Source of the DNA: Pseudanabaena sp. Chao 1811
Lineage (GTDB): Bacteria > Cyanobacteriota > Cyanobacteriia > Pseudanabaenales > Pseudanabaenaceae
Assembly (NCBI RefSeq): GCF_027942295.1
Contig: NZ_CP101416.1
Coordinates: 558,001 to 622,000 of the forward strand
DNA: 64,000 nucleotides
Direction: 5' to 3'
Shown here: one piece after another, positions 1 through 64,000 of the stretch
How positions within the stretch are numbered: position 1 is the first letter of the stretch
How the letters are laid out: each line of letters starts with the position of its first letter
The notes under the pieces: generated by a model
Database searches by the model: none
Told to the model about the DNA's origin: nothing
What the model saw: the letters and a program-made list of their open reading frames with translations, nothing else
Made by a program: the position numbers and the translations under genes

Positions 1-60
1 TAGAGAATTGCAAAATTACGAATTACGAATTACGAACTTAAACTTTTAATTCGCAATTGG

Positions 61-456
61 TTATACACGTCTACGCTTAGGAGGACGGCAACCATTGTGA
101 GGGATGGGGGTGATATCACGAATCAAAGTGATTTCCAAACCAGCAGCTTGTAAAGCTCTGACTGCGGTTTCACGACCAGATCCAGGTCCTGTAACCATCA
201 CTTCAACTTGGCGCATTCCTTGCTCGATCGCTCTTCTGGCAGCAGATTCTGCGGCAGTTTGCGCGGCAAATGGAGTACCCTTCTTTGCGCCCTTAAAGCC
301 GCTCGCACCAGCCGAAGACCAAGAGATTACATCGCCTACGGTGTCAGCGATCGTGACGATAGTGTTGTTGAAAGTAGACTGGATGTAAGCGACTCCATTA
401 GGGACATTACGCTTATTCTTGCGTGCGCCAGTTCTACGTGTTGTTTGACGAGCCAT
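61..456 (-). CDS. rpsK: 30S ribosomal protein S11
   Basis: Full-length S11 (131 aa), a platform protein of the small subunit that binds 16S rRNA near the mRNA exit path. The family signature region [16 protein letters not shown] lies around residues 88-103 and the basic C-terminus ends [13 protein letters not shown], both typical of the family. It lies 20 bp downstream of rpsM on the same strand, so the two are surely co-transcribed. In cyanobacteria this order normally continues into rpoA, which would lie beyond the left edge of the window. Function is established for the family; the start is unambiguous. Confidence 0.98.
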
Positions 457-476
457 AGTTTCGTACTAATCCTTAA

Positions 477-860
477 TTACTTCTTACCTGGAGCCTTCTT
501 CTTACCTGCAACAGTGCGACGACCGCCACGACGGGTACGAGCATTGGTACGGGTACGTTGTCCACGCACAGGAAGTCCCATACGATGTCTACGACCTCTG
601 TAGCAGCCGATGTCTACTAGGCGTTTGATGCTTAAACCTTCGAGACGACGCAGATCGCCTTCTACTTGAAAGTTGGATTCTACCTCTTGGCGTAAAGTCG
701 TTACTTCAACGTCAGTAAGTTCTTTAACCCGCGTATCGGGGTTTATTTTGGTAGCTGCTAAGATTTTTTTGGCGCTAGTTAGACCGATTCCGTATATATA
801 CGTTAGTCCTATTTCAATGCGCTTGTCACGAGGAAGGTCAACTCCTGCAATGCGAGCCAC
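477..860 (-). CDS. rpsM: 30S ribosomal protein S13
   Basis: Full-length S13 (127 aa), a head protein of the 30S subunit that contacts the P-site tRNA and bridges to the large subunit. The N-terminus [19 protein letters not shown] and the [13 protein letters not shown] stretch near residues 100-112 are diagnostic. The C-terminus is the usual lysine-rich tail. It heads a pair with rpsK. In many cyanobacteria rpmJ and infA lie immediately upstream, but no L36-like reading frame is present in the 400 bp upstream here, so the ribosomal cluster is interrupted at this point. Confidence 0.98.
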
Positions 861-1267
861 TATAAGTCTCCCAATTTGTTGTCAGTTTTCAATGTAACGT
901 TTGCCCTAAATTAAAATTAAAATTTCTATTCTTAAAAATTCTAATTATTTGGTTGTCCTAAAATAACTTTTTGGTAAATTTTGGGCGAACCTTTGGGGCG
1001 GATAGCTGTACAAGTCAATCTTCGAGCGAGCGAGCGTTTTATGCAGTGGGTTAGCTACAGTCATCAGCAAGAGCAAATTACGAAGACAGCATATTTTACA
1101 GCGAACTCTATAATATATTGACAATGGCAACTTCTGTCAATATTTTTGCAATTTAGCTTCTCAGAGTTAGCTCTATGCTATTGCTTGTTGTGGTTAAAGT
1201 GCGGTGTAGTTACCGCTAAAAGATCCTCAGAGTTAAGAGGAACTAAAATTATTACCTTAAGTTACTA
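861..1267. other. Intergenic region upstream of rpsM, no gene seen
   Basis: 407 bp between rpsM and the NYN gene. I looked on both strands for a short rpmJ (L36) gene and found none. The only reading frame, about 60 codons at 945-1130 on the minus strand, has no recognisable family features. The region holds a candidate promoter for rpsM-rpsK and a long leader of about 240 nt. Confidence 0.6.
1112..1140 (-). promoter_or_regulatory. Candidate sigma70-type promoter for rpsM-rpsK
   Basis: On the minus strand a perfect TTGACA (1140-1135) is followed after 17 bp by TATATT (1117-1112), a near-consensus -35/-10 pair. It would give a leader of about 240 nt before the rpsM start. The match is seen in the sequence; promoter activity is inference. 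Confidence 0.5.
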
Positions 1268-1957
1268 CTAGTCGCGATCGCTATCGATCGATCCTATCCC
1301 AGAAATTGGGCGATAGGAATAACTAGCGATCGCAGGGGCGGAACTAGGAGATTGTGGACGTGATATTTTCATAATATCTTCTTTAATCGCTTCGAGATCG
1401 ACATAGCGGTCAGCAACATTGATCAGGTGATCACTAGTCATTGAGCGCAAACTGACTACCTCAACGCGCACACCCCGATAACTAGCAGCATCAACGGCAT
1501 AGGCGAGATCCCCATCGCCACTAACAAGAACGGCTGTATCATAGGAACCAATCAAGGCCATCATGTCCACAGCAATTTCCACATCAAGGTTCGCTTTTTT
1601 AGAACCATCGGGAAGTTGGACAAGCTCTTTAGAAATTACTCGATAGCCATTACGGCGCATCCACAATAAGAAGCCTTGTTGCTTTTCATTGGTGCGATCT
1701 ACCCCTGTATAGAAAAAAGCTCTGAGTAAACGAGAGCCATCAGTAAGACATAAAAGCAGCTTGGTGTAGTCGATTTCGATACCTAGCTGAAGAGCTGCAT
1801 AAAAAAGATTAGAACCATCAATAAAGATGGCAACACGCCCTCGATTTTCTAAAATTTGGTCTGGTTTAAAGCCAGAATCTTGCTCGAACGGTAACATATT
1901 TTTGCCTATAGAACGTTTGTTATCTAGTGCTGTGGGATGAAGCTTTGGTATTAGCAT
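1268..1957 (-). CDS. NYN domain protein, LabA/DUF88 family
   Basis: 229 aa. Residues about 42-180 form a NYN (PIN-like) domain: the first acidic motif is VAIFIDGSNLFYA, followed by NLDVEIAVDMM and VLVSGDGDLAYAV, which carry the conserved aspartates expected to bind metal in this RNase-like fold. The family includes LabA, a circadian output factor of Synechococcus, and bacterial NYN ribonucleases. Substrate and role here are unknown. The C-terminal ~45 residues are serine-rich and look disordered. An internal ATG 20 codons in (1897) is an alternative start. The gene stands alone, with AT-rich DNA upstream. Confidence 0.85.
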   Translation of the reverse strand: MLIPKLHPTALDNKRSIGKNMLPFEQDSGFKPDQILENRGRVAIFIDGSNLFYAALQLGIEIDYTKLLLCLTDGSRLLRAFFYTGVDRTNEKQQGFLLWMRRNGYRVISKELVQLPDGSKKANLDVEIAVDMMALIGSYDTAVLVSGDGDLAYAVDAASYRGVRVEVVSLRSMTSDHLINVADRYVDLEAIKEDIMKISRPQSPSSAPAIASYSYRPISGIGSIDSDRD

Positions 1958-2323
1958 TGATACTTAAAACCGTCCTAAGTGTTTACCTAATTCAGAAGAA
2001 CCTCTTAAAATTTTTTATAAACTACCGCTTAAATCGTATAAGGATTAGCGATGGACGTTTAAAGCAATCTTTAATAAGACAATCAGCCTTATCCCAAGAC
2101 CATCAGAAAAAATAAATTTTGAATAAATTTTGGAAAAATTTAAAGCGAATTTAAGAATATAAAACGTTTTTTATAATAAGCCTATAATAATAAATTATTT
2201 ATTTTTATAGCTTATCTTTAATTATACACTATAAGTAAATATACTTACAGGAGTATATTTTAGGGAAGTTAATATTTAATAAATAAGCAATTAAAAAGAC
2301 AAAACTGAAGCCTTAAATTCTAA
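1958..2323. other. AT-rich intergenic region, no gene seen
   Basis: 366 bp between the start of the NYN gene and the end of metG, strongly AT-rich, especially 2100-2300. It must hold the promoter of the NYN gene and the 3' end of metG. I see no convincing coding frame, repeat or strong hairpin. Confidence 0.5.
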
Positions 2324-3898
2324 CTAATCCCCAGTTTTTTCAATACGTTGAAAGATTGGGGTTGGGGAGGAAAGGGGAAGCCCTGATTGTAGTATTCCCC
2401 AATTTGTATGACTCCAATCAGGTGGGTTAGTTTCATCAAAACTTAAGCCTAATTGTTGATAGGAAGCAATACTCAAGCTTGGTGTAATCGGTGAAAGCAA
2501 ATAAACAGCGATACGCACAGATTCTAATAAAGCATACAAAGTTTCGTTAACTTCTTTTTGTTTTCCTGCTTTAAATTGCTTCCACGGTGTAGTTTCATCA
2601 ATTAATTTGTTGCAATTCCAGATTAACTCTAAGATTTTTTCACAAGCAGCTCGAAAATTAAGATTTTGATAATCAATTGCCACGCGATCGCCTAAATTTG
2701 ATGCCTGTTCGATAACTGGTTTAATTAAATTTGATACCTCACTGGGATCGCTGGGATCATTTGCAGGTATAGTTCCTTGACAATATTTATTTGCCATTCC
2801 TAGACTGCGATTGAGCAAATTGCCAAGACTATTAGCGAGATCAGCATTGACAATTGAGATAAATCTCTCTTCGCTAAAGTCACCATCTTTGCCAAATTCA
2901 ATTTCTTTTAAGAAATAGTACCGAATAGCATCTGCACCAAAGCGATCGACGAGATCATAGGGATCAATCGTATTGCCTAAGGTCTTGCCCATTTTGAGAC
3001 CATCCTTTGTCAGCAAACCATGACCAAATACGCGCTTTGGTAAAGATAGTCCCGCCGACATCAACATCGCTGGCCAGTAAATCGCATGAAATCTTAAGAT
3101 ATCTTTACCAATGATATGCAAATTAAAGGGATACCACTTCTTGAGGGCATTTTTTAGAGTCGGCTCATCCTCAGGATCAAGCAGAGCTGTCACATAACCA
3201 AGCAAAGCATCAAACCAAACATAAATAGTATGGGTGGGATCGTTAGGAATCGGGAAACCCCAGTCAAGATTCACACGAGAGATCGAAAAGTCCTGCAAGC
3301 CTTGCTTCATAAAGCCGAGAACTTCGTTGCGGCGACTGTCAGGCTGAATAAAGTCAGGATTAGCTTCGTGAAATTGATCGAGTGCGTCTTGATATTTAGA
3401 TAGGCGGAAAAAATAGTTCGGTTCGTCGCGCCATTCACATACAACATTGGTATGGATCGGGCAATGATGGGTGGAGGGCAGTTCTCGCTCCTCTTTAAAT
3501 TCTTCGCAAGCGACGCAGTACCAGCCTTTTTGCTGATTTAAGTAAATGTCGCCCGAATCGTAGACCCGTTGAAAAAATTCGTTAACGATCGCTTGATGTT
3601 TGGGTGCAGTGGTGCGCGTAAAGCGATCAAAGCGAATATTAAACTTTTCCCAGAGTGTATAAAATTCTGCAACAGTGCGATCGCAATGTTCTTGGGGCGA
3701 TAGATTATTTTTTTCGGCAGTGCGCTGAATTTTTTGTCCATGCTCGTCTGTGCCTGTCACAAACATCACAGGATGACCTTTGAGCCGATAGAACCGTGCA
3801 AAAGCGTCGGCAGCGATCGTCGGATAGGCACTGCCAATATGTGGGCGATCGTTGACGTAAAAAAGTGGTGTAGTTAAAGCAATCGGTTCTAAAGACAT
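2324..3898 (-). CDS. metG: Methionyl-tRNA synthetase
   Basis: 524 aa class I aminoacyl-tRNA synthetase that charges tRNA-Met and initiator tRNA. The HIGH motif appears as HIGS in PLFYVNDRPHIGSAYPT near residue 20. A CVAC...C knuckle at about 128-150 matches the zinc-type insertion, and the KMSKS equivalent is KMGKTLGN near residue 305. The protein ends after the anticodon-binding helical domain and lacks the C-terminal Trbp111-like tRNA-binding extension seen in some homologues, as expected for a ~520 aa form. It is divergent from tadA with 73 bp between starts. Confidence 0.97.
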   Translation of the reverse strand: MSLEPIALTTPLFYVNDRPHIGSAYPTIAADAFARFYRLKGHPVMFVTGTDEHGQKIQRTAEKNNLSPQEHCDRTVAEFYTLWEKFNIRFDRFTRTTAPKHQAIVNEFFQRVYDSGDIYLNQQKGWYCVACEEFKEERELPSTHHCPIHTNVVCEWRDEPNYFFRLSKYQDALDQFHEANPDFIQPDSRRNEVLGFMKQGLQDFSISRVNLDWGFPIPNDPTHTIYVWFDALLGYVTALLDPEDEPTLKNALKKWYPFNLHIIGKDILRFHAIYWPAMLMSAGLSLPKRVFGHGLLTKDGLKMGKTLGNTIDPYDLVDRFGADAIRYYFLKEIEFGKDGDFSEERFISIVNADLANSLGNLLNRSLGMANKYCQGTIPANDPSDPSEVSNLIKPVIEQASNLGDRVAIDYQNLNFRAACEKILELIWNCNKLIDETTPWKQFKAGKQKEVNETLYALLESVRIAVYLLSPITPSLSIASYQQLGLSFDETNPPDWSHTNWGILQSGLPLSSPTPIFQRIEKTGD

Positions 3899-3971
3899 AG
3901 GGTACTCAATTCACGGCTAATACCATTTTGCAAAAAAATGGTGGTAAATGTAACATTTTTCACCAAAAGTA

Positions 3972-4436
3972 ATGAAAAACCTACAAACTCATCAAAATTG
4001 CATGGATCAAGCGATCTCCTTGGCGCAACAGGCAGGAGAGGCGGGAGAAATTCCTGTAGGGGCAATTATTGTCGATAATCAAGGGAGTGCGATCGCCACA
4101 GGGGTAAATCGCAAAGAGCGAGATCAAGATCCTACTGCCCATGCTGAGATTGTAGCGATTCGTGAGGCTTCGCGCATATTAAGAGATTGGCATCTAACGG
4201 GTTGCACCCTCTATGTCACTTTAGAACCCTGTCCCATGTGTGCAGGGGCAATTTTGCAAGCGCGGATTAGTACTTTAGTTTACGGTGCTGATGATCCCAA
4301 AACAGGCTCAATTCGCACAGTAGCCAATTTACCCGATAGTCCCGTGTCTTTTCACAAGTTGGAAGTAATCGCAGGAATTCGCGAGAGAGAATGCCAAGAA
4401 TTATTGCAAGCTTGGTTTAAAAATCTCAGAATTTGA
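3972..4436 (+). CDS. tadA: tRNA-specific adenosine deaminase
   Basis: 154 aa cytidine/deoxycytidylate deaminase-fold enzyme. HAEIVAIREA near residue 57 supplies the zinc His and the proton-shuttling Glu, and PCPMCAGAI near residue 87 the two zinc Cys, the standard TadA signature. It converts A34 to inosine in tRNA-Arg(ACG). It is divergently arranged with metG, another translation gene. It is followed by a short hairpin with ATTGGTGG/CCACCAAT arms at 4438-4463. Confidence 0.95.
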   Translation: MKNLQTHQNCMDQAISLAQQAGEAGEIPVGAIIVDNQGSAIATGVNRKERDQDPTAHAEIVAIREASRILRDWHLTGCTLYVTLEPCPMCAGAILQARISTLVYGADDPKTGSIRTVANLPDSPVSFHKLEVIAGIRERECQELLQAWFKNLRI

Positions 4437-4437
4437 T

Positions 4438-4463
4438 ATTGGTGGCACTTTTCTCCACCAATA
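4438..4463 (+). terminator. Hairpin after tadA
   Basis: 8-bp arms ATTGGTGG and CCACCAAT around a 10-nt loop directly after the tadA stop codon. There is no long T-run on either side, so termination is possible but weakly supported. Confidence 0.35.
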
Positions 4464-4599
4464 TCTAGGAATATGCAGCAATTTGTTGGGAAAACCAGAT
4501 TGCAGCTTCAGTATTAGTTTTTGTAGCTAACAGTTCCACGGTTTGTTCTAACAAGGCGATCTCTAAATTTGGTAAAACGTGAGAAACCTCGCTTTAGGG

Positions 4600-5049
4600 T
4601 TATTTGGCACATAGGGTATTTATCGAATCGACCAAATCACTCTCCTTACCTGCCGCAGTTTCTAAATCCTGTTTAGCTTTGGTCTGAGCATTGGTATCCT
4701 TCGCTTCTACCGCCTTTGCCTGAGCCTTTAGCGCCGATGACACATCACCGTACATACTCAAGAGTTTAGTTTGCAACTCTTTAAGCTGTGAATCCTTAAC
4801 GGCGATCGCTTGCGTCTCAGTACGAATTTGATCAATTTTGTCCGCAAGCTGGGTAAAGCCTGCCGCATCCTTAGGAGCTACTAAATCTTTGGTTTTATTC
4901 GCAACTGTAACAAATTTGTTACATTGAGTAACTCGATTTTCCCCACAACCATATAGGAGTAATCCCATACTCAAAGCAGTCATACCAAGAACATTGTAAC
5001 GATTGAGCCGACTCGATGAAGTATGGGATGAAGACTTTTGAAGTTGCAT
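4600..5049 (-). CDS. Putative lipoprotein, cyanobacterial hypothetical
   Basis: 149 aa, family not recognised. The N-terminal ~35 residues form a lipoprotein signal: a basic stretch, a hydrophobic core, and the lipobox LLYGC with the acylated Cys at about residue 35. The mature part is Lys/Ala/Asp-rich and mostly predicted helical (KIDQIRTETQAIAVKD, SALKAQAKAVEAKD), so it is a small helical, probably membrane-anchored periplasmic protein. A second Cys pair (QC near residue 43 and LC near the C-terminus) could form a disulfide. It is divergent from ilvD with an 89-bp gap that must hold both promoters. Function unknown. Confidence 0.75.
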   Translation of the reverse strand: MQLQKSSSHTSSSRLNRYNVLGMTALSMGLLLYGCGENRVTQCNKFVTVANKTKDLVAPKDAAGFTQLADKIDQIRTETQAIAVKDSQLKELQTKLLSMYGDVSSALKAQAKAVEAKDTNAQTKAKQDLETAAGKESDLVDSINTLCAK

Positions 5050-5138
5050 TATGGTGATTGCCGATAGTCCAAATTTATTCTGCTGGGGTCTAAAAATTCT
5101 AAAATGTTTTAGTTAAGCTAACTCAAGAGATTTGAACT

Positions 5139-6824
5139 ATGTCCGATAATCGCCGCAGTCGTGCAATTACCGAAGGCGTTCAGCGATCGCCTAACCGCGC
5201 TATGTTACGCGCCGTTGGTTTCCAAGACTCAGATTTTACTAAACCTATTGTCGGTGTTGCAAGCGCCCATAGCACAATTACACCTTGCAATATGGGCATT
5301 GCGCCTTTAGCTATCCGCGCCGAAGCTGGAATTCGTGCCGCGAATGGGATGCCCCAAGTTTTCGGCACAATCACCATCAGCGATGGGATCTCCATGGGAA
5401 CTGAGGGGATGAAGTATTCCCTCGTTTCCCGTGATGTCATTGCTGACTCCATCGAAACTGCTTGCACAGGTCAAAGCATGGATGGGGTTTTAGCGATCGG
5501 GGGCTGTGACAAGAATATGCCAGGGGCAATGATTGCTATGGCGAGAATGAACATTCCTGCATTATTTGTCTATGGTGGCACGATCGAACCCGGACATTTA
5601 GATGGTGAAGACTTGACGGTAGTTAGCTCCTTTGAAGCGGTCGGACAATATAGTGCGGGCAGAATTGACGAAGTAAGATTGAATGCGGTTGAGCGCAATG
5701 CTTGTCCGGGCGCTGGATCCTGTGGGGGGATGTACACAGCAAACACCATGTCTTCTGCTTTTGAGGCAATGGGTATGAGCTTGATGTATTCCTCCACCAT
5801 GTCCGCCGTTGCTCCTGAAAAGGCAGCCAATACAGAGCTTGCGGGTACGGTTCTAGTCAATGCGATTCGCAATAATCTATTACCTCGCGACATCATCACT
5901 CGTAAATCAATTGAGAATGCCATTTCCGTGGTTATGGCAGTGGGTGGTTCCACTAATGCGGTCTTGCACTTTTTAGCGATCGCCCATTCCGCAGGTGTGG
6001 AATGGAACCTTGATGATTTTGAGCGCATTCGTGAGCGTGTCCCTGTTCTCTGTGACCTCAAGCCTTCAGGCAAGTATGTTGCCACCGATCTCCACAAAGC
6101 AGGTGGTATTCCCCAAGTGATGAAGATGCTCTTAGTTCATGGATTATTACATGGCGACTGCATTACGATTACTGGTCAAACCGTTGAGGAACTTCTCAAG
6201 GATATTCCTGCTGAACCTCGCGCCGATCAAGATGTGATCCGTCCTTGGGATCGTCCCATGTACAAGCAAGGACATCTCGCCATCCTTAAAGGCAATCTTG
6301 CTGAAGAAGGTGCTGTTGCGAAAATCTCTGGTGTCAAAAATCCAATCATCACTGGACCTGCACGCGTTTTTGAATCGGAAGAAGATTCTCTCGCGGCGAT
6401 TCTCGATAATAAGATCAATCCCGGAGACGTATTAGTTATTCGCTATGAAGGACCAAAGGGTGGACCTGGTATGAGGGAAATGTTAGCTCCTACCAGTGCA
6501 ATTATCGGTGCTGGTCTAGGTGATTCCGTTGGCTTAATCACCGATGGACGGTTCTCTGGTGGAACCTATGGTATGGTCGTCGGTCACGTTGCCCCTGAAG
6601 CCTATGTTGGTGGCACGATCGCCTTAGTCCAAGAAGGTGACTCGATCACGATTGATGCCCATCAGCGTTTGATTCAACTCAACGTCAGTGAGGAGGAACT
6701 AGCCACACGCCGTGCTAATTGGAAAGCTCCTGCCCCTCGCTATACCAAAGGTGTTTTGGCGAAATATGCCACCCTTGTCTCAACTAGCAGCAAAGGTGCT
6801 GTAACTGATCTAGATCTGTTCTAG
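5139..6824 (+). CDS. ilvD: Dihydroxy-acid dehydratase
   Basis: 561 aa, full length. It catalyses the third step of branched-chain amino-acid synthesis, converting 2,3-dihydroxy-isovalerate or -methylvalerate to the 2-keto acids. Iron-sulfur cluster cysteines lie in GGCDKNMPG (near 128) and [16 protein letters not shown] (near 188-203), and the C-terminal [11 protein letters not shown] motif (near 467) is the usual signature of the IlvD/Edd family. It is a single gene with its own strong terminator downstream. Confidence 0.97.
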
Positions 6825-6833
6825 TTAATTGCA

Positions 6834-6874
6834 AGTAAAGAGAGACTTGCGTACAAGCCTCTCTTTACTTTTTT
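6834..6874 (+). terminator. Terminator after ilvD
   Basis: Long hairpin with AGTAAAGAGAG and CTCTCTTTACT arms around a short CTTG/CAAG inner stem, followed by a run of six T. It is a classic intrinsic terminator 10 bp after the ilvD stop. Confidence 0.85.
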
Positions 6875-6971
6875 GCATAAAAGTAAAATAGCGATCGCTT
6901 TAAGTAGATCAGCTTTTAGCTAAATTACTATTTGTTTTGAGGTGCAGTAAAGGCGAGCGCTAAAAATTAGA

Positions 6972-7094
6972 TTATGCCTTGATAATATTCTTCTGGCGAC
7001 TTTTAGTCAGTCTCTGCAAAGAATGTTCAAGCGCTAATTCTACAAAAGAATTTAGAGAATGAGAACGCTCAGTAAATCCCATTAGATCAAGATA
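6972..7094 (-). pseudogene. Probable displaced 3' end of the nuclease gene, cut off by IS30
   Basis: If the IS30 element and one copy of its GAT target duplication are removed, the minus-strand nuclease gene reads on in frame into this segment for 40 codons (beginning YLDLMGFTERSHSL) before a TAA at 6974-6972. This is the likely original C-terminus, about 372 aa in total. An alternative is that the segment belongs to an unrelated short frame starting at a GTG inside the IS left end. The in-frame continuity is seen in the sequence; the reconstruction is inference. Confidence 0.5.
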
Positions 7095-7097
7095 GAT

Positions 7098-8184
7098 CGC
7101 CAATTCAAGGATGAAATGCAACACCTAGAGATCTTTGCATAAAGGGACTCATAAGGATAATCTGATGATAATCACAACAATCAGGATATCCTCATGAGCT
7201 TTACTCATCTTAGCATCACAGAAAGAAGTGAACTGTATAAACTGCGAGTAATCGAGCAACTATCGATGACAGAGATTGGTCGTCGGATGAAGCGAAACAA
7301 AAGTACGATATCCAGAGAGCTATCGCGGAACACAGATGAGCGCGAGATCGGATATCTGCCAGATACGGCAGTTGCCCTGATGCAGGCAAGACGGAAACAA
7401 GCAAAGGTAAGATTCCAGAGCATCAGCGACAAGACGATTGCCGAAGTCAAGCAACGGTTAGAGCAACACCACAGTCCAGAGCAACTGGCAGGGAGGATGG
7501 AACGGGAGGGGCTAGGTAAAATCAGCTATGAGACGATTTATCTGATGATCTATGCAAACCATCAAGAGATGGGAATATATCAACAATATCTAAGGCAAAA
7601 GCAGAAGCAACGACGGCGCAAAAGTCGCAACCAGAAACGAGGTGGTATCCCTAATCGAGTGGGAATTGAGAAACGTCCGAAGATTGCGGATTTAAAGACA
7701 GAGATCGGGCATTGGGAAAGTGATACCGTAATTGGTTGCAACCACACAGGTATCGTAGTTACCCATGTTGATAAAGCATCAAAGTACTTACTTGCTGGAC
7801 TAGCTAAGAATAAGACAATGGAAGAGATAAATAGAGTGACGCTCAAGCTATTTGAGCCTGTGAAGTCAACGTTCCGAAAGACAATGACCTTTGATAATGG
7901 CAGAGAATTCTGTGGACATGAGAAGCTATCTGAAAGGCTGCAAATAGACACTTTCTTTGCAAATCCCTATCATTCATGGGAGCGCGGATTGAATGAACAC
8001 ACGAATGGATTAATTAGAGAGTTCTATCCCAAAAGTACAAACTTCAAAATCGTGAAAGAAGATAACTTTCAGAAAATGGTGAGTTTGATCAACCACAGAC
8101 CGAGAAAATCTCTTGACTATCGCACTCCTTACGAAGTATTCTTTGCTTCATCAGATACCGTTGCATTTCATCCTTGAATTGGCG
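7098..8184 (+). mobile_element. IS30-family insertion sequence, complete
   Basis: 1087-bp element bounded by perfect 25-bp inverted repeats (7098-7122 and 8160-8184; outer sequence CGCCAATTCAAGG). It is flanked by a 3-bp direct repeat GAT at 7095-7097 and 8185-8187, a target duplication of the size known for the family. It holds one transposase gene whose stop lies inside the right inverted repeat. Identical ends and an intact transposase suggest recent insertion. Confidence 0.93.
7194..8177 (+). CDS. IS30-family transposase
   Basis: 327 aa DDE transposase. The N-terminal helix-turn-helix is LSMTEIGRRMKRNKSTISREL (about 24-44). The catalytic DDE core is seen as IGHWESDTVIG (first D, ~177), MTFDNGREFCGH (second D, ~232) and WERGLNEHTNGLIREFYPKS (E, ~268), followed by the family-typical HRPRKSLDYRTPYEVF near the C-terminus. 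No frameshift or stop interrupts it, so it may be active. Confidence 0.95.
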   Translation: MSFTHLSITERSELYKLRVIEQLSMTEIGRRMKRNKSTISRELSRNTDEREIGYLPDTAVALMQARRKQAKVRFQSISDKTIAEVKQRLEQHHSPEQLAGRMEREGLGKISYETIYLMIYANHQEMGIYQQYLRQKQKQRRRKSRNQKRGGIPNRVGIEKRPKIADLKTEIGHWESDTVIGCNHTGIVVTHVDKASKYLLAGLAKNKTMEEINRVTLKLFEPVKSTFRKTMTFDNGREFCGHEKLSERLQIDTFFANPYHSWERGLNEHTNGLIREFYPKSTNFKIVKEDNFQKMVSLINHRPRKSLDYRTPYEVFFASSDTVAFHP

Positions 8185-9177
8185 GATATCTGTGGTCATA
8201 GCTAGACCTTTCCAATAAGCGCTACGACCTTTTCTCTGTAATTTTACAGGTTTAGTAAATTTTCCAGTTTGAATTTCTTCATCAGTAACAACCAACCAAC
8301 TTTTTCTCTGGTTTTCTATGTAAGCAATATATTGAACAATGCCATCAACTATCCAAAGTCTCATCATGGCAGTTCTTTTATAACTATCTCTTGTATTGCA
8401 TTGTCCATTAACAGTTACAAATGGCAACCATAGATAAATAGCAAGACTTTTTCTCTTGTTTTCCCAACCTATCTCAGCAATGGGATTTTGTTTGTTTCTT
8501 TCAAACCGAACCCATTTACTATCTGGTTTCTCATAAATTCTATAGTTTAAAGATTGAGCAAATTGATAAATCTGATCACGAATTTCAATAGCCCATATTT
8601 TTTCACATTCTGAACAACTCCCTAAAAGATTAACAAAAGCTTTTGGAGGGTCAGGCAAATTAGGTGTAGGTGCAATTTCAGCAGCTATTGGTATGTCTAT
8701 TTTGGCTATTTCTGTCTTTGTAAGCCATTCATACAATGTAAATATAAATTCTTGATTGCTGCTTTTTACTGCATAAGATAAGAGAGTAAATTTAAGTTTG
8801 TGGTGTTTTAGTGTTGTTACAGTACGATTCCTATAGGTTGGACAAACAGTGTATAGGTCAATAGGTTTAGTATAATCAATTTGTTCACTAAAGGGCTTTT
8901 CTTCGATAAGGGCATCGAAATATGCAGTAATTTGTTCAATAACATGAGAATCTTCAACATTTTTTAACTCTATGATGACGAGTTGATTCTGATTCCCTTT
9001 TGCTAATATGTCACAAATTCCTTCTCTGCAAGTGTACTGACTTTTTAGTGGCTTCAGTCCAATTTTGGGAATAACTGTATACCAAAAGAACCATTCTAGA
9101 TGTCGTTCAGTCTCAAACTCTACGCTCTCCCCATAAATACGAAATCTAGGTAATATTGCACTGCCCTGATTTGTCAT
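8089..9177 (-). CDS. PD-(D/E)XK nuclease-like protein, 3' end replaced by IS30
   Basis: 362 aa as read. Residues about 45-100 look like a NucS/DUF91-type nuclease core: YTCREGICDILAK supplies the Asp, LVIIELKNVED the E-x-K, and HVIEQITAYFDAL the downstream Gln. The remaining ~230 residues match no family I can name; a CSECEKIW motif near residue 190 could bind metal. The last ~31 codons (from 8184 down) come from the IS30 right end, so the native C-terminus is lost or moved to 6972-7094. No partner gene is evident. It might be a lone restriction or repair nuclease; function uncertain. Confidence 0.7.
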   Translation of the reverse strand: MTNQGSAILPRFRIYGESVEFETERHLEWFFWYTVIPKIGLKPLKSQYTCREGICDILAKGNQNQLVIIELKNVEDSHVIEQITAYFDALIEEKPFSEQIDYTKPIDLYTVCPTYRNRTVTTLKHHKLKFTLLSYAVKSSNQEFIFTLYEWLTKTEIAKIDIPIAAEIAPTPNLPDPPKAFVNLLGSCSECEKIWAIEIRDQIYQFAQSLNYRIYEKPDSKWVRFERNKQNPIAEIGWENKRKSLAIYLWLPFVTVNGQCNTRDSYKRTAMMRLWIVDGIVQYIAYIENQRKSWLVVTDEEIQTGKFTKPVKLQRKGRSAYWKGLAMTTDIRQFKDEMQRYLMKQRILRKECDSQEIFSVCG

Positions 9178-9279
9178 TTCATAGCTATTAAATCTGTTGG
9201 TAAAAATTTTATCAGTTTGGTTGAATTAGAAAGTAATAATCTCTCTTTACTTTCACTGAGATTACAGTCCATTGAGGGA

Positions 9280-9537
9280 TTAAGTAGTACAGTAACAACA
9301 CTTAGTAAACCAATTTTTGAAGAAATCTTTTTCTAACAAGTAAGGGAAAACGTTGATTAAATGCTGAAGTAGTTTTTGAGAATGAGGTCTAAGCAATCTA
9401 ATAAAATATTTGAGAACCGACCACATCATCTCAATTGGATTAAAATCAGGAGAATAGGTGGGTAAGTACAAAATCTTAGCACCTGTCGCTGTAATTGCTT
9501 TTGCGACCCCCTCAACTTTATGGCAGTTGAGGTTATC
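9280..9537 (-). pseudogene. IS630 transposase, C-terminal fragment
   Basis: The reading frame begins at the junction with the nested IS and carries LNCHKVEGVAKAITATGAK, then YLPTYSPDFNPIEMMWSVLK, the third catalytic acidic motif region (SPDFNPIE) of IS630 transposases. It ends CCYCTT inside the terminal repeat. It joins directly to the N-terminal part at 10793-11487 once the nested IS is removed: the DN of ...IIMDN is shared through the duplicated GATAAC. Confidence 0.9.
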
Positions 9538-10792
9538 TGAGATCTTGCAGCATTCGTGAAAGAGTCAAGTGGGAATGGGTTTGAGAATAATTTCAAAGCC
9601 ATGACGAGCAGCAATATCGGCACTAATTTGAAGATACCTGAGAAGTTTCAACCAAAGGACAGAAGGGAATAAAACAGAAAGGGTTAAATCACAGGTAGCT
9701 TTCCAGTCCAAGATGGGAGGAAACGACCATTGATCAATCCAATGAGCCAAAAGATAAGAAAGCAGAGAGAGGATAAGCCAACGATAAACGCCAAGTTTTG
9801 TAGATTGCCCAAAACAATGCAAACCAAAGCGATGTTTGATGGTTTTGAAGAATCCCTCAATCGCCCAACGCTTACGACCTAACATCACCAGATAAGCGCC
9901 AGAATAAGGATGAGAAGAGACCACAAAGCGTAACTCCCGTTTACTATCGGCTCTTTTGAGCCAGAACCAAGAGATCGTCAAAGGCGTACTTAGCCCTTCC
10001 AGTAAAATTAGTTGTCCACGTTTGCCATGGGGATAAAGTTGTTTGACGGTACGTCCATCTTGAAGTTTACGATTGTTGCGGACACCGACAACGATGCGCC
10101 AAGACTTGGCGCGGACAGCATTGAAAAACTTCACCGTACTAAACTCAGTATCAGCAAGGACAATCACAGTCTTGCCTTGGGTTAGTTGCTTGGGTACTGT
10201 CCCCAATAACTTACAAGCTAAGTCAGAGGGACTGGAGTATCCTTTGCCGCGCCATACTCTAAAACTCCATGGTACGCGCCACTCTCCATAGACCAGATAC
10301 AGTACAACCAGATGTAGTCCTCGCTTTCCGTTGAGGATTCTCACCCATGGGTCTGGTTCGTTTGGGGTGGGATTGCTCAAATGTAAAAACTTGCCGCTTT
10401 TTTCTAAGGTGGTCAGGTCTATCAGTATCTTTAATGGCACTCTCTTCGATGGGCGATGCTTGGCGATTTGCCCCAAAATTGACAGCCTTGTTGCTCGAAT
10501 TAGTCCTCTTGTTGACCAGTTATAGTGATTGAGAAATCGGCTTAATGCACTCGCTGATTTTACCTGTGTATGTTCTGGATAGGGATGCCCTTGCGCTTCC
10601 AGAAATAGCCCTAATATTGCATTCAGACTTGCTTTTTGATACACACTTGGCATCAGACAAATTAGGCTATACACTAAACCTTGGGCGTGCTTAACGATGC
10701 TTTCCATAATCGTTATTTAATTTACTACTACGCCCTTTTTTTCACATCTTTACTCTCTTTGCAACCCCTTTCCAGAATGGTGCAAGTTCTCA
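9538..10792 (-). mobile_element. IS4-like element nested in IS630
   Basis: 1255 bp with 18-bp inverted ends (TGAGATCTTGCAGCATTC at 9538-9555 and the complement of TGAGAACTTGCACCATTC at 10775-10792; 16 of 18 match). It is flanked by a 6-bp direct repeat, GTTATC on the plus strand, at 9532-9537 and 10793-10798. It holds one intact transposase gene on the minus strand and inserted between codons of the IS630 transposase just after its second catalytic Asp. Confidence 0.9.
9565..10707 (-). CDS. IS4-type DDE transposase
   Basis: 380 aa, intact. The catalytic residues expected for IS4-like enzymes are visible: ILIDLTTLEKSGKF (first D, ~90), VIVLADTEFSTVKF (second D, ~185) and RWAIEGFFKTIKHRFGL (the R-x3-E-x6-K signature, ~287-303). 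Assignment to IS4 versus the related IS701 group is uncertain without a database. It is the only gene of the nested element and has an upright reading frame end to end. Confidence 0.88.
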   Translation of the reverse strand: MESIVKHAQGLVYSLICLMPSVYQKASLNAILGLFLEAQGHPYPEHTQVKSASALSRFLNHYNWSTRGLIRATRLSILGQIAKHRPSKRVPLKILIDLTTLEKSGKFLHLSNPTPNEPDPWVRILNGKRGLHLVVLYLVYGEWRVPWSFRVWRGKGYSSPSDLACKLLGTVPKQLTQGKTVIVLADTEFSTVKFFNAVRAKSWRIVVGVRNNRKLQDGRTVKQLYPHGKRGQLILLEGLSTPLTISWFWLKRADSKRELRFVVSSHPYSGAYLVMLGRKRWAIEGFFKTIKHRFGLHCFGQSTKLGVYRWLILSLLSYLLAHWIDQWSFPPILDWKATCDLTLSVLFPSVLWLKLLRYLQISADIAARHGFEIILKPIPT

Positions 10793-11487
10793 GTTATCCA
10801 TGATGATCCTATGCTCAGGACGTAATTTAGGTACTAGGTCATCTTGGACAAAGGTGAGAAAATCTGCTCCTTTCATAGAACCCTGAATCGTTTTCAGGCA
10901 AACAATCCCATCAACTGAAATAGCGCCAATTATTGTGTATTTCTGACCTTTGTAAAAGGGACGAAGACTGAATACTCTTTTGCCACATTCACTTCTTGCC
11001 ACAGAGCGTTCCATCCCCTGCCATACTCCCGTTTCATCAATACAAATCAGATCTTCAGCTTTCACTTCATTCAATGCTTCCCAAAATTCACATCTTTGCT
11101 GTTGTACTGCCTCACTTTTTACCTTTTCATGGCGATAGGTCTTTTTTTTAGAGTGATGTTATGCCTCTGGAAAAATCGGCACATGCTGCCTGTGGTCACT
11201 GATACTCCTGTTTGTTCTGCTACTTCTTCACAGTACTGCCATAGTGTCCAATCTGGATGCTCTGAGACAATTTCGAGGATTTTCTCCTGATGCGCTTCGA
11301 GGGGACTTTTGATTGGACTACCTAATGGTTTGTGGTTTAGTTCTCCTGTCTCTCGGTATTGATTCAGTAGTTTTTGCACTGTTTTCGTCGCGACTTGAAA
11401 TTGCTTCGCTACTTCCCGAATCGATGTATTTCCTGCTTCGTAGTTTGCTACGATCTTTTCTCTGAGATCTAGTGAGTAAGGTGCCAT
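10793..11487 (-). pseudogene. IS630 transposase, N-terminal part with -1 frameshift
   Basis: Frame 1 (11487-11119) encodes the helix-turn-helix part: MAPYSLDLREKIVANYEAG, then IREVAKQFQVATKTVQKLL. At 11142-11149 the coding strand has eight A in a row (CTAAAAAAAAG), and a -1 slip there joins LKK to KKTYRHEKVKSEAV in the second frame, which carries the first catalytic Asp (LICIDETGVW) and the second (RIIMDN) before the nested IS. A programmed -1 frameshift is usual in this family. The remainder is at 9280-9537. Confidence 0.88.
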
Positions 11488-11655
11488 TTTTTACTCTCTT
11501 TTGGGTTTTGCTATCCTAGCTTATCTTGTACTACTCTTTCCCTCAATAGGCTGTAAGATGTTTGCTATGGAATAGATGGGAAACCAGAGATTGTTCTGTC
11601 TATTTATGCTCATCTACTTACCACGATGTGATGGAGATTAAAGTGGTGCTCAGGA

Positions 11656-11997
11656 CTAGGCAAATGCGGTTTCAGGTTCTTGGACTTCCTGACTTGAATC
11701 ATTAAACACAAGAGCATCAGCCATCTGACTCAACTTACTACTATGTGCTTCAGTATTTTCTTGATACCTGCCGCGAATCTGCACATACTCATCCTCCAAC
11801 AGAAAATCTTTCACCTTCTCATAGTCTCGCGCTGCATAAACAACTTGATACCCCTCAGTGGGGTCATAAAGTGTATAGCTTCCATCTACATCACCAACCA
11901 ACATCAACACATACGGCAGATCGGAACTAGGATCGACCCACATTTCAATAAATTTCCAACTAGATAACTTCGCTTGGTTTTGTGCGTGGAATGACAT
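11656..11997 (-). CDS. Hypothetical protein
   Basis: About 113 aa, not recognised. The ATG at 11997 follows an AAGGGTG ribosome-binding-like stretch, which I prefer over the GTG at 12006. It has a mixed beta pattern (KFIEMWVDPSSDLPYVLMLVGDV, SYTLYDPTEGYQVVYAA), no signal peptide and no membrane segment, and an acidic, probably flexible C-terminus. It overlaps the end of the upstream gene by about 38 bp, suggesting translational coupling and a shared role. It lies next to the IS630 end. Confidence 0.65.
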   Translation of the reverse strand: MSFHAQNQAKLSSWKFIEMWVDPSSDLPYVLMLVGDVDGSYTLYDPTEGYQVVYAARDYEKVKDFLLEDEYVQIRGRYQENTEAHSSKLSQMADALVFNDSSQEVQEPETAFA

Positions 11998-12319
11998 GAT
12001 ATTCACCCTTAATAATTTTCATCTCTGCAAAATACAATGGCAATCGAGTCCCTTCTAAATCAATTCTATAGCCAATTGCTTGATCGAAATACATCCCATA
12101 ACGCTCATGACCTCTTACCATGCCAATAAACTCACCCAACTCAAACAAAGCTTCTGTAACCTCAAGTAATGTTTGGAGATCGTTAAACACGTGAGCTTTG
12201 CCATCTTCCTTCAGTAGTTTCAGCATCTGCGGCGTATCAGGTAAATGCTTCTGAACGTGTCTTTCTGCTAGGTTAAGCCCTCTTGGTGGCTTGCGATTGA
12301 CTCCATTCCCTTGCGGCAT
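11960..12319 (-). CDS. Hypothetical protein, cyanobacterial (DUF6972-like?)
   Basis: 119 aa. LNLAERHVQKHLPDTPQMLKLL is followed by KEDGKAHVFNDLQTLLEVTEALFELGEFIG and a short beta-rich end. This resembles a small family often seen near toxin or nuclease domains in cyanobacteria, recalled from memory as DUF6972; the match is not verified. It overlaps the start of the next gene, so the two form an operon. No catalytic motif is evident. Confidence 0.6.
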   Translation of the reverse strand: MPQGNGVNRKPPRGLNLAERHVQKHLPDTPQMLKLLKEDGKAHVFNDLQTLLEVTEALFELGEFIGMVRGHERYGMYFDQAIGYRIDLEGTRLPLYFAEMKIIKGEYHVIPRTKPSEVI

Positions 12320-12458
12320 AAATTCTAAAGTACTGTTCCGAAATGGCTTAACATATCATTATCTACAGTAAAGATTTCAGTGAATTAGGCGATCTCGCTT
12401 TACTTTCACAAAAATTCAAAGTGGCGATCGCAAGTAGGGCATTTTTTTAGTCTTAGTC

Positions 12459-13319
12459 ATGGATACACTGTCACTTTTCCCTACCGAAGATGGGTCTGTT
12501 ACTTTTTGGTCAGAAACTTTTCAAGAAACATTTCATAGCTCTCATGGTGCAAAGCACGAAGCCGAAGCGAAATTTGTGATCCCTGCCAAGATTGCCGAAA
12601 AAGCTCAAACTCAGACTAAACTCAACATTCTCGATGTTTGCTATGGCTTAGGTTACAACTCAGCTGCCGCGATCGCCTGCATCTCTAATTTAAAACAATC
12701 CAGTCAAACTCCCATCACCAGTCTCCACATTATGGCGTTGGAAAATAATCTCGAAGTCCCACAAAAAGCGATCGCCACAAGATTAGTAAATATTTGGCAA
12801 CCTGCGATCGCGCAAGTCCTTACAACTGCTGCAACAACTCAAATTGTCGAAACTGAAGATTTAACCTTACAACTGCTTATCGGTGATGCCCGTCAAACCA
12901 TTAGCCAAGTCCCTCAAAAATGGGCTGATGCCATCTTTCTCGATCCCTTCTCGCCGCCCCATTGCCCCCAACTCTGGACAGTCGAGTTTATCCAACTTTT
13001 AGCCAACTGCCTCAAACCCGACGGCTATCTCGTTACATACTCCTCATCCGCCGCCGTTCGTACCGCCATGCTAATGGCTGGCTTACAAATTGGTGCGATC
13101 GCCCCCATCGGACGCAAATCCCCCAGCACGATCGCCGCCTTTGCTCCTACTGCACTACCACCCATCTCTGACACCGAAGCCGCCTTTCTCAAGACTCGTG
13201 CTGCCATCCCCTATCGCGATCGCACCTTACAAAGTACTGCCTCAGAAATTATCGAGAGTCGTAAATCTGAACAAAATCAAAGTGAACTTCCCGCAAGCTC
13301 TAGCCTCCGTAAGAAATAG
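12459..13319 (+). CDS. MnmC-like SAM-dependent methyltransferase (DUF752)
   Basis: 286 aa. The N-terminal SVTFWSETFQETFHSSHGAKHEAEAKF is the typical opening of the methyltransferase domain of MnmC. ILDVCYGLGYNSAAA (about 46-60) is the SAM-binding glycine motif, and ADAIFLDPFSPPHCPQLWT (~160) the catalytic-site motif. It lacks the FAD oxidase half of E. coli MnmC, so it would correspond to stand-alone MnmM/MnmC2-like enzymes that methylate the modified wobble uridine of tRNA. Substrate is inferred from the family. Confidence 0.85.
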   Translation: MDTLSLFPTEDGSVTFWSETFQETFHSSHGAKHEAEAKFVIPAKIAEKAQTQTKLNILDVCYGLGYNSAAAIACISNLKQSSQTPITSLHIMALENNLEVPQKAIATRLVNIWQPAIAQVLTTAATTQIVETEDLTLQLLIGDARQTISQVPQKWADAIFLDPFSPPHCPQLWTVEFIQLLANCLKPDGYLVTYSSSAAVRTAMLMAGLQIGAIAPIGRKSPSTIAAFAPTALPPISDTEAAFLKTRAAIPYRDRTLQSTASEIIESRKSEQNQSELPASSSLRKK

Positions 13320-13483
13320 TCATCACCATAATTTTGATTTTGGTAGCGAGGATTCGCTGCGACACCAAAAATCAGAACCTTCAACATGTTGCATTGACGG
13401 ATATTTACTTTTTTTACAAAAAATATAGACATTGGAGCGATCATCCTCTAACATAGATGATCGCGACTTTTTTGGCATTCCTC

Positions 13484-13846
13484 ATGAACGCTGTTGAAAT
13501 CATACGCTCAATTGAAGCGGAATACATCAAAACAGATCTCCCCCAGCTTTATGTGGGAGACACTGTGAAGGTTGGAGTAAGGATCAAAGAGGGCGGCAAA
13601 GAACGTACTCAGCCTTACGAAGGCGTGATTATCTCAAGACGTGGTTCTGGCATTAACTCTGTCATTACTGTTCGTCGTGTATTTCAAGGAGTAGGAGTTG
13701 AGCGAGCCTTCTTGCTACATTCTCCACAAGTTGAAAGCATCAAAGTGATCCGTCGTGGCAAAGTGCGTCGTTCTAAGCTCTATTACTTACGCGACCTCGT
13801 TGGTAAAGCAACTCGTCTTAAACAACGATTTGATCGTCCACTATAG
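13484..13846 (+). CDS. rplS: 50S ribosomal protein L19
   Basis: 120 aa from the ATG at 13484 ([16 protein letters not shown]), which matches the family start better than the ATG nine codons upstream. Core motifs: [30 protein letters not shown] and [22 protein letters not shown]19 sits at the 30S-50S interface. It precedes tRNA-Trp and the secE-nusG block, a common cyanobacterial order. Confidence 0.97.
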
Positions 13847-13946
13847 AACCATTTATGGTTATACTAGGTGTCAAGCACTATTTTGATATAGCGATTGATA
13901 CCTGAGATATAGCTGGTAACGTGTCAAAATCTTGTTTTTATAACGT

Positions 13947-14019
13947 GCGTCCTTAGTTCAGTTGGTAGAACGCAGGTCTCCAAAACCTGATGTCGGGGGT
14001 TCGAGTCCCTCAGGGCGCG
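13947..14019 (+). tRNA. tRNA-Trp (CCA)
   Basis: 73-nt cloverleaf. The acceptor stem GCGTCCT pairs with AGGGCGC with discriminator G. The anticodon arm CAGGT-CTCCAAA-ACCTG gives anticodon CCA, and the T arm is GGGGG-TTCGAGT-CCCTC. CCA is not encoded. A position between rplS and secE is common for tRNA-Trp in bacteria. Confidence 0.97.
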
Positions 14020-14125
14020 CTTCACCATCTTCACAAGCCTAAGATTAATTTTTAAGTTTGCTCAAGACTGTAGTTAAATACATCGCATTTACAAAGATTT
14101 CAAAGGGATCGCAAGAGTTGCCGCT

Positions 14126-14374
14126 ATGACCAAAAACGAAGTAAAAGAGCAACCAAAAGAAACGTCAAAAGCAACATCAGAAAATTCTGACAATGCCGAT
14201 ATGACTAACTTTTTCGCAGAAACTAAGGCGGAATTTGGCAAAATTGTTTGGCCGACCCGTCAACAATTAATTAGTGAATCTGCATCTGTGCTTTTAATGA
14301 TCGTTGCGGTTGCAACTTTTGTGTACTTAATTGATGCTTTGTTTAGAGCGATCGCATTGCAGGTGTTTCAATAA
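14126..14374 (+). CDS. secE: Preprotein translocase subunit SecE
   Basis: 82 aa single-span SecE. A hydrophilic, charged N-terminus is followed by the conserved FFAETKAEFGKIVWPTRQQL (about 30-49), then one transmembrane helix (ASVLLMIVAVATFVYLIDAL). SecE clamps SecY in the Sec and thylakoid-type translocon. Its stop overlaps the nusG start by one base (TAATG), so translation is coupled. Confidence 0.96.
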   Translation: MTKNEVKEQPKETSKATSENSDNADMTNFFAETKAEFGKIVWPTRQQLISESASVLLMIVAVATFVYLIDALFRAIALQVFQ

Positions 14375-15015
14375 TGTTTACCGAAGACATCGACCATTCA
14401 TCTAGTCGTGAAGAGTCAGACGTACTATTTCAGTGGTATGCCGTACAGATTGCTTCAGGCTGCGAAAAAAAGGTCAAGTCAAGCCTAGAGCAACGCATCA
14501 AAACCCTTGATGTTGAAGATAGGATCAAGCAAATTGAAATCCCGCAGACACCGACCGTCAAGCTGAGAAAAGATGGCAGTCGGCTTACATCTGAGGAAAA
14601 GATTTTCCCTGGGTATGTCCTGATTCAGATTAAGACTGTTAGAAATGAAATCGGACAGTTAGAAGTTGATGATGATGCGTGGCTTGCTGTCAAAAGCACT
14701 CCCCATGTAATTAACTTCGTCGGAACAGAACAAAAACGTCACTATGGTCGTGGTCGTGGACATGTTAAGCCTCGCCCATTGACTGAGAAAGAAGTCGAAA
14801 GAATCTTCCGTGTCACCGTCGAACAAGAGCCAGTTCTCAAAATTGATATGGCTCAAGGCGACAAGATTAAAGTGCTTAATGGACCTTTCAAAGACTTTGA
14901 AGGTGAAGTGGTCGAGGTTAGCCCAGAGCGCAGTAAACTCAAGGCGCTTCTCTCAATATTTGGAAGAGACACTCCTGTAGAACTAGAGTTCAATCAGGTG
15001 CAAAAGCAAAACTAA
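14374..15015 (+). CDS. nusG: Transcription termination/antitermination protein NusG
   Basis: 213 aa. NGN domain: WYAVQIASGCEKKVKSSLEQRI at about 22-43 and FPGYVLIQI at ~80. The C-terminal KOW domain starts near residue 160 (MAQGDKIKVLNGPFKDFEGEV). NusG binds RNA polymerase and couples it to ribosomes or Rho-like factors. It is co-transcribed with secE. Confidence 0.97.
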   Translation: MFTEDIDHSSSREESDVLFQWYAVQIASGCEKKVKSSLEQRIKTLDVEDRIKQIEIPQTPTVKLRKDGSRLTSEEKIFPGYVLIQIKTVRNEIGQLEVDDDAWLAVKSTPHVINFVGTEQKRHYGRGRGHVKPRPLTEKEVERIFRVTVEQEPVLKIDMAQGDKIKVLNGPFKDFEGEVVEVSPERSKLKALLSIFGRDTPVELEFNQVQKQN

Positions 15016-15030
15016 ATCACAAGTAAAACT

Positions 15031-15074
15031 AATCCACTCAAACGCAGGTTTGCGGGGTTTCTAGTGGATTTTTT
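15031..15074 (+). terminator. Hairpin between nusG and rplK
   Basis: AATCCACT (15031-15038) pairs with AGTGGATT (15063-15070) around a 24-nt insert that includes a weak inner stem, followed by a T run. It probably terminates or attenuates secE-nusG transcripts upstream of rplK. Confidence 0.65.
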
Positions 15075-15107
15075 AACGGCTATTAATTAGAGTGGCTCAG
15101 AAAGCAA

Positions 15108-15533
15108 ATGGCTAAGAAAGTTACAGCAATCATCAAGCTAGCGCTTAATGCTGGCAAGGCAAGTCCAACGCCACCAGTTGGTCCTGCTTTGGGTCAACAT
15201 GGTGTCAACATCATGATGTTTTGTAAGGAATATAATGCCCGTACTGCTGACCAAGCAGGTATGGTTATTCCTGTAGAAATATCTGTTTATGAGGATAGAA
15301 GTTTTACCTTCGTTCTCAAAACACCTCCTGCATCGGTTTTAATCCAAAAAGCGGCAGGTATTTCCTCTGGTTCTGCTGAGCCTAACCGTAAAAAAGTTGG
15401 TTCCATCACCAGAGATCAATTACGTCAAATCGCAGAAACCAAAATGCCTGATATCAATGCAAATGATATCGATGCAGCAATGAAGATTATTGAAGGTACT
15501 GCTAAGAATATGGGCGTTACCATTACTGCTTAG
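15108..15533 (+). CDS. rplK: 50S ribosomal protein L11
   Basis: 141 aa, full length. The N-terminal domain has [29 protein letters not shown]; the C-terminal RNA-binding domain ends [15 protein letters not shown]11 forms the GTPase-associated centre with 23S rRNA helices 43/44. It is followed 98 bp later by rplA. Confidence 0.98.
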
Positions 15534-15586
15534 GATTCTTTACCTTTATATATTCAATTTCTTTCTCAATATAAATTTTCTTAATT

Positions 15587-15619
15587 GGGGGAGGAAACAA
15601 AGGTTTCCACTCGTACCCC
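15587..15619 (+). promoter_or_regulatory. Structured leader of rplA, possible L1 control site
   Basis: GGAAAC (15593-15598) and GTTTCC (15603-15608) pair around an AAAG loop, enclosed by GGGG (15587-15590) and CCCC (15616-15619) with an asymmetric internal loop, just before the GAAGGAG ribosome-binding site. A stem with an asymmetric internal loop next to the start site resembles known L1 mRNA targets. Binding is inference. Confidence 0.4.
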
Positions 15620-15631
15620 GAAGGAGCAACA

Positions 15632-16345
15632 ATGACTAAAAAAGTATCAAAGCGTCTCAAGGAAGCTCGAAGCAAAGTAGAAGAGCGTCCCTACGCACCT
15701 ATTGAAGCCTTGGAACTTGTCAAGGCAACCGCAACTGCTAAGTTTCCTGAGTCCGTAGAAGCCCACGTAAGACTTGGTATTGATCCTAAGTACGCTGACC
15801 AACAATTGCGTACTACGGTGACTTTACCGAAGGGTACAGGACAAACAATCCGTGTAGCAGTTATTGCCCGTGGTGAAAAAGTTGCTGAAGCAACTGCTGC
15901 TGGTGCAGATATCGCTGGATCTGAAGAATTAATCGATGAAATCAGTAAGGGGAGAATGGACTTCGACCTACTGATTGCGACACCTGATATGATGCCTCAG
16001 GTAGCTAAGCTTGGTAAATTGCTTGGTCCTAGAGGATTGATGCCTTCGCCTAAAGGTGGTACGGTAACTACTGATCTCGGTGGAGCGATTAATGAGTTCA
16101 AAGCTGGTAAGCTAGAATTCCGTGCTGACCGTACAGGTATCGTCCACATTCAGTTTGGCAAGGCTGCTTTCACCGCAGAAGATCTATTGCTAAACCTAAA
16201 GGCTCTACAAGAAACGATTGATCGTAATCGTCCTTCTGGCGCAAAGGGTCGCTACTGGCGATCGCTCTATGTATCGGCAACAATGGGACCTTCAATTGAA
16301 GTTGATGTTCCTGCATTGCGCGATCTTAAACTTGCCGAAGCATAA
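15632..16345 (+). CDS. rplA: 50S ribosomal protein L1
   Basis: 237 aa, full length. Conserved segments include [19 protein letters not shown] (about 41-59) and the diagnostic [19 protein letters not shown] (about 130-148). L1 builds the L1 stalk next to the E site and often represses its own operon. It is preceded by a strong ribosome-binding site GAAGGAG and a structured leader. Confidence 0.98.
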
Positions 16346-16437
16346 TAAAAAGCCTTTCAAAGTCATTCAAAATAAACTTCTTTTCCTACGGAAAAGAAGT
16401 TTTATAAAAAACCAAGTCTAATTGTTGTAATCAGCCT

Positions 16438-16575
16438 AGAAAGAAATTTCGACAACTAAATAGCTCCATAGACAGCAGGTGCTAATGGCTTAATTTCCTG
16501 CCGAGGTGATTTGAAAGAAATTCCAAACTGGAATCGCTTTTTAGCCTCGGTCTGCGAAAAGACGAGGCTTTTTTA
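16438..16575 (+). promoter_or_regulatory. Ribosomal protein L10 leader
   Basis: The 5' leader of rplJ-rplL has the familiar L10-leader elements: AGACAGCAGGTGC, TTAATTTCCTGCCGAGG and, after a linker, an intrinsic terminator. The CCTGCCGAGG segment can pair with the GCAGG upstream or compete with GCCTCG of the terminator, giving attenuation by the L10-(L12)4 complex. Matches the known Rfam class L10_leader by eye. Confidence 0.75.
16544..16574 (+). terminator. Attenuator terminator of rplJ-rplL
   Basis: GCCTCG (16544-16549) pairs with CGAGGC (16563-16568), loop GTCTGCGAAAAGA, followed by a run of T. It lies inside the L10 leader, 84 bp before rplJ. Confidence 0.8.
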
Positions 16576-16597
16576 ATGACTTTAAAGATTCAAGGTT

Positions 16598-16628
16598 AAT
16601 CACAATGGGGCAAAGCCCCATTGTGATT
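16598..16628 (+). repeat. Perfect palindrome between attenuator and rplJ
   Basis: 14-bp arms AATCACAATGGGGC and GCCCCATTGTGATT around an AAA loop, placed 12 bp upstream of the AAGGAGGT ribosome-binding site of rplJ. There is no T run, so it is more likely an mRNA-stabilising or repeat-family hairpin than a terminator. Confidence 0.7.
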
Positions 16629-16657
16629 AGCTCCAAACACAAGGAGGTGCAAAATAC

Positions 16658-17185
16658 ATGGGTAAGACCCTAGAACAAAAAAAGGCGCTAGTTAACGAAA
16701 TCAGCCAAGAGTTTGACGGAACTAAGCTGGTACTCGTAATTGACTATGCAACATTGTCGGTAGCTGAAATTACTAAGCTCCGCCGCTCACTCCGTCCAAC
16801 TGGTACGGTGTGCAGAACAACTAAGAACACTCTGCTCAAGCAAGCGATTTCAGGTACTCCTGAATGGCAACCTCTAGAAAAGTTTCTAGTTGGACCTTCT
16901 GCTTGTCTATTTGTGAAGGATGACATTGGTGGTGCTGTTAAGGCATACCAAGCTTTCCTCAAGGAATCTAAGAAAACCGAACTTCGTGGCGGTGTCTTAG
17001 AAGGTCGCGCTTTAAGTGCAAAAGACTTACAAGCGATCGCCGATCTACCTTCCAAGGAAGTACTCATCTCGCAAATCGCTGGCGCAATCAATGCCGTCAC
17101 TGCCAAGATTGCGATCGGTATCAAAGAGGTTCCCCAATCTCTTGGACGTGCCGTCAAAGCTGTTTCCGAAAAAGAAGCTGCTTAA
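16658..17185 (+). CDS. rplJ: 50S ribosomal protein L10
   Basis: 175 aa. MGKTLEQKKALVNEISQEF opens the RNA-binding part, LRRSLRPTGTVCRTTKNTLLKQA is the conserved core, and the C-terminal helix (PSKEVLISQIAGAINAVTAKI onward) is where L7/L12 dimers dock. A perfect AAGGAGGT lies 10 bp upstream. It is controlled by the leader described separately. Confidence 0.97.
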   Translation: MGKTLEQKKALVNEISQEFDGTKLVLVIDYATLSVAEITKLRRSLRPTGTVCRTTKNTLLKQAISGTPEWQPLEKFLVGPSACLFVKDDIGGAVKAYQAFLKESKKTELRGGVLEGRALSAKDLQAIADLPSKEVLISQIAGAINAVTAKIAIGIKEVPQSLGRAVKAVSEKEAA

Positions 17186-17248
17186 TCAATTGGCAATTAC
17201 CAATTACCAATCACCAATTACCTACATATTTAACTAAAGAGAAAACCT

Positions 17249-17641
17249 ATGTCCGCAAAAATCGACAGCATTATTGAAGAACTAAAGACTTTAAGCCTTC
17301 TTGAAGCTTCTGAATTGGTTAAAGCGATCGAAGAAACCTTCGGCGTTTCGGCAGCTGCTCCTGTTGGTGGTGTAGTAGTTGCTGCTGCTGGCGGTGGCGC
17401 TGCTGCTGCTGAAGAAGTTGAAGAAAAGACCTCCTTCGACTTGGTACTTGACGAAGTTCCTGCTGATAAGAAGATCGCTGTTCTGAAGATCGTTCGCGAA
17501 ATCACTGGTTTGGGTCTTAAGGATGCCAAGGACATGGTTGAGTCTACTCCTAAGACCATCAAGGAAGGTCTACCTAAGGCTGATGCTGAAGCTGCTAAGA
17601 AGCAAATCGAAGAAGCTGGTGGTAAGGTTTCCATCAAGTAA
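17249..17641 (+). CDS. rplL: 50S ribosomal protein L7/L12
   Basis: 130 aa. The N-terminal dimerisation helix pair ([22 protein letters not shown]), an Ala/Gly/Val-rich hinge (about 34-60) and the C-terminal factor-binding domain ([35 protein letters not shown]) are all present. It recruits elongation factors. It is the last gene of the ribosomal block and is followed by a terminator hairpin. Confidence 0.98.
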
Positions 17642-17698
17642 TTGTTGGCAAAACTTAGTTTTGTTGAATGTCTTGCCAAGCAAGACATTCAACCTCAG

Positions 17699-17722
17699 TA
17701 AAGGCACGCATAGCGTGCCTTT
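17699..17722 (+). terminator. Terminator after rplL
   Basis: AAAGGCACGC and GCGTGCCTTT arms with a 3-4 nt loop, followed by TATTATTT. A second hairpin (ATTGTGAAG...CTTCACAAT, 17733-17760) follows directly. Confidence 0.75.
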
Positions 17723-17784
17723 ATTATTTAAGATTGTGAAGTGCGAAGTGCTTCACAATTATTTTGTATAAGTATTTTGATTTT

Positions 17785-18063
17785 ATGAATGATCCTCTAT
17801 CAGAATTATTTACGGTAATTGTCGATCGCCGTGAGCATCCCCAAGAAAGCTCCTATACTTGCAAACTATTTGCGGGAGGAGATAACAAGATTTTGAAAAA
17901 AATTGGTGAAGAATCAGCAGAAGTGGTGATGGCTTGTAAGGATGATGATCCTGATGCGATCGCTGGTGAAGTTGCTGATTTGTTTTACCACACCCTTGTG
18001 GCACTAGCTCACCATCGCGTCGATCTGCAATTGGTGTATGACAAGTTGGCTCAACGTCGTTAA
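17785..18063 (+). CDS. hisE: Phosphoribosyl-ATP pyrophosphatase
   Basis: 92 aa from the ATG at 17785 (MNDPLSELFTVIVDRREH); an upstream TTG is less likely. The MazG-like helical core is KKIGEESAEVVMACKDDDPDAIAGEVADLFYH (split here as KKIGEESAEVVMACK at ~42-56 and EVADLFYH at ~67-74), carrying the acidic metal ligands. It performs step 2 of histidine synthesis. It is a stand-alone HisE without the HisI cyclohydrolase domain that is often fused to it in cyanobacteria. Confidence 0.92.
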   Translation: MNDPLSELFTVIVDRREHPQESSYTCKLFAGGDNKILKKIGEESAEVVMACKDDDPDAIAGEVADLFYHTLVALAHHRVDLQLVYDKLAQRR

Positions 18064-18067
18064 ATTT

Positions 18068-18100
18068 GAGTAAAAAAACTACTAAGTAGTTTTTTTACTC
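18068..18100 (+). terminator. Terminator after hisE
   Basis: GAGTAAAAAAACTACT and AGTAGTTTTTTTACTC arms form a perfect hairpin with almost no loop, with a built-in T run on either strand. Confidence 0.8.
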
Positions 18101-18162
18101 AAGCGCTCGAAATACTTCTTAATGCAGTAAGATTACTCATGAGTTACAAAGGGTAGATTGCT

Positions 18163-20094
18163 GTGGCATCGAATAGTGTAGAGCGTTCTGGTTCTCTGAC
18201 TGGCAGTATTTTAAAAGGCACTCTCAAAGCTGTTGGTGGCACATTGCTAGGCATTATCATGATTGGTGGTGCAGCAGTGGCAGGTGGACTTGTGGGCTTA
18301 GCCCTCAGCTTTCGTGATCTGCCTGATGTCAGAGTCCTCAAGGGATATGTCCCCGTTGAAACTACCTATATTTATGACATTAATGGTGAGCTAATTGCCC
18401 GTTTGCATGGGGATGTTAACCGTGAAGTAGTTACTCTTGATCGCATTTCACCACATCTCAAGCGATCGGTTCTTGCCATGGAAGATGCCTACTTCTACAC
18501 CCACAAAGGCATTGATCCCAGTGGTATTGGTCGCGCCATTGTAGCTAACTTTAGTGCAGGTGGAACCGTTGAGGGTGGTTCGACACTGACCCAACAGCTA
18601 GTCAAGAATTTATTTTTATCGAATGAGCGTAGCCTGAACCGCAAAGTTGCCGAGGCTGTCTTAGCCATGCGGGTAGAGCAGGTTTTCACTAAGGAGCAAA
18701 TCCTTGAGATGTACCTTAACCAAGTATTTTGGGGAAAAAATACTAATGGGGCAGAAACAGCATCTCAGAACTATTTTGGTAAATCGGCGGCTGATCTGAC
18801 CCTTGGTGAAGCCGCGATGCTGGCAGGGACAATTCAAGCGCCTTCAGTATTCAATCCTGTCGATAATTTTGCGGAAGCGAAAAAACGCCAAGGTTTAGTA
18901 CTAGATCGCCTTGCAGAACTTAACTGGGCAACGCCTGCGGAAATTAAAGCAGCAAAAGCTCAAAAGATTGTGATCCGTAAGCAAGGGATTTCCTACGAAG
19001 CAAGCCGTGTACCCTATGTGTCGCAGGCTGTAACTGCTGAGTTAGAAGAAAAATTTGGTAAGGATGTTGTTTTACAAGGTGGTTTGCGTGTCCAGACAAC
19101 CATTGACTTAAAGCTCCAGCGCATTGCCGAAGAGGTCGCTGCCGAAGGACATACTGATTTAGTTAATCGCGGAGCCTATGCCGATCAATTAGCCTTAGTT
19201 GCAGTTGATCCTCGCACAGGTTTTGTAAAGGCTTTAGTGGGAGGCGTGGGCGACTTTGACAAAAATCAATATAACCGTGCAGTCTTAGCAAGAAGACAGT
19301 TGGGTTCATCCTTTAAACCCTTTGTCTACTATGCCGCCTTTGCTACGGGTAACTACACCCCAGACTCAGTAATTGATGATAGCCCGATGTCAATCCCTGA
19401 TGGTGATGAACCCTATGTACCTCGCAACTACGACAACAAGTTCTCAGGAGCAATCAGTATTAGGCAAGCGATCGCAGTTTCTCGAAATATTCCTGCACTA
19501 AAGTTAGGCTTAGAAATTGGCAACGAAAATGTAATTGCAATTTGCCGCAAACTGGGTATCAACAGTCCCATGAAACCTGTAGTTTCTTTGCCCCTCGGTG
19601 CAGCCGATGTCACACCAATGGAAGTAGCAGGAGCCTATGCAGTATTTGCTAGTGGTGGCTATAAATCTAAAACGACATTAATTGCCCGTGTCACCGATCG
19701 CAACGGGAATCTAGTTCTGGATAACACTCCTAAGCCTGAGTTAATTCTCGATCCGATCGCCGTTTCTTATTTAACCGATGCTTTGCGTGGTGTTGTGACC
19801 AATGGTACAGCAACTGAGGCGCAATTGAGTGAAGGTCGCCCCGTTGCAGGTAAAACAGGGACAACTTCAGATTTCCGTGATGCTTGGTTTGTGGGCTATG
19901 TACCACAGCTGGCCGTTGCCATTTGGATCGGCAATGATGACTATTCACCGATGGCAAATGGTGTAACGGGTGGTGTCTATGTCACACCAATTTGGCGCAA
20001 ATTTATGGAAAAAGCTTTAGCGGGTCAGCCCATTGAGCAATTCCCCGTACCCGCCGAGATTCAAGAAAAAGAAGGCGGCAAAAAGAAAAATTAA
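18163..20094 (+). CDS. Class A penicillin-binding protein (transglycosylase/transpeptidase)
   Basis: 643 aa from a GTG start. One N-terminal membrane anchor (LGIIMIGGAAVAGGLVGLAL). The GT51 glycosyltransferase domain runs about 75-250, with catalytic EDAYFYTHKGID and GGSTLTQQLVKNLFL. The transpeptidase domain has the three expected motifs: SSFK (in RRQLGSSFKPFVYY), SRN (AVSRNIPALKL) and KTGTTSD. It polymerises and cross-links peptidoglycan on the outer face of the inner membrane. It is PBP1A/1B-like, but the exact cyanobacterial paralogue is not assigned. Confidence 0.95.
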   Translation: MASNSVERSGSLTGSILKGTLKAVGGTLLGIIMIGGAAVAGGLVGLALSFRDLPDVRVLKGYVPVETTYIYDINGELIARLHGDVNREVVTLDRISPHLKRSVLAMEDAYFYTHKGIDPSGIGRAIVANFSAGGTVEGGSTLTQQLVKNLFLSNERSLNRKVAEAVLAMRVEQVFTKEQILEMYLNQVFWGKNTNGAETASQNYFGKSAADLTLGEAAMLAGTIQAPSVFNPVDNFAEAKKRQGLVLDRLAELNWATPAEIKAAKAQKIVIRKQGISYEASRVPYVSQAVTAELEEKFGKDVVLQGGLRVQTTIDLKLQRIAEEVAAEGHTDLVNRGAYADQLALVAVDPRTGFVKALVGGVGDFDKNQYNRAVLARRQLGSSFKPFVYYAAFATGNYTPDSVIDDSPMSIPDGDEPYVPRNYDNKFSGAISIRQAIAVSRNIPALKLGLEIGNENVIAICRKLGINSPMKPVVSLPLGAADVTPMEVAGAYAVFASGGYKSKTTLIARVTDRNGNLVLDNTPKPELILDPIAVSYLTDALRGVVTNGTATEAQLSEGRPVAGKTGTTSDFRDAWFVGYVPQLAVAIWIGNDDYSPMANGVTGGVYVTPIWRKFMEKALAGQPIEQFPVPAEIQEKEGGKKKN

Positions 20095-20103
20095 ATTAAC
20101 TCA

Positions 20104-20128
20104 AATAAGGGCGCTATGCGCCCTTATT
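20104..20128 (+). terminator. Terminator after the PBP gene
   Basis: Perfect 11-bp arms AATAAGGGCGC and GCGCCCTTATT around TAT, just after the stop codon. Confidence 0.75.
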
Positions 20129-20141
20129 AACTTTAAATATT

Positions 20142-20345
20142 ATGTCTGTAAAAATATTTACGCAGTTTCTATTTATTGCCAAGCTACTGACCTACTCGCT
20201 AATCATTTCGGCTGTAATTAAATATATTGTCCCTAATTGGTCATTATTAAATGGTCTCACCAATGACACAATGAGTGTGATCGCCTTTGCCGCAATTACA
20301 ATACCTGTAGGTCTATTTGCTTTCGTTTTATGGCTAAGGCGTTAA
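20142..20345 (+). CDS. Small membrane protein, cyanobacterial hypothetical
   Basis: 67 aa with two predicted transmembrane helices (FIAKLLTYSLIISAVIKYIV and VIAFAAITIPVGLFAFVLWL), separated by a short polar loop NWSLLNGLTNDTMS; the C-terminus is WLRR. Family not identified. It has an ATG start and lies between the PBP terminator and a convergent gene 28 bp away. Codon use looks normal for the window, so I regard it as real. Confidence 0.65.
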   Translation: MSVKIFTQFLFIAKLLTYSLIISAVIKYIVPNWSLLNGLTNDTMSVIAFAAITIPVGLFAFVLWLRR

Positions 20346-20373
20346 AAACTGAATCAAATTACAATACTAAGTA

Positions 20374-20844
20374 TCAATTTGGTACGTTTTGGGTAAAGTT
20401 TGCAAAGCTTTTTGTCATTACAAAACAATTACGACCATCGTCAGAAGTCTCATATCGAATATTGTCAGCGATCGTTTTGGCGATGATCAAACCTCTACCA
20501 CCTGTAGGAATATCATCAACATTTTCAAAATCCTTATTTTTCTGAGCTTCTTTGGAGAGCCTGTCAATTTCAGCTAGTAGGTCAAATGGTTCTCCATAGT
20601 CCCAAATTTTCAATTCTAAAAATTTTTCGGTTGCATTGATTTCTAACTCAATATCAACTGGAGTTTCCTCAGACAAACCCTCATGAGCATAGGAAACTAC
20701 ATTCGTAAATACCTCAACTAAAACTAGATTGCACTGCATCCAAACAGGTTTAGGCAATAATTGTTGGAATTGAAGAAACCACCCTTGCAAGTTTGAAAGG
20801 GCATAAATATCACTGTTAACTCGGATATGGTAATGCTGTAACAC
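20374..20844 (-). CDS. Anti-sigma/serine kinase-like ATPase (RsbW-type HATPase)
   Basis: 156 aa GHKL ATPase domain without other modules. N box: LVLVEVFTNVVSYAHEGL (~40-57). G1 box: IWDYGEPFD (~80). G2 box: TGGRGLIIAKTIADNI (~113-128). Such proteins bind ATP and phosphorylate STAS anti-anti-sigma partners, releasing or capturing a sigma factor. No partner phosphatase or STAS gene adjoins it, so its target is unknown. Confidence 0.88.
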   Translation of the reverse strand: MLQHYHIRVNSDIYALSNLQGWFLQFQQLLPKPVWMQCNLVLVEVFTNVVSYAHEGLSEETPVDIELEINATEKFLELKIWDYGEPFDLLAEIDRLSKEAQKNKDFENVDDIPTGGRGLIIAKTIADNIRYETSDDGRNCFVMTKSFANFTQNVPN

Positions 20845-20981
20845 TGATGATTTTATCTGGCGTTTTGAGCTTGAATTCTAGGCTTGTTTTTAATTTATCT
20901 AGCCAAATTAAAAACTATAAAATCTTATCTAGGCTGAACTTTAATTTTTACATTAGCATGGGGCAACGTAAAAACTAAAGA

Positions 20982-22325
20982 TTACTGACGGTTATACCAA
21001 CGCATTAATACCCCTGCAAGTTTATCTGAATCATGACAGACTGTTCCATTAGCCTTTTCCCGCATAATATTAGCAATTAAAACAGGACAGCCCATTTTGG
21101 CGAGATTTTCACGATCTAGGGGTGTCAAATGAGACCCAAAAGATGCATAATGCTGTAGAGATCGCTCAGAAGGCGGGTGCTTTTGAACTAAAACTACATC
21201 AAATAATCGCACCCCTGCTAACTCGTCTAAAACTCGCACGTAATCAGACACAGCATAGCCATCGGTTTCACCTACTTGACTCATGATATTACAAAGATAG
21301 ATCGATGGCACATTGCGATTGATCAATGCTTGGAGAATCTCAGGTACAAGCAGGTTAGGAATAATACTGGTATATAAGCTACCAGGACCAATCACAATCA
21401 AATCAGCTTGGTTGATATCCTCAATGGCTTGAGGTAGTCCCTGCGGATTACTAGGTTTGCAACCAATACGTTTAATCTTACCCTTAGCTTCAGGAATATT
21501 GGACTCCCCTTCAACATATCGTCCATCTTCAAGTTCTGCCCAAAGCACCATATGGTCGAGGGTTGCTGGTAATACGCGCCCCCGCACAGCTAGTACCTGT
21601 GAACTAGCGGCGATCGCCTTTTCGAGATCACCTGTGACTTCACTCATCGCAGTCAGGAACAAATTACCAAAGCTATGTCCTGTTAGACCTTCACCCGTTT
21701 CAAAGCGATATTGAAATAGTTCGGTAACTAATTTTTCTTCATCGGCTAGAGCCGCAAGGCAGTTGCGAATATCCCCTGGGGGTAAAACGCCATGCTCACG
21801 CCGTAAGCGCCCAGAGGAACCACCGTCATCGGCAACTGTGACGATCGCCGTAATATTGGCGCTATATTGCTTGAGTCCACGCAACAAATTTGACATGCCT
21901 GTGCCACCACCAACGGTGACAATTTTGGGTCCGCGATTGAGTTTGCGGTGAGAAACTAGTAACTCTAATAACTCCTTATCTTGATCGGGCATCAAAACTT
22001 GGGTAATCGAACCAAGGGCGCGTTTTTGTCCTAGCCAGAGAAGACCAAGCCCAATGACTAGGGCAAGTGGACCACTGAAATTGCGGGGTAAGATCGCCAC
22101 TAAGATGTCGATCGTATTACCGATGAGACGCGATAGAAATAAAATCGGGGTCAGTCTTGCCGAAATCGCAATACCCAACACGATTAAGATAATGCCGATA
22201 ATGCTGACTAGCAACCATCTTTTGACTAAGAGTCCTGGTAAAAACCACTGAAATCCCCGCAGCCACTTTCTCTGTTTAGTTGCTGGGCGATATCGGCTGG
22301 CTGGTGGCTTTTTTACGGACTTCAT
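20982..22325 (-). CDS. YvcK/CofD-like gluconeogenesis factor
   Basis: 447 aa. Two N-terminal hydrophobic segments ([19 protein letters not shown] and [15 protein letters not shown]) precede the CofD-like domain that begins [19 protein letters not shown] (~135). Further signatures are [23 protein letters not shown] and [19 protein letters not shown]. The family (YvcK/GlmR) supports cell-wall precursor supply and carbon balance in Bacillus and Mycobacterium; a membrane-anchored form is usual in cyanobacteria. A 52-bp gap separates it from the upstream yjbQ-like gene, likely one operon. Confidence 0.9.
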
Positions 22326-22377
22326 CTAGGCTCCTGTTTTAATATCCTGATTTAGCACCCTGTTTTCACACCTTGTT

Positions 22378-22821
22378 TTAACATCCTGTAATATGTACCA
22401 AAACTTCGCGAGTGTGTCCCAAATTGCGATGTTCCCAAACAAAGATTCCTTGCCAAGTACCGAGGGCAAGTTTACCATTAGCGATCGGAATTGTTTCCGA
22501 TGTTTTAGTAAGGACGCTGCGAATATGGGATGGCATATCATCTAACCCTTCGGAAATATGACGATATTGACTGGCATCTTCGGGAATGAGTTTGCTAAAA
22601 AATGTTTCTAAATCTGCCAATACATCGGGGTCAGCATTTTCTTGAATAATCAAACTTGCCGATGTATGTCTCAAAAAGACATTACATAGCCCCATTTTTA
22701 TACCCGATTGAGCGAGAATGGCTTCTACTTGACGGGTGATATTGTGCAGTTTTTTACCATTGGTGCGCAGGGCAATTGTTTGCTGCACCATATGTAATGT
22801 TTGCGGTTGATTGGCGATCAT
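22378..22821 (-). CDS. YjbQ/UPF0047 family protein
   Basis: 147 aa. The UPF0047 signature is clear: NVFLRHTSASLIIQENADPDV (about 63-83), HRNLGHTREVLVHITG at the C-terminus, and a conserved SHIRSVLT. The family has been described as secondary thiamine-phosphate synthase; the physiological role remains unclear. It sits between rsmE and the yvcK-like gene on the same strand. Confidence 0.92.
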   Translation of the reverse strand: MIANQPQTLHMVQQTIALRTNGKKLHNITRQVEAILAQSGIKMGLCNVFLRHTSASLIIQENADPDVLADLETFFSKLIPEDASQYRHISEGLDDMPSHIRSVLTKTSETIPIANGKLALGTWQGIFVWEHRNLGHTREVLVHITGC

Positions 22822-22875
22822 AAATTGTCTCTATATTCCAAGGATGAAATAAGATTTTCCCTGTTGCTAAGAACC

Positions 22876-23679
22876 TTATTTAGTATCTAAAAATGCACTA
22901 ACTATGGACAATGCTACCACTGGGGCTGTAATTGCCGACAACACCCGATCGCCTAGAGATACAGGTATAAATCCCGATGCGATCGCCATTTCTTCTTCTC
23001 TAGCAGTCCATCCTCCCTCGCAACCTGTAGCAACCATAATTTGAGCAAGATGCTCTCCCGCAGGTAAAGCATCATAGCCACTTTGCAAGCTAGTCAGCAA
23101 ATGGGTAGCCTCAGGATGGATAACACAAATATATTTTAGAATTTGCTTAGATTCTGGGGTGCGATCGCCTAGCCATGCCTTGAAGGATTGCGGCGCATTA
23201 ATTTCAGGGACATAGGTACGCAGGGAAAGCTCGGCGGCTTCTTCGGCGATGCGTTGCCAGCGATCGCGTTTTTGATTGCCGATTTCTGTGCCTGATTTGA
23301 TAATTGTGCGATCGCTAAATAATGGCACTATTTGACGCACGCCTAATTCCGTAGATTGGCGAATTACCGATTCGATATTGCTACCTTTGGGCATCGCCAC
23401 ACCAAGGGTGATCTGGGTATCTAACTCGGAGTTATTTTCTAATTTGTCGATAATTTGGGCATGATCCGCCTCACTAGATAACTTTGCTAGCCACCAGCCG
23501 CCTTGACGATCAAGGGCAATAAATTCTGCGCCGCTTTCTAAACGCAACACATTACATAAATAATGTCTTTGCTCCGAGGTTAGGGCGATCGCACTATTAA
23601 CTTCTAAAGTTTGCTCAACTTGGTGTGGCTGTAATGTCACCCGTTGCAGTCTGCGTTTTTGAGGTTGAGGAAGTAACAC
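22876..23679 (-). CDS. rsmE: 16S rRNA (uracil1498-N3)-methyltransferase
   Basis: 267 aa from a GTG start. The N-terminal PUA-like part (QRHYLCNVLRLESGAEFIALD) is followed by the SPOUT domain: LGVAMPKGSNIESVIRQSTELGVRQIVPLFSDRTI and, at the C-terminal knot, ATGCEGGWTAREEEMAIASGF then LGDRVLSAITAPVVAL. It methylates U1498 of 16S rRNA. It lies upstream of yjbQ, on the same strand. Confidence 0.93.
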   Translation of the reverse strand: MLLPQPQKRRLQRVTLQPHQVEQTLEVNSAIALTSEQRHYLCNVLRLESGAEFIALDRQGGWWLAKLSSEADHAQIIDKLENNSELDTQITLGVAMPKGSNIESVIRQSTELGVRQIVPLFSDRTIIKSGTEIGNQKRDRWQRIAEEAAELSLRTYVPEINAPQSFKAWLGDRTPESKQILKYICVIHPEATHLLTSLQSGYDALPAGEHLAQIMVATGCEGGWTAREEEMAIASGFIPVSLGDRVLSAITAPVVALSIVSAFLDTK

Positions 23680-23694
23680 AATATTTTCATTAAT

Positions 23695-23729
23695 AACTAT
23701 GAATCTACGCTTCGCGCCGATTCATAGTT
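23695..23729 (-). terminator. Hairpin between corA and rsmE
   Basis: 11-bp arms AACTATGAATC and GATTCATAGTT around CTTCGCG-containing loop. It overlaps the corA stop codon and lies upstream of rsmE, so it probably ends corA transcripts. Confidence 0.6.
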
Positions 23730-24894
23730 ATTTTGGACTAAATAGCCAGCCTTTTTTCCAAAAGTAAAATAACAAACCACCAGAAATAGAAAGCATCAAT
23801 AACCAACAGAGCGGATAACCTAAGGGCATTTTTAACTCAGGCATATTCCCCGCTACACTCGTATCAAAATTCATGCCATAGACACCAGCAACGAAGGTAA
23901 GGGGAATAAACACCGTAGAAATCACCGTTAAAAAGCGCATGATTTCATTGGTGCTGTTGCTTAATGACGAGAGATAAATATCCATTAAGTTGGCAGCAAG
24001 TTCGCGATAGGTTTCCACCATATCGATGACCTGTACGGTGTGGTCATAGCAATCTCGGAGAAAGACTCTAACTTCGCGGTCAATTAACGGACTTTCCTCA
24101 CGAATCAAAGAATTAATCGCATCTCGCTGTGGCCAAATGGCACGCCGCAGTAATAATAATTCGCGTTTGATCTTATGAATTTTATCTAGGGTCTGACGGG
24201 TGGGTTTTTCTACTACTTCATCTTGGAGATCTTCGAGACGCTCGCCGTAGTCCTCTAACACAGGGAAAAATCCATCGACGATCGCATCGATCAGGGCATA
24301 GGTTAGATAATCAGCCTTTTGCGATCGGATCACGCCACGATTGCGGTGAATCCTTTGACGAATTGGCTCAAATACATCATTTTCAGGCTCTTCTTGCACT
24401 GTCAGCACATAGTTCTTACCTAAAATCAAACTTACCTGCTCATCATAAAAACCCCGACCATCTTCACGACTCGTCACCATATGTAAGATGATTAGTTCTT
24501 GATCCTCAAAGCTCTCAACCTTCGGTCTTTGGGGAATATTGACGATATCTTCAAGTACTAGCTCATGGAGGCTAAACACTTTGCCAAGGCGTTTTAAGAC
24601 ATCTTCAGAACCTAGCCCCTGCACATCTACCCATGAGACCGATTGACTATCGAGGTAGGGGAAACATTCTTCAGGAGTTGCTAGTTGCACGCCGATCGCT
24701 TCTTCAGCATGGTAATCAATCAAGAAAATATTGGGGATACTGGCATCTTCATCAATGATTAACGTCCCCGGTGGACTCCCCGGTTCGGGTTCATTAAAAT
24801 CGTAAAATTCTAATTCTTCTTCATTTTCTGAATCATTTTCGATAGAACTAGGCTTAAATCTGGCAGGGTTGTGCAGCATGGAGAAGCAAGTCAT
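23728..24894 (-). CDS. corA: CorA-type magnesium/cobalt transporter
   Basis: About 388 aa; starts at 24903 (GTG), 24894 (ATG) or 24879 (ATG) are possible. A large acidic N-terminal cytoplasmic domain (EDIVNIPQRPKVESFEDQELIILHMV) is followed by long helices (YAERL-like YGERLEDLQDEVVEKP), then two C-terminal transmembrane helices with the selectivity motif YGMNFD between FLTVISTVFIPLTFVAGV and PLCWLLMLSISGGLLFYF. It forms a pentameric divalent-cation channel in the inner membrane. Confidence 0.93.
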   Translation of the reverse strand: MTCFSMLHNPARFKPSSIENDSENEEELEFYDFNEPEPGSPPGTLIIDEDASIPNIFLIDYHAEEAIGVQLATPEECFPYLDSQSVSWVDVQGLGSEDVLKRLGKVFSLHELVLEDIVNIPQRPKVESFEDQELIILHMVTSREDGRGFYDEQVSLILGKNYVLTVQEEPENDVFEPIRQRIHRNRGVIRSQKADYLTYALIDAIVDGFFPVLEDYGERLEDLQDEVVEKPTRQTLDKIHKIKRELLLLRRAIWPQRDAINSLIREESPLIDREVRVFLRDCYDHTVQVIDMVETYRELAANLMDIYLSSLSNSTNEIMRFLTVISTVFIPLTFVAGVYGMNFDTSVAGNMPELKMPLGYPLCWLLMLSISGGLLFYFWKKGWLFSPK

Positions 24895-25045
24895 GAAATA
24901 CACTTGTCAGTGTGCCACATTGTTACGGCTAGTTCGTCAGGGAAATTGCTTCTATCAAGATCAAAATTTTAGGGTTAGGGTGCGCGGTGCTCCTGACCGC
25001 AAGATCAACGACCCAAGGTAAATATCAAGGTATTTTTGTATTTTT

Positions 25046-26638
25046 ATGAAATTGATCAAATCCTCGACATCTCGAAAAAATTTACATCAACCAAAATTCG
25101 GATTGCTTGCTTCTGGGGCTTGTCTGAGCTTAGCAACAATATTTTCAAATAATGCGATCGCGGGACCTTTACCCGACAGAATTTTGTGGGGCAATCCGAC
25201 CTGTGATGTGAGTGCGGCGGAAATTTTGCGTAAACATGAATTACGAAAAGCGGCTCTGATCAATACTAAGGATCAAAAATCGCAGACCCAATATCGGGAA
25301 ATCATCCAAAAACATAAAGTGGCTTTACAAGCCTGTCGCGATCGCACTGCGCCCCAAACCCAAGCCACTTGGATCAGGCTCTATCCTAATGATGTCAAGG
25401 CAGGTGTGCTAGAGGATGTCTTTGATCGGATGGCAAATCGGGGCTATAACCAAGTTTTTGTTGAAGTTTTTTATGATGGGCGCGTACTCCTACCCGTTGC
25501 TGATAATCCGACACCTTGGAAATCAGTCATGGAGGAAGCAGTCAAGGCGGGAGAAGTACCTGCGGACTATGATCTGTGGAAACAGGCGATCGCGATCGGT
25601 AAAGAACGGGGCATCAAGGTTTATGGTTGGTCTTTTGCAATGAATTTTGGCTATGGCTATAGCGAAGTCAAGGGGCGCTCAAATACATTTGCCATCAATG
25701 GCAATGGGGAAAATAGTATTGCAAACACAAACTTTGATCGCAAGCAGGTAGCTAATGGCAAAGCCTTTTATGAAGATGCCTATGAAGCCGATCACCTATT
25801 TGTCGATCCCTATAGTCGGACTGCCAAGGATGATTTAATCGCAGCAGTTAAAGCTCTAATGCAACGCCAGCCTGATGGCATGGTATTTGATTACGTGCGC
25901 TATCCGACTAATATCACGGGAGAATTAATCGATAACGTCAAGCAACTGTGGATTTACGGCAAATCATCACGAACAGCATTACTCAATAGTATTGACAATC
26001 GCAATGTGCGAGAGTTGATGGCGCTTTATCTCCAAAATGGTAATCTCACGGCAAATGATGTTGTTGAAACCGAGAAGCAACTCGCTAATACCGCTAAAGT
26101 AAAACCCACAAATATTAAAAATCCTAGGGAAACGGCAGCGATCGCTGAAGGTTTACTGTGGAATATTGCCACAAATCATGCCTATCAAGGGGTCATCAAT
26201 TTTGTCACCACAATTTCGGCTCCCCTCAAGCAAAATAATCTTCCCATTGGTACGGTGTTCTTCCCCAATGGTAATCTCACGGAGTCAGGCAGATATGAGG
26301 CAAGAATGCAGCCTTGGGATCGGTTCCCGAAATATATGGAACGCCACCCCATGACCTATGCCCTTTGTAATGATGGGAGTTGTGTCGCGGAGCAGGTTTC
26401 CGACGTAGTGCGCCAATCATCACCTGAAACCTTAGTCTGTCCAGTTTTGGCAGGAACTTGGGGGCAGGGTTTTGATGGGCATCCTAGCTTCGAGAAGCAA
26501 ATGCAAGCGATTATGGCGCGAGAACCCCAGATTAAATGTTTTAGTCATTTTGTCTATTCATGGATGGAACCCGAAAGCGATCGCCTCCGCAAAGCAGGCA
26601 AAGCAACAGGTCTAGAAGCAGCAACTATCCCAAATTAA
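25046..26638 (+). CDS. Secreted family-10-glycosylhydrolase-like protein (GHL10/DUF187)
   Basis: 530 aa. Signal peptide: basic start, hydrophobic core LLASGACLSLATIFS, cleavage near NNAIA|G at about residue 39. The TIM-barrel-like GHL10 domain follows: ATWIRLYPNDVKAGVLEDVFDRM, GYNQVFVEVFYDGRVLLP, YGWSFAMNFGYGYSEVKG, DPYSRTAKDDLIAAVKALM and QPDGMVFDYVRYPTN are the usual strand ends. Substrate unknown; presumably an envelope glycan. The N-terminal insert with coiled helices (AEILRKHELRKAALINTKD) is extra to the family core. Confidence 0.82.
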   Translation: MKLIKSSTSRKNLHQPKFGLLASGACLSLATIFSNNAIAGPLPDRILWGNPTCDVSAAEILRKHELRKAALINTKDQKSQTQYREIIQKHKVALQACRDRTAPQTQATWIRLYPNDVKAGVLEDVFDRMANRGYNQVFVEVFYDGRVLLPVADNPTPWKSVMEEAVKAGEVPADYDLWKQAIAIGKERGIKVYGWSFAMNFGYGYSEVKGRSNTFAINGNGENSIANTNFDRKQVANGKAFYEDAYEADHLFVDPYSRTAKDDLIAAVKALMQRQPDGMVFDYVRYPTNITGELIDNVKQLWIYGKSSRTALLNSIDNRNVRELMALYLQNGNLTANDVVETEKQLANTAKVKPTNIKNPRETAAIAEGLLWNIATNHAYQGVINFVTTISAPLKQNNLPIGTVFFPNGNLTESGRYEARMQPWDRFPKYMERHPMTYALCNDGSCVAEQVSDVVRQSSPETLVCPVLAGTWGQGFDGHPSFEKQMQAIMAREPQIKCFSHFVYSWMEPESDRLRKAGKATGLEAATIPN

Positions 26639-26640
26639 AA

Positions 26641-26671
26641 TCAGAGAACCGCACATTGTGCGGCTCTCTGA
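26641..26671. terminator. Bidirectional terminator between convergent genes
   Basis: Arms TCAGAGAACCGCACA and TGCGGCTCTCTGA-type complement with a short TTG loop, placed exactly between two convergent genes (stops at 26638 and 26673). Confidence 0.8.
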
Positions 26672-26672
26672 T

Positions 26673-27794
26673 TTATTTGATTTCTGATAGAACTTTGCGA
26701 GTTTGGGCTAACCCATCGATATTGCCCTGCTGATTAAATAGACGCTCAGCCGATTCTAAGGTTTTACGAGCTTCAGTCACCCGTTGCTGTGTGACTAATA
26801 ATTTACCTAAAGCGAGATAAGTTTCAGCATCATCAGGTTCAGCTTCGATAATTTGGCGATAGGCAACGATCGCACCTGAAAGAGAACCCTGCTGAATATA
26901 GAGATTAGCAATTTCCCGTTGTAACTCAATCAAATTACTCGTTGGAATATTCCTTGCTGCCGCCGCATGACGGAGAGCCGTTATTGCATCGGCATAATTG
27001 CCTTGACTCTGTAAAACTTTGGCGATCGCTAAATTCGCTTGAGGATGACGCGGATTAACTTCTAAGGCGCGTTTATATTTGGCGATCGCCTCTTCGTTTT
27101 GATTTTGTTCAGCGAATAGACCACCGAGTGCTACTAATACATCGGCATCAAAGGGGGCAATTTTATCGGCTTGGTTGTAGATAGCGACTGCACCTTTGCG
27201 ATCGCCCGACAATTTCAAGATATACCCCAAATTGAGATAGCTTTTGACATTATTTGGGGAAGCGGCGATCGCTTGGCGATAAATCTTAGCGGCTTCACTA
27301 TAGTTTTTTTGCTCCGTGAGTAAAAAGCCAACACTGTTATAGGCATCAATATTTTGCCGATCCAGTGCGATCGCTCGACGATAGGCATTGATCGCGTTGG
27401 GGTAGTCCTTAATCTTGACATAGACAAAACCCAAGGCATTAAAGGCTTTGGCATTGGTATTATCTAAGCGTGTCGCCCTCTCTAAGGTCGCGATTGCCCC
27501 CGAATAATTACTCTGTTGCGTTAATAAAAAGCCAAGACTCGTCAGAATTTTGGAATTTTTGGGTTCTAACTGGGCTGCTTGTTGATAGGCAGCGATCGCT
27601 CCAGAAATGTCATTTCTTTGCCAAAGTTGTCGCCCCTGCTTGATCCATTCCACGGCATCCTTTTGGGCTTGAGCATGGGCATTTTCGGTAATTGGTAGAG
27701 CGATCGCCCCTGCGATCGTCATGATTAAAGCGAGATGAGAGATTCTATAGGTAAGAGTTTTGGTGTGACTAATTACGGAACGAAACAAGGGCAT
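26673..27794 (-). CDS. Exported TPR-repeat protein
   Basis: 373 aa. The N-terminus has a signal-peptide-like segment (LALIMTIAGAIALPITENAHAQ). About nine tetratricopeptide repeats follow from residue 48 (QLWQRNDISGAIAAYQQAAQLEP) to the end, with the W/LG..A..P pattern intact. Such proteins scaffold envelope or secretion complexes. No enzymatic domain. Partner unknown; the pentapeptide-repeat gene is next upstream on the same strand, 62 bp away. Confidence 0.85.
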   Translation of the reverse strand: MPLFRSVISHTKTLTYRISHLALIMTIAGAIALPITENAHAQAQKDAVEWIKQGRQLWQRNDISGAIAAYQQAAQLEPKNSKILTSLGFLLTQQSNYSGAIATLERATRLDNTNAKAFNALGFVYVKIKDYPNAINAYRRAIALDRQNIDAYNSVGFLLTEQKNYSEAAKIYRQAIAASPNNVKSYLNLGYILKLSGDRKGAVAIYNQADKIAPFDADVLVALGGLFAEQNQNEEAIAKYKRALEVNPRHPQANLAIAKVLQSQGNYADAITALRHAAAARNIPTSNLIELQREIANLYIQQGSLSGAIVAYRQIIEAEPDDAETYLALGKLLVTQQRVTEARKTLESAERLFNQQGNIDGLAQTRKVLSEIK

Positions 27795-27856
27795 AAGCTT
27801 TTAATTGGGATTGATGAATTTTATAGTTAGGCGACCTACGCACAGCTATCAAAATT

Positions 27857-28564
27857 CTATGGAGTTGGGTTTACCTCTTCCATATTAACAAGCTCCACTG
27901 AGTTCGGAGCATTACGCGCATCCGTAAAATCAGTACCCTCAATACTTTTCAGAGTCGATAGATAGGTTCCCGTCAAATCTGCCCCAATTAACTTAGCATT
28001 GGCAAGATTTGCCCAATTTAGTTTGGCATTCGTCAGATTAGCACGACTGAGATCTGCTCCTGCGAGATTTGCCCCCGTCAGATTAGCACGACTGAGATCT
28101 GCTCCTGTGAGATTTGCCCCACGCAGATCGGCTCCATTCAGATAAGCACCTGTCAAAAAAGCGTTAGCAAGGTTGGCTCGACATAATCGCGATCGCGTCA
28201 GATTTGCACTAGTCAAAAAAGCATTAGTAAAATTTGTCTCCACCAGCACCGCATCACTTAAGTCCGCTTCGATTAAGAAAGCTTCCGAAAGATTTGCCCC
28301 AATTAATGAAGCCTGTTCTAAGATTGTGCCATTGAGATTTGCTTGGATCAAAATTGAACCACTCAAATTTGCCCTGACCAAATTCGCGAGATTTAGCTCC
28401 ACATCCTCTAAGTTGGCAATGTCGAGGGTAATATCTTCAAGATCTGATTCGATAAAGTTTGACCCAGATAGGTTTGCCCCAGTCAAGATCAAGCCAATGA
28501 GCGATCGCTTACTAAAGTCGCGATCGCCCTGAGCATAACTTTCGAGAAGTTCTTTTGCGTTCAT
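27857..28564 (-). CDS. Pentapeptide-repeat protein
   Basis: 235 aa. Residues ~25-210 are almost entirely A(N/D)LxX pentapeptides (LTGANLSGSNF, LRGANLTGADLSRANLTGAN), predicting a right-handed quadrilateral beta-helix. There is no signal peptide; the start MNAKELLESYAQGDRDF is a common N-cap in cyanobacterial members. Function unknown. A few adjacent repeats are identical at the DNA level (28030-28110), suggesting local repeat gain. Confidence 0.9.
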   Translation of the reverse strand: MNAKELLESYAQGDRDFSKRSLIGLILTGANLSGSNFIESDLEDITLDIANLEDVELNLANLVRANLSGSILIQANLNGTILEQASLIGANLSEAFLIEADLSDAVLVETNFTNAFLTSANLTRSRLCRANLANAFLTGAYLNGADLRGANLTGADLSRANLTGANLAGADLSRANLTNAKLNWANLANAKLIGADLTGTYLSTLKSIEGTDFTDARNAPNSVELVNMEEVNPTP

Positions 28565-28594
28565 TGAGTTAATGGCACAGTAAATATTTCCACA

Positions 28595-28629
28595 TCAAGG
28601 GAGTCAACGCTTTGCGTTGACTCCCTTGA
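28595..28629 (-). terminator. Hairpin downstream of hemB
   Basis: TCAAGGGAGTCAACGC and GCGTTGACTCCCTTGA form perfect 16-bp arms with a loop of about three bases, directly after the hemB stop on the minus strand. Confidence 0.8.
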
Positions 28630-28632
28630 GAT

Positions 28633-29634
<1,002 letters not shown>

Positions 29635-29785
29635 TTAACTTTTCTTAATGGATTTGTTTGAAAAACATATATTTTTATTTGTGGATTATATCAGAGTAGT
29701 TCACCCGAAATGAGCGCACTGAATTAGCATAGGCAGGACTTCGCGCCGCTTATACTAGGGTAAATAGTTGAGAAGCAATTCAGAT

Positions 29786-30442
29786 ATGAAAGCATTTGTA
29801 GCTGGAGCCACAGGACAAACAGGACGACATATTGTCACCGAATTAATCAAACGTAATATTCCTGTCAGAGCTTTGGTTCGTAACTTAGAACTAGCGAAGC
29901 AGGTTTTGCCATCTGAAGTAGAGTTAGTCCAAGGAAATGTGCTTTTCGCGGATACCTTGTCAGAGGCGATCGCGGATTGTGATGTGTTGGTATGCGCTAC
30001 AGGTGCAAAGCCCAGCCTCAATGCCCTTGAGCCATATCTAGTCGATTACATTGGTACAAAGAATTTAGTCAAGGCAGCCAAAGCAAAAAATATCAAACAT
30101 TTTGCGATCGTCTCATCCCTTTGCGTCTCGAAATTTTTGCATCCCCTAAATTTATTTTGGCTAGTACTATTCTGGAAAAAACAAGCCGAAAGACACCTGC
30201 AAGATAGCGGCTTAACCTACACCATCGTCCGTCCGGGGGGACTGCTCAACCGCGAAAAAGAAGGTGGTTTAGTCCTATCTGGTGCTGACACCCTCTTTGA
30301 AGGCAGTATTCCCCGTACTAAGGTTGCCCAAGTGACGGTAGATGCTCTATTTGAAGATAATGCCAAGAATAAACTTGTTGAGATTGTGGTTAATGCCGAT
30401 ACACCCGATCGCCCAATTGCTGAATTATTTGCAACTGTATAA
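29786..30442 (+). CDS. NAD(P)-binding atypical SDR
   Basis: 218 aa from the ATG at 29786 (MKAFVAGATGQTGRHIV); a TTG six codons upstream is less likely. The Rossmann motif GATGQTG at the start and DVLVCATGAKPSL are typical of the NmrA-like/SDR_a5 group common in photosynthetic organisms, where several members act in chlorophyll or photosystem assembly. The mid-region YIGTKNLVKAAKAKNIKHFAIVSSL supports this. Substrate unknown. Divergent from hemB. Confidence 0.88.
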   Translation: MKAFVAGATGQTGRHIVTELIKRNIPVRALVRNLELAKQVLPSEVELVQGNVLFADTLSEAIADCDVLVCATGAKPSLNALEPYLVDYIGTKNLVKAAKAKNIKHFAIVSSLCVSKFLHPLNLFWLVLFWKKQAERHLQDSGLTYTIVRPGGLLNREKEGGLVLSGADTLFEGSIPRTKVAQVTVDALFEDNAKNKLVEIVVNADTPDRPIAELFATV

Positions 30443-30446
30443 CCAC

Positions 30447-30473
30447 TTAGGATGTCACTGCGTGACATCCTAA
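30447..30473 (+). terminator. Hairpin between the two SDR genes
   Basis: 12-bp perfect arms TTAGGATGTCAC and GTGACATCCTAA around TGC, with AAAA after it; 5 bp after the first stop codon. Confidence 0.7.
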
Positions 30474-30488
30474 AAATCAGGAAAAAAT

Positions 30489-31328
30489 ATGACTAAAACT
30501 GTATTGATCACTGGCGCTTCCTCTGGCATTGGCAGGGCAACGGCGCTATATTTCCAAAAACGTGGCTGGAATGTGGCGGCGACGATGCGATCGCCTGAGC
30601 AAGTAATCAGCAAAGAAGCAGGTAGAGCGAATAGCTTAACCAATCTTGATCGCCTAGCTTTACTCAAGCTTGATGTGACTGATACTGACAGTATTAAGGC
30701 TGCTGTTGCCGAAGCAATTGAAAAATTTGGGTCGATCGATGTCTTGGTAAATAATGCAGGCTACGGTATGTTAGGCGCATTTGAAACCTCCACTCCTGAG
30801 CAAATCCAACGCCAATTTCATACCAATGTCTTTGGTTTGATGGAAACTACTCGCGCTGTACTTCCCCATTTTCGCGATCGCCAAAGCGGTGTGATTGTGA
30901 ATGTCGCTTCGGTTGGTGGACGGGTTGCTTTTCCGCTCTATAGTCTCTATCACTCGACAAAGTGGGCAGTAGAAGGCTTTTCCGAATCTTTACAGCATGA
31001 ATTATTAGCTTTTAATATTCATGTCAAAATTATTGAGCCTGGCCCCATTAAAACCGATTTTTACGATCGCTCCGCCGAACGCACTAGTAATCCTGATTTT
31101 CCTGAATATGATGCTCTTAGCGATCGGGTATTGACTAAACTCAATCAAATTGGCACAACGGGTGCATCTCCCGATGTGGTGGCAAAGACAATCTATGGTG
31201 CTAGTACGGATAAATCGTGGAAATTACGCTATCCCGCCGATCCATTAGCTAAGCAGTTGTTGTTAGCACGCAAGCTATTGCCAGATTTCCTATTTACGAA
31301 ACTGATTCGCCAAACTACAAATATTTAA
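30489..31328 (+). CDS. Short-chain dehydrogenase/reductase
   Basis: 279 aa classical SDR. Cofactor motif TGASSGIGRATAL (TGxxxGxG) at residue ~8, NNAGYG at ~91, and the catalytic Ser/Tyr/Lys as VASVGG and YSLYHSTKWAVEG (YxxxK). The opening and IHVKIIEPGPIKTDF fit oxidoreductases acting on fatty or alcohol substrates; substrate unknown. It follows the SDR-like gene but with a hairpin between, so it may be transcribed separately. Confidence 0.9.
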   Translation: MTKTVLITGASSGIGRATALYFQKRGWNVAATMRSPEQVISKEAGRANSLTNLDRLALLKLDVTDTDSIKAAVAEAIEKFGSIDVLVNNAGYGMLGAFETSTPEQIQRQFHTNVFGLMETTRAVLPHFRDRQSGVIVNVASVGGRVAFPLYSLYHSTKWAVEGFSESLQHELLAFNIHVKIIEPGPIKTDFYDRSAERTSNPDFPEYDALSDRVLTKLNQIGTTGASPDVVAKTIYGASTDKSWKLRYPADPLAKQLLLARKLLPDFLFTKLIRQTTNI

Positions 31329-31475
31329 CACGAGTTCAGGATAATTTGAAACGGGCTTTGAGAGAGGGTTTGCGTAGCAAACCCTCTCTCAAAGCCCGAA
31401 AGTAAAAGCCTTGCGTAGCAAGACTTTTACTTTTAGACTTTTAAAAATTTGCCAGCTTAAACCGAACTGACGTTA
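31328..31475 (+). repeat. Palindromic dispersed repeat, copy A
   Basis: About 148 bp. It contains two hairpins in a row: GGGCTTTGAGAGAGGGTTTGC/GCAAACCCTCTCTCAAAGCCC-type arms with GTA loop (31354-31398), and AAAGTAAAAG(C/T)CTTGC/GCAAGACTTTTACTTT (31400-31434). Its ends (CGAGTTCAGGATAATTTGAAACGGG and AAATTTGCCAGCTTAA, CGAACTGACG) recur in inverse orientation at 49149-49296. It may also terminate the upstream gene. Confidence 0.8.
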
Positions 31476-31496
31476 TTTAACATCAGCTCAGCAAAT

Positions 31497-31541
31497 ACGA
31501 AAAATAGTAAGAAGCGTTTGGTACTTCTTACCATTTTTCGT
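31497..31541. terminator. Hairpin after the LCP gene
   Basis: ACGAAAAATAGTAAGAAG and CTTCTTACCATTTTTCGT arms (one mismatch) with a 9-nt loop, immediately after the minus-strand stop at 31544. The arms resemble the hairpin at 55299-55335. Confidence 0.65.
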
Positions 31542-31543
31542 AA

Positions 31544-33037
31544 TTAGCGTTGATTAGTTGTTTGTGTGGGTTTCACAGGCTTGAGAGGAATGTTATTGGC
31601 TTGTAACCAGTCCTTACCAACACGCACCGTGACATCAGACTCAATGTCCCCCGTCGATTCGATCAAGACTTCTCCAATTCCCAAGGCATCACGTAATTTT
31701 TCAGCGCTTTCCATATCACCATTTTGAGCAATAATTTGCGTCTTAGCAATAGGCTTCGTCCAGCGAGAGCTGGCAGGAAATACTTGAGAATATCCTGCCT
31801 TGGATAGCATAGTTGTTGCTTTCTTAGCGCCCTCAGGTTGAGACATACTATCTTGAATCGCAACCCTAATGCTTTGAGGTGTATTATCAGCAAAACTTGC
31901 ATCGGCAGACTTCATAACCCCAAAATTTTGGTACATGATTTTGGCAAGCATTTTATTATCCAAAATCCAGTAGCTGAGACTATCGAATTCCCCCGGATTA
32001 CTAAAGCGCCCCGGAGCCATATGCATCTGAATACTCTTGCGATCAATTTTTGCGGTGTAACTAGCAAGGGCAAGAACTTCTTCAACGGATAGATTGGTGT
32101 CAATATTGTCCTTAATAATGCCGAGAATCTCAGAAAATTTTGTGATGGATTCAGGCTTTAGTTTCTGCTCAATGAAAGCTCGGAAAAATGCTTGTTGACG
32201 CTGTACCCGACCAATATCCCCTAAGTCGTCATGGCGGTAGCGCATATATTGAATAGCTTTACTACCATTTAATTTTTGCTGACCTGCATTGAGGTTGATA
32301 TATAGATGTTGACTATCATCTTGATATTTCAGCTTTTTCGGCACATAGATATCAATACCGCCAAGGGCATCGACTAATTTACCAAACCCGTTCACGTTGA
32401 AGCGAATATAGCGATCGATGGGGATATCGCCTAGAACTTGGCTCACGGTTTGGGCGGACAGTGACGCACCACCTGCATAGTTGGCAAAGTTAATCTTGGT
32501 GGTTCCTACGCCTTGGATATTGACACGACTGTCACGGGGAATTGAGAGAACAGCAACTTTTTGGGTAGCTGGGTCAAAACGGATCAGCAACATCGCGTCA
32601 CTCATCCCATTGAGGTTGTTATCGACCTCAGCGAGATATTTGCCCTTAGGCTTTGACTGGGCATCGGGTAAATCAGAGGTAAGCATGATCGTCCCTAAGA
32701 CCAAAATATTCACAGGTCGGGTTAGGGTCGGGACACCAGCGATCGCTGAAGTCATGCTATCGGAATTACGATTAAACACAGCAGCTTCATCTGCTGATAG
32801 CTGTCTCTGCTGAAAAGGACGACTACTTAATACAAATGCTAATCCTGCACCTAGTCCCCCAGAGATCAGCGCTATAAACAACACTACAAATAGTGTCCAC
32901 TTGTGACTTAAGAAATTCTTCTTGGCTTTGGGCTTACGTGCCAAATCAGTTTTTTGTCCTAGATTGATGGGATTTGTTGCCACAGGTAGGAAATACTCCT
33001 CACGACTGAAAGTTTGATTCAGCGATCGCCCAGCCAT
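31544..33037 (-). CDS. LytR-CpsA-Psr (LCP) family glycopolymer transferase
   Basis: 497 aa. A cytoplasmic N-terminal tail is followed by one transmembrane helix (FVVLFIALISGGLGAGLAFVL, ~50-70), then an extracytoplasmic LCP domain (~105-330) with VAVLSIPRDSRVNI, TKINFANYAGG, the arginine-rich AIQYMRYRHDDLGDIGRVQRQQ, and a C-terminal LytR_C domain after residue ~395 (IAQNGDMESAEKLRDALG). LCP enzymes attach polymers to peptidoglycan or the envelope. Target glycan here unknown. Confidence 0.92.
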   Translation of the reverse strand: MAGRSLNQTFSREEYFLPVATNPINLGQKTDLARKPKAKKNFLSHKWTLFVVLFIALISGGLGAGLAFVLSSRPFQQRQLSADEAAVFNRNSDSMTSAIAGVPTLTRPVNILVLGTIMLTSDLPDAQSKPKGKYLAEVDNNLNGMSDAMLLIRFDPATQKVAVLSIPRDSRVNIQGVGTTKINFANYAGGASLSAQTVSQVLGDIPIDRYIRFNVNGFGKLVDALGGIDIYVPKKLKYQDDSQHLYINLNAGQQKLNGSKAIQYMRYRHDDLGDIGRVQRQQAFFRAFIEQKLKPESITKFSEILGIIKDNIDTNLSVEEVLALASYTAKIDRKSIQMHMAPGRFSNPGEFDSLSYWILDNKMLAKIMYQNFGVMKSADASFADNTPQSIRVAIQDSMSQPEGAKKATTMLSKAGYSQVFPASSRWTKPIAKTQIIAQNGDMESAEKLRDALGIGEVLIESTGDIESDVTVRVGKDWLQANNIPLKPVKPTQTTNQR

Positions 33038-33325
33038 GAGCAGGGATGGGACTCAACACACTTTAATGTTATTTCTGACATTTGGAGATTTTTTACGATC
33101 TCACTCAGGAACTTTGCACAGGGTTCCTATGACTTTTAGACTAATTTGAATCTAACTTTAGCACTGTATCGTAACTTATCGTTACAAATCACTAAATAGC
33201 TTATAGTATGCAATCGGTAAAATCAAATTATTTTGACGGATGATACTACATATTTGTCAATTTAGAGAACTTGATGATCGGCTTTACAATTAAGATACAA
33301 AGCCTGAAATAGAGAGATAAAGAAT

Positions 33326-34213
33326 GTGAAAGGTCAACTATCTTCCAAGAGATCTGTGAAAGCCTTGAGTATGGTGATAGCGATCGCCCTAGCAAGTTGT
33401 GCTTCTTCGCTACCCAATAAATCTTCGGCTCCAGCAAATCTTACAGTTTTGCCAGAACAAGCCCAAGCTCCGAATGCTGACTCAGCAACACCTGCCAAAG
33501 CTGCTGTACCTCGTCCACAACTGATTAAATCGGCTGACATCTCGATACAGGTTAAATCCATCGAAGAAACGACTAAAGCTATCTCAGATTTGGTCAAACA
33601 ACAACAGGGCGACATTTTAGAGCTACAGGACTTTCGTACTGGCAGCTATGACATTGCTCAGTCAGTGTCTCTCAAACTCAGAATTCCCCAAGAACGTCTT
33701 GATGCGGTATTAGAGACGATCGCACAGTTAGGTATTGTCAAGGGGCGATCACTTAAAGCGGAGGATGTATCCAATCAATTAGTCGATTTGCAAGCCCGCC
33801 TCAAAAATTTGCGCCAAACTGAGTTGCAGTTACAGGAAATTCTCAAGCAAACTGGCTCCGTCGGTGATGTCCTCAAGGTAACGCAAGAACTCAGCCGTGT
33901 GCGGGAAATGATCGAGCAAATTGATGCTCAGCTAACCAATTTAAAAAATCAGGTTGCCTATTCCACAATTCAAGTCACTCTTTCCTCTGCGATCGCTACG
34001 ATTCCTCCTCAATCCGATCTCGGTACTCAAATTCAAAACACTTGGAATAGTGCAACGAGTTCCTTAGTAGGTGTCAGTATTGGTTTATTAAAACTAGCAA
34101 TTTGGTTATTAGTCTATTGTCCCTATTGGCTAATCCCCCTAACTATTTATCTATTCCTACGCCGCCGTCGTCGTCAACTTCCCCCAGTTCAAAAGCCTGA
34201 TCCTGAATCTTAG
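33326..34213 (+). CDS. DUF4349 putative lipoprotein
   Basis: 295 aa from a GTG start. Signal peptide with lipobox LASC (Cys ~25). A proline/alanine-rich linker (to ~65) precedes the DUF4349 domain: SADISIQVKSIEETTKAISDLV, GSYDIAQSVSLKLRIPQERLDAVLETIAQLG, and a coiled coil (VSNQLVDLQARLKNLRQTELQLQEIL). A C-terminal transmembrane helix (LLKLAIWLLVYCPYWLIPLTIYLFL) is followed by an arginine-rich tail. Function of the family is unknown. Confidence 0.88.
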   Translation: MKGQLSSKRSVKALSMVIAIALASCASSLPNKSSAPANLTVLPEQAQAPNADSATPAKAAVPRPQLIKSADISIQVKSIEETTKAISDLVKQQQGDILELQDFRTGSYDIAQSVSLKLRIPQERLDAVLETIAQLGIVKGRSLKAEDVSNQLVDLQARLKNLRQTELQLQEILKQTGSVGDVLKVTQELSRVREMIEQIDAQLTNLKNQVAYSTIQVTLSSAIATIPPQSDLGTQIQNTWNSATSSLVGVSIGLLKLAIWLLVYCPYWLIPLTIYLFLRRRRRQLPPVQKPDPES

Positions 34214-34270
34214 ATAAACGTAAATGTGCTAGCATTAAAAAAGATGCAAATTTAATGCAGGACAGACTCT

Positions 34271-34561
34271 ATGTTAGATATTAGTCGAGATATCCAATCA
34301 CTCTCTAACTTCAAGCGTAATACTGTGGAATTTATCGAACAAATGAAGCAGACGGGCAACCCTTTAGTCCTTACAGTCAACGGCAAGGCTGAGCTTGTTG
34401 TTCAGGATGCTGTATCTTATCAAAAGTTATTAGATGCCTTAGAAAGATTAGAAGCGATCGCAGGAATTAAGCAGGGATTGGAAGATATCAAGGCTAATAG
34501 AACTATTAGTCTGAAAGATTTTGAGCAGGAAATGCAGCAAAAACATGGCATTTCAAGTTAG
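34271..34561 (+). CDS. Antitoxin, Phd/YefM-like
   Basis: 96 aa. MLDISRDIQSLSNFKRNTVEFIEQMKQTG then NPLVLTVNGKAELVVQDAVSYQKLL is the DNA-binding N-terminal fold of Phd/YefM antitoxins; the C-terminal ~35 residues (IKANRTISLKDFEQEM) would wrap the toxin. It is followed by an overlapping toxin gene (17-bp overlap), the usual arrangement with antitoxin first. Confidence 0.88.
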   Translation: MLDISRDIQSLSNFKRNTVEFIEQMKQTGNPLVLTVNGKAELVVQDAVSYQKLLDALERLEAIAGIKQGLEDIKANRTISLKDFEQEMQQKHGISS

Positions 34562-34868
34562 TCTAACTCAACAAGCAAAAAATGAAATTGATACTGCTTA
34601 CTCTTGGTTAAAAGAACTTAATCCAGACTATGCAGATAATTGGTTTCGAGGGTTGATGAATACGATTGCAACACTGCAAGAGAAACCTAGACGTTGCCCT
34701 CTAGCACTAGAAGCTGATGTGTTTACCGAAGAATTACGCCAGCTTATTTATGGGAAATTAAGAAATAAGTACAGAGTTTTATTTACAATTCGTGAAGATA
34801 CTGTATTTGTACTTCATATTCGTCATAGCTCTCAATCCCCTTTAAATATAGAGGACACCGATGAGTAG
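34545..34868 (+). CDS. RelE/ParE-family toxin
   Basis: 107 aa from the ATG at 34545 (MAFQVSLTQQAKNEIDTAYSWL), which overlaps the antitoxin end. AKNEIDTAYSWLKELNPDYADNWFRG, the basic LIYGKLRNKYRVLFTI and VLHIRHSSQ at the end match the RelE/ParE superfamily. It acts as a ribosome-dependent mRNase or gyrase poison depending on subfamily; which is not decided from sequence. Confidence 0.88.
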   Translation: MAFQVSLTQQAKNEIDTAYSWLKELNPDYADNWFRGLMNTIATLQEKPRRCPLALEADVFTEELRQLIYGKLRNKYRVLFTIREDTVFVLHIRHSSQSPLNIEDTDE

Positions 34869-34905
34869 CGACATTTAAAATATTTTTATCTACATTTCTT
34901 CGGAT

Positions 34906-35526
34906 TTATTCGTTGAAATCAATATTTTCATAAAGGACTGATAAGGGAAATTGTAAATCGATGTTAGTGATGTGAATTAGCGAATCATTTGTCTCAAAAT
35001 CTATGCCATCGATCGCAATGGATATATATTCCCAAGCTCGATCATCACGTCGCTGGTAGATCTCAATTCTGGGGCGCTCTGGCGTAATCAGGATATAGGT
35101 TTTTAATGTATCGAGAAGCATGTAATTTTGCTGCTTGATACCGCGATCGCGTGCTTCGGTAGCAGGAGATAGGACTTCAGCGATCAGGCAGGGATATTGC
35201 AAAAAATCACGGGCAAAGCGATCGCGTTCATCGCAAGTAACCACCAAGTCTGGATAGTAGTATTTCCCAGATTTAGTCAACACTTTGGCATCACTGATGG
35301 CAACCTTACAACCTTTACCGCGCAAGTGAGGAATCAGTAATGCTGCAAAATTGGCGGCAATTTGACTATGGGGAACAGTTCCTCCCGTCATTGCGATGAT
35401 TTTCCCATTTTCATATTCATACTTAAGCTCTTGCTCTGATTCCCATTCGAGATATTCAGATGCTGACAAAATCGGAAAATCGGTTAATTGCTCGCTTTGC
35501 CGATTAATTTGGGGTTGGGCAATCAT
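34906..35526 (-). CDS. Uma2 family endonuclease-like protein
   Basis: 206 aa, DUF820/Uma2 type, abundant in cyanobacteria. The PD-(D/E)XK core is visible: YKYEYENGKIIAMTGGTVPHSQ (E at ~36), YYPDLVVTCDE (D ~100) and PCLIAEVLSPATEARD (E ~120) with the following basic KQQNY. The Lys of E-x-K is replaced, as usual in the family, and true nuclease activity is unproven. It has no obvious partner gene. Confidence 0.87.
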   Translation of the reverse strand: MIAQPQINRQSEQLTDFPILSASEYLEWESEQELKYEYENGKIIAMTGGTVPHSQIAANFAALLIPHLRGKGCKVAISDAKVLTKSGKYYYPDLVVTCDERDRFARDFLQYPCLIAEVLSPATEARDRGIKQQNYMLLDTLKTYILITPERPRIEIYQRRDDRAWEYISIAIDGIDFETNDSLIHITNIDLQFPLSVLYENIDFNE

Positions 35527-35566
35527 ACTGTAAGCCTCGCCATCTTCAATTTGCCTGAGCTAGTAC

Positions 35567-35601
35567 CAAGGCTAAAAATGGCTACGCCATTTTTAGCCTT
35601 G
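35567..35601. repeat. Perfect palindrome upstream of the Uma2 gene
   Basis: CAAGGCTAAAAATGG and CCATTTTTAGCCTTG arms around CTACG, located 40 bp upstream of the Uma2 start and 150 bp before DUF3531. It is between divergent genes, so a terminator role is unlikely; it resembles the gene-end hairpins elsewhere. Confidence 0.7.
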
Positions 35602-35758
35602 AAAACCCTTGCTGGGTTTGCTTTTCATTTCACAAAAGTGCATGTAACAACACTTTTTTGAAGTGGTATAGATCGAGAACGATTGGTAATCGCTATGGAC
35701 TAAAATTAACCTGATTAATGTATCTTATCGAGATTTTTGAAAGATCTGCAAGTTGGTT

Positions 35759-36208
35759 ATGGAAGTTAGATTTCGAGAATGTGATTGGTTTGACTTATGG
35801 ATCTGGATAAAATTTAATGAAGCTCCCTCCCAGCAGGAAAAACAACTGCTAGACGAAGTATTTAATTCTTGGTTTTTACTTGGTAAATTGGGCGGCTTCA
35901 ATGCTTGCAATTTACAGGTTTTAGAATCTGGTGTCGATGTAAGCTACTTTGACTATGACAACCAAGCTGCTGATGACGAGATGATGTCAGTGATGCATAA
36001 CATGACTGACCTAGAGTACGAAAACGACTGGGCAAGGTGTTGGGTTGACTTAGGAACTGCCGATGCGATCGCAATTGATACCCTAGTTAATGCCTTGCGT
36101 CAGTTTGATAAAGAATATGTAGCGATCGAAGAGGTCATTATCGGTGGACAAAACTCTGACTGGTTGGTTGAACCCAAGAGTCTCGATGATGAGGATTATG
36201 ATCAATAA
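35759..36208 (+). CDS. DUF3531 protein, cyanobacterial conserved
   Basis: 149 aa from the ATG at 35759 (MEVRFRECDWFDLWIWIKF). The family is restricted to oxygenic phototrophs as far as I know. Conserved segments: EVFNSWFLLGKLGGFNACNLQV, MHNMTDLEYENDWARCWVDLGTADAIA and VNALRQFDKEYVAIEEVIIGGQN. Function unknown; acidic, with no signal or membrane segment. It is followed by a terminator-like hairpin. Confidence 0.85.
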   Translation: MEVRFRECDWFDLWIWIKFNEAPSQQEKQLLDEVFNSWFLLGKLGGFNACNLQVLESGVDVSYFDYDNQAADDEMMSVMHNMTDLEYENDWARCWVDLGTADAIAIDTLVNALRQFDKEYVAIEEVIIGGQNSDWLVEPKSLDDEDYDQ

Positions 36209-36210
36209 AT

Positions 36211-36255
36211 AGTTTACAGAAGCGTATCCCCTGAGGGGGTAAGCTTCTGTAAACT
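36211..36255 (+). terminator. Hairpin after DUF3531
   Basis: AGTTTACAGAAGC and GCTTCTGTAAACT arms (13 bp) enclosing a small inner stem CCCCTGAGGGGG. Confidence 0.7.
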
Positions 36256-36287
36256 TCTTTGAAATACAAAACTTAGAGGAAATTCAA

Positions 36288-36671
36288 ATGCGCGTCTTAC
36301 ATACAATGGTTCGGGTTGGTAACTTAGAGCGATCGCTAGATTTTTATACGAATGTCCTTGGCATGAAGGAATTGCGTCGCAAAGATTATCCAGATGGACG
36401 CTTTACCCTTGCCTTTGTGGGCTATGGCGATGAATCGAGCAATGCCGTTATCGAGTTAACCCATAACTGGGATACTGAGACCTATGAAATTGGTACTGGC
36501 TATGGTCATATTGCGCTAGGCATGGAAAATATCTATACAGCCTGTGACGCAATTCGTGAAAAAGGTGGCAAAATCACCCGTGAACCTGGCCCAATGAAAC
36601 ATGGTACGACTGAGATTGCCTTCGTCGAAGATCCCGATGGTTACAAAATTGAATTAATTCAACTTAAGTAA
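36288..36671 (+). CDS. gloA: Lactoylglutathione lyase (glyoxalase I)
   Basis: 127 aa. VOC fold with the metal ligands in [20 protein letters not shown] (His), [10 protein letters not shown] (Glu), [13 protein letters not shown] (His) and [12 protein letters not shown] (Glu). It detoxifies methylglyoxal via its glutathione hemithioacetal. It follows DUF3531 across a hairpin and is itself followed by a hairpin, 36676-36702. Confidence 0.95.
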
Positions 36672-36675
36672 AATA

Positions 36676-36702
36676 AGAGGGGGCGCAAAGCGCCCCTTCC
36701 TA
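36676..36702 (+). terminator. Hairpin after gloA
   Basis: AGGGGGCGC and GCGCCCCTTCCT arms around AAA, then TTTT; 5 bp past the stop. Confidence 0.7.
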
Positions 36703-36762
36703 TTTTCTGTTATTTGGTAAAAATTGTTATAAGCTAAAAAGCTGCACACCAATAGCCTCCTC

Positions 36763-38217
36763 ATGCGTAGACCCCGATATACTCCCTCTTGGCATTCCAA
36801 GCGCAAATCATCTTGGTTGCGAAACACTTTACTCCTCATCTTTATTGGTTTGCCATTGCTGTTAATTTTGGCAGAACTAATTGCGCGAGGAGCGCTTTTG
36901 GCTACAGGTACAACTCAACTTGAACCTAACAAAACTGTAGCGATCGCCCAATCCTATGCCTTTAAATTGCAGGATGCCAATGGTAATAGCTATCCCGGAT
37001 TACCCGATTCAGGTCGCCTCAAAGTTCGCCGTAGTCCTCTATTAGGATATGAACTAATTCCTAGTCAGAGTAGTGACTATTGGCAAATTAACGACCAAGG
37101 CTTTCGTCAAGATTCTTCCGTACCAATTGAAAAACCTGCTGGCGAGATCCGCATATTTTTAGTTGGTGGGTCTACCGCTTTTACGAATATGGCGGAAAAA
37201 AATCAAAAGGCATTGGCTTTTAAAATCGAGAAATTAATCAACGATCGCGTCCGCGCCCAAAATAACAACCCTGAAAAATTTAAGCCTAAAGAAACACCCT
37301 ACTTTGCCGATCAAATCGAGGCAATGCGTGCCTTACCTCCACGTATTCGTGATGGTAGCTATCGGGTCATTGCAGCGGCAGTCCCTGGGTATACCTCTGG
37401 CAATGAACTAGCACTGCTATCTCAGAAGGTCAGTGCCTATAGTCCCAATGCCTTAATTATTCTGGATGGCTATGAAGACTTGCGATCGCCCAGTAGTCAG
37501 CCTGCCCATGAGATTGGTAACATTGATCAATTGTTGCGCGATCCGATCGCCCAATATCGTCAACACCAAAGCCAACAATTTGGCAACTGGATAAATTCTT
37601 TCTATTTAGTCAAAGCATGGCAAAAGTGGATCGTTCCTGCCGATACAGCGACATTTAGCTCTGATTATCAAATCTTTAGTGCTGAGCAATTTAGCAAAGA
37701 TCCCAAAGAGTTACAAAAAAGGATTGATCGCTACGTCTACAACACAAAGCAAATGACAAAGTTAGCTGGTGACATTCCCACTTTGATTGTGCTTCAGCCA
37801 GAGATCACAGGTAAGAAAAAGGCTCTAACCAAGGAAGAGCAAGGCATACTTAAGTCTTTGGGTAATGAATATAGCGATCGCGTTACCAATGCGTACAATG
37901 TTGCTGAAAAAACTCTGAGCAGCCAATTTCCAAACACAAAATTTATTAATTTCTATCAACTATTTCAATCAAGCAATCAACAAGCTTTTATTGATCCAAT
38001 TCATCTAACGGAAGCTGCCAATGATACGGTGGCACAAAAGTTGTATGAAAGTATCGAACAGGCATTTTCGGTACAACCAGCTCCCAACTCGATCAATAGT
38101 GACATCACACCACAGTCTGTTCCCACGCCACAGCCCACGCCTACACCTGAGCCAGCAAAACCTACCTCTCCTCCTGCCAGTCTTTCTGAAACACTGCAAC
38201 GAGTACAAGGACAGTAA
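36763..38217 (+). CDS. SGNH-hydrolase-like membrane-anchored protein
   Basis: 484 aa. N-terminal basic stretch and one transmembrane helix (TLLLIFIGLPLLLILAELIARG, ~22-43). A GDSL/SGNH-like fold follows: IRIFLVGGSTAFTNMAE (block I, Ser ~136), YRVIAAAVPGYTSGNELALLSQK (block II-like Gly), ALIILDGYEDLRS (block III equivalent, Asn replaced by Asp) and FIDPIHLTEAANDTVAQKL (D-x-x-H, block V). The C-terminus is a Pro/Thr/Gln-rich tail. Possibly an envelope acyl-ester hydrolase or O-acetyltransferase-type protein; substrate unknown. Confidence 0.78.
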   Translation: MRRPRYTPSWHSKRKSSWLRNTLLLIFIGLPLLLILAELIARGALLATGTTQLEPNKTVAIAQSYAFKLQDANGNSYPGLPDSGRLKVRRSPLLGYELIPSQSSDYWQINDQGFRQDSSVPIEKPAGEIRIFLVGGSTAFTNMAEKNQKALAFKIEKLINDRVRAQNNNPEKFKPKETPYFADQIEAMRALPPRIRDGSYRVIAAAVPGYTSGNELALLSQKVSAYSPNALIILDGYEDLRSPSSQPAHEIGNIDQLLRDPIAQYRQHQSQQFGNWINSFYLVKAWQKWIVPADTATFSSDYQIFSAEQFSKDPKELQKRIDRYVYNTKQMTKLAGDIPTLIVLQPEITGKKKALTKEEQGILKSLGNEYSDRVTNAYNVAEKTLSSQFPNTKFINFYQLFQSSNQQAFIDPIHLTEAANDTVAQKLYESIEQAFSVQPAPNSINSDITPQSVPTPQPTPTPEPAKPTSPPASLSETLQRVQGQ

Positions 38218-38220
38218 CAA

Positions 38221-38256
38221 AAGTAAAGTTCATCCCCTAGGGGATGAACTTTACTT
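38221..38256 (+). terminator. Terminator before petG
   Basis: Perfect 18-bp arms AAGTAAAGTTCATCCCCT and AGGGGATGAACTTTACTT with no loop bases, then TTTT. Confidence 0.75.
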
Positions 38257-38324
38257 TTTAAAAGGTTTTCAGAATGAGAGTCACTGAAGTAAACTATTGA
38301 AGTTAGTGAGTTTAATAAATCTTT

Positions 38325-38423
38325 ATGGTAGAACCAATTTTGTCGGGCATTTGCCTCGGTCTTATTTTCATTACCCTTGGTGGACTATTTTTCGCTGCTT
38401 ATCAGCAATACCGTAGAGTCTAG
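38325..38423 (+). CDS. petG: Cytochrome b6-f complex subunit V (PetG)
   Basis: 32 aa, too short for usual ORF lists. It reads [20 protein letters not shown] and then [12 protein letters not shown], the standard PetG pattern (MVEPLLxGIVLGLIxVTLxGLFxAAYxQYRR). A single transmembrane helix that stabilises the b6f complex in thylakoids. One detail is unusual: a Cys in the helix (GIC). Followed at once by a hairpin, and psbO lies 600 bp away. Confidence 0.93.
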
Positions 38424-38430
38424 CAACACA

Positions 38431-38464
38431 AAGAAAAAGAGGCGCAATGCGCCTCTTTTTCTTT
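38431..38464. terminator. Terminator between petG and the convergent gene
   Basis: AAGAAAAAGAGGCGCA and TGCGCCTCTTTTTCTT arms, loop of one to two bases, positioned between convergent stops (38423 and 38463). Confidence 0.8.
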
Positions 38465-38795
38465 AGGAGTCAGATTCTTCAGGCTGTTCTAGATATCGAC
38501 AGATTTCATTAATTTTCATCCGATAAATATGTGGCCAGCCACCATTAGTCTCAATGTCGCGTAAGAGATTAAATAGCTCATGCCGACTAATTGGTAATGC
38601 AGGTTGAAATAAATCATCCCGAATCCGTTTATGAAGTGATTCTAAGATCCGCAAAATTTGTAAAAGACTCTCGGCATTGCCTTGTTGAGCTTGAGAAATT
38701 TGCCAAATGCGATCGCTGAGCGCTTCCAGCTCAGACAAATCAGCAGTTTGCCCCTGTTGTGATTGGTTCTGTGATTGGATTTCTGTTTGTGCCAA
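38463..38795 (-). CDS. Conserved cyanobacterial hypothetical protein
   Basis: 110 aa. Gln-rich N-terminus (IQSQNQSQQGQTADLSE), then a helical domain LEALSDRIWQISQAQQGNAESLLQILRILESLHKRIRDDLF and LFNLLRDIETNGGWPHIYRMKINEICRYL. It resembles a small helical family seen across cyanobacteria with no known role. No membrane or catalytic motif; soluble. Confidence 0.7.
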   Translation of the reverse strand: MAQTEIQSQNQSQQGQTADLSELEALSDRIWQISQAQQGNAESLLQILRILESLHKRIRDDLFQPALPISRHELFNLLRDIETNGGWPHIYRMKINEICRYLEQPEESDS

Positions 38796-39021
38796 GCTAA
38801 GTACCCTCGTGCGCGATAATATGGTGATTGGAATTTTACAAATTAAGTCTTTAGTTAGCTAACCTCTATGGCTAGTCTAAAGCACCAACAACTCCTTAAC
38901 GATCTCAATTTAAAATCCCAAACTTAGATCGTATTTTTTAACAGATTCTAGAATATGCGGTATAAAACGCTGCATATCCGAAGTCTAAAATGTTACCCGT
39001 TAAATTAAAAAGAGGTTATTT

Positions 39022-39864
39022 ATGAAATTTCGTAGTTTTACGAAAGCAATTTTTACATTGTGTATCAGTTTATGCATGTTAGTAGCTAGTGGTGTATTTG
39101 CTAGCACTACTTTTGCTGCTGTCCCCCCAGGTTTGACCTATGACCAAATTGTAAATACTGGTTTAGCAAACAAATGTGGTGACATTTTGGGTGCTTCTCG
39201 CGGTGGTCGTAACTTTATTCCCGTTGGTGCAGGTCAGTCTGTCGAAATTACCGACCTTTGCTTAGAGCCAACCTCCTTCTATGTCAAAGAAGAATCGAAC
39301 AACAAGCGCAAAAAACCTGAGTTCGTAGCTAGCAAGTTAATGACTCGCTCTACTTCTAGTCTTGACTTTGTAAAGGCAACTGTTACTGGTAATAGCGATG
39401 GTAGCTTGAGCCTGGTAGAAACCGATGGTCTAGACTATCAACCAATCACTGTCAAAATGCCTGGTGGTGAATTGGTAGCGATTTTGTTCACCATCAAGGG
39501 TTATAAGGCAACCACAAACCCTGGTGTAAATGGTCTGACTACATCTGTTGACTTCGTTGGTACAACTGATGTTCCTACCTATCGTGGTTCTGGCTTTATC
39601 GATCCTAAGGGTCGTGGTCTAGCGATCGGTTATGACGCTGCTGAAGCTTTACCTGCAAAGCGTAACTCTTTCGATAACCGCAGCGTTAAGGATGACTCGA
39701 CTTCTAAGGGTACTCTATCCTTGCAAATTGCTAAGTTGAATGCTGATACTGGCGAAATCGCTGGTACTTTCGAGACCGAACAAACCTCTGACAATGACCT
39801 CGGTGGTGTTGAGCCTAAGGAAGTAATCATTCGCGGCGTATTCTACGGCAAAGTTAACGCTTAA
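39022..39864 (+). CDS. psbO: Photosystem II manganese-stabilizing protein PsbO
   Basis: 280 aa precursor. Sec-type signal peptide to about residue 33 (SGVFASTTFAA|VPPG), sending it to the thylakoid lumen. Mature protein motifs: LTYDQIVNTGLANKCGDILGASRG and VEITDLCLEP, whose Cys form the conserved disulfide, then VDFVGTTDVPTYRGSGFIDPKGRG and the C-terminal VEPKEVIIRGVFYGKV. It stabilises the Mn4CaO5 cluster. A good AAGAGG ribosome-binding site lies 8 bp upstream. A single gene with a following terminator. Confidence 0.98.
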   Translation: MKFRSFTKAIFTLCISLCMLVASGVFASTTFAAVPPGLTYDQIVNTGLANKCGDILGASRGGRNFIPVGAGQSVEITDLCLEPTSFYVKEESNNKRKKPEFVASKLMTRSTSSLDFVKATVTGNSDGSLSLVETDGLDYQPITVKMPGGELVAILFTIKGYKATTNPGVNGLTTSVDFVGTTDVPTYRGSGFIDPKGRGLAIGYDAAEALPAKRNSFDNRSVKDDSTSKGTLSLQIAKLNADTGEIAGTFETEQTSDNDLGGVEPKEVIIRGVFYGKVNA

Positions 39865-39883
39865 GCCCTAATCAAAGCTTTTG

Positions 39884-39923
39884 AAAAAGGAGAGTCTTAT
39901 TAATTTAAGACCTCCTTTTTTAA
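39884..39923 (+). terminator. Terminator after psbO
   Basis: AAAAAGGAGAGTCTTA pairs with TAAGACCTCCTTTTT (one-base imperfection) around TTAATT, ending in a T run. Confidence 0.8.
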
Positions 39924-39979
39924 TGAATATTTAGATAGTATTCAGTTGGACTTACAGTATCAATAGCTTGGATTGATTT

Positions 39980-40705
39980 TTATGGCTTAGATATTTTTTC
40001 CCATATATCCAACAAATACTTTAAGCTCAATAAATGATTGGTTAATTCACATCGTTTTATCAAAGCATCAAAATATTTTTTATCTTCAATAGCTCTTGGC
40101 TTTTCCTTTCTATAAGACAATCCAAATTCTCGTAAATACTGCTTTAAGTATTTTTCATGAAATCTTGCTCTTGTCGGATAACTGGTTGGATAATTCATCT
40201 TCTCTGGATCGTTGACAAGAACATCGTAATAAGGTTGAAAATTTGAGAAAAATTCAGAATTACCTTTAGCTATATATTGATTTGGAATATCTGCATTACC
40301 TAAAGCCCAAGTTTCAATACAGCAATGCTGAATAATAATATGAAACTGTATCAACTGATTTTCATTTATACCAAGTTTAGTTTTAAATTCTTCGAGCTTC
40401 ACCTTAATCTCTGCAAATCGATCTTGATAAGTGTCATCTTCTGAATCTATACAAATAAAAAAATGATCTACATTATTGTAGTTTTTGATATCAAGTAAAC
40501 ATTGCTCCAATAATGATTGACCTCCATAGAGTTTTGGTGAACTAACCATATTGGGATACCCATTCCCTGCAATTATCCGACATGAATTATCTGTCATATC
40601 TTCAGGCTTATCTACAAAGTTAATATTGGAGAAAAAATGAGTTAACCAAGCTTTGTATACTTTAGGTTCTGTCTTACCTCCTTCAACTAAAAACAAAAGG
40701 TTCAC
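39980..40705 (-). CDS. Small TOPRIM-like protein (DUF4276/RloB/AriB-like) paired with the ATPase
   Basis: 241 aa. The N-terminus MNLLFLVEGGKTEPKVYKAWL has the single Glu of TOPRIM folds (LVEGxTE pattern), HFFICIDSEDDTYQDRF (~88-104) the acidic D-x-D-type pair, and HIIIQHCCIETWALGN (~131-146) the E-x-W motif seen in RloB/DUF4276-type proteins. The C-terminal part is basic and Lys/Arg/Tyr-rich. Its ATG overlaps the stop of the upstream ATPase gene by four bases (ATGA), so the two are translationally coupled. Such ATPase-TOPRIM pairs (OLD, PARIS, RloAB) often act in phage defence. The exact family is not settled. Confidence 0.68.
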   Translation of the reverse strand: MNLLFLVEGGKTEPKVYKAWLTHFFSNINFVDKPEDMTDNSCRIIAGNGYPNMVSSPKLYGGQSLLEQCLLDIKNYNNVDHFFICIDSEDDTYQDRFAEIKVKLEEFKTKLGINENQLIQFHIIIQHCCIETWALGNADIPNQYIAKGNSEFFSNFQPYYDVLVNDPEKMNYPTSYPTRARFHEKYLKQYLREFGLSYRKEKPRAIEDKKYFDALIKRCELTNHLLSLKYLLDIWEKISKP

Positions 40706-41862
40706 GCAGCAATATCCTCATTTTCAAGTAAGTTAATTAGTTGCGTAAATTTATCTAAGCTAGATGCTGTATTAAGTGTAGGAATATCTATAGCTTTTCT
40801 GGATCTTATTACTCCATTATTTCTAGATACTAATTGCCAAGTTTTCCAAGGGATATTATTAATAACATATGGATGATGACTAGTAAGTATAAATTGCAAA
40901 TCTAGGGACATATCTAGAATTAACTCTGTTAGCTGAGGCATACAATTAACACCTAAACTATTTTCAAATTCATCAATAACAATTACAGATTCTTCAGGCG
41001 CAGCTATAATTTCCACTAAACAAGTTAATACCCGATACATACCCGAAGATATTTGGAATTGTGAAATCCATTTCTCTGAATCATTTTCTTTGATCTCAAA
41101 AAGAAGATTATATCTATCATGAGCTTCACTATCAACAATAATCTTTATGTTTTCTACAGAAGTAAAAATTTCAATATAAATTTCTTTAATTGTATTAAAT
41201 ACTCTTGGGAAAAGTGATTCTAGATAATATGCTTTAAGTAATGTTGGTGCATCAACAAGGTCTGACTTGAGTTTTTGTAAATAAGTACGATATTCATAAT
41301 CATCTAAGTCCAAATATTCTGGTATTTGCACATTGCTGGGTGCTGATTTCATGGAAACAATAGCACTTTGAGGATTTTCGTTGAAAATAAATCTTTTAAA
41401 AGCTTCAGCTATAGGTGCGATAGCATCTTCTTCAGCAAGAATAGTAATTGCACTTTCAGTCCTCTTGAGTTTTGGAAGCTTTCGATTGTTTAATTTGGAT
41501 ACTTTACTAGTACGATGTAAAATCTCTATCTCATTAGATTTATTAACTTCAATAATTTTTTCATCCAAAATTTCAGCTTGTTCTGGCTCACTTGTAAAAG
41601 GATCATAAATAGAATTTGAGACTTCAGCTTCTAGACTCCAACGATAGTTTTTATTTAAGTGAGAAAAGTTAATAGACCACTTTACATCTTCCAATAATTG
41701 AACTTTGCCTTGGGCAACATTACAGATAAAATTAAGTGCCTTAAGGATCCTCGTTTTTCCAACACCAGAAGCACCTACTAATAGGTTTAAGTTTTCAAAG
41801 GAAACTTCTTCAATATTTAGGTTTCGGCTATTACTGTTAAAGCTAAAACTATTTATTTTCAT
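40702..41862 (-). CDS. AAA/ABC-type ATPase of an OLD/AriA-like class
   Basis: 386 aa. Walker A LLVGASGVGKTRILKAL (~27-43), ABC-signature-like QISSGMYRVLTCLVEII (~270), Walker B ESVIVIDEFENSLG (~295) and the switch His in LQFILTSHHPYVINNIP are all present: the AAA_15/21 arrangement of OLD-type and PARIS AriA ATPases. The middle (~70-250) is a variable, mostly helical insert. Its start lies inside the end of the S9 peptidase gene (14-bp overlap), and its stop overlaps the TOPRIM-like gene. No GCGATCGC site is seen in the pair, unlike most neighbours, consistent with acquired DNA. Confidence 0.8.
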   Translation of the reverse strand: MKINSFSFNSNSRNLNIEEVSFENLNLLVGASGVGKTRILKALNFICNVAQGKVQLLEDVKWSINFSHLNKNYRWSLEAEVSNSIYDPFTSEPEQAEILDEKIIEVNKSNEIEILHRTSKVSKLNNRKLPKLKRTESAITILAEEDAIAPIAEAFKRFIFNENPQSAIVSMKSAPSNVQIPEYLDLDDYEYRTYLQKLKSDLVDAPTLLKAYYLESLFPRVFNTIKEIYIEIFTSVENIKIIVDSEAHDRYNLLFEIKENDSEKWISQFQISSGMYRVLTCLVEIIAAPEESVIVIDEFENSLGVNCMPQLTELILDMSLDLQFILTSHHPYVINNIPWKTWQLVSRNNGVIRSRKAIDIPTLNTASSLDKFTQLINLLENEDIAA

Positions 41863-43843
41863 GATTGTTCTGTAAATGCTTTTTGAAAAAGTCTAGGGTA
41901 TAGCCAATTTCTAGGACTTGATTACTGCGCTTGCTAGAGCCGTGACCTTCATCGGGGAAGATGACTAATTGTGAAGGGATTTTTTTCTGTTCGAGAATTT
42001 TTTGGATTTGGATCGCTTCACCGACAGGGACTCGCGGATCGTTTGCACCTTGGATGATTAGTAATGGGGCTTTGATGCGATCGCTATAGGTCACAGGCGA
42101 TAGTTCAATCAGTGCATCCCGATCCTTAACAGGATCGCCATATTCACTAATTCGTAAAATGCGGCGATAGGGAGCAGTGTTATTTAAAAACGTGAGTAGA
42201 TTGCTAATGCCAACAATCGAGACACCTGCATCATAACTACCTGCAAATTTTGACATCCCAACTAGTGCCGAATAGCCGCCATAGCTACCACCGACAATAC
42301 CGATTTTGGGAGTGATTCCGTTAGCTTGCCAGTTTTTGCGGATATAGATTGATGCGTCTTCGATATCAGTGATTACTTTGAGGCGATCGCGTCCATTATC
42401 AGCATTGAGCCAAGTTTTGCCATAGCCCTCACTACCGCGAACATTCGGCTCCGCAAATACAAAGCCTGCATTCACAAATAACTGGGCATAGCGATTGAAA
42501 CCTGCGGTACTTTGTCCCTCTGGCCCCCCATGAAAATGAACAATTACGGGGCAAGGCTTTTCCAGAGGATTTTGGGGAGTATTTTCACATTGGGGCGATC
42601 GATAGACAAACATGGGGATTTTTGTCCCATCTCGCGTTGTGTAGGTCTCTAGCTTAGCAGCCGTAAATTTACTGGTGTCAATTTCGGGGGTGCTAGGCAA
42701 GACCCATTGCGTGAGTTTTTTAGTCTGCCAATCATATACATAGCTAAGTCTTGGAGCTTTGGCAGTTTCTACCCCAATGGTGGTGAAGCGACCATTACGG
42801 GTAGTTAAACCTGTATAGATATGATCTGCATTCGCAAATTCAGGCAGCTCGATCGCCTCATAGTTATTGGTGGCGATCGCCTTAACCCTTGTGTAACCGC
42901 CATCATTAATCGAGTAGAGAATGCGTTGGCGTTGATCATCGATATCAAAGCTAGCAACATCCGCTTTTAGCTCTGGGGTAATGGGCGTAAATTGCTTGTT
43001 TTTGTAACTATAAAGACGACGAAACTCACTAAATTTGGGAGTTAGTACTAAATATTCGTCAGCGTTTACACCATATTGAATGCCATATTCTTCCTTCTCT
43101 TTTTGACCAATGAGAGGGGTAGTGGTTCTAGTTTTGACATCGTATTCGTAATATTCCTGCGATTGGCTACCCGTTGCTTTTGCAAAGAGAAATTTTTCGC
43201 GATCGCCTGTTTTCGGATTCACATACACATCGGCAATCCACCAAATCCCATCGCCGCCAGAAATTGGCACTTTCTTTTTGGTTTGCAAATCGTAGCGATA
43301 AATTGTATTGGAGTCGGGTTTAACATCATTGGCACTGAAATAGATCGTGCGGGAGTCATTGCCAATATATTGCAGTGAGGTACGCACACCTGCTAGGTGC
43401 TGGATAACTTCTAACTCTCCGCCATTGGTCGATTGCAAATATAGTCCCGGATTTTCCTCGCCTTGGCGATCGCGAGATAGGATCAGGTATTTACCGTCAG
43501 GAGTCATGCCTGCGATCGTTGTGGCATCCTGCCCTCCCGTCACTTGCACAGGAAATTTTTGTGCGCCATCGAGCCGCCACACCTGCACTGTTCCTGTAAT
43601 TCCCCAAGTAAAAAACATCCGCTTGCCATCGGGTGTGACCATCCCTAACCCTGGCGATCGCACATCGAGAATGGACTCAATCGGACGGGTGACACTAGGC
43701 GGTAGTGCCGTTGGTGCATAGCGTTTAAGAATTGCAGGATCGAGGCTATCTTTACCTAATCCTGAATACTGAGCCTGAGCTGGTAGGGCAGCAACGGTAA
43801 GACTAGAGAGAAGCACAGAAAATAATAGCGATCGCTGATTCAT
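41849..43843 (-). CDS. S9 family prolyl oligopeptidase-like peptidase
   Basis: 664 aa. N-terminal signal peptide (LLFSVLLSSLTVAALPAQAQ). A beta-propeller-like part to ~400 (MTPDGKYLILSRDRQGEENPG) precedes the alpha/beta-hydrolase domain: catalytic Ser in GIVGGSYGGYSALVGMSKF, Asp in IIQGANDPRVPVGEA and His in FPDEGHGSSK. It acts in the periplasm, likely on peptides. Its last codons overlap the ATPase start: the TAG stop lies inside the ATG-AAA-ATA of the next gene. Whether this co-transcription is functional is unknown. Confidence 0.92.
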   Translation of the reverse strand: MNQRSLLFSVLLSSLTVAALPAQAQYSGLGKDSLDPAILKRYAPTALPPSVTRPIESILDVRSPGLGMVTPDGKRMFFTWGITGTVQVWRLDGAQKFPVQVTGGQDATTIAGMTPDGKYLILSRDRQGEENPGLYLQSTNGGELEVIQHLAGVRTSLQYIGNDSRTIYFSANDVKPDSNTIYRYDLQTKKKVPISGGDGIWWIADVYVNPKTGDREKFLFAKATGSQSQEYYEYDVKTRTTTPLIGQKEKEEYGIQYGVNADEYLVLTPKFSEFRRLYSYKNKQFTPITPELKADVASFDIDDQRQRILYSINDGGYTRVKAIATNNYEAIELPEFANADHIYTGLTTRNGRFTTIGVETAKAPRLSYVYDWQTKKLTQWVLPSTPEIDTSKFTAAKLETYTTRDGTKIPMFVYRSPQCENTPQNPLEKPCPVIVHFHGGPEGQSTAGFNRYAQLFVNAGFVFAEPNVRGSEGYGKTWLNADNGRDRLKVITDIEDASIYIRKNWQANGITPKIGIVGGSYGGYSALVGMSKFAGSYDAGVSIVGISNLLTFLNNTAPYRRILRISEYGDPVKDRDALIELSPVTYSDRIKAPLLIIQGANDPRVPVGEAIQIQKILEQKKIPSQLVIFPDEGHGSSKRSNQVLEIGYTLDFFKKHLQNNHENK

Positions 43844-43906
43844 AAAGTGGGATTGCTTTCACAATAAGTTATAAAAGGTTTGCTAAGAAAGAAAAGTCAA
43901 TAATTA

Positions 43907-44614
43907 CTAATAGTTAATACCTACCCTAGCCCATTTAGATTGTATCCAAATATAGACAAGAAATAGCCCAGACAGGGCTGCCGCGATCGCCCATTTTATG
44001 GAATCTTTCCAAAGCGCGTTACTAATCCTTCTTTTAATTTCATCGGATTGCGACTGCGTCTGATTAATCGATGTATTAATCTCAGTTAAAAGCTTTTTCT
44101 TAACCTCTTGAGGCTTGGGTATTTTGGCGACTAATGACTGCTGTTGAGGATTTAGAGATTTTAAAACATCACGAATTTCATTGTCAGTATTTGATTTGTT
44201 CAAACGCTCAGCGATCGCTTGTAAAGGACTATTTTGTTGAGCAGTTTTAGCGATGATATCGCCTTGACGAATAGTTTGAACACGGAACGTATTGACAATA
44301 TCTAAAGGAACACCGAGGAAGAAAAACACTGCCATCACCAAAGCTAGCCAAGAAATAACTTTTGTAGCTATCTGTTCCCATTTTATACGCGCACTATATT
44401 CACCAAAAAAGATCAAGGGGAATGATAGTAGTAATAGTGGAACTCTTTCAACAATTTGACCAAAAGTATTTAGCTCCCAAACGGCATCAGTAAATTTTAA
44501 TGGTAGGACAATTGTTAAAAGATCTAAAATGAATAAAGCTAGTAAGAAATAGCCAACACCTCTTAATAAAGTAAATGTCTGTCTACCCATAGCTGGCACT
44601 TGAATATCTTGCAT
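43907..44614 (-). CDS. HpsJ-like protein, cyanoexosortase-associated
   Basis: 235 aa from the ATG at 44614, six bases after GGAG; an upstream start adds four codons. Four membrane segments (VGYFLLALFILDLLTIVL, VPLLLLSFPLIFFGEY, VISWLALVMAVFFFLGVPLDIV and WAIAAALSGLFLVYIWIQSKW) surround a soluble Gln/Lys-rich coiled region. HpsJ-type proteins belong to hormogonium polysaccharide or exosortase loci. Located downstream of the exosortase pair on the same strand. Confidence 0.8.
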   Translation of the reverse strand: MQDIQVPAMGRQTFTLLRGVGYFLLALFILDLLTIVLPLKFTDAVWELNTFGQIVERVPLLLLSFPLIFFGEYSARIKWEQIATKVISWLALVMAVFFFLGVPLDIVNTFRVQTIRQGDIIAKTAQQNSPLQAIAERLNKSNTDNEIRDVLKSLNPQQQSLVAKIPKPQEVKKKLLTEINTSINQTQSQSDEIKRRISNALWKDSIKWAIAAALSGLFLVYIWIQSKWARVGINY

Positions 44615-44658
44615 AACTATCTCCAATTTATTGATGGAATTGATTTTTTGAAAAAGTA

Positions 44659-45378
44659 CTATTCCTTAGGGAAATTATCTTTCCAGTAAAGATGCCAATT
44701 AATCCATACTTTTTCTAAGGTTTGATATTTTTTATCTAAAGAGCTGCTATTTTGCCCAAGATCATTTTTTTCTATTGGTATCGATATGGTTGTAAATAAA
44801 CAGCGATCATCGAATAAATCACTAGTTCCCATTAAATAAGCACTAATATGACTCCAAGTCATCTCAAGGGGACGATTATTAATAAACTGCTCTTCAGTAG
44901 CAGTCGTCATACCACGTGAATTAATACATGATGATAAGTAAGCCCGTTCTTTATCAGAGAATAAAGCATAATATCCTACTTTATCTAAATACCGCATACT
45001 TAGATTATTGTTAGAGGATTTTACGCCAATCATTTCTAATGATTTAGAAATCGAAACTGTTCCATTGGTATATATTGCATCAACTCTTAAAACATTTCGT
45101 GACGATGATACATATAAATACTGTTGAGCAGAAGTAGCATCATTATCCAAAGAAATATTTAAAATTTTACTTTCTTTAAATTGCCAATTAGCCAAAGATA
45201 TTTGATTAGGCAGTTGTAATTTTGAGCGAGTTTTAAGATTAAGATTGAACAGACAAATGCTAATAGCAACAAAGCTTGAAGTACAGGCGATTACTAAGCA
45301 AGACGTCTTAATATTCTTGAGGAATTTCAATCTTGATTTTTGATATTTATATCCTTGAGCTAAGTTTATCTGATTCAT
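44659..45378 (-). CDS. Cyanoexosortase A system-associated protein (EpsI-like)
   Basis: 239 aa. One N-terminal transmembrane helix (CLVIACTSSFVAISICLFNL, ~28-47), the remainder exoplasmic. SLANWQFKESKILNISLDND and the repeated beta pattern resemble EpsI-like partners of exosortases. It overlaps the exosortase gene by 32 bp, indicating coupling. Function: probably assists exosortase maturation or polysaccharide export; family knowledge, not shown here. Confidence 0.75.
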   Translation of the reverse strand: MNQINLAQGYKYQKSRLKFLKNIKTSCLVIACTSSFVAISICLFNLNLKTRSKLQLPNQISLANWQFKESKILNISLDNDATSAQQYLYVSSSRNVLRVDAIYTNGTVSISKSLEMIGVKSSNNNLSMRYLDKVGYYALFSDKERAYLSSCINSRGMTTATEEQFINNRPLEMTWSHISAYLMGTSDLFDDRCLFTTISIPIEKNDLGQNSSSLDKKYQTLEKVWINWHLYWKDNFPKE

Positions 45379-46234
45379 CTTGATTATATTTAGAAGATTT
45401 ATTCAATACTTGATAGGATATTCCACCAATCAAAAAAACAATCAGATTTGAGAAAATCCCTGCACCTCCTCCAACATGCCAATAGTTAAAATTATTTATA
45501 TCACCTTGATTTAAAAGTATTGCTAATAAAAATAGGCGAATACTGTTAATAAAAACAATTAAAAAAACCGTACTTATATAGATAAAGATTTGTTTGGTTT
45601 TACTTGTAGGATAAATACTTAATAAAACAACGATAAAGGGAAGCATTGTTAATATGGGTCCCACACTAGAGCAGCTAGGCATTATTTCAACCGCTCCATT
45701 TTGGAGATAAATAACAGCACCCTGCCTAATAGATTGGAAGCCGAAATAGTGCAGCATAAAATTGAGAAACTGGGCATCAATATTTACAATCGGCTTTAAT
45801 ATATTATATAAAGATGCATAGGGCAAAGAAATAAGGGTTGCAACTAAAATTTCATTCTTGTAATTTATTAAGCGTCTAAATCCTGTAGTTACTAGGAGTA
45901 GACCGATACAAGTAATCACAGGGAAGAAGCCATATAAAACATCAATTTTTGATAGATAATATCGTCCCAAACTATGTCTGATGATCATCCATAGGATTAA
46001 AATTGTTCCCAAAATTGAAGCAGTGAGACTGCCACGCAATCTGAGCCTAAATTTCCGTTTCCACAGCAAAAAGCCAATACTAAACCATCCCAAGAAGTTA
46101 AGTAAAGATGGTACTCTTTCGGATATTTTCCAGACACTATACAGGTGAAGGATCGCCAAACAGCTAAGAGTTGCAAATATCCAAAAAGTCCGATCAGTCA
46201 GGATCTTTTTTAGCTGCTGTAGTTGCGATTCCAT
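45347..46234 (-). CDS. Cyanoexosortase A
   Basis: 295 aa, polytopic (about eight transmembrane helices). The three exosortase catalytic residues are visible: Cys in EIMPSCSSVGPIL (~189), Arg in FINSIRLFLLAI (~230) and His in FNYWHVGGGAGIF (~252). Exosortases process PEP-CTERM tails of exported proteins. No PEP-CTERM protein is encoded in this window, so targets must lie elsewhere. It forms a three-gene unit with the two genes downstream. Confidence 0.9.
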   Translation of the reverse strand: MESQLQQLKKILTDRTFWIFATLSCLAILHLYSVWKISERVPSLLNFLGWFSIGFLLWKRKFRLRLRGSLTASILGTILILWMIIRHSLGRYYLSKIDVLYGFFPVITCIGLLLVTTGFRRLINYKNEILVATLISLPYASLYNILKPIVNIDAQFLNFMLHYFGFQSIRQGAVIYLQNGAVEIMPSCSSVGPILTMLPFIVVLLSIYPTSKTKQIFIYISTVFLIVFINSIRLFLLAILLNQGDINNFNYWHVGGGAGIFSNLIVFLIGGISYQVLNKSSKYNQDESDKLSSRI

Positions 46235-46253
46235 AATGTTTTTATATCTTTAA

Positions 46254-48614
46254 TCAAATTGGCGATCGCGCGTCTTGTTGATCACGCAGAGTGTGGAAAT
46301 CTTTGTCAGGAGTCCACTGAATTGCACCATCTCTGCCTGTCCAAAATACGCGAATTTTGGCTTCATAGAATTGATTGACTATTTCCTCAACAACACTTGT
46401 GGCTGAAGCGATCGCAATTTTAGGACTAATCGCTTCCAAAATCTTGGAATCAATTTGCCCGCCTGTCCACCAGAGAATATTCGCGGATAATTTTGGTAGT
46501 AAGTCTTTTTGACCAATGATCACCTGTTGTGCCTTTTGGTCAGCATTAGCAAGCATTAGCCAAGATAGCTCACCCGTTTTGATTTTGAGAATAGCTGGTG
46601 ATTGATTGAGTAGTTGCACCTCGATTTGGTTATTAATCGTGAGAGTTTCACCCACTTTGAGTGAAGCTAAGGGAGTCTTTGCCGTGGACAGAGACTGTTG
46701 GAGGTCTTGATAGGGCTTAGGCGTAACACCAAGGCTAATATCGCGGAACTGGGCGATCGCTACAGAACTAGACATAAGCGTGTTCCATCCGTCACTGATA
46801 TCTGGCTGCGTATCGGTCGAAACTGCCCAATCAATACGATTAATACCCAATTTTTGCAATAGTGGTTGCAGGGTGAAACTGGCAAATTGCCGATCACCGC
46901 TATTAATCAGTACTGTTTGATTTTGATTACGGATGAGCATTATCGGCACATCATTAAATGCAGGTAATGTCACTTGAAATGCATTTGCTTGGGCGATCGC
47001 ATTGGGGACAAATAACACCACACAGGCAAGAACAAAGGCAATCGTCCAGCGCTGCATTTTGCCAAACCAAGGCACAAGCCAAATTGCTATGAATAACGCA
47101 TAGGCAAGCAACATTTGCCAGAGATGAATTGCCCCAACATTGGTATTGGCATTAGGTAGCGTGTTAACCCATTGAGCAATGTCAATTGTCCAATGCAGCA
47201 AGGGATAAAGTAGCCATGCAATACCCGCACCAATCGGTACAAAAATAATTGCTAATAGCCCGCTAATAATGCCGCCATAGGTAGATATTGACACTAGAGG
47301 TGTTGTACAAACATTAGCTAGCAGACTATAGGGTGTCAGTTTGCCAAATACAACCAATTGCAAAGGCAATGTCCAAATATATGCTGCGATCGGTACAGAC
47401 ATTAGTTCTGCGATCGCTGGGGGTAGCCATTCTAAACGCTCGGAAATCGAACGTGAGGTGGTGAGTAGTCCAAAGGTGGCAAGAAAACTAAACTGAAAAC
47501 CTAAATCCCAAATCCAGAGTGGTTGATAGAGCAGTAGCAATACCGCTGTAATTACTAAACCCAACACGGGACGACTACGACGCTGTACGACTAAACCAAT
47601 CAAACTACCGAAGCCCATAACAACTGCTCGTAAAATCGAGGGACTAGCGCCTGTCAGGAGTAAATATCCCCCCAAGCACAGGCTACCAATCAAAAATTGC
47701 AGTTTCAGTGAACTATTGTGGCTAATCGCGATCGCAGCTCCCAATACCAACGTGACTTGAAAGCCTGAAGCTGCCAGTACTGCCGCTAATCCCGCATTAA
47801 TAAATTCATCCTTGAGATCGCTCGGCAAGTCCACTGCACGGCTACCTAGTACTAAAGAGCTAAGCAAGGAACCCTCTGGCACACCTGCCCCCATCACATG
47901 GGCACGGACAATCTTACTAATAAACCACCATTCCCCAAAGGAGGGTGGATCACCTTGGAGAATTAGCGATCGCCCACTTAGCCCTGCAAATACACCTTGA
48001 CGCGCTAAGTAGGACTTAAAATCAAAGGCTCCAAAGTTATCAGCACGACTAGGCAAATATAATCTTCCTGAAAGTTCGATCGCTTGTCCTGCCCGTAAAC
48101 CTGTCACCTCAATCAATGGCACAGTGACATATAACTTGCCCGCAGTTGCAACAAACTTATTTGCTTCATCGGACTTCGTTTCTGTAGTGCTAGTAGTTGG
48201 AGTTGTTGCTGGATCAGGATTTTGACTAATATCCTTAAGATTTAATTTACCAGAAGGATTAATTTCTCGCACCTCTAGCAAAAATTTTGCCCTTTCACTG
48301 CGAGTTAGACTAGGCGGTTCCACCACCTGTCCCCGCACAATCACATTCGATATGGGTGCATATTTAGAAATATCGTTAGCTTGGGGTTGGGGCGTGCGCA
48401 GTTTCACATAAAAACAAGCAAAAATTGCTATCAATGTTGCAAGTAGATATACCCAACGCTTAGGACCTAAACGCCAGACAGCAGGAACCAGCAGCGATAA
48501 ACCAAAGCCGATACCAAATACTGTATAAAAGCCTGTCCAGTCTGGCAAAAAGCTGGCATATGCCCCTGCCACAAAAAACAAAGCTAAAACTAAGGCAATT
48601 TGCGATCTCCTCAT
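46254..48614 (-). CDS. comEC: ComEC/Rec2-family DNA uptake protein
   Basis: 786 aa. An N-terminal DUF4131-like region (to ~200: VRGQVVEPPSLTRSERAKFLLEV) is followed by the Competence domain with many transmembrane helices (GLAAVLAASGFQVTLVLGAAIAIS, LLTGASPSILRAVVMGFG), then a C-terminal metallo-lactamase-like domain (IMLIRNQNQTVLINSGDRQFA). The HxHxDH metal motif of active versions is replaced by TDTQPDISDGW, so the nuclease part looks degenerate. It likely forms the inner-membrane DNA channel. Confidence 0.9.
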   Translation of the reverse strand: MRRSQIALVLALFFVAGAYASFLPDWTGFYTVFGIGFGLSLLVPAVWRLGPKRWVYLLATLIAIFACFYVKLRTPQPQANDISKYAPISNVIVRGQVVEPPSLTRSERAKFLLEVREINPSGKLNLKDISQNPDPATTPTTSTTETKSDEANKFVATAGKLYVTVPLIEVTGLRAGQAIELSGRLYLPSRADNFGAFDFKSYLARQGVFAGLSGRSLILQGDPPSFGEWWFISKIVRAHVMGAGVPEGSLLSSLVLGSRAVDLPSDLKDEFINAGLAAVLAASGFQVTLVLGAAIAISHNSSLKLQFLIGSLCLGGYLLLTGASPSILRAVVMGFGSLIGLVVQRRSRPVLGLVITAVLLLLYQPLWIWDLGFQFSFLATFGLLTTSRSISERLEWLPPAIAELMSVPIAAYIWTLPLQLVVFGKLTPYSLLANVCTTPLVSISTYGGIISGLLAIIFVPIGAGIAWLLYPLLHWTIDIAQWVNTLPNANTNVGAIHLWQMLLAYALFIAIWLVPWFGKMQRWTIAFVLACVVLFVPNAIAQANAFQVTLPAFNDVPIMLIRNQNQTVLINSGDRQFASFTLQPLLQKLGINRIDWAVSTDTQPDISDGWNTLMSSSVAIAQFRDISLGVTPKPYQDLQQSLSTAKTPLASLKVGETLTINNQIEVQLLNQSPAILKIKTGELSWLMLANADQKAQQVIIGQKDLLPKLSANILWWTGGQIDSKILEAISPKIAIASATSVVEEIVNQFYEAKIRVFWTGRDGAIQWTPDKDFHTLRDQQDARSPI

Positions 48615-48630
48615 GTACTCAATTTCAAGG

Positions 48631-48906
48631 CTAACTTAAGGTATCGTCGTAATTGTTCCGAAGGTAGCGATCGCTAAATTCTGAAGGTGGGCGATCGTTA
48701 CTCCAAGCCCACCAAGCTGCTTGGCACTCGCATTTATAAAATTCTTGCCATTTCCGTTGATGATTTTCCGTGTAAACAGGCGATCGGCGATTGACCCACA
48801 CCGCTTCAGCTTTACTTGGAGGTTGACTACAGCGTGGACAACAAAAACTACTGGCGTGTGTAGCCTTTTCGACCCACTCTGGAGGAATCGGATTAAAAGC
48901 TTCCAT
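48631..48906 (-). CDS. Small CxxC zinc-ribbon-like hypothetical protein
   Basis: About 91 aa from the ATG at 48906; a TTG start at 48957 would give 108 aa. SSFCCPRCSQPPSKAEAVWVNRRSPVYTENHQRK then WQEFYKCECQAAWWAW carries two Cys pairs, as in a zinc ribbon, and PIPPEWVEKA at the start. It lies 16 bp upstream of comEC and is probably co-transcribed. Conserved cyanobacterial protein of unknown role. Confidence 0.75.
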   Translation of the reverse strand: MEAFNPIPPEWVEKATHASSFCCPRCSQPPSKAEAVWVNRRSPVYTENHQRKWQEFYKCECQAAWWAWSNDRPPSEFSDRYLRNNYDDTLS

Positions 48907-49148
48907 AAAAAATGACAGGTAACGCGACTCCGCGATAATTGTTTCTAAAGATCCCAAGATCTTGCCTTAAGTTAACGCAAGATTAGCAATAAATGTCCTA
49001 CGCTACTCATTTCTCTGCAAATAAATCCACCCAAAAAGCATAAAGTTGTGGAACAAATCGAGTATTCACCAAAATTGTTCATACTTTACTGTACTCACTC
49101 CTATCCAGCAATAACATTTTCGAGTCTAGTAAGTGACTAAGCATAATT

Positions 49149-49296
49149 AACGTCAATTCGCGTTAAGCTGGCAAATTTGAAAACTCCAAAAGTAAGAACC
49201 TTGCTAAGCAAGGCTCTTACTTTTGGGATTTGAGAGGGAGTTTGCGTAGCAAACTCCCTCTCAAATCCCGTTTCAAATTATCCCGAACTCGCGTTT
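49149..49296 (-). repeat. Palindromic dispersed repeat, copy B
   Basis: Inverse-orientation copy of the element at 31328-31475. The shared parts are AAGCTGGCAAATTT, the two hairpins, and CCCGTTTCAAATTATCC with GAACTCG. The hairpin arms differ from copy A but remain complementary: GGATTTGAGAGGGAGTTTGC pairs with its complement around GTA. Its inner end reaches into the 5' part of the GGDEF pseudogene. Confidence 0.8.
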
Positions 49297-49955
49297 GCTT
49301 ATTGTCATCAACCCAAAAAGCCTTCTTTGCATATGGAATGGGTTTTACCCTCTCACTCTTAACCCGAACTCAGGTTACATTAAGTTTATGGCTCCCCATA
49401 ATCCCTTCTGTATTCTCATTTCTGTTCAGCAGTGTTATTTCGATCATTTATCTGAGTGAACAGTTTCGCTATGCATCAAATATCGATGATCTGACTTAAA
49501 TTGCTAACCGTCGTTATTTTGATCTCTTTCTCCTCAAAAACTTCAACACTAAAAAAGATCTGTCAGTAATTCTCTGTGATATCGATCATTTCAAGCTATA
49601 CAACAATAGTTATGGGCATCAGGCTGGGGATTCTTGCTTAAAACAAGTAGCTAGTGCAATCGGGAAATCTGTACGGAGTGGAGAGCTAGCTGGTAGATAT
49701 GGTGGAGAAGAGTTTGCCGTCGTGCTTCCTGATGCTGACTTTAAGACAGCCTTATCTGTTGCCGAAAGAATTGTCAGCAATGTCCGTGCGCTGGATATCC
49801 CCCATAAAAGCTCAAAAACCTGTAATATTGTGACCTTAAGCTGTGTAATTGCAACAAGGACAGTTGAAGATGGCTCTAGCTTGGATTTACTGATTTGAGC
49901 TGATCGCGCACTCTATAAAGCTAAAGAACTCAGTCGCGATCGCGCTGTAGGATAG
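49297..49955 (+). pseudogene. GGDEF diguanylate cyclase, two in-frame stops
   Basis: In one continuous frame this reads a membrane segment (LSLWLPIIPSVFSFLFSSVI), then SNIDDLT-stop-IANRRYFDLF, then LSVILCDIDHFKLYNNSYGHQAGDS, the active-site RYGGEEFAVVLPDAD, and DLLI-stop-ADRALYKAKELSRD, ending at TAG 49953. The TAA (49497-49499) replaces the Gln of the conserved DDLTQIANRR, and the TGA (49896-49898) precedes the ADRALYKAK motif. The rest is undamaged, so decay is recent. The start is missing or was replaced by the adjacent repeat. A short product from 49230 to the first stop would have only the membrane part. Confidence 0.85.
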
Positions 49956-49990
49956 GATCAAGTTTAGTTAAGACATTAACTATTGAGAAT

Positions 49991-50029
49991 ATTGAGAGAG
50001 TGCGCCCCTAAGGGGCGCACTCTCTCAAT
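49991..50029 (+). terminator. Perfect palindrome after the GGDEF pseudogene
   Basis: 18-bp arms ATTGAGAGAGTGCGCCCC and GGGGCGCACTCTCTCAAT around TAA. Same style as other gene-end hairpins in the window. Confidence 0.7.
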
Positions 50030-50129
50030 GGATATACACTTGCTTCCTAATATTAAAAAGTGTAAATATTCAGGTTAAGATGTAAAGGTTTGTTACAAGT
50101 TTTAGCAGTCCTTCCATCGTTAGTGAGCC

Positions 50130-51821
50130 GTGTCAGCTTTATCTTCTGAACCCAATTATCGCTGGAGTCGTGACAACTACTCTGAACTCGCCCGCACCAT
50201 AGACATCTGGCGTACTGTTCTCACCTTTTCTTGGATGATCTGGCTCGATGGCAAAAAATGGAGCTATATCGGGGGCAAAACTGAATCCAAAGTCAAACAA
50301 CGCACTAGAAAACGGGCAATTTGGCTAAGGGAATCCATGCTACAACTGGGACCCACATTTATTAAAGTTGGGCAATTGCTTTCCACCCGTGCCGATATTT
50401 TGCCAACGGAGTCCGTTGAGGAATTATCTAAGTTACAGGACAAGGTTCCTGCATTTACTGCGGAAAAGGCGAAGCAAATTATTGAGGCAGATTTAGGCAA
50501 GTCCGTTGACCAAATGTTTGGTTACTTTGATCCTGTCCCCCTTGCCGCAGCAAGCCTAGGACAGGTGCATAAGGCACAACTGCATACGGGCGAAGAAATC
50601 GTGGTTAAGGTACAACGTCCGGGATTATTGAAATTATTTGCGATCGATTTAGGTATTCTCAAGAAAATTGCACAGTATTTTCAAAATCATCCCAAGTATG
50701 GACGGGGACGTGATTGGGTTGGTATTTATGAAGAATGCCGCAAAATCCTTTACGAGGAAGCAGATTATCTCAACGAAGGTCGTAATGCTGATACCTTTCG
50801 TCGTAATTTTCGAGGCGATCGCCGCATTATGGTTCCGCGAGTTTATTGGCGTTACGCATCACGACGAGTGCTGACTCTAGAATATATGCCGGGGATCAAG
50901 GTAAGTAACTATGAAGCTCTTGAAGCCGCAGGGATCGATCGCAAAATTATTGCTCGCATCGGTGCAGAGTCATATCTCGAACAATTGCTCAATCATGGCT
51001 TTTTCCATGCCGATCCCCATCCCGGAAACTTAGCAGTTACTGGCAAAGGTGAACTGATTTTCTATGATTTCGGAATGATGGGACAGATCCAAACCATCAC
51101 CCGTGATAAATTACTGCGCACTTTCTTTGGAATCGCCAAAAAAGATGCGGAGGCAGTGGTTAATTCCTTAATTGAATTAGGCGCTTTAGAAGTCAAAGGT
51201 GACATTGGACCAATTAGGCGATCGGTGCAGTATATGCTCGACAACTTCATGGGGCAACCTATGGATAAGCAATCGGTTGCAGCGATCAGTGATGATTTGT
51301 ACGATATTGCCTATGACCAACCATTTCGATTTCCCGCCACCTTTACCTTTGTCATGCGGGCACTCTCAACCCTTGAAGGTCTGGGCAAAGGACTTGATCC
51401 TAGTTTTAACTTTATGGAAGTCGCAAAACCCTACGCAACCAATCTTATGGAAAATGGCAGTAATAAGGAGTCAGGTAATTTATCTACCGCTTTTCTCGGT
51501 GAGCTGGGTAGACAAGCCGCTCAGGTAAGTAATACAGCGATCGCCTTACCACGTCGAATTGATGACACCCTCGCCAAACTCGAACGTGGTGATATTCGGG
51601 TCAGAATCAAATCCCAAGAAACTGATCGCCTATTACGTCGCCTCAGTAATGTCGGCATCGGCGCAATCTATGCCCTTTTAGGAGCAACTTGCCTATCATG
51701 TGCCACCCTTTTATTAGTTAATGGCTGGTTTGTTCCCGCGATCATGGCAACACTCTTTGCCATAGTTTTTGTATTAATCTTATTACGATTGTTATCGCGA
51801 ATTGATCGTCCTGAACGATGA
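50130..51821 (+). CDS. ABC1/AarF/UbiB-family atypical kinase
   Basis: 563 aa from a GTG start. Family marks: GPTFIKVGQLLSTRADILP (KxGQ motif, ~75), ELSKLQDKVPAF, LAAASLGQVHKAQL (Ala-rich loop replacing the Gly-rich loop), the Lys in IVVKVQRPGL, and HADPHPGNLAV plus the DFG in FYDFGMMGQ. Two C-terminal transmembrane helices (GAIYALLGATCLSCATLLLVNG and IMATLFAIVFVLILLRLL). Such proteins (plastid ABC1K, UbiB) regulate quinone or prenyl-lipid metabolism. Confidence 0.93.
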   Translation: MSALSSEPNYRWSRDNYSELARTIDIWRTVLTFSWMIWLDGKKWSYIGGKTESKVKQRTRKRAIWLRESMLQLGPTFIKVGQLLSTRADILPTESVEELSKLQDKVPAFTAEKAKQIIEADLGKSVDQMFGYFDPVPLAAASLGQVHKAQLHTGEEIVVKVQRPGLLKLFAIDLGILKKIAQYFQNHPKYGRGRDWVGIYEECRKILYEEADYLNEGRNADTFRRNFRGDRRIMVPRVYWRYASRRVLTLEYMPGIKVSNYEALEAAGIDRKIIARIGAESYLEQLLNHGFFHADPHPGNLAVTGKGELIFYDFGMMGQIQTITRDKLLRTFFGIAKKDAEAVVNSLIELGALEVKGDIGPIRRSVQYMLDNFMGQPMDKQSVAAISDDLYDIAYDQPFRFPATFTFVMRALSTLEGLGKGLDPSFNFMEVAKPYATNLMENGSNKESGNLSTAFLGELGRQAAQVSNTAIALPRRIDDTLAKLERGDIRVRIKSQETDRLLRRLSNVGIGAIYALLGATCLSCATLLLVNGWFVPAIMATLFAIVFVLILLRLLSRIDRPER

Positions 51822-51830
51822 TTTGCTTAC

Positions 51831-51885
51831 AAATCAAATTTAGTATTTGCAATGCTTAAAGCATTGCAAATACTAAATTTGATTT
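51831..51885. repeat. 27-bp perfect palindrome between kinase and phosphatase genes
   Basis: Arms begin AAATCAAATTTAGTATTTGC (51831-51857) and are repeated inverted (51859-51885), loop of one A. It is the longest uninterrupted stem in the window. It may terminate the kinase transcript, but strand and role are not certain. Confidence 0.8.
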
Positions 51886-51991
51886 TAATGATAGTTTATG
51901 AATATTACTGTAGTTTTTACCTGTGAAGGTTAAACTAAAGATTGCGGTAGCAGAACTGGTTAATTCAATACGTCGAGTCGAACCACCTAAC

Positions 51992-52729
51992 ATGAAGCGT
52001 CTATTTGCGGGAGCAACAGATACGGGCTGTGTCAGATCAGCCAATCAAGATTCTTACTATATCGATCCTGATGGACGATTTTTTGTAGTTGCTGATGGGA
52101 TGGGAGGACACGCAGGGGGCGAGATAGCAAGTAAGATTGCTGTCGATTCCATCCGTGAATGTTTAGACGCACTTTGGGATGTCGAAACAACACCTCAAAA
52201 GCTGATGCAGGATGCGATTGACAAGGCAAACCAAGCCATTATTAATGATCAAATGGCTAATCCTGTGCGCTCAGACATGGGAACAACCGTAGTCTTATTA
52301 CTATTTCGTGACGAACAGCCGTGGTTTTGCCACATTGGAGACTCACGACTATATCGTTTACGGGGAGCAAAATTAGAACAAATCAGTGATGACCATACAT
52401 GGATTGCCCGTGCGATTCAAACGGGGGTAGTCAATGCCGACGACGCGAAAAGCCATCCTTGGCGACATATGCTCCTACAATGCTTGGGGCGTGAAGACTT
52501 AAAATCAATTACAGCACAGGATATCGAGTGGCAACCTGGCGATCGCTTCTTGATCTGTAGTGATGGTTTAACTGAGGAACTAAGCGATGATCGCATCACT
52601 CACCAACTCAAGAATACTCGTAACTGCCAACAAGCTGCCGAAGCCTTAGTCGAAGCGGCAAAGTTACGTGGTGGTCGAGACAATATCACTGTAGTAATTG
52701 TATCTAACGAATTAAATCCAAATAGTTAG
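51992..52729 (+). CDS. PP2C-type serine/threonine phosphatase
   Basis: 245 aa from the ATG at 51992 (MKRLFAGATDTGCVRSANQDSYY); a GTG 23 codons upstream is possible. PP2C motifs: NQDSYYIDPDGRFFVVADGMGGHAGGEIAS (metal-binding Asp pairs), MGTTVVLLLF, HIGDSRLYRLRGAKL, DRFLICSDGLTEELSDD and RGGRDNITVVIV. A soluble Stp1/PphA-like phosphatase that would oppose Ser/Thr kinases. Confidence 0.93.
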   Translation: MKRLFAGATDTGCVRSANQDSYYIDPDGRFFVVADGMGGHAGGEIASKIAVDSIRECLDALWDVETTPQKLMQDAIDKANQAIINDQMANPVRSDMGTTVVLLLFRDEQPWFCHIGDSRLYRLRGAKLEQISDDHTWIARAIQTGVVNADDAKSHPWRHMLLQCLGREDLKSITAQDIEWQPGDRFLICSDGLTEELSDDRITHQLKNTRNCQQAAEALVEAAKLRGGRDNITVVIVSNELNPNS

Positions 52730-52732
52730 TTA

Positions 52733-52815
52733 CAGCGCTTGGCGCTGACATGAAAACCAGAGAAATTTTTGAAAGCACTGCTTCGCAGTGCTTTCAAAAA
52801 TTTCTCTGGGCTACT
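52733..52815 (-). repeat. Two-hairpin repeat element, copy 1
   Basis: The left part has TTACAGCGCTTGGCGCTGACATG, a small stem; the main stem CCAGAGAAATTTTTGAAAGC (52757-52809 overall) has 25-bp arms around TTC. In its own orientation the parts match other copies at 53560, 54278, 55393 and 55507. Confidence 0.8.
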
Positions 52816-52823
52816 TTATAAGC

Positions 52824-52868
52824 CTCAAAAGGGAGTTGCGACGCGAAGCGTCGCAACTCCCTTTTGAG
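52824..52868. repeat. Perfect palindrome upstream of the HExxH gene
   Basis: 21-bp arms starting CTCAAAAGGGAGTTGCGACG around GAA. It follows the repeat element directly; no start or stop lies near. Possibly another repeat family member. Confidence 0.7.
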
Positions 52869-52974
52869 CTTTAGTTCTGCCCTAATAGTTAATTAATAGT
52901 TGAGATTGTCTGTCTAGGTAGAGCCAACTAACAACCTCTATCTATACTAGAAGCGTAAAGCTCAGTAATTCCTA

Positions 52975-53559
52975 ATGAATAGCATTCGGAGAATCAGCTT
53001 TTTAATTTTGTTGACCCTAGCATTAGTAACCGCAATTGGGGTGTCAGATCTCAGCTTTTTTGCGAATTCGGAGGCAAAATCTAGCCTAGCGGAGGAAGCT
53101 TGGGGACAGGCGGGATCGATCGCCTATCAAGCGGCGGCAAGAACGATGCGCTCTAAAAATGGTGAAGGCAGACCTCTCGATAATGTCCAGAAACGCTATC
53201 TAAGGCGATATTTCATCGATTATATTGACCGTGTCACCGTGATTTACGATGCTCAAATGATGGATCGCTGGATCTTGGGCAATGTCGCTGTCCATTTTGG
53301 GAAAGTAGAGACGATCGCCCAAACCTATTGCGATCGCATCTATCTTCGCGATCCATACAAATCTGAAGATCCCAAACAGTTGGCAGTACTAGCTCATGAA
53401 ATGGTGCATGTACGCCAATGCGCCCAAAATGGAGGATTAGATCAGTTTGGCTATCAATATTTTGTGGAATATAAACGCGCCAAACAAAAGTACGAAAATA
53501 ATCTCATGGAGCGAGAAGCCTACGATTTACAAAATCGCTTTGCCAAAACCAACCAATAA
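52975..53559 (+). CDS. Exported HExxH putative metallopeptidase
   Basis: 194 aa. An N-terminal signal peptide or anchor (ISFLILLTLALVTAIGV) and a zincin-like motif LAVLAHEMVHVRQCAQ (HExxH, ~141-145) with a candidate third ligand Glu in NLMEREAYDLQNRF. The domain resembles DUF4157-type peptidase-like proteins. Substrate unknown; whether it is active depends on the third ligand. Confidence 0.75.
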   Translation: MNSIRRISFLILLTLALVTAIGVSDLSFFANSEAKSSLAEEAWGQAGSIAYQAAARTMRSKNGEGRPLDNVQKRYLRRYFIDYIDRVTVIYDAQMMDRWILGNVAVHFGKVETIAQTYCDRIYLRDPYKSEDPKQLAVLAHEMVHVRQCAQNGGLDQFGYQYFVEYKRAKQKYENNLMEREAYDLQNRFAKTNQ

Positions 53560-53633
53560 AGATTTTTGAAAGCGCGGCGAAACAGCGCTTTCAAAAATCT
53601 CTCTGTGTTTCAAGTCGGTGTAAAGCGCTGTAA
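53560..53633 (+). repeat. Two-hairpin repeat element, copy 2
   Basis: Main stem AGATTTTTGAAAGCGC and GCGCTTTCAAAAATCT (53560-53600), then GTGTTTCAAGTCGG and TAAAGCGCTGTAA. The main stem overlaps the stop of the HExxH gene and may end its transcript. Confidence 0.75.
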
Positions 53634-53671
53634 CGTTAAAATTAGTAACGTTACATTATGTCTTCGCTGTT

Positions 53672-54268
53672 TTGTATACTCGACCTCTCGCTAATCTCAT
53701 CGAACAATTGCAGCGTCTCCCCGGAGTAGGTGCAAAAACTGCTCAACGCTTATCCCTTCACATCATCAAGCGTCCCACCGAAGAGATCGAAGCCCTTGCC
53801 CAAGCATTAATTCAAGCCAAGCAACAAGTGGGCAGTTGCACCGTATGTGGTCATTTATCGGCGGAACCCATCTGCGAGATTTGCGCCCATCCTAGTCGCG
53901 ATAATTCGATTATTTGCGTAGTCGCTGACTCTCGTGACCTCATTGCCCTAGAAAAAACTCGCGAATATCGCGGCAAATATCATGTGCTCGGTGGTCTCAT
54001 TTCACCAATGGATGGCATTAGCCCCGATCAATTAAATATTCAAAGCCTCGTCCGTCGCGTCAGTGGTAATAAAGTTACTGAGGTAATTATGGCGATCGCC
54101 CCCAGTGTCGAAGGAGAAACTACCACACTCTATGTGGGCGGATTATTAAAACCCTTTACAAAAGTTACGCGGATTGCCTTTGGTATTCCTATGGGTGGTG
54201 ATTTAGAATATGCAGATGAGGTAACACTCGCCAAAGCGATCGAGGGCAGACGCGAATTAGATTTTTAG
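53672..54268 (+). CDS. recR: Recombination protein RecR
   Basis: 198 aa. Helix-hairpin-helix [21 protein letters not shown] at the start, zinc finger [16 protein letters not shown] (~57-72), then the TOPRIM domain ([20 protein letters not shown]). It acts with RecF/RecO loading RecA at gaps. No ATG lies in frame near the conserved start; a TTG at 53672 is used, giving [13 protein letters not shown]. Confidence 0.95.
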
Positions 54269-54277
54269 TTTGTTACA

Positions 54278-54352
54278 GCACTTTGCGCTCAAGTCCAAAC
54301 CAAAATTTTTTTAAAAGTGTTGCAAAGCAATACTTTTAAAAATTTCTTTTGA
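54278..54352 (-). repeat. Two-hairpin repeat element, copy 3
   Basis: TTACAGCACTTTGCGCTCAAG with CCAAACC, then main stem AAAATTTTTTTAAAAGTGTTGC (arms with one to two imperfections) around AAAG. Located 10 bp after recR. Confidence 0.7.
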
Positions 54353-54491
54353 TTCAGCCGTATAAAGACCGTCTCAAAGAGACAGTCTCTTAACAAAATC
54401 TTGTTGCATATTGTTCCATCATGCAGATAATATTTTGCTGGTTCGCAACACAAAAATGATGATGATTAACCCTTTCCCTAGAGGGAGTTCC

Positions 54492-55010
54492 ATGACAGCT
54501 TTATCTGGGTTAATTGGTTCTGGGTGCATGATCTTTGGTTTGCCATGCTTGCCCCCAATCATTGCCAGTCCATCTACAAGAGAGCCACAGGCAATCTTGG
54601 TACTAGGCGGTTCTCCCAGCCGTGAAAAATTTGCTGCTCAATTTGCACTACAACATCCACAATTACCCATCTTTGTTTCATCAGGCAGTCCAGAGGAATA
54701 TGCCAAATATGTATTTGATCGTGCAGGGGTAGATCGAAGTCGCATCCATTTAGACTATCGGGCTGTAGATACCGTTTCTAACTTTACAATCATGGTTAAA
54801 GAGCTTCAGAAACGTAATATTACAGATGTCTATGTGATTACATCAGATTTTCATATGCCCCGTGCGCTGGTAATTGGCAAAATTGTGTTGGGGAGTCGCG
54901 GTATTGAGATGTATCCCGTTACTATTCCGTCAACCATCAAGTCTGAAAGTCCAACTAAATCTTTGCGTGACGGATTGCGATCAGTATTTTGGCTAGTTAC
55001 AGGTTCATAG
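54492..55010 (+). CDS. YdcF/DUF218-family protein
   Basis: 172 aa from the ATG at 54492, which follows AGGGAG; frames open to a TTG at 54411. N-terminal hydrophobic stretch (LIGSGCMIFGLPCLPPIIAS). DUF218 core: QAILVLGGSPSREKFAAQ, PIFVSSGSPEEYAKYVFDRAGVDRSRIHLDYRAVDTVSNF and VYVITSDFHMPRALVIGKIVL. The family (YdcF, SanA) is linked to envelope integrity; biochemical role unknown. Confidence 0.87.
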   Translation: MTALSGLIGSGCMIFGLPCLPPIIASPSTREPQAILVLGGSPSREKFAAQFALQHPQLPIFVSSGSPEEYAKYVFDRAGVDRSRIHLDYRAVDTVSNFTIMVKELQKRNITDVYVITSDFHMPRALVIGKIVLGSRGIEMYPVTIPSTIKSESPTKSLRDGLRSVFWLVTGS

Positions 55011-55049
55011 ATAAGGATGGGCGGCGCTTCGCGCCACCCATCCTTATCT
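55009..55049. terminator. Hairpin after the YdcF-like gene
   Basis: AGATAAGGATGGG and CCCATCCTTATCT arms with inner GGCGC/GCGCC stem around TTC; overlaps the stop codon. Confidence 0.7.
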
Positions 55050-55161
55050 ACCTGAACTTGTTGTTTAGGGGCAAGAACTAAATTTTGAAAAAATTTTGAA
55101 AAACTATTGCTTGAAAATCCTAAATAGTGTTATCTTAATCAAGCGCTAAAAAAAGCGCCCA

Positions 55162-55234
55162 GCCGGGATAGCTCAGTTGGTAGAGCAGTGGACTGAAAAT
55201 CCACGTGTCACGAGTTCAAATCTCGTTCCTGGCA
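55162..55234 (+). tRNA. tRNA-Phe (GAA)
   Basis: 73-nt cloverleaf. Acceptor GCCGGGA pairs with TCCTGGC, discriminator A. The anticodon arm GTGGA-CTGAAAA-TCCAC gives GAA. T arm ACGAG-TTCAAAT-CTCGT. CCA not encoded. A terminator hairpin follows. Confidence 0.97.
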
Positions 55235-55240
55235 TCATTA

Positions 55241-55266
55241 AAAAGAGTTCGCTTAGCGGGCTCTTT
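55241..55266 (+). terminator. Terminator after tRNA-Phe
   Basis: AAAGAGTTCGC and GCGGGCTCTTT arms with a short loop, then a T run. Confidence 0.75.
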
Positions 55267-55298
55267 TTTGTTTTGGACTAGTTAGTTCGACAAAAGTG

Positions 55299-55335
55299 CA
55301 AAATGGTAAGAATTGCAAAGCGATTCTTACCATTT
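55299..55335. repeat. Palindrome resembling the one at 31497
   Basis: AAAATGGTAAGAAT and ATTCTTACCATTTT arms around TGCAAAGCG. The arm sequence is shared with the hairpin at 31497-31541 (AGTAAGAAG / CTTCTTACCATTTTTCG). Confidence 0.65.
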
Positions 55336-55392
55336 TCCGCCATTTGCACCATGCTTTGCAGGGCATACAGCAATTTTCGATCAAACGAACCA

Positions 55393-55474
55393 CAAGATAT
55401 TTTTTGAAAGGCTTGCAAAGCAAGCCTTTCAAAAAATATCTTGGTTTGGTTTTGAGCGCAAAGCGCTGTAAATG
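55393..55474 (+). repeat. Two-hairpin repeat element, copy 4
   Basis: Main stem CAAGATATTTTTTGAAAGGC (24-bp perfect arms) around AAA, then GGTTTTGAGCGCAAAGCGCT and GTAA. Best-preserved copy. Confidence 0.85.
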
Positions 55475-55506
55475 GTGATACAGCCTATTTAGGGTTTGTA
55501 GTAGTA

Positions 55507-55585
55507 CAGATAAATTTTGAAAAAGCTTGCTTCGCAAGCTTTTTCAAAATTTATCTGGGTTTTGAGAAAGCGCAAAGCGCTGTAT
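55507..55585 (+). repeat. Two-hairpin repeat element, copy 5
   Basis: Main stem CAGATAAATTTTGAAAAAGC (24-bp perfect arms) around TTC, then GGTTTTGAGAAAGCGCAAAG and CGCTGTA. Confidence 0.85.
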
Positions 55586-55684
55586 CTAACTCACGTTTGA
55601 TTAAGTGAAGTATAGTCACACTTCACTTAATTGGTATAAGATGCCAAAAGCGAAGTCATCACGTAATTGATTGGAGATATAGCC

Positions 55685-56209
55685 TTGAAAGGAATTTTGA
55701 TTAGCTTTGGCATTATGGCAGTTGCTGTATTGGTCATTGTGTTTGCCCAAATTACGGGTGCACAGACCGCAGTTGCTAGCGTGTCTACAGGTGTACCCTC
55801 TACAGGCGTACCAAATCAAACAGAAGTAAAAATAGCAGAAGCACCTTTAATTAATATGAGTGATTCCGAAATCAAAGAAACTGGCACTGGGCTTAAATAT
55901 AAAGTAATCACTGCTGGTACAGGTGCAACACCTAAGAAGGGCGATACCGTCGTTGTACATTACACAGGTACTCTCGAAGATGGAACTAAGTTCGATAGTT
56001 CTCGCGATCGCAATAGTCCTTTTTCCTTCAAGCTTGGCGTTGGTCAGGTAATTAAAGGATGGGATGAAGGCTTGGCAGATATGCGTGTTGGCGATCGCCG
56101 TACCTTGATTATTCCTCCAGACCTAGGCTATGGCGCTCGTGGAGCAGGTGGAGTCATTCCTCCTAATGCCACCTTAATTTTTGATGTAGAACTATTACGT
56201 ATTTCGTAA
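55685..56209 (+). CDS. FKBP-type peptidyl-prolyl isomerase
   Basis: 174 aa from the TTG at 55685, eight bases after GGAG. An N-terminal membrane anchor or signal ([20 protein letters not shown]), a Ser/Thr-rich linker, then an FKBP domain: [63 protein letters not shown] and [23 protein letters not shown] periplasmic or lumenal fold helper. Followed by a terminator. Confidence 0.92.
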
Positions 56210-56239
56210 ATTGCAGTATGGCTGACATAAGCCTATGCC

Positions 56240-56266
56240 AAGAAGCGATGCAATGCGTCGCTTCTT
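56240..56266 (+). terminator. Terminator after the FKBP gene
   Basis: AAGAAGCGA and TCGCTTCTT arms with inner GC pairs around AAT, then TTTGTTTT. It lies inside the upstream extension of the next reading frame, showing that the extension is not translated. Confidence 0.75.
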
Positions 56267-56333
56267 TTGTTTTGTAGATTCGAGGAAATCTTGTAATATT
56301 CAGTGGCAGCAGTTTTCAGAAAGGCTTAATCCT

Positions 56334-59000
56334 ATGCGTAAGGGTTTTGGTATTGCGGTTTTGTTGATGGTGACTGGCTTACCTATGCAAATGCTCAACT
56401 GTGTGGAAGTACAGGCACAAGCTGAGACAGAGACAAATCCTAAAGCTGAAGCAGATCGACTGCTAGAGCAGGGTAATCAGCTAAATCGAGTGAGCAAGTT
56501 TCGTGAGGCATTACCCATTTTTGAGCGATCGCTGCAAATTTATCGAGAAATTAAAAATCGAAAAGGGGAAAGTAATGCCCTCAATAATATTGGTAATGCC
56601 TACAGTTCTCTAGGCAAGTATCAAAAATCTATTGAATATCATCAGCAATCCTTAGCCATTGCTCAAGAAATTGGCGATCGCAATAATCAGGGTAATTCCC
56701 TCGCTAATTTAGGGGTCGCGTATTATTTATTGGGTCAGTACACCAAAGCCATCGAATATCATGAGCAAGCTTTGGCAATTAAAAAACAAACTGGCGATCG
56801 CTATGGGGAAGGTCGCTCGTTAGGCAACCTCGGCAATGCCTACAATCTGCTCGGACAATATCCTAAGGCAATTGATTATTATCAAAAATGTTTGCCCATC
56901 TTAAAGCAAATTGGCGATCGCGATGGTGAGTCAGATTTGTATATTGCCCTTGGCATTGCCTACGATGGTCTTGGTAAGTATCAAACAGCAATTGAGCAAT
57001 ATCAAAAAGCCCTTGTCATCAAAAAGCAAATTAATGATCGCAATGGTGAAGCCGATGCCTTAAATACCCTTGGTGGGGCATACGACTCGCTGGGGCAGTA
57101 CCAGAAAGCCATTGATTATTACCAGCAATCCTTAACGATCAAAAAGCAAGTTGGCGCTCGTAGTGGTGAGGCTGATACTTTAAATAATTTGGGAATTGTC
57201 CATAACAGTCTTCGGCAATATCCCAAAGCGATCGGCTATTTCCAGCAAGCCCTAGTGATTGCCCGTGAAGTTGGTAATCGCTATACGGAGGGACGGACAT
57301 TAAACAATCTCGGAATTTCCTATCGCGCCCTCGGTGATAGCCAGAGAGCCGTTGCCTACTACCAGCAAAGTCTGGAAATTGCTAAACAAATTGGCGATCG
57401 CGATGGCATCAGAACTGCCCTCAGCAGTTTAGGCACTGCCTACAATGCACTGGGGCAAGTTGATCAAGCCTTTGACTATCATCAACAAGCATTAGCTACG
57501 GCTATTCAAATGGGCAATCGCGCTGGCGAAGGAAGCGCCCTGAGTCAGCTTGGATATTTATTCTCCCAACAGGGACAACCTGAGTTAGCAATTCTGTTTT
57601 ATAAGCGATCAATAAATGTGCGTGAAGCAATTCGCAAAGATATCCGTGGTTTGAGTAAGGAAGATCAAAAGTCTTACTTATCTACTATTGAGAGTTCCTA
57701 TCGCCGTCTTGCTGACCTTTTACTGAAACAGGGTCGCGTTATGGAAGCTTTGCAGGTTATTGACTTACTCAAGGTGCAAGAACTGGAAGACTATCTCAAA
57801 AATATTAAGGGAACCGATAGAACATTACGGGGAATTCAACTATTAGACGTGGAGCAGGCTTTTATTCGTGATGTTTCCACAGTTAAGTTTGCCCAAATCG
57901 CTGAACTCAATCGCCAACTTGCTAGTCAAATCCAACAAATACCCCAAGCTGAAATCAACAAAGTTCCTGATTACCTCAAACAGATTCCTCAGAGAACTGT
58001 TCTCTTCTATCCACTAATTCTCGATGATCGGTTAGAGCTAATTCTCTTCTCTCAAAACCAGCCGCCGATTAGCCGTACTGTCAATATTAAACAGGATGAT
58101 TTGAAAACCTTAATCGAAAATTTCAAATCTAGTTTATTAGATACAGGTTCTGAAGATTTTAAAGAACCAGCGATCCAACTCTATCAGCTCTTAATTAAGC
58201 CAATTGAGACAGAACTCAAGCAGGCAAATACGGAGACAATTCTCTATGCTCCTGATGGTCTATTGCGATATATTCCCCTCTCGGCTCTATATGAAGCAAA
58301 ACCTAGCGATGGCAAGCATTGGTTAATTGAGAAATATCGCATTAGCAATCTGATTGCCTATAGCCTGAGCGACTTTACATCCAAAGCCAAAATGCAGCCG
58401 AGTATTCTCGCTGGAGCCTTTGGTGGCAAGGGTAACGAGAAGAAGTTTGGACAAGCGGGATTGCCAGCCACGATTCAAGAAGTACAGGCGATTGCGAATT
58501 CTTTTCAAAATTCCATCACGCTCAAAGAAGAACAGTTCAGTCGTAAAGAATTTGAATCACGACTTAAAAACCATAATATTTTGCATTTAGCGACCCATGC
58601 GGAGTTTAATACTGGTACACCTGACACCTCATTTATCATTTTTGGGAATGGCGACAAAATTCGATTAAATGAAATTAGCGATTGGGATATCCCCAATGTG
58701 GATCTGATCATTCTCAGTGCTTGTCAGACAGGGATCGGGGCATTGGGGGAAGGGGTCGAAATTTTGGGATTTGGCTATCAAGTACAAAAGGCAGGCGCAA
58801 AATCTGCGATCGCATCTCTGTGGAAGGTTGATGATACGGGGACACAGTTACTTATGGATGCTTTTTATAAGGAGTTACAAAAGGGTAATATTCCCATTGC
58901 GGAGGCATTAAGGCGATCGCAAATTTCTCTGATTAAGTCTTCAAATTACAATCATCCCTATTTTTGGTCAGCATTTTTTGCGATCGGCAATGGGTTGTAA
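56334..59000 (+). CDS. TPR-CHAT protease-like protein 1
   Basis: 888 aa from the ATG at 56334; an open frame 33 codons upstream spans a terminator and lacks a signal peptide. Signal peptide GFGIAVLLMVTGLPMQMLNC. About ten tetratricopeptide repeats of the NLGNAYxxLGQYxKAIxYxQQxL type (residues ~45-440), then a helical linker (SIINVREAIRKDIRGLSKED) and a CHAT caspase-like domain (from ~620): His in ILHLATHAEFNTG and Cys in LIILSACQTGIGALGEGVEI, the dyad expected for activity. Paired with a close paralogue downstream by 25 bp. Confidence 0.92.
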   Translation: MRKGFGIAVLLMVTGLPMQMLNCVEVQAQAETETNPKAEADRLLEQGNQLNRVSKFREALPIFERSLQIYREIKNRKGESNALNNIGNAYSSLGKYQKSIEYHQQSLAIAQEIGDRNNQGNSLANLGVAYYLLGQYTKAIEYHEQALAIKKQTGDRYGEGRSLGNLGNAYNLLGQYPKAIDYYQKCLPILKQIGDRDGESDLYIALGIAYDGLGKYQTAIEQYQKALVIKKQINDRNGEADALNTLGGAYDSLGQYQKAIDYYQQSLTIKKQVGARSGEADTLNNLGIVHNSLRQYPKAIGYFQQALVIAREVGNRYTEGRTLNNLGISYRALGDSQRAVAYYQQSLEIAKQIGDRDGIRTALSSLGTAYNALGQVDQAFDYHQQALATAIQMGNRAGEGSALSQLGYLFSQQGQPELAILFYKRSINVREAIRKDIRGLSKEDQKSYLSTIESSYRRLADLLLKQGRVMEALQVIDLLKVQELEDYLKNIKGTDRTLRGIQLLDVEQAFIRDVSTVKFAQIAELNRQLASQIQQIPQAEINKVPDYLKQIPQRTVLFYPLILDDRLELILFSQNQPPISRTVNIKQDDLKTLIENFKSSLLDTGSEDFKEPAIQLYQLLIKPIETELKQANTETILYAPDGLLRYIPLSALYEAKPSDGKHWLIEKYRISNLIAYSLSDFTSKAKMQPSILAGAFGGKGNEKKFGQAGLPATIQEVQAIANSFQNSITLKEEQFSRKEFESRLKNHNILHLATHAEFNTGTPDTSFIIFGNGDKIRLNEISDWDIPNVDLIILSACQTGIGALGEGVEILGFGYQVQKAGAKSAIASLWKVDDTGTQLLMDAFYKELQKGNIPIAEALRRSQISLIKSSNYNHPYFWSAFFAIGNGL

Positions 59001-59025
59001 GCAATTAAACAATTAAGGTGCTGCT

Positions 59026-61560
59026 ATGGCTTCTCAATCATATTGGCTCACATTCGTTTTAACTGGAATTTATAGTTGCGGTTTTGGTTTATCGCTGACA
59101 ATGTCATCTATGACTGTCCAAGCTCAACCGATGCAATCGCGCAAAATTGAAGCTGCTCGCCTATTCAACCAAGCCATTCAACAGGCGCAATTGAGTCAGT
59201 TTCGGGAATCTTTGGCATCTGCTGAGCAGGCTTTACAGATTTATCAAGAAATCAACGACTATCCCAATCAAGCCAATGTGCGCTTATTAATAGGTAATAT
59301 CTACGTGATTTTTAGTCAGTACGATCGCGCCATTAGTTCTTTTAACAAAAGTCTCGAGATTGCAAGACAATTGCAAATCCCCAATTTGGAAGTAAAAGTA
59401 CTCAATAATTTAGGAACTACTTACTTTGCCTTGGGACAATATCAAAAGGCAATTGATCACCAGCAGCAAGCACTCAAAATTTCTCAAAACCTGAGCGATC
59501 GCCAAGGTGAAAGCCTCAGCCTTGGACTCTTAGGCAATAACTATGTGGCTCTCGGACAATATCAAAAAGCTTTAGACTTCTATCAGCAATATTTAGCCGC
59601 CACCAAAACCATCGGCGATCGCCAAGGAGAAGCCTATGCTACGGGGAATATTGGTAATACTTATGCTTATTTAGGTCAATATCAAAAAGCAGTGGAATGG
59701 CTCCAGCAGAGTTTACAGCTTGTGAGAGCGATCGCAGATCGTCGTGGTGAAGCGAAAGCACTCGAAAATCTGGGTAATGCCTATGGATACTTGAACAAAT
59801 ATCAGCAAGCCACTGATGTATACCAACAGGCGCTAGTCATCTATCAGCAAATCGGCGATCGCAATGGTGAAGCCACGACTTTGGGCAATCTAGGCAATAC
59901 CTTTAATACCCTTGGACAGCATCAAAAAGCCATTGAGTATTTACAACAGAATTTAGAGATTGTCCGTAATATCAAAGATCGTCAAGCGGAAGGTGCAACC
60001 TTGGGCAATTTGGGCAATGCTTACTATGCCCTCAAACAATATGAAAAAGCATTAGATTTGTATCAGCAGCATCTCACAATTATGCGGGAAATTGGTGAAC
60101 GTAGGGGAGAAGCACAGGCAAATGCCGAGATTGCCGAGACTCTAGTTAATCTCAATCAACATCACTTAGCGATCGCTTTCTACAAGTCTTCAATCAATAT
60201 CACCGAAGCTATCCGTAAGGATATTCGTAATCTCACCCAAACAGATCGTCAATCCTATTTAGCCACCGTAGCTGATCGCTATCGTCATCTCGCGGATCTA
60301 TTGCTCAAACAAGGGCGAGTTATGGAAGCATTACAAGTCCTTGATTTACTGAAGTTGCAGGAACTGGAGGACTATTTTAAAAACATCAAAGGTAGCGATC
60401 GCACGGCAAAAGGTGTCAGGCTTTTAGAACCAGAGAAAGCTGTTAGCGATAAGCTATTAGCGATTAGCTTTGATAATAGTAAAGATATCAATACTCAATT
60501 ATCTAATCAGATTCTGCAACTCCCCCAAACCGAAATCAATAAAGTTCCCGACTATCTCAACCAAATCCCCAAGGGAACTGTATTACTCTATCCATTCATT
60601 TTAGGCGATCGCTTAGAAATCATCCTCTTTTCATCGCAGAATCTCCCCATCCAGCGCACCGTCAATATCACTAAAGATAAATTAGAAGCGTTAGTTGCTG
60701 AATTCAAATCTGGGTTGATCGATGCTGGATCTGAAGACTATAAAGAACCTGCAATTGCGCTCTATAAGCTATTAATTAAACCTATTGAGACAGAGCTAAT
60801 TCAAGCTCAGACAATCCTCTATGCCCCTGATGGTATTTTGCGATATATTCCCCTAAGCGCTCTCAATGACGGCAAGCAGTGGCTCGGCGAAAAATATCGC
60901 ATTAGCAACCTCATTGCCTATACACTTTCCGACTTCTCGCCCAAACCTAGAACGCAGCCACGGATTCTCGCAGGAGCGTTTGGAGGTAAGGCAGGAACCA
61001 CAAAGTTTGGACAACAGGGCTTACCTGCTACGCTCAAGGAAGTGCTAGCGATCGCCAATTCATTTCAGGATTCGATTACTTTAATAGAGGATGACTTTAG
61101 CCGTGCCAATACTGAATCAAAATTCAACAGCTACAATATTCTCCATTTTGCAACCCATGCTGAGTTTAATGATGGTGCGCCTGAAAATTCGTTCATCATC
61201 TTTGGCAATGGTGATAAAGTTCGCTTGAACGAACTGACTAATTGGCAGATTCCCAATGTGGAATTAATTGTCCTCAGCGCCTGTCAGACTGGGGTTGGCA
61301 AACTCGGTAGTGGTGTCGAGATTTTGGGCTTTGGCTATCAGATTCAGAAAGCTGGTGCAAAACAGGCGATCGCATCTCTCTGGTCAGTTGATGATGCAGG
61401 GACACAAGCACTCATGGAAGCATTTTATAAGGAACTAAAAACAGGTAATGTTACTACTGCTGAAGCATTGCACAGAGCGCAAATTTCGCTGATTAAGTCA
61501 TCGCAGTTCAATCATCCTAAATACTGGTCAGCATTTTTTGCGATCGGGAATGGGTTATAG
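59026..61560 (+). CDS. TPR-CHAT protease-like protein 2
   Basis: 844 aa. Signal peptide region LTFVLTGIYSCGFGLSLTMS. About nine 40-residue TPR motifs of the same type as the neighbour, then the CHAT domain with His in ILHFATHAEFNDG and Cys in LIVLSACQTGVGKLGSGVEI. Its C-terminal half closely parallels the upstream gene (IEKYRISNLIAY versus GEKYRISNLIAY, SAFFAIGNGL at both ends), so the pair arose by tandem duplication. Likely co-transcribed; substrate unknown. Confidence 0.92.
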   Translation: MASQSYWLTFVLTGIYSCGFGLSLTMSSMTVQAQPMQSRKIEAARLFNQAIQQAQLSQFRESLASAEQALQIYQEINDYPNQANVRLLIGNIYVIFSQYDRAISSFNKSLEIARQLQIPNLEVKVLNNLGTTYFALGQYQKAIDHQQQALKISQNLSDRQGESLSLGLLGNNYVALGQYQKALDFYQQYLAATKTIGDRQGEAYATGNIGNTYAYLGQYQKAVEWLQQSLQLVRAIADRRGEAKALENLGNAYGYLNKYQQATDVYQQALVIYQQIGDRNGEATTLGNLGNTFNTLGQHQKAIEYLQQNLEIVRNIKDRQAEGATLGNLGNAYYALKQYEKALDLYQQHLTIMREIGERRGEAQANAEIAETLVNLNQHHLAIAFYKSSINITEAIRKDIRNLTQTDRQSYLATVADRYRHLADLLLKQGRVMEALQVLDLLKLQELEDYFKNIKGSDRTAKGVRLLEPEKAVSDKLLAISFDNSKDINTQLSNQILQLPQTEINKVPDYLNQIPKGTVLLYPFILGDRLEIILFSSQNLPIQRTVNITKDKLEALVAEFKSGLIDAGSEDYKEPAIALYKLLIKPIETELIQAQTILYAPDGILRYIPLSALNDGKQWLGEKYRISNLIAYTLSDFSPKPRTQPRILAGAFGGKAGTTKFGQQGLPATLKEVLAIANSFQDSITLIEDDFSRANTESKFNSYNILHFATHAEFNDGAPENSFIIFGNGDKVRLNELTNWQIPNVELIVLSACQTGVGKLGSGVEILGFGYQIQKAGAKQAIASLWSVDDAGTQALMEAFYKELKTGNVTTAEALHRAQISLIKSSQFNHPKYWSAFFAIGNGL

Positions 61561-61597
61561 ACAGTATGCGATCGCGATTACTTTTAAAGTACCTGTG

Positions 61598-61642
61598 ACT
61601 TCGACTCCACTCAGCCAACGTTAGCTGAGCGAAGTCGAAGCT
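61598..61642. repeat. Hairpin after the second TPR-CHAT gene
   Basis: CTTCGACT...CTCAGC and GCTGAG...AGTCGAAG arms around CAACGTTA. No T run; could be a REP-like hairpin. Confidence 0.6.
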
Positions 61643-61689
61643 AGATAACTTTTTTGCCACGAGCGATCGCAATTCGCTAATATAAGCTG

Positions 61690-62601
61690 ATGCGGACTGA
61701 CACGATCTTTTTTCAGCTATTTCAAACCTTTGATAGCTTGTTGTTTGAATTGGTGGGATTACCACCAGAAACAGCAGCAGGATATCGCTTTACTTCTGTG
61801 GAAATCAAGGAGAAAGCCTTTCGGTTTGATGGTATTTTTATCCCAGATTCGGTTGATAAAAATATCTGGTTTGTAGAAGTCCAATTTCAAAAACGAGCCG
61901 AATTTTATTGGGAATTTGTTGGTGAAATTTTTCTGTATTTGAGTCAGTACAAACCAGAGCATAATTGGCAAGCGGTCTCCATTTTTGCCAAACGTAGCAT
62001 TGAACCTGAGATACCAAAGCAGTTTAGTGCGCTATTTGCGAGTGGGCATATTGTGCGGATCTATCTGGATGAGTTGCCAGAGTCTGAGTCACTGAGTTTA
62101 GGGCTGGTAAGGTTGATCGTTGCGCCTAAGAGGGAAACCATTGCTTTAGCACATCAGTTGGCTGATCGAGTGGAGCAAGGCGATCGCGAGAGGATGATAG
62201 AATTTATTGAGACAGTTTTGCTGTATAAGTTTCCCCAAATGAGTCGAGAGGAGGTTGAAGCGATGTTTACGTTAGGTGATCTCAAGAAAACAAGGGTATA
62301 TCGCGAGGCAAAGCTTGAGGGCAAACTTGAGGGCAAGCTTGAAGGCAAGCTTGAGGGTAAACTTGAGGGCAAGCTTGAGGGTGAAAAGATTGGGACGCAG
62401 CGCGGTCAGGTTTTGGGACGGCAGCAGGCGCTTAAGCAGGTTGCAGTAAGGTTATTGACGCGGAAGTTTGGTAAGGTGTCGCTGAAGACTGGAAAGCGGT
62501 TGGAGAGGTTGTCGGCTGAACATTTGGAGGAGTTGGCGGAGGCGGTGTTGGATTTTGAGAAGGTTGCTGATTTGGATGCGTGGTTGAAAGGTAAAAAGTA
62601 A
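61690..62601 (+). CDS. Rpn/DUF2887 nuclease-like protein with KLEG repeats
   Basis: 303 aa, the Rpn/PDDEXK_2 family abundant in cyanobacteria. The nuclease core has FRFDGIFIPDSVDKNIWFVEVQFQKR (D and E-x-Q, ~39-62). The rest is helical: LADRVEQGDRERMIEFIETVLLYKFPQMSREEVEAMF, six tandem KLEG repeats (~208-231), then a basic C-terminal part LTRKFGKVSLKTGKRLERLSAEHLEEL. E-x-Q instead of E-x-K is usual in this family. Located between CHAT genes, but no evidence links them. Confidence 0.85.
   Translation: MRTDTIFFQLFQTFDSLLFELVGLPPETAAGYRFTSVEIKEKAFRFDGIFIPDSVDKNIWFVEVQFQKRAEFYWEFVGEIFLYLSQYKPEHNWQAVSIFAKRSIEPEIPKQFSALFASGHIVRIYLDELPESESLSLGLVRLIVAPKRETIALAHQLADRVEQGDRERMIEFIETVLLYKFPQMSREEVEAMFTLGDLKKTRVYREAKLEGKLEGKLEGKLEGKLEGKLEGEKIGTQRGQVLGRQQALKQVAVRLLTRKFGKVSLKTGKRLERLSAEHLEELAEAVLDFEKVADLDAWLKGKK
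62311..62382 (+). repeat. Six tandem 12-bp units encoding KLEG
   Basis: Units AAGCTTGAGGGC, AAACTTGAGGGC, AAGCTTGAAGGC, AAGCTTGAGGGT, AAACTTGAGGGC and AAGCTTGAGGGT, in frame, encode a heptad-like helical linker. The copy number likely varies by slippage. Confidence 0.95.
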
Positions 62602-62818
62602 AAAGTGACTGCGTTGTGAGGTTTGGGCGCAGCATTACCGATCGCTGATGACGGTAAATGCATAAATGGTGGCGGTAATGCTTCGCCCCTAAGGGGAACT
62701 GGTTTTTTTGATGAATATTTGGTTATGTTTTTTGTAACGATCGCCTGTTTTGGGGAATATCACTTTATGCTGGCTGGTAGGTAACTGTGGGTTTGATCTA
62801 AATGTAAGGATATGTGCG

Positions 62819-64000
62819 ATGAATAAGTTTGTTGGGATTGCGATGTTGGCTTTTTTGATTTGTGGGCAAGCGCAGATAGTGATGAGCGAAAGTGTCCAAG
62901 CTCAAGCAACCCAAGACCGTAAAGTAGAAGCAGATCGACTAATTGATCAAGGGATTCAGCAATATCAAATTAGCCAGTTTGAAGCAGCATTGCAGTCATG
63001 GCAGCAAGCATTGACCATTTATCGCGAAATCAAAGATCGACTGAATGAGGGAGCAGCACTGGGAAATCTGGGAATCGCTTACCGAAATCTCGGCAAATAT
63101 AACAAAGCGATCGAGTACCACCTGCAAAGCTTAGTGATCGCGAGGGAAATCAAAGACCAAATCGGTGAGGGAAATGCGCTGGGCAATCTGGGAAATGCTT
63201 ATCAAAACCTCGGCAAATATGACAGAGCGATCGAGTTCCATCTGCAAAGCTTAACGATCGCGCGGGGAATCAAAGACCGTCGCAGTGAGGGAGTCTCGCT
63301 GGGAAATCTGGGACTCGCTTACGATTCCCTCGGTAAATATGATAAAGCGATCGATTTCCATCTGCAAAGCTTAGCGATCGCGAGGGAAATCAAAAGCCGA
63401 TTCCATGAGGGCGCAGCACTGGGGAATCTAGGAAACGCTTATTATTTACTTGGTAAATATGACAAAGCGATCAAGTTCCATCTGCAAAGCTTAGTGATCG
63501 TGAGAGAAATCAAAGACCGTCGCGGTGAGGGGAATGCACTGGGGAATCTGGGAAGTGCTTACGAAGTTGTCGGCGAATATAACAAAGCGATCAAGTTCCA
63601 TCTGCAAAGCTTAGAAATCAAGCGGGAAATCAAAGACCGAATCGGTGAGGGGAATTCGCTTGGCAATCTGGGAAACACCTACGATGATCTTAGGAAATAT
63701 GACAAAGCGATCGAGTTCCATCTGCAAAGCTTAGAAATTAAGCGGGAAATTAAAGACCGACTTGGTGAGGGACAGTCGCTGGGAAATCTGGGAGCCACGT
63801 ACTATTCCCTCGGCAAATATGACAAAGCGATCAAGTTCCATCTGCAAAGCCTAGAAATTAAGCGAGAAATTAAAGATCGTGATGGTGAGGAAAAGTCTTT
63901 GAATAATCTGGGGGTTGCATTTTCTAAACTCAATCAACTTGAACTCGCAATTTTATTTTACAAACAAGCGATTAACGTTACTGAATCTATTCGTAAAGAT
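62819..64000 (+). CDS. TPR protein 3, N-terminal part (runs off window)
   Basis: 394 codons visible, no stop before the end of the window. Signal peptide GIAMLAFLICGQAQIVMSE. A short diverged first repeat, then seven nearly identical 40-residue TPR units (GEGNALGNLGNAYQNLGKYD then RAIEFHLQSL, IAREIKDR) and a diverged eighth (SLNNLGVAFSKLNQLELAIL), ending in YKQAINVTESIRKD. The same junction (..INVREAIRKD, ..INITEAIRKD) precedes the CHAT domain in the two complete paralogues, so a CHAT domain very probably follows outside the window. Confidence 0.9.
   Translation, partial: MNKFVGIAMLAFLICGQAQIVMSESVQAQATQDRKVEADRLIDQGIQQYQISQFEAALQSWQQALTIYREIKDRLNEGAALGNLGIAYRNLGKYNKAIEYHLQSLVIAREIKDQIGEGNALGNLGNAYQNLGKYDRAIEFHLQSLTIARGIKDRRSEGVSLGNLGLAYDSLGKYDKAIDFHLQSLAIAREIKSRFHEGAALGNLGNAYYLLGKYDKAIKFHLQSLVIVREIKDRRGEGNALGNLGSAYEVVGEYNKAIKFHLQSLEIKREIKDRIGEGNSLGNLGNTYDDLRKYDKAIEFHLQSLEIKREIKDRLGEGQSLGNLGATYYSLGKYDKAIKFHLQSLEIKREIKDRDGEEKSLNNLGVAFSKLNQLELAILFYKQAINVTESIRKD
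63041..63880 (+). repeat. Tandem array of seven ~120-bp TPR-coding units
   Basis: Each unit has GGGAAATCTGGGA, TCGGCAAATATGACAAAGCG, TTCCATCTGCAAAGCTTAG and GGGAAATCAAAGACCG at 120-bp spacing, with nearly identical sequence. It encodes the repeats of the TPR protein and points to recent amplification. Confidence 0.9.

What the first reader, a model, noticed from the sequence alone, without database searches (positions are those of the whole stretch)
52733..55585. Five copies of a two-hairpin repeat in 2.9 kb
Copies at 52733, 53560, 54278, 55393 and 55507 share: a long AT-rich stem (AGAT..TTTTGAAAG and its complement) with loops AAA or TTC, next to a small stem AGCGCAAAGCGCT followed by GTAA. 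Each sits in a gene gap, in either orientation. Stem arms differ between copies but stay complementary. This is more than a terminator: the flanking small stem and the GGTTTTGAGCGCAAAGC motif are fixed. I do not recognise it as a named family.
Basis: seen in the sequence. Interest (0 to 1): 0.65.

Follow-up and report, generated by a model that had tools for sequence, protein, structure and literature searches.

The report
IS630-type mini-transposon with self-copying hairpin
The five repeats are copies of a roughly 100-letter passenger transposon that spreads through Pseudanabaena genomes at TA sites, most likely moved by IS630-type transposases, and the long hairpin inside it stays perfect because its two arms are copied from one another.

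Summary
The five copies belong to a family matched at 95 places in this 4.73-Mb genome and in all 25 other genomes of its genus (taken as Pseudanabaena), but not in 9 genomes of other genera of the family.

Empty orthologous sites show a TA duplication for copy 4 and for another genomic copy. Left ends match terminal repeats of two IS630-family transposons; one (1,032 bp) has at least 18 identical copies here. It is therefore a MITE, very close in kind to pneumococcal RUP. No tie to a REP-associated tyrosine transposase was found.

Complementary arm changes do not need an RNA function. In 31 orthologous pairs the arms change together (105 between-genome differences, 39 within-copy mismatches), and the 3-nt loop is exactly reverse-complemented in 14. 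Ordinary hairpins in the window do this too (7 of 21). DNA template switching explains this.

Unexplained: the shared right end resembles IS-A little beyond TACAGC, and no complete IS-B was found in this genome.

The parts
52731..52831 (-). Copy 1. Right end (TA)CAGCGC at 52731, small stem 52734-52746, long stem 52757-52809; left end degenerate (boundary approximate) and run into by hairpin 52824-52868
   Evidence: Orthologous copy with a full left end in G021, absent in G020.
53551..53632 (+). Copy 2. Decayed: imperfect loop, left end lost; right end ...AAAGCGCTGTA at 53632
   Evidence: Present in both G020 and G021.
54274..54356 (-). Copy 3. Right end (TA)CAGCAC at 54274, long stem 54308-54342, left end degenerate
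   Evidence: Absent in G020 and G021, which have a different short hairpin there.
55366..55470 (+). Copy 4, full length, subfamily B: TA-CAGCAATTTTCG...GCGCTG-TA, long stem 55393-55443
   Evidence: Empty site GGGCG-TA-AATGGTGA in G021.
55479..55584 (+). Copy 5, full length, subfamily A: TA-CAGCCTATTTAGG...GCGCTG-TA, long stem 55507-55557
   Evidence: Absent in G021; the target TA is not preserved there.
52824..52868 (.). Separate 21-bp hairpin (GAA loop) abutting the left end of copy 1; not part of the family

Best explanation
The repeats are a non-autonomous IS630-type miniature inverted-repeat transposable element. It is about 101-102 bp, (TA)CAGC...GCTG(TA), almost a foldback: two arms around a 3-nt loop. 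SHOWN: dispersal, defined ends, TA target duplication at empty sites, and IS630 transposons in the same genome and genus with matching left terminal repeats. INFERRED: an IS630 transposase supplied in trans cuts at the ends and pastes the element into TA sites, and intergenic copies survive because they do least harm. The central palindrome is kept perfect by template switching in DNA replication: one arm is copied from the other, which spreads a change to both arms and sometimes inverts the loop. SHOWN: arms change together and loops are reverse-complemented between orthologous copies. INFERRED: the molecular mechanism. Any effect on neighbouring transcripts (weak terminator, RNase site) would be secondary.
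For: 95 places in G000. Of 39 full-length copies, 34 have TA before CAGC and 37 have TA at the right end (the right TA lies inside the model that selected them, the left TA does not). Empty sites in G021: L019a..AAT-TA-ACTT.., and copy 4. IS-A (L150, 1,032 bp): of 21 IS630 loci examined in G000, 18 hold a letter-identical copy running from TACAGC to CTGTA (found by its own ends); its two frames match NCBIfam IS630, one above and one below the cut-off. Left-end identity of representative copies: A 25/30 to IS-A, B 27/31 to IS-B. Left-end edit distance to the nearer IS is 4-11 in 39 copies (28 nearer A, 11 nearer B), against a mode of 14 in 684 other TACAG 30-mers, 30 of which are at 9 or less (some may be decayed copies). 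Intergenic in 49 of 51 family copies examined, while 80% of random positions in the same loci fall in ORFs (less one false hit found; crude ORF caller). Arms: between genomes 105, within copy 39; loops flip 14, same 7, other 10 of 31 pairs. Loop classes are balanced with their complements: GAA 19/TTC 19 and AAA 17/TTT 16 in G000. One-sided pair changes are rare: 7 cells against 113 two-sided in the long stem (my sums).
Against: The right end shared by both subfamilies matches IS-A hardly better than background beyond TACAGC (edit distance 11-15 of 30 in A copies) and IS-B only moderately (7-12 in B copies). No complete IS-B was found in G000 (one 41-bp match), yet copy 4 (subfamily B) is absent from the G021 site. 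The target TA of copy 5 is not intact in G021. The G020 copy of L019a has TG instead of TA at its left. An ectopic exchange between copies could also change both arms at once (possible case L274/L301, 7+7 changes). A small control of 5 non-family hairpin pairs showed no flip. Transposition and template switching were not observed, only inferred from sequence.
Confidence: 0.9

Rival explanations
1. A structured RNA element (terminator, attenuator or RNase site) kept by selection on base pairing; the arms show compensatory evolution.
For: Strong covariation. Terminator-like pattern hits at several of these stems. Folding z about -9 to -11 for three copies folded as DNA. Many copies sit close to gene ends.
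Against: Two-sided changes almost without G-U or one-sided intermediates. Exact loop inversions in orthologs. Non-family hairpins flip too. Insertion at TA and absence at orthologous sites. No long T tract after the stem. G-T against A-C mismatches in MITE orientation 70:56 over three genomes, a weak test because insertions lie in both orientations.
Confidence: 0.07
2. A REP/REPIN-type element moved by a REP-associated tyrosine (Y1) transposase.
For: Short intergenic palindromes; a GTAA at one end recalls GTAG tags. Cyanobacterial GTAG families are described (PMC3733652, passages read).
Against: Paired ends CAGC/GCTG with TA duplication; only 3 Y1_Tnp matches in the genome, none with a convincing end motif in the fetched locus; the base after GTA varies; about 100 bp rather than 20-40.
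Confidence: 0.02
3. The arms are homogenised by recombination between copies (gene conversion) rather than by template switching within one copy. This concerns the hairpin only and leaves the MITE reading untouched.
For: Some orthologs differ at many paired positions at once (L274/L301; window copy 1 against G021), as if replaced whole.
Against: Pairs with identical arms and a flipped rare loop (L264/L310 TCA-TGA; L349/L447 TAA-TTA). Non-family hairpins show flips with unchanged arms.
Confidence: 0.2

Closest known systems
RUP, repeat unit of pneumococcus, with IS630-Spn1
   Same: 107 bp, 108 intergenic copies, short terminal repeats resembling an IS630 transposon, insertion at TA (PMC2229807 and PMC3049150, passages read).
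   Different: Other sequence expected (other phylum; no RUP sequence was compared). Here a near-perfect central palindrome with a 3-nt loop, two left-end types matching two IS630 lineages, and a shared right end.
Nezha MITE of cyanobacteria (linked to ISNpu3-like elements)
   Same: Cyanobacterial MITE with a proposed helper IS (mentioned in passages of PMC3049150, and PMC3733652, and in the reference list of PMC10969869; original paper not read).
   Different: Its sequence could not be compared here.
ISY100 (Synechocystis, IS630/Tc1-mariner)
   Same: TA target and TA duplication; transposase alone suffices; 24-bp terminal repeats (PMC2170065, abstract and passages).
   Different: An autonomous element; here only the passenger, with a weakly matching right end.
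Template-switch mutation of inverted repeats (arm homogenisation, spacer inversion)
   Same: Same two signatures (PMC8604942, passages; PMC8794818, abstract and start of introduction).
   Different: Described there in yeast coding DNA and in RNA genes; here frequent in a dispersed bacterial family and in ordinary hairpins.

Membership tests
MITE of the IS630 group | Short, non-coding, many dispersed copies with fixed ends | tested here: met
   95 places; 39 full-length of 93 sequences extracted in G000, at least one of the 93 being a false hit.
MITE of the IS630 group | TA target, TA duplicated | tested here: met
   Empty site for L019a and copy 4 in G021; TA left 34/39, right 37/39.
MITE of the IS630 group | Terminal repeats match a resident IS630 element | tested here: inconclusive
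   Left end met (A 25/30 to IS-A, B 27/31 to IS-B); right end weak (A 15/30 to IS-A, B 21/31 to IS-B); no complete IS-B found in G000.
MITE of the IS630 group | Mobilised by that transposase | not testable with these tools
   Needs a transposition assay.
RUP (S. pneumoniae) | RUP sequence itself | not tested
   No RUP sequence was fetched; the claim is 'works like', not 'is'.
REP/REPIN with RAYT | Adjacent Y1 transposase gene | tested here: not met
   3 Y1_Tnp loci in G000; one end-motif match with 2 mismatches and no hairpin in the 3.3-3.4 kb held for each.
REP/REPIN with RAYT | Invariant GTAG/GTGG-type tag at the hairpin foot (definition partly recalled) | tested here: not met
   Right end is GTA followed by A 21, T 12, C 4, G 2 of 39.
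Rfam families | Score above gathering cut-off | tested here: not met
   Only the tRNA reaches it in 50000-58000.
Intrinsic terminator | GC-rich stem followed by a T run | tested here: inconclusive
   18 pattern hits against 2.9 expected in 52600-55700, several at these stems, but with broken T tails.

The most novel reading that the evidence does not exclude
The family is a modular chassis: one right half and palindrome refitted with left ends of at least two IS630 lineages, so that it can change its helper transposase. Meanwhile its palindrome evolves by template switching so often that loop orientation looks at equilibrium in the three genomes examined, making these copies a natural counter of hairpin-inversion events in bacteria.
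Probability: 0.3. Interest if true: 0.55.

Novelty: new member of a known kind. Interest (0 to 1): 0.4.

Why it matters
It explains the dispersed repeat around these genes and gives it a probable helper. It also shows, with orthologs and ordinary hairpins as a control, that perfectly covarying stems in bacterial intergenic DNA can be produced by DNA copying, so covariation alone should not be read as evidence of a functional RNA. The many copies would allow hairpin-inversion rates to be measured.

Tried and rejected
REP/RAYT and Rfam RNA (apart from the tRNA all matches below gathering) were rejected. The pattern AGCGCAAAGCGCTNGTAA gave 0 hits because I wrote one base too many. Family beyond the genus: G049's matches whose sequence I looked at (7 of its loci) are an unrelated palindrome family; G051's best match (L086) looks like a true distant relative. 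A first control on non-family hairpins gave only 5 pairs with no flips (3 same, 2 other). The larger control on the window (28 three-base-loop hairpins, family ones left out) gave 26 comparisons at 18 hairpins: 7 flips, 7 same, 7 other and 5 without a hairpin in the relative; 5 of the 7 'other' have wholly different stems. No IS630 locus held carries the MITE right-end motif with up to 2 mismatches (0 of 50; several loci are cut at contig ends). The model alignment A2 holds 28 rows that I picked because they show the hairpin; loci with the end motif but no clear hairpin (L001, L010, L012, L023, L027, L029) and L003, which has one, were left out. Of the 93 G000 sequences used, one (window 31384-31453, score 15) is another hairpin family; other weak ones may be among them. 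Papers: no hit for Pseudanabaena with 'miniature inverted-repeat', none for inverted repeat + spacer inversion + cyanobacteri; the listings showed, by title and start of abstract, nothing on this family. Only open-licence papers are held, so this is not proof of absence.

Full report
WHAT WAS CHECKED. The region holds five copies in orientations -, +, -, +, +, between the genes for a PP2C phosphatase, a metalloprotease-like protein, RecR, a DUF218 protein, tRNA-Phe and an FKBP isomerase (the metalloprotease label rests on weak matches). Its RecR is 90-97% identical to that of the records named Pseudanabaena, so I take it as Pseudanabaena; that is an inference.

A GENOME-WIDE FAMILY. GCGCAAAGCGCTGTAA with up to two mismatches hits 103 times against 3 for the reversed control. 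A covariance model from 28 hand-picked copies gives 150 rows in the genome, which merge to 95 places; only 150 candidates were scored, so more may exist, while the weakest rows may be other hairpins. In relatives, 28 of the 58 genomes searched have matches at E <= 0.001: the genome itself, all 25 others of the genus (66-69 matches each, about the number scored), 0 of 9 from other genera of the family, and 2 of 23 more distant genomes (stricter filters). Of those two, G049's loci that I read are an unrelated palindrome; G051's L086 shares the left-end and right-end motifs.

ANATOMY. Full-length copies read (TA)CAGC-[left end about 25 nt]-[long palindrome with 3-nt loop]-[GGTTT.. spacer]-AGCGCAAAGCGCTG(TA). 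Of 93 sequences extracted in G000, 39 are full length and 21 match the model only from position 16 on to the right end, that is, lack the left end (one of the 93 is a false hit). The left end has two forms: A, TACAGCCTATTGAGG...GTAGTACAG, and B, TACAGCAATTTTCGATCAAACGAACC. Copy 5 is A and copy 4 is B.

INSERTION. TA precedes CAGC in 34 of 39 full-length copies and forms the right end in 37 of 39. At G000:3992808 the filled site is ..CTAT-TA-[CAGCC..GCTG]-TA-ACTTGAG, the G021 site is ..CAAT-TA-ACTTTAG, and G020 is filled, with TG for the left TA. At the window's tRNA-Phe/FKBP gap, G021 has GGGCG-TA-AATGGTGATCTCGGACTCACG where G000 has two elements. This gives a clean TA duplication for copy 4; for copy 5 the target TA is not preserved in G021. 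Copy 3 is absent from both relatives, copy 1 is shared with G021 only, and copy 2 is shared with both. So the cluster was probably built by successive insertions. At that gap G020 carries another member at a different position.

HELPER. PF13358 transposases occur in 25 of 25 genus genomes searched, G000 included. Of 30 such loci examined, 6 have TA-bounded terminal repeats beginning TACAGC (L136, L142, L147, L150, L160, L163); other loci had other repeats or were cut by contig ends. IS-A (L150): of the 21 IS630 loci examined in G000, 18 hold a copy identical over 1,032 nt, one (L470) has the same terminal repeats at the same spacing but was not compared letter by letter, and two are of another type. 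IS-A's two open frames match NCBIfam IS630, the second above the cut-off, the first below it. Form A's left end matches IS-A at 25/30, the A-like elements L147 and L163 at 21-24, and the other types listed at 18 or less; form B's matches IS-B at 27/31, its relatives at 25-26, and other types at 20 or less (best eight listed). The right end is the weak point: 15/30 against IS-A for A copies and 21/31 against IS-B for B copies. No complete IS-B was found in G000, but G007, G012 and G020 have it.

THE HAIRPIN. In 28 copies the long stem shows 113 two-sided cells against 30.5 in shuffles, and only 7 one-sided cells (my sums). I paired orthologous copies by both 280-nt flanks among G000, G020 and G021: 31 pairs (12, 12, 7; some loci appear more than once; pairs without both flanks aligned in register were dropped). 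Between genomes the arms differ by 105 edits; within copies the two arms mismatch by only 39. Independent change from a perfect ancestor predicts equality. The loop is identical in 7 pairs, exactly reverse-complemented in 14, otherwise different in 10. In L264/L310 and L349/L447 the arms are identical and only the loop is inverted. Among the G000 copies GAA and TTC, and AAA and TTT, are near equal. Other hairpins in the window behave likewise: 7 flips, 7 same, 7 other of 21 comparisons, with 5 more lacking a hairpin in the relative. A smaller set of 5 had no flip. These are the signatures of template switching, arm homogenisation and spacer inversion (PMC8604942, passages; PMC8794818, abstract). 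I conclude that covariation here does not by itself show an RNA function.

WHERE IT SITS. Of 52 sequences examined (one of them the false hit), 50 lie between ORFs, one (copy 4) overlaps a short ORF on a crude call, and one could not be classed; 80% of random positions in the same loci fall inside ORFs. Convergent, tandem and divergent gaps are used 14, 27 and 9 times, against 14, 38 and 13 among all gaps over 40 nt in the same loci without the window, so no clear preference.

COMPARISON. RUP of S. pneumoniae (107 bp, 108 copies, TA, IS630-Spn1) is the same kind of thing (PMC2229807 and PMC3049150, passages). ISY100 shows that a cyanobacterial IS630 element inserts at TA with duplication (PMC2170065, abstract and passages). 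Nezha could not be compared. This family is therefore a new member of a known kind, with an unusual chimeric build and a well documented concerted palindrome.

VERDICT. MITE of the IS630 type, confidence 0.9; template switching as the cause of arm complementarity, about 0.75; helper identity of IS-A for form A, about 0.7; of IS-B for form B, about 0.6.

Noticed in passing
window 31352-31433; L014:1600-1690: A second dispersed family in the genus: two adjacent hairpins with GCGTAGC/GCTATGC-type centres, about 120 bp, many matches across relatives; the window example is assigned by eye.
   Followed up: no
L087, L358, L359, L361, L363, L364, L366 (genome G049): In another cyanobacterial family, many near-identical palindromes around TTGGTATTTTTGAAAGCTTTGC-loop-(complement) with varied loops; unrelated ends.
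   Followed up: no
window 16597-16629, 18066-18102, 49991-50029: At orthologous positions in G021 or G020 the whole hairpin is replaced by a different perfect hairpin, suggesting that hairpins in these gaps themselves turn over.
   Followed up: partly
window 17699-17723, 20104-20128, 30447-30473, 38430-38464: Ordinary hairpins whose 3-nt loop is exactly inverted in G021 while the arms compared are unchanged.
   Followed up: partly
L086 (genome G051, other family): A probable distant member of the family: TTACAGCAATTTTC...AAGCGCAAGGCGCTGTAA around a different palindrome.
   Followed up: no
window 51831-51885: A 26-bp perfect stem with loop TAA just after the ORF ending at 51821; the G020 ortholog has loop TTA.
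   Followed up: no
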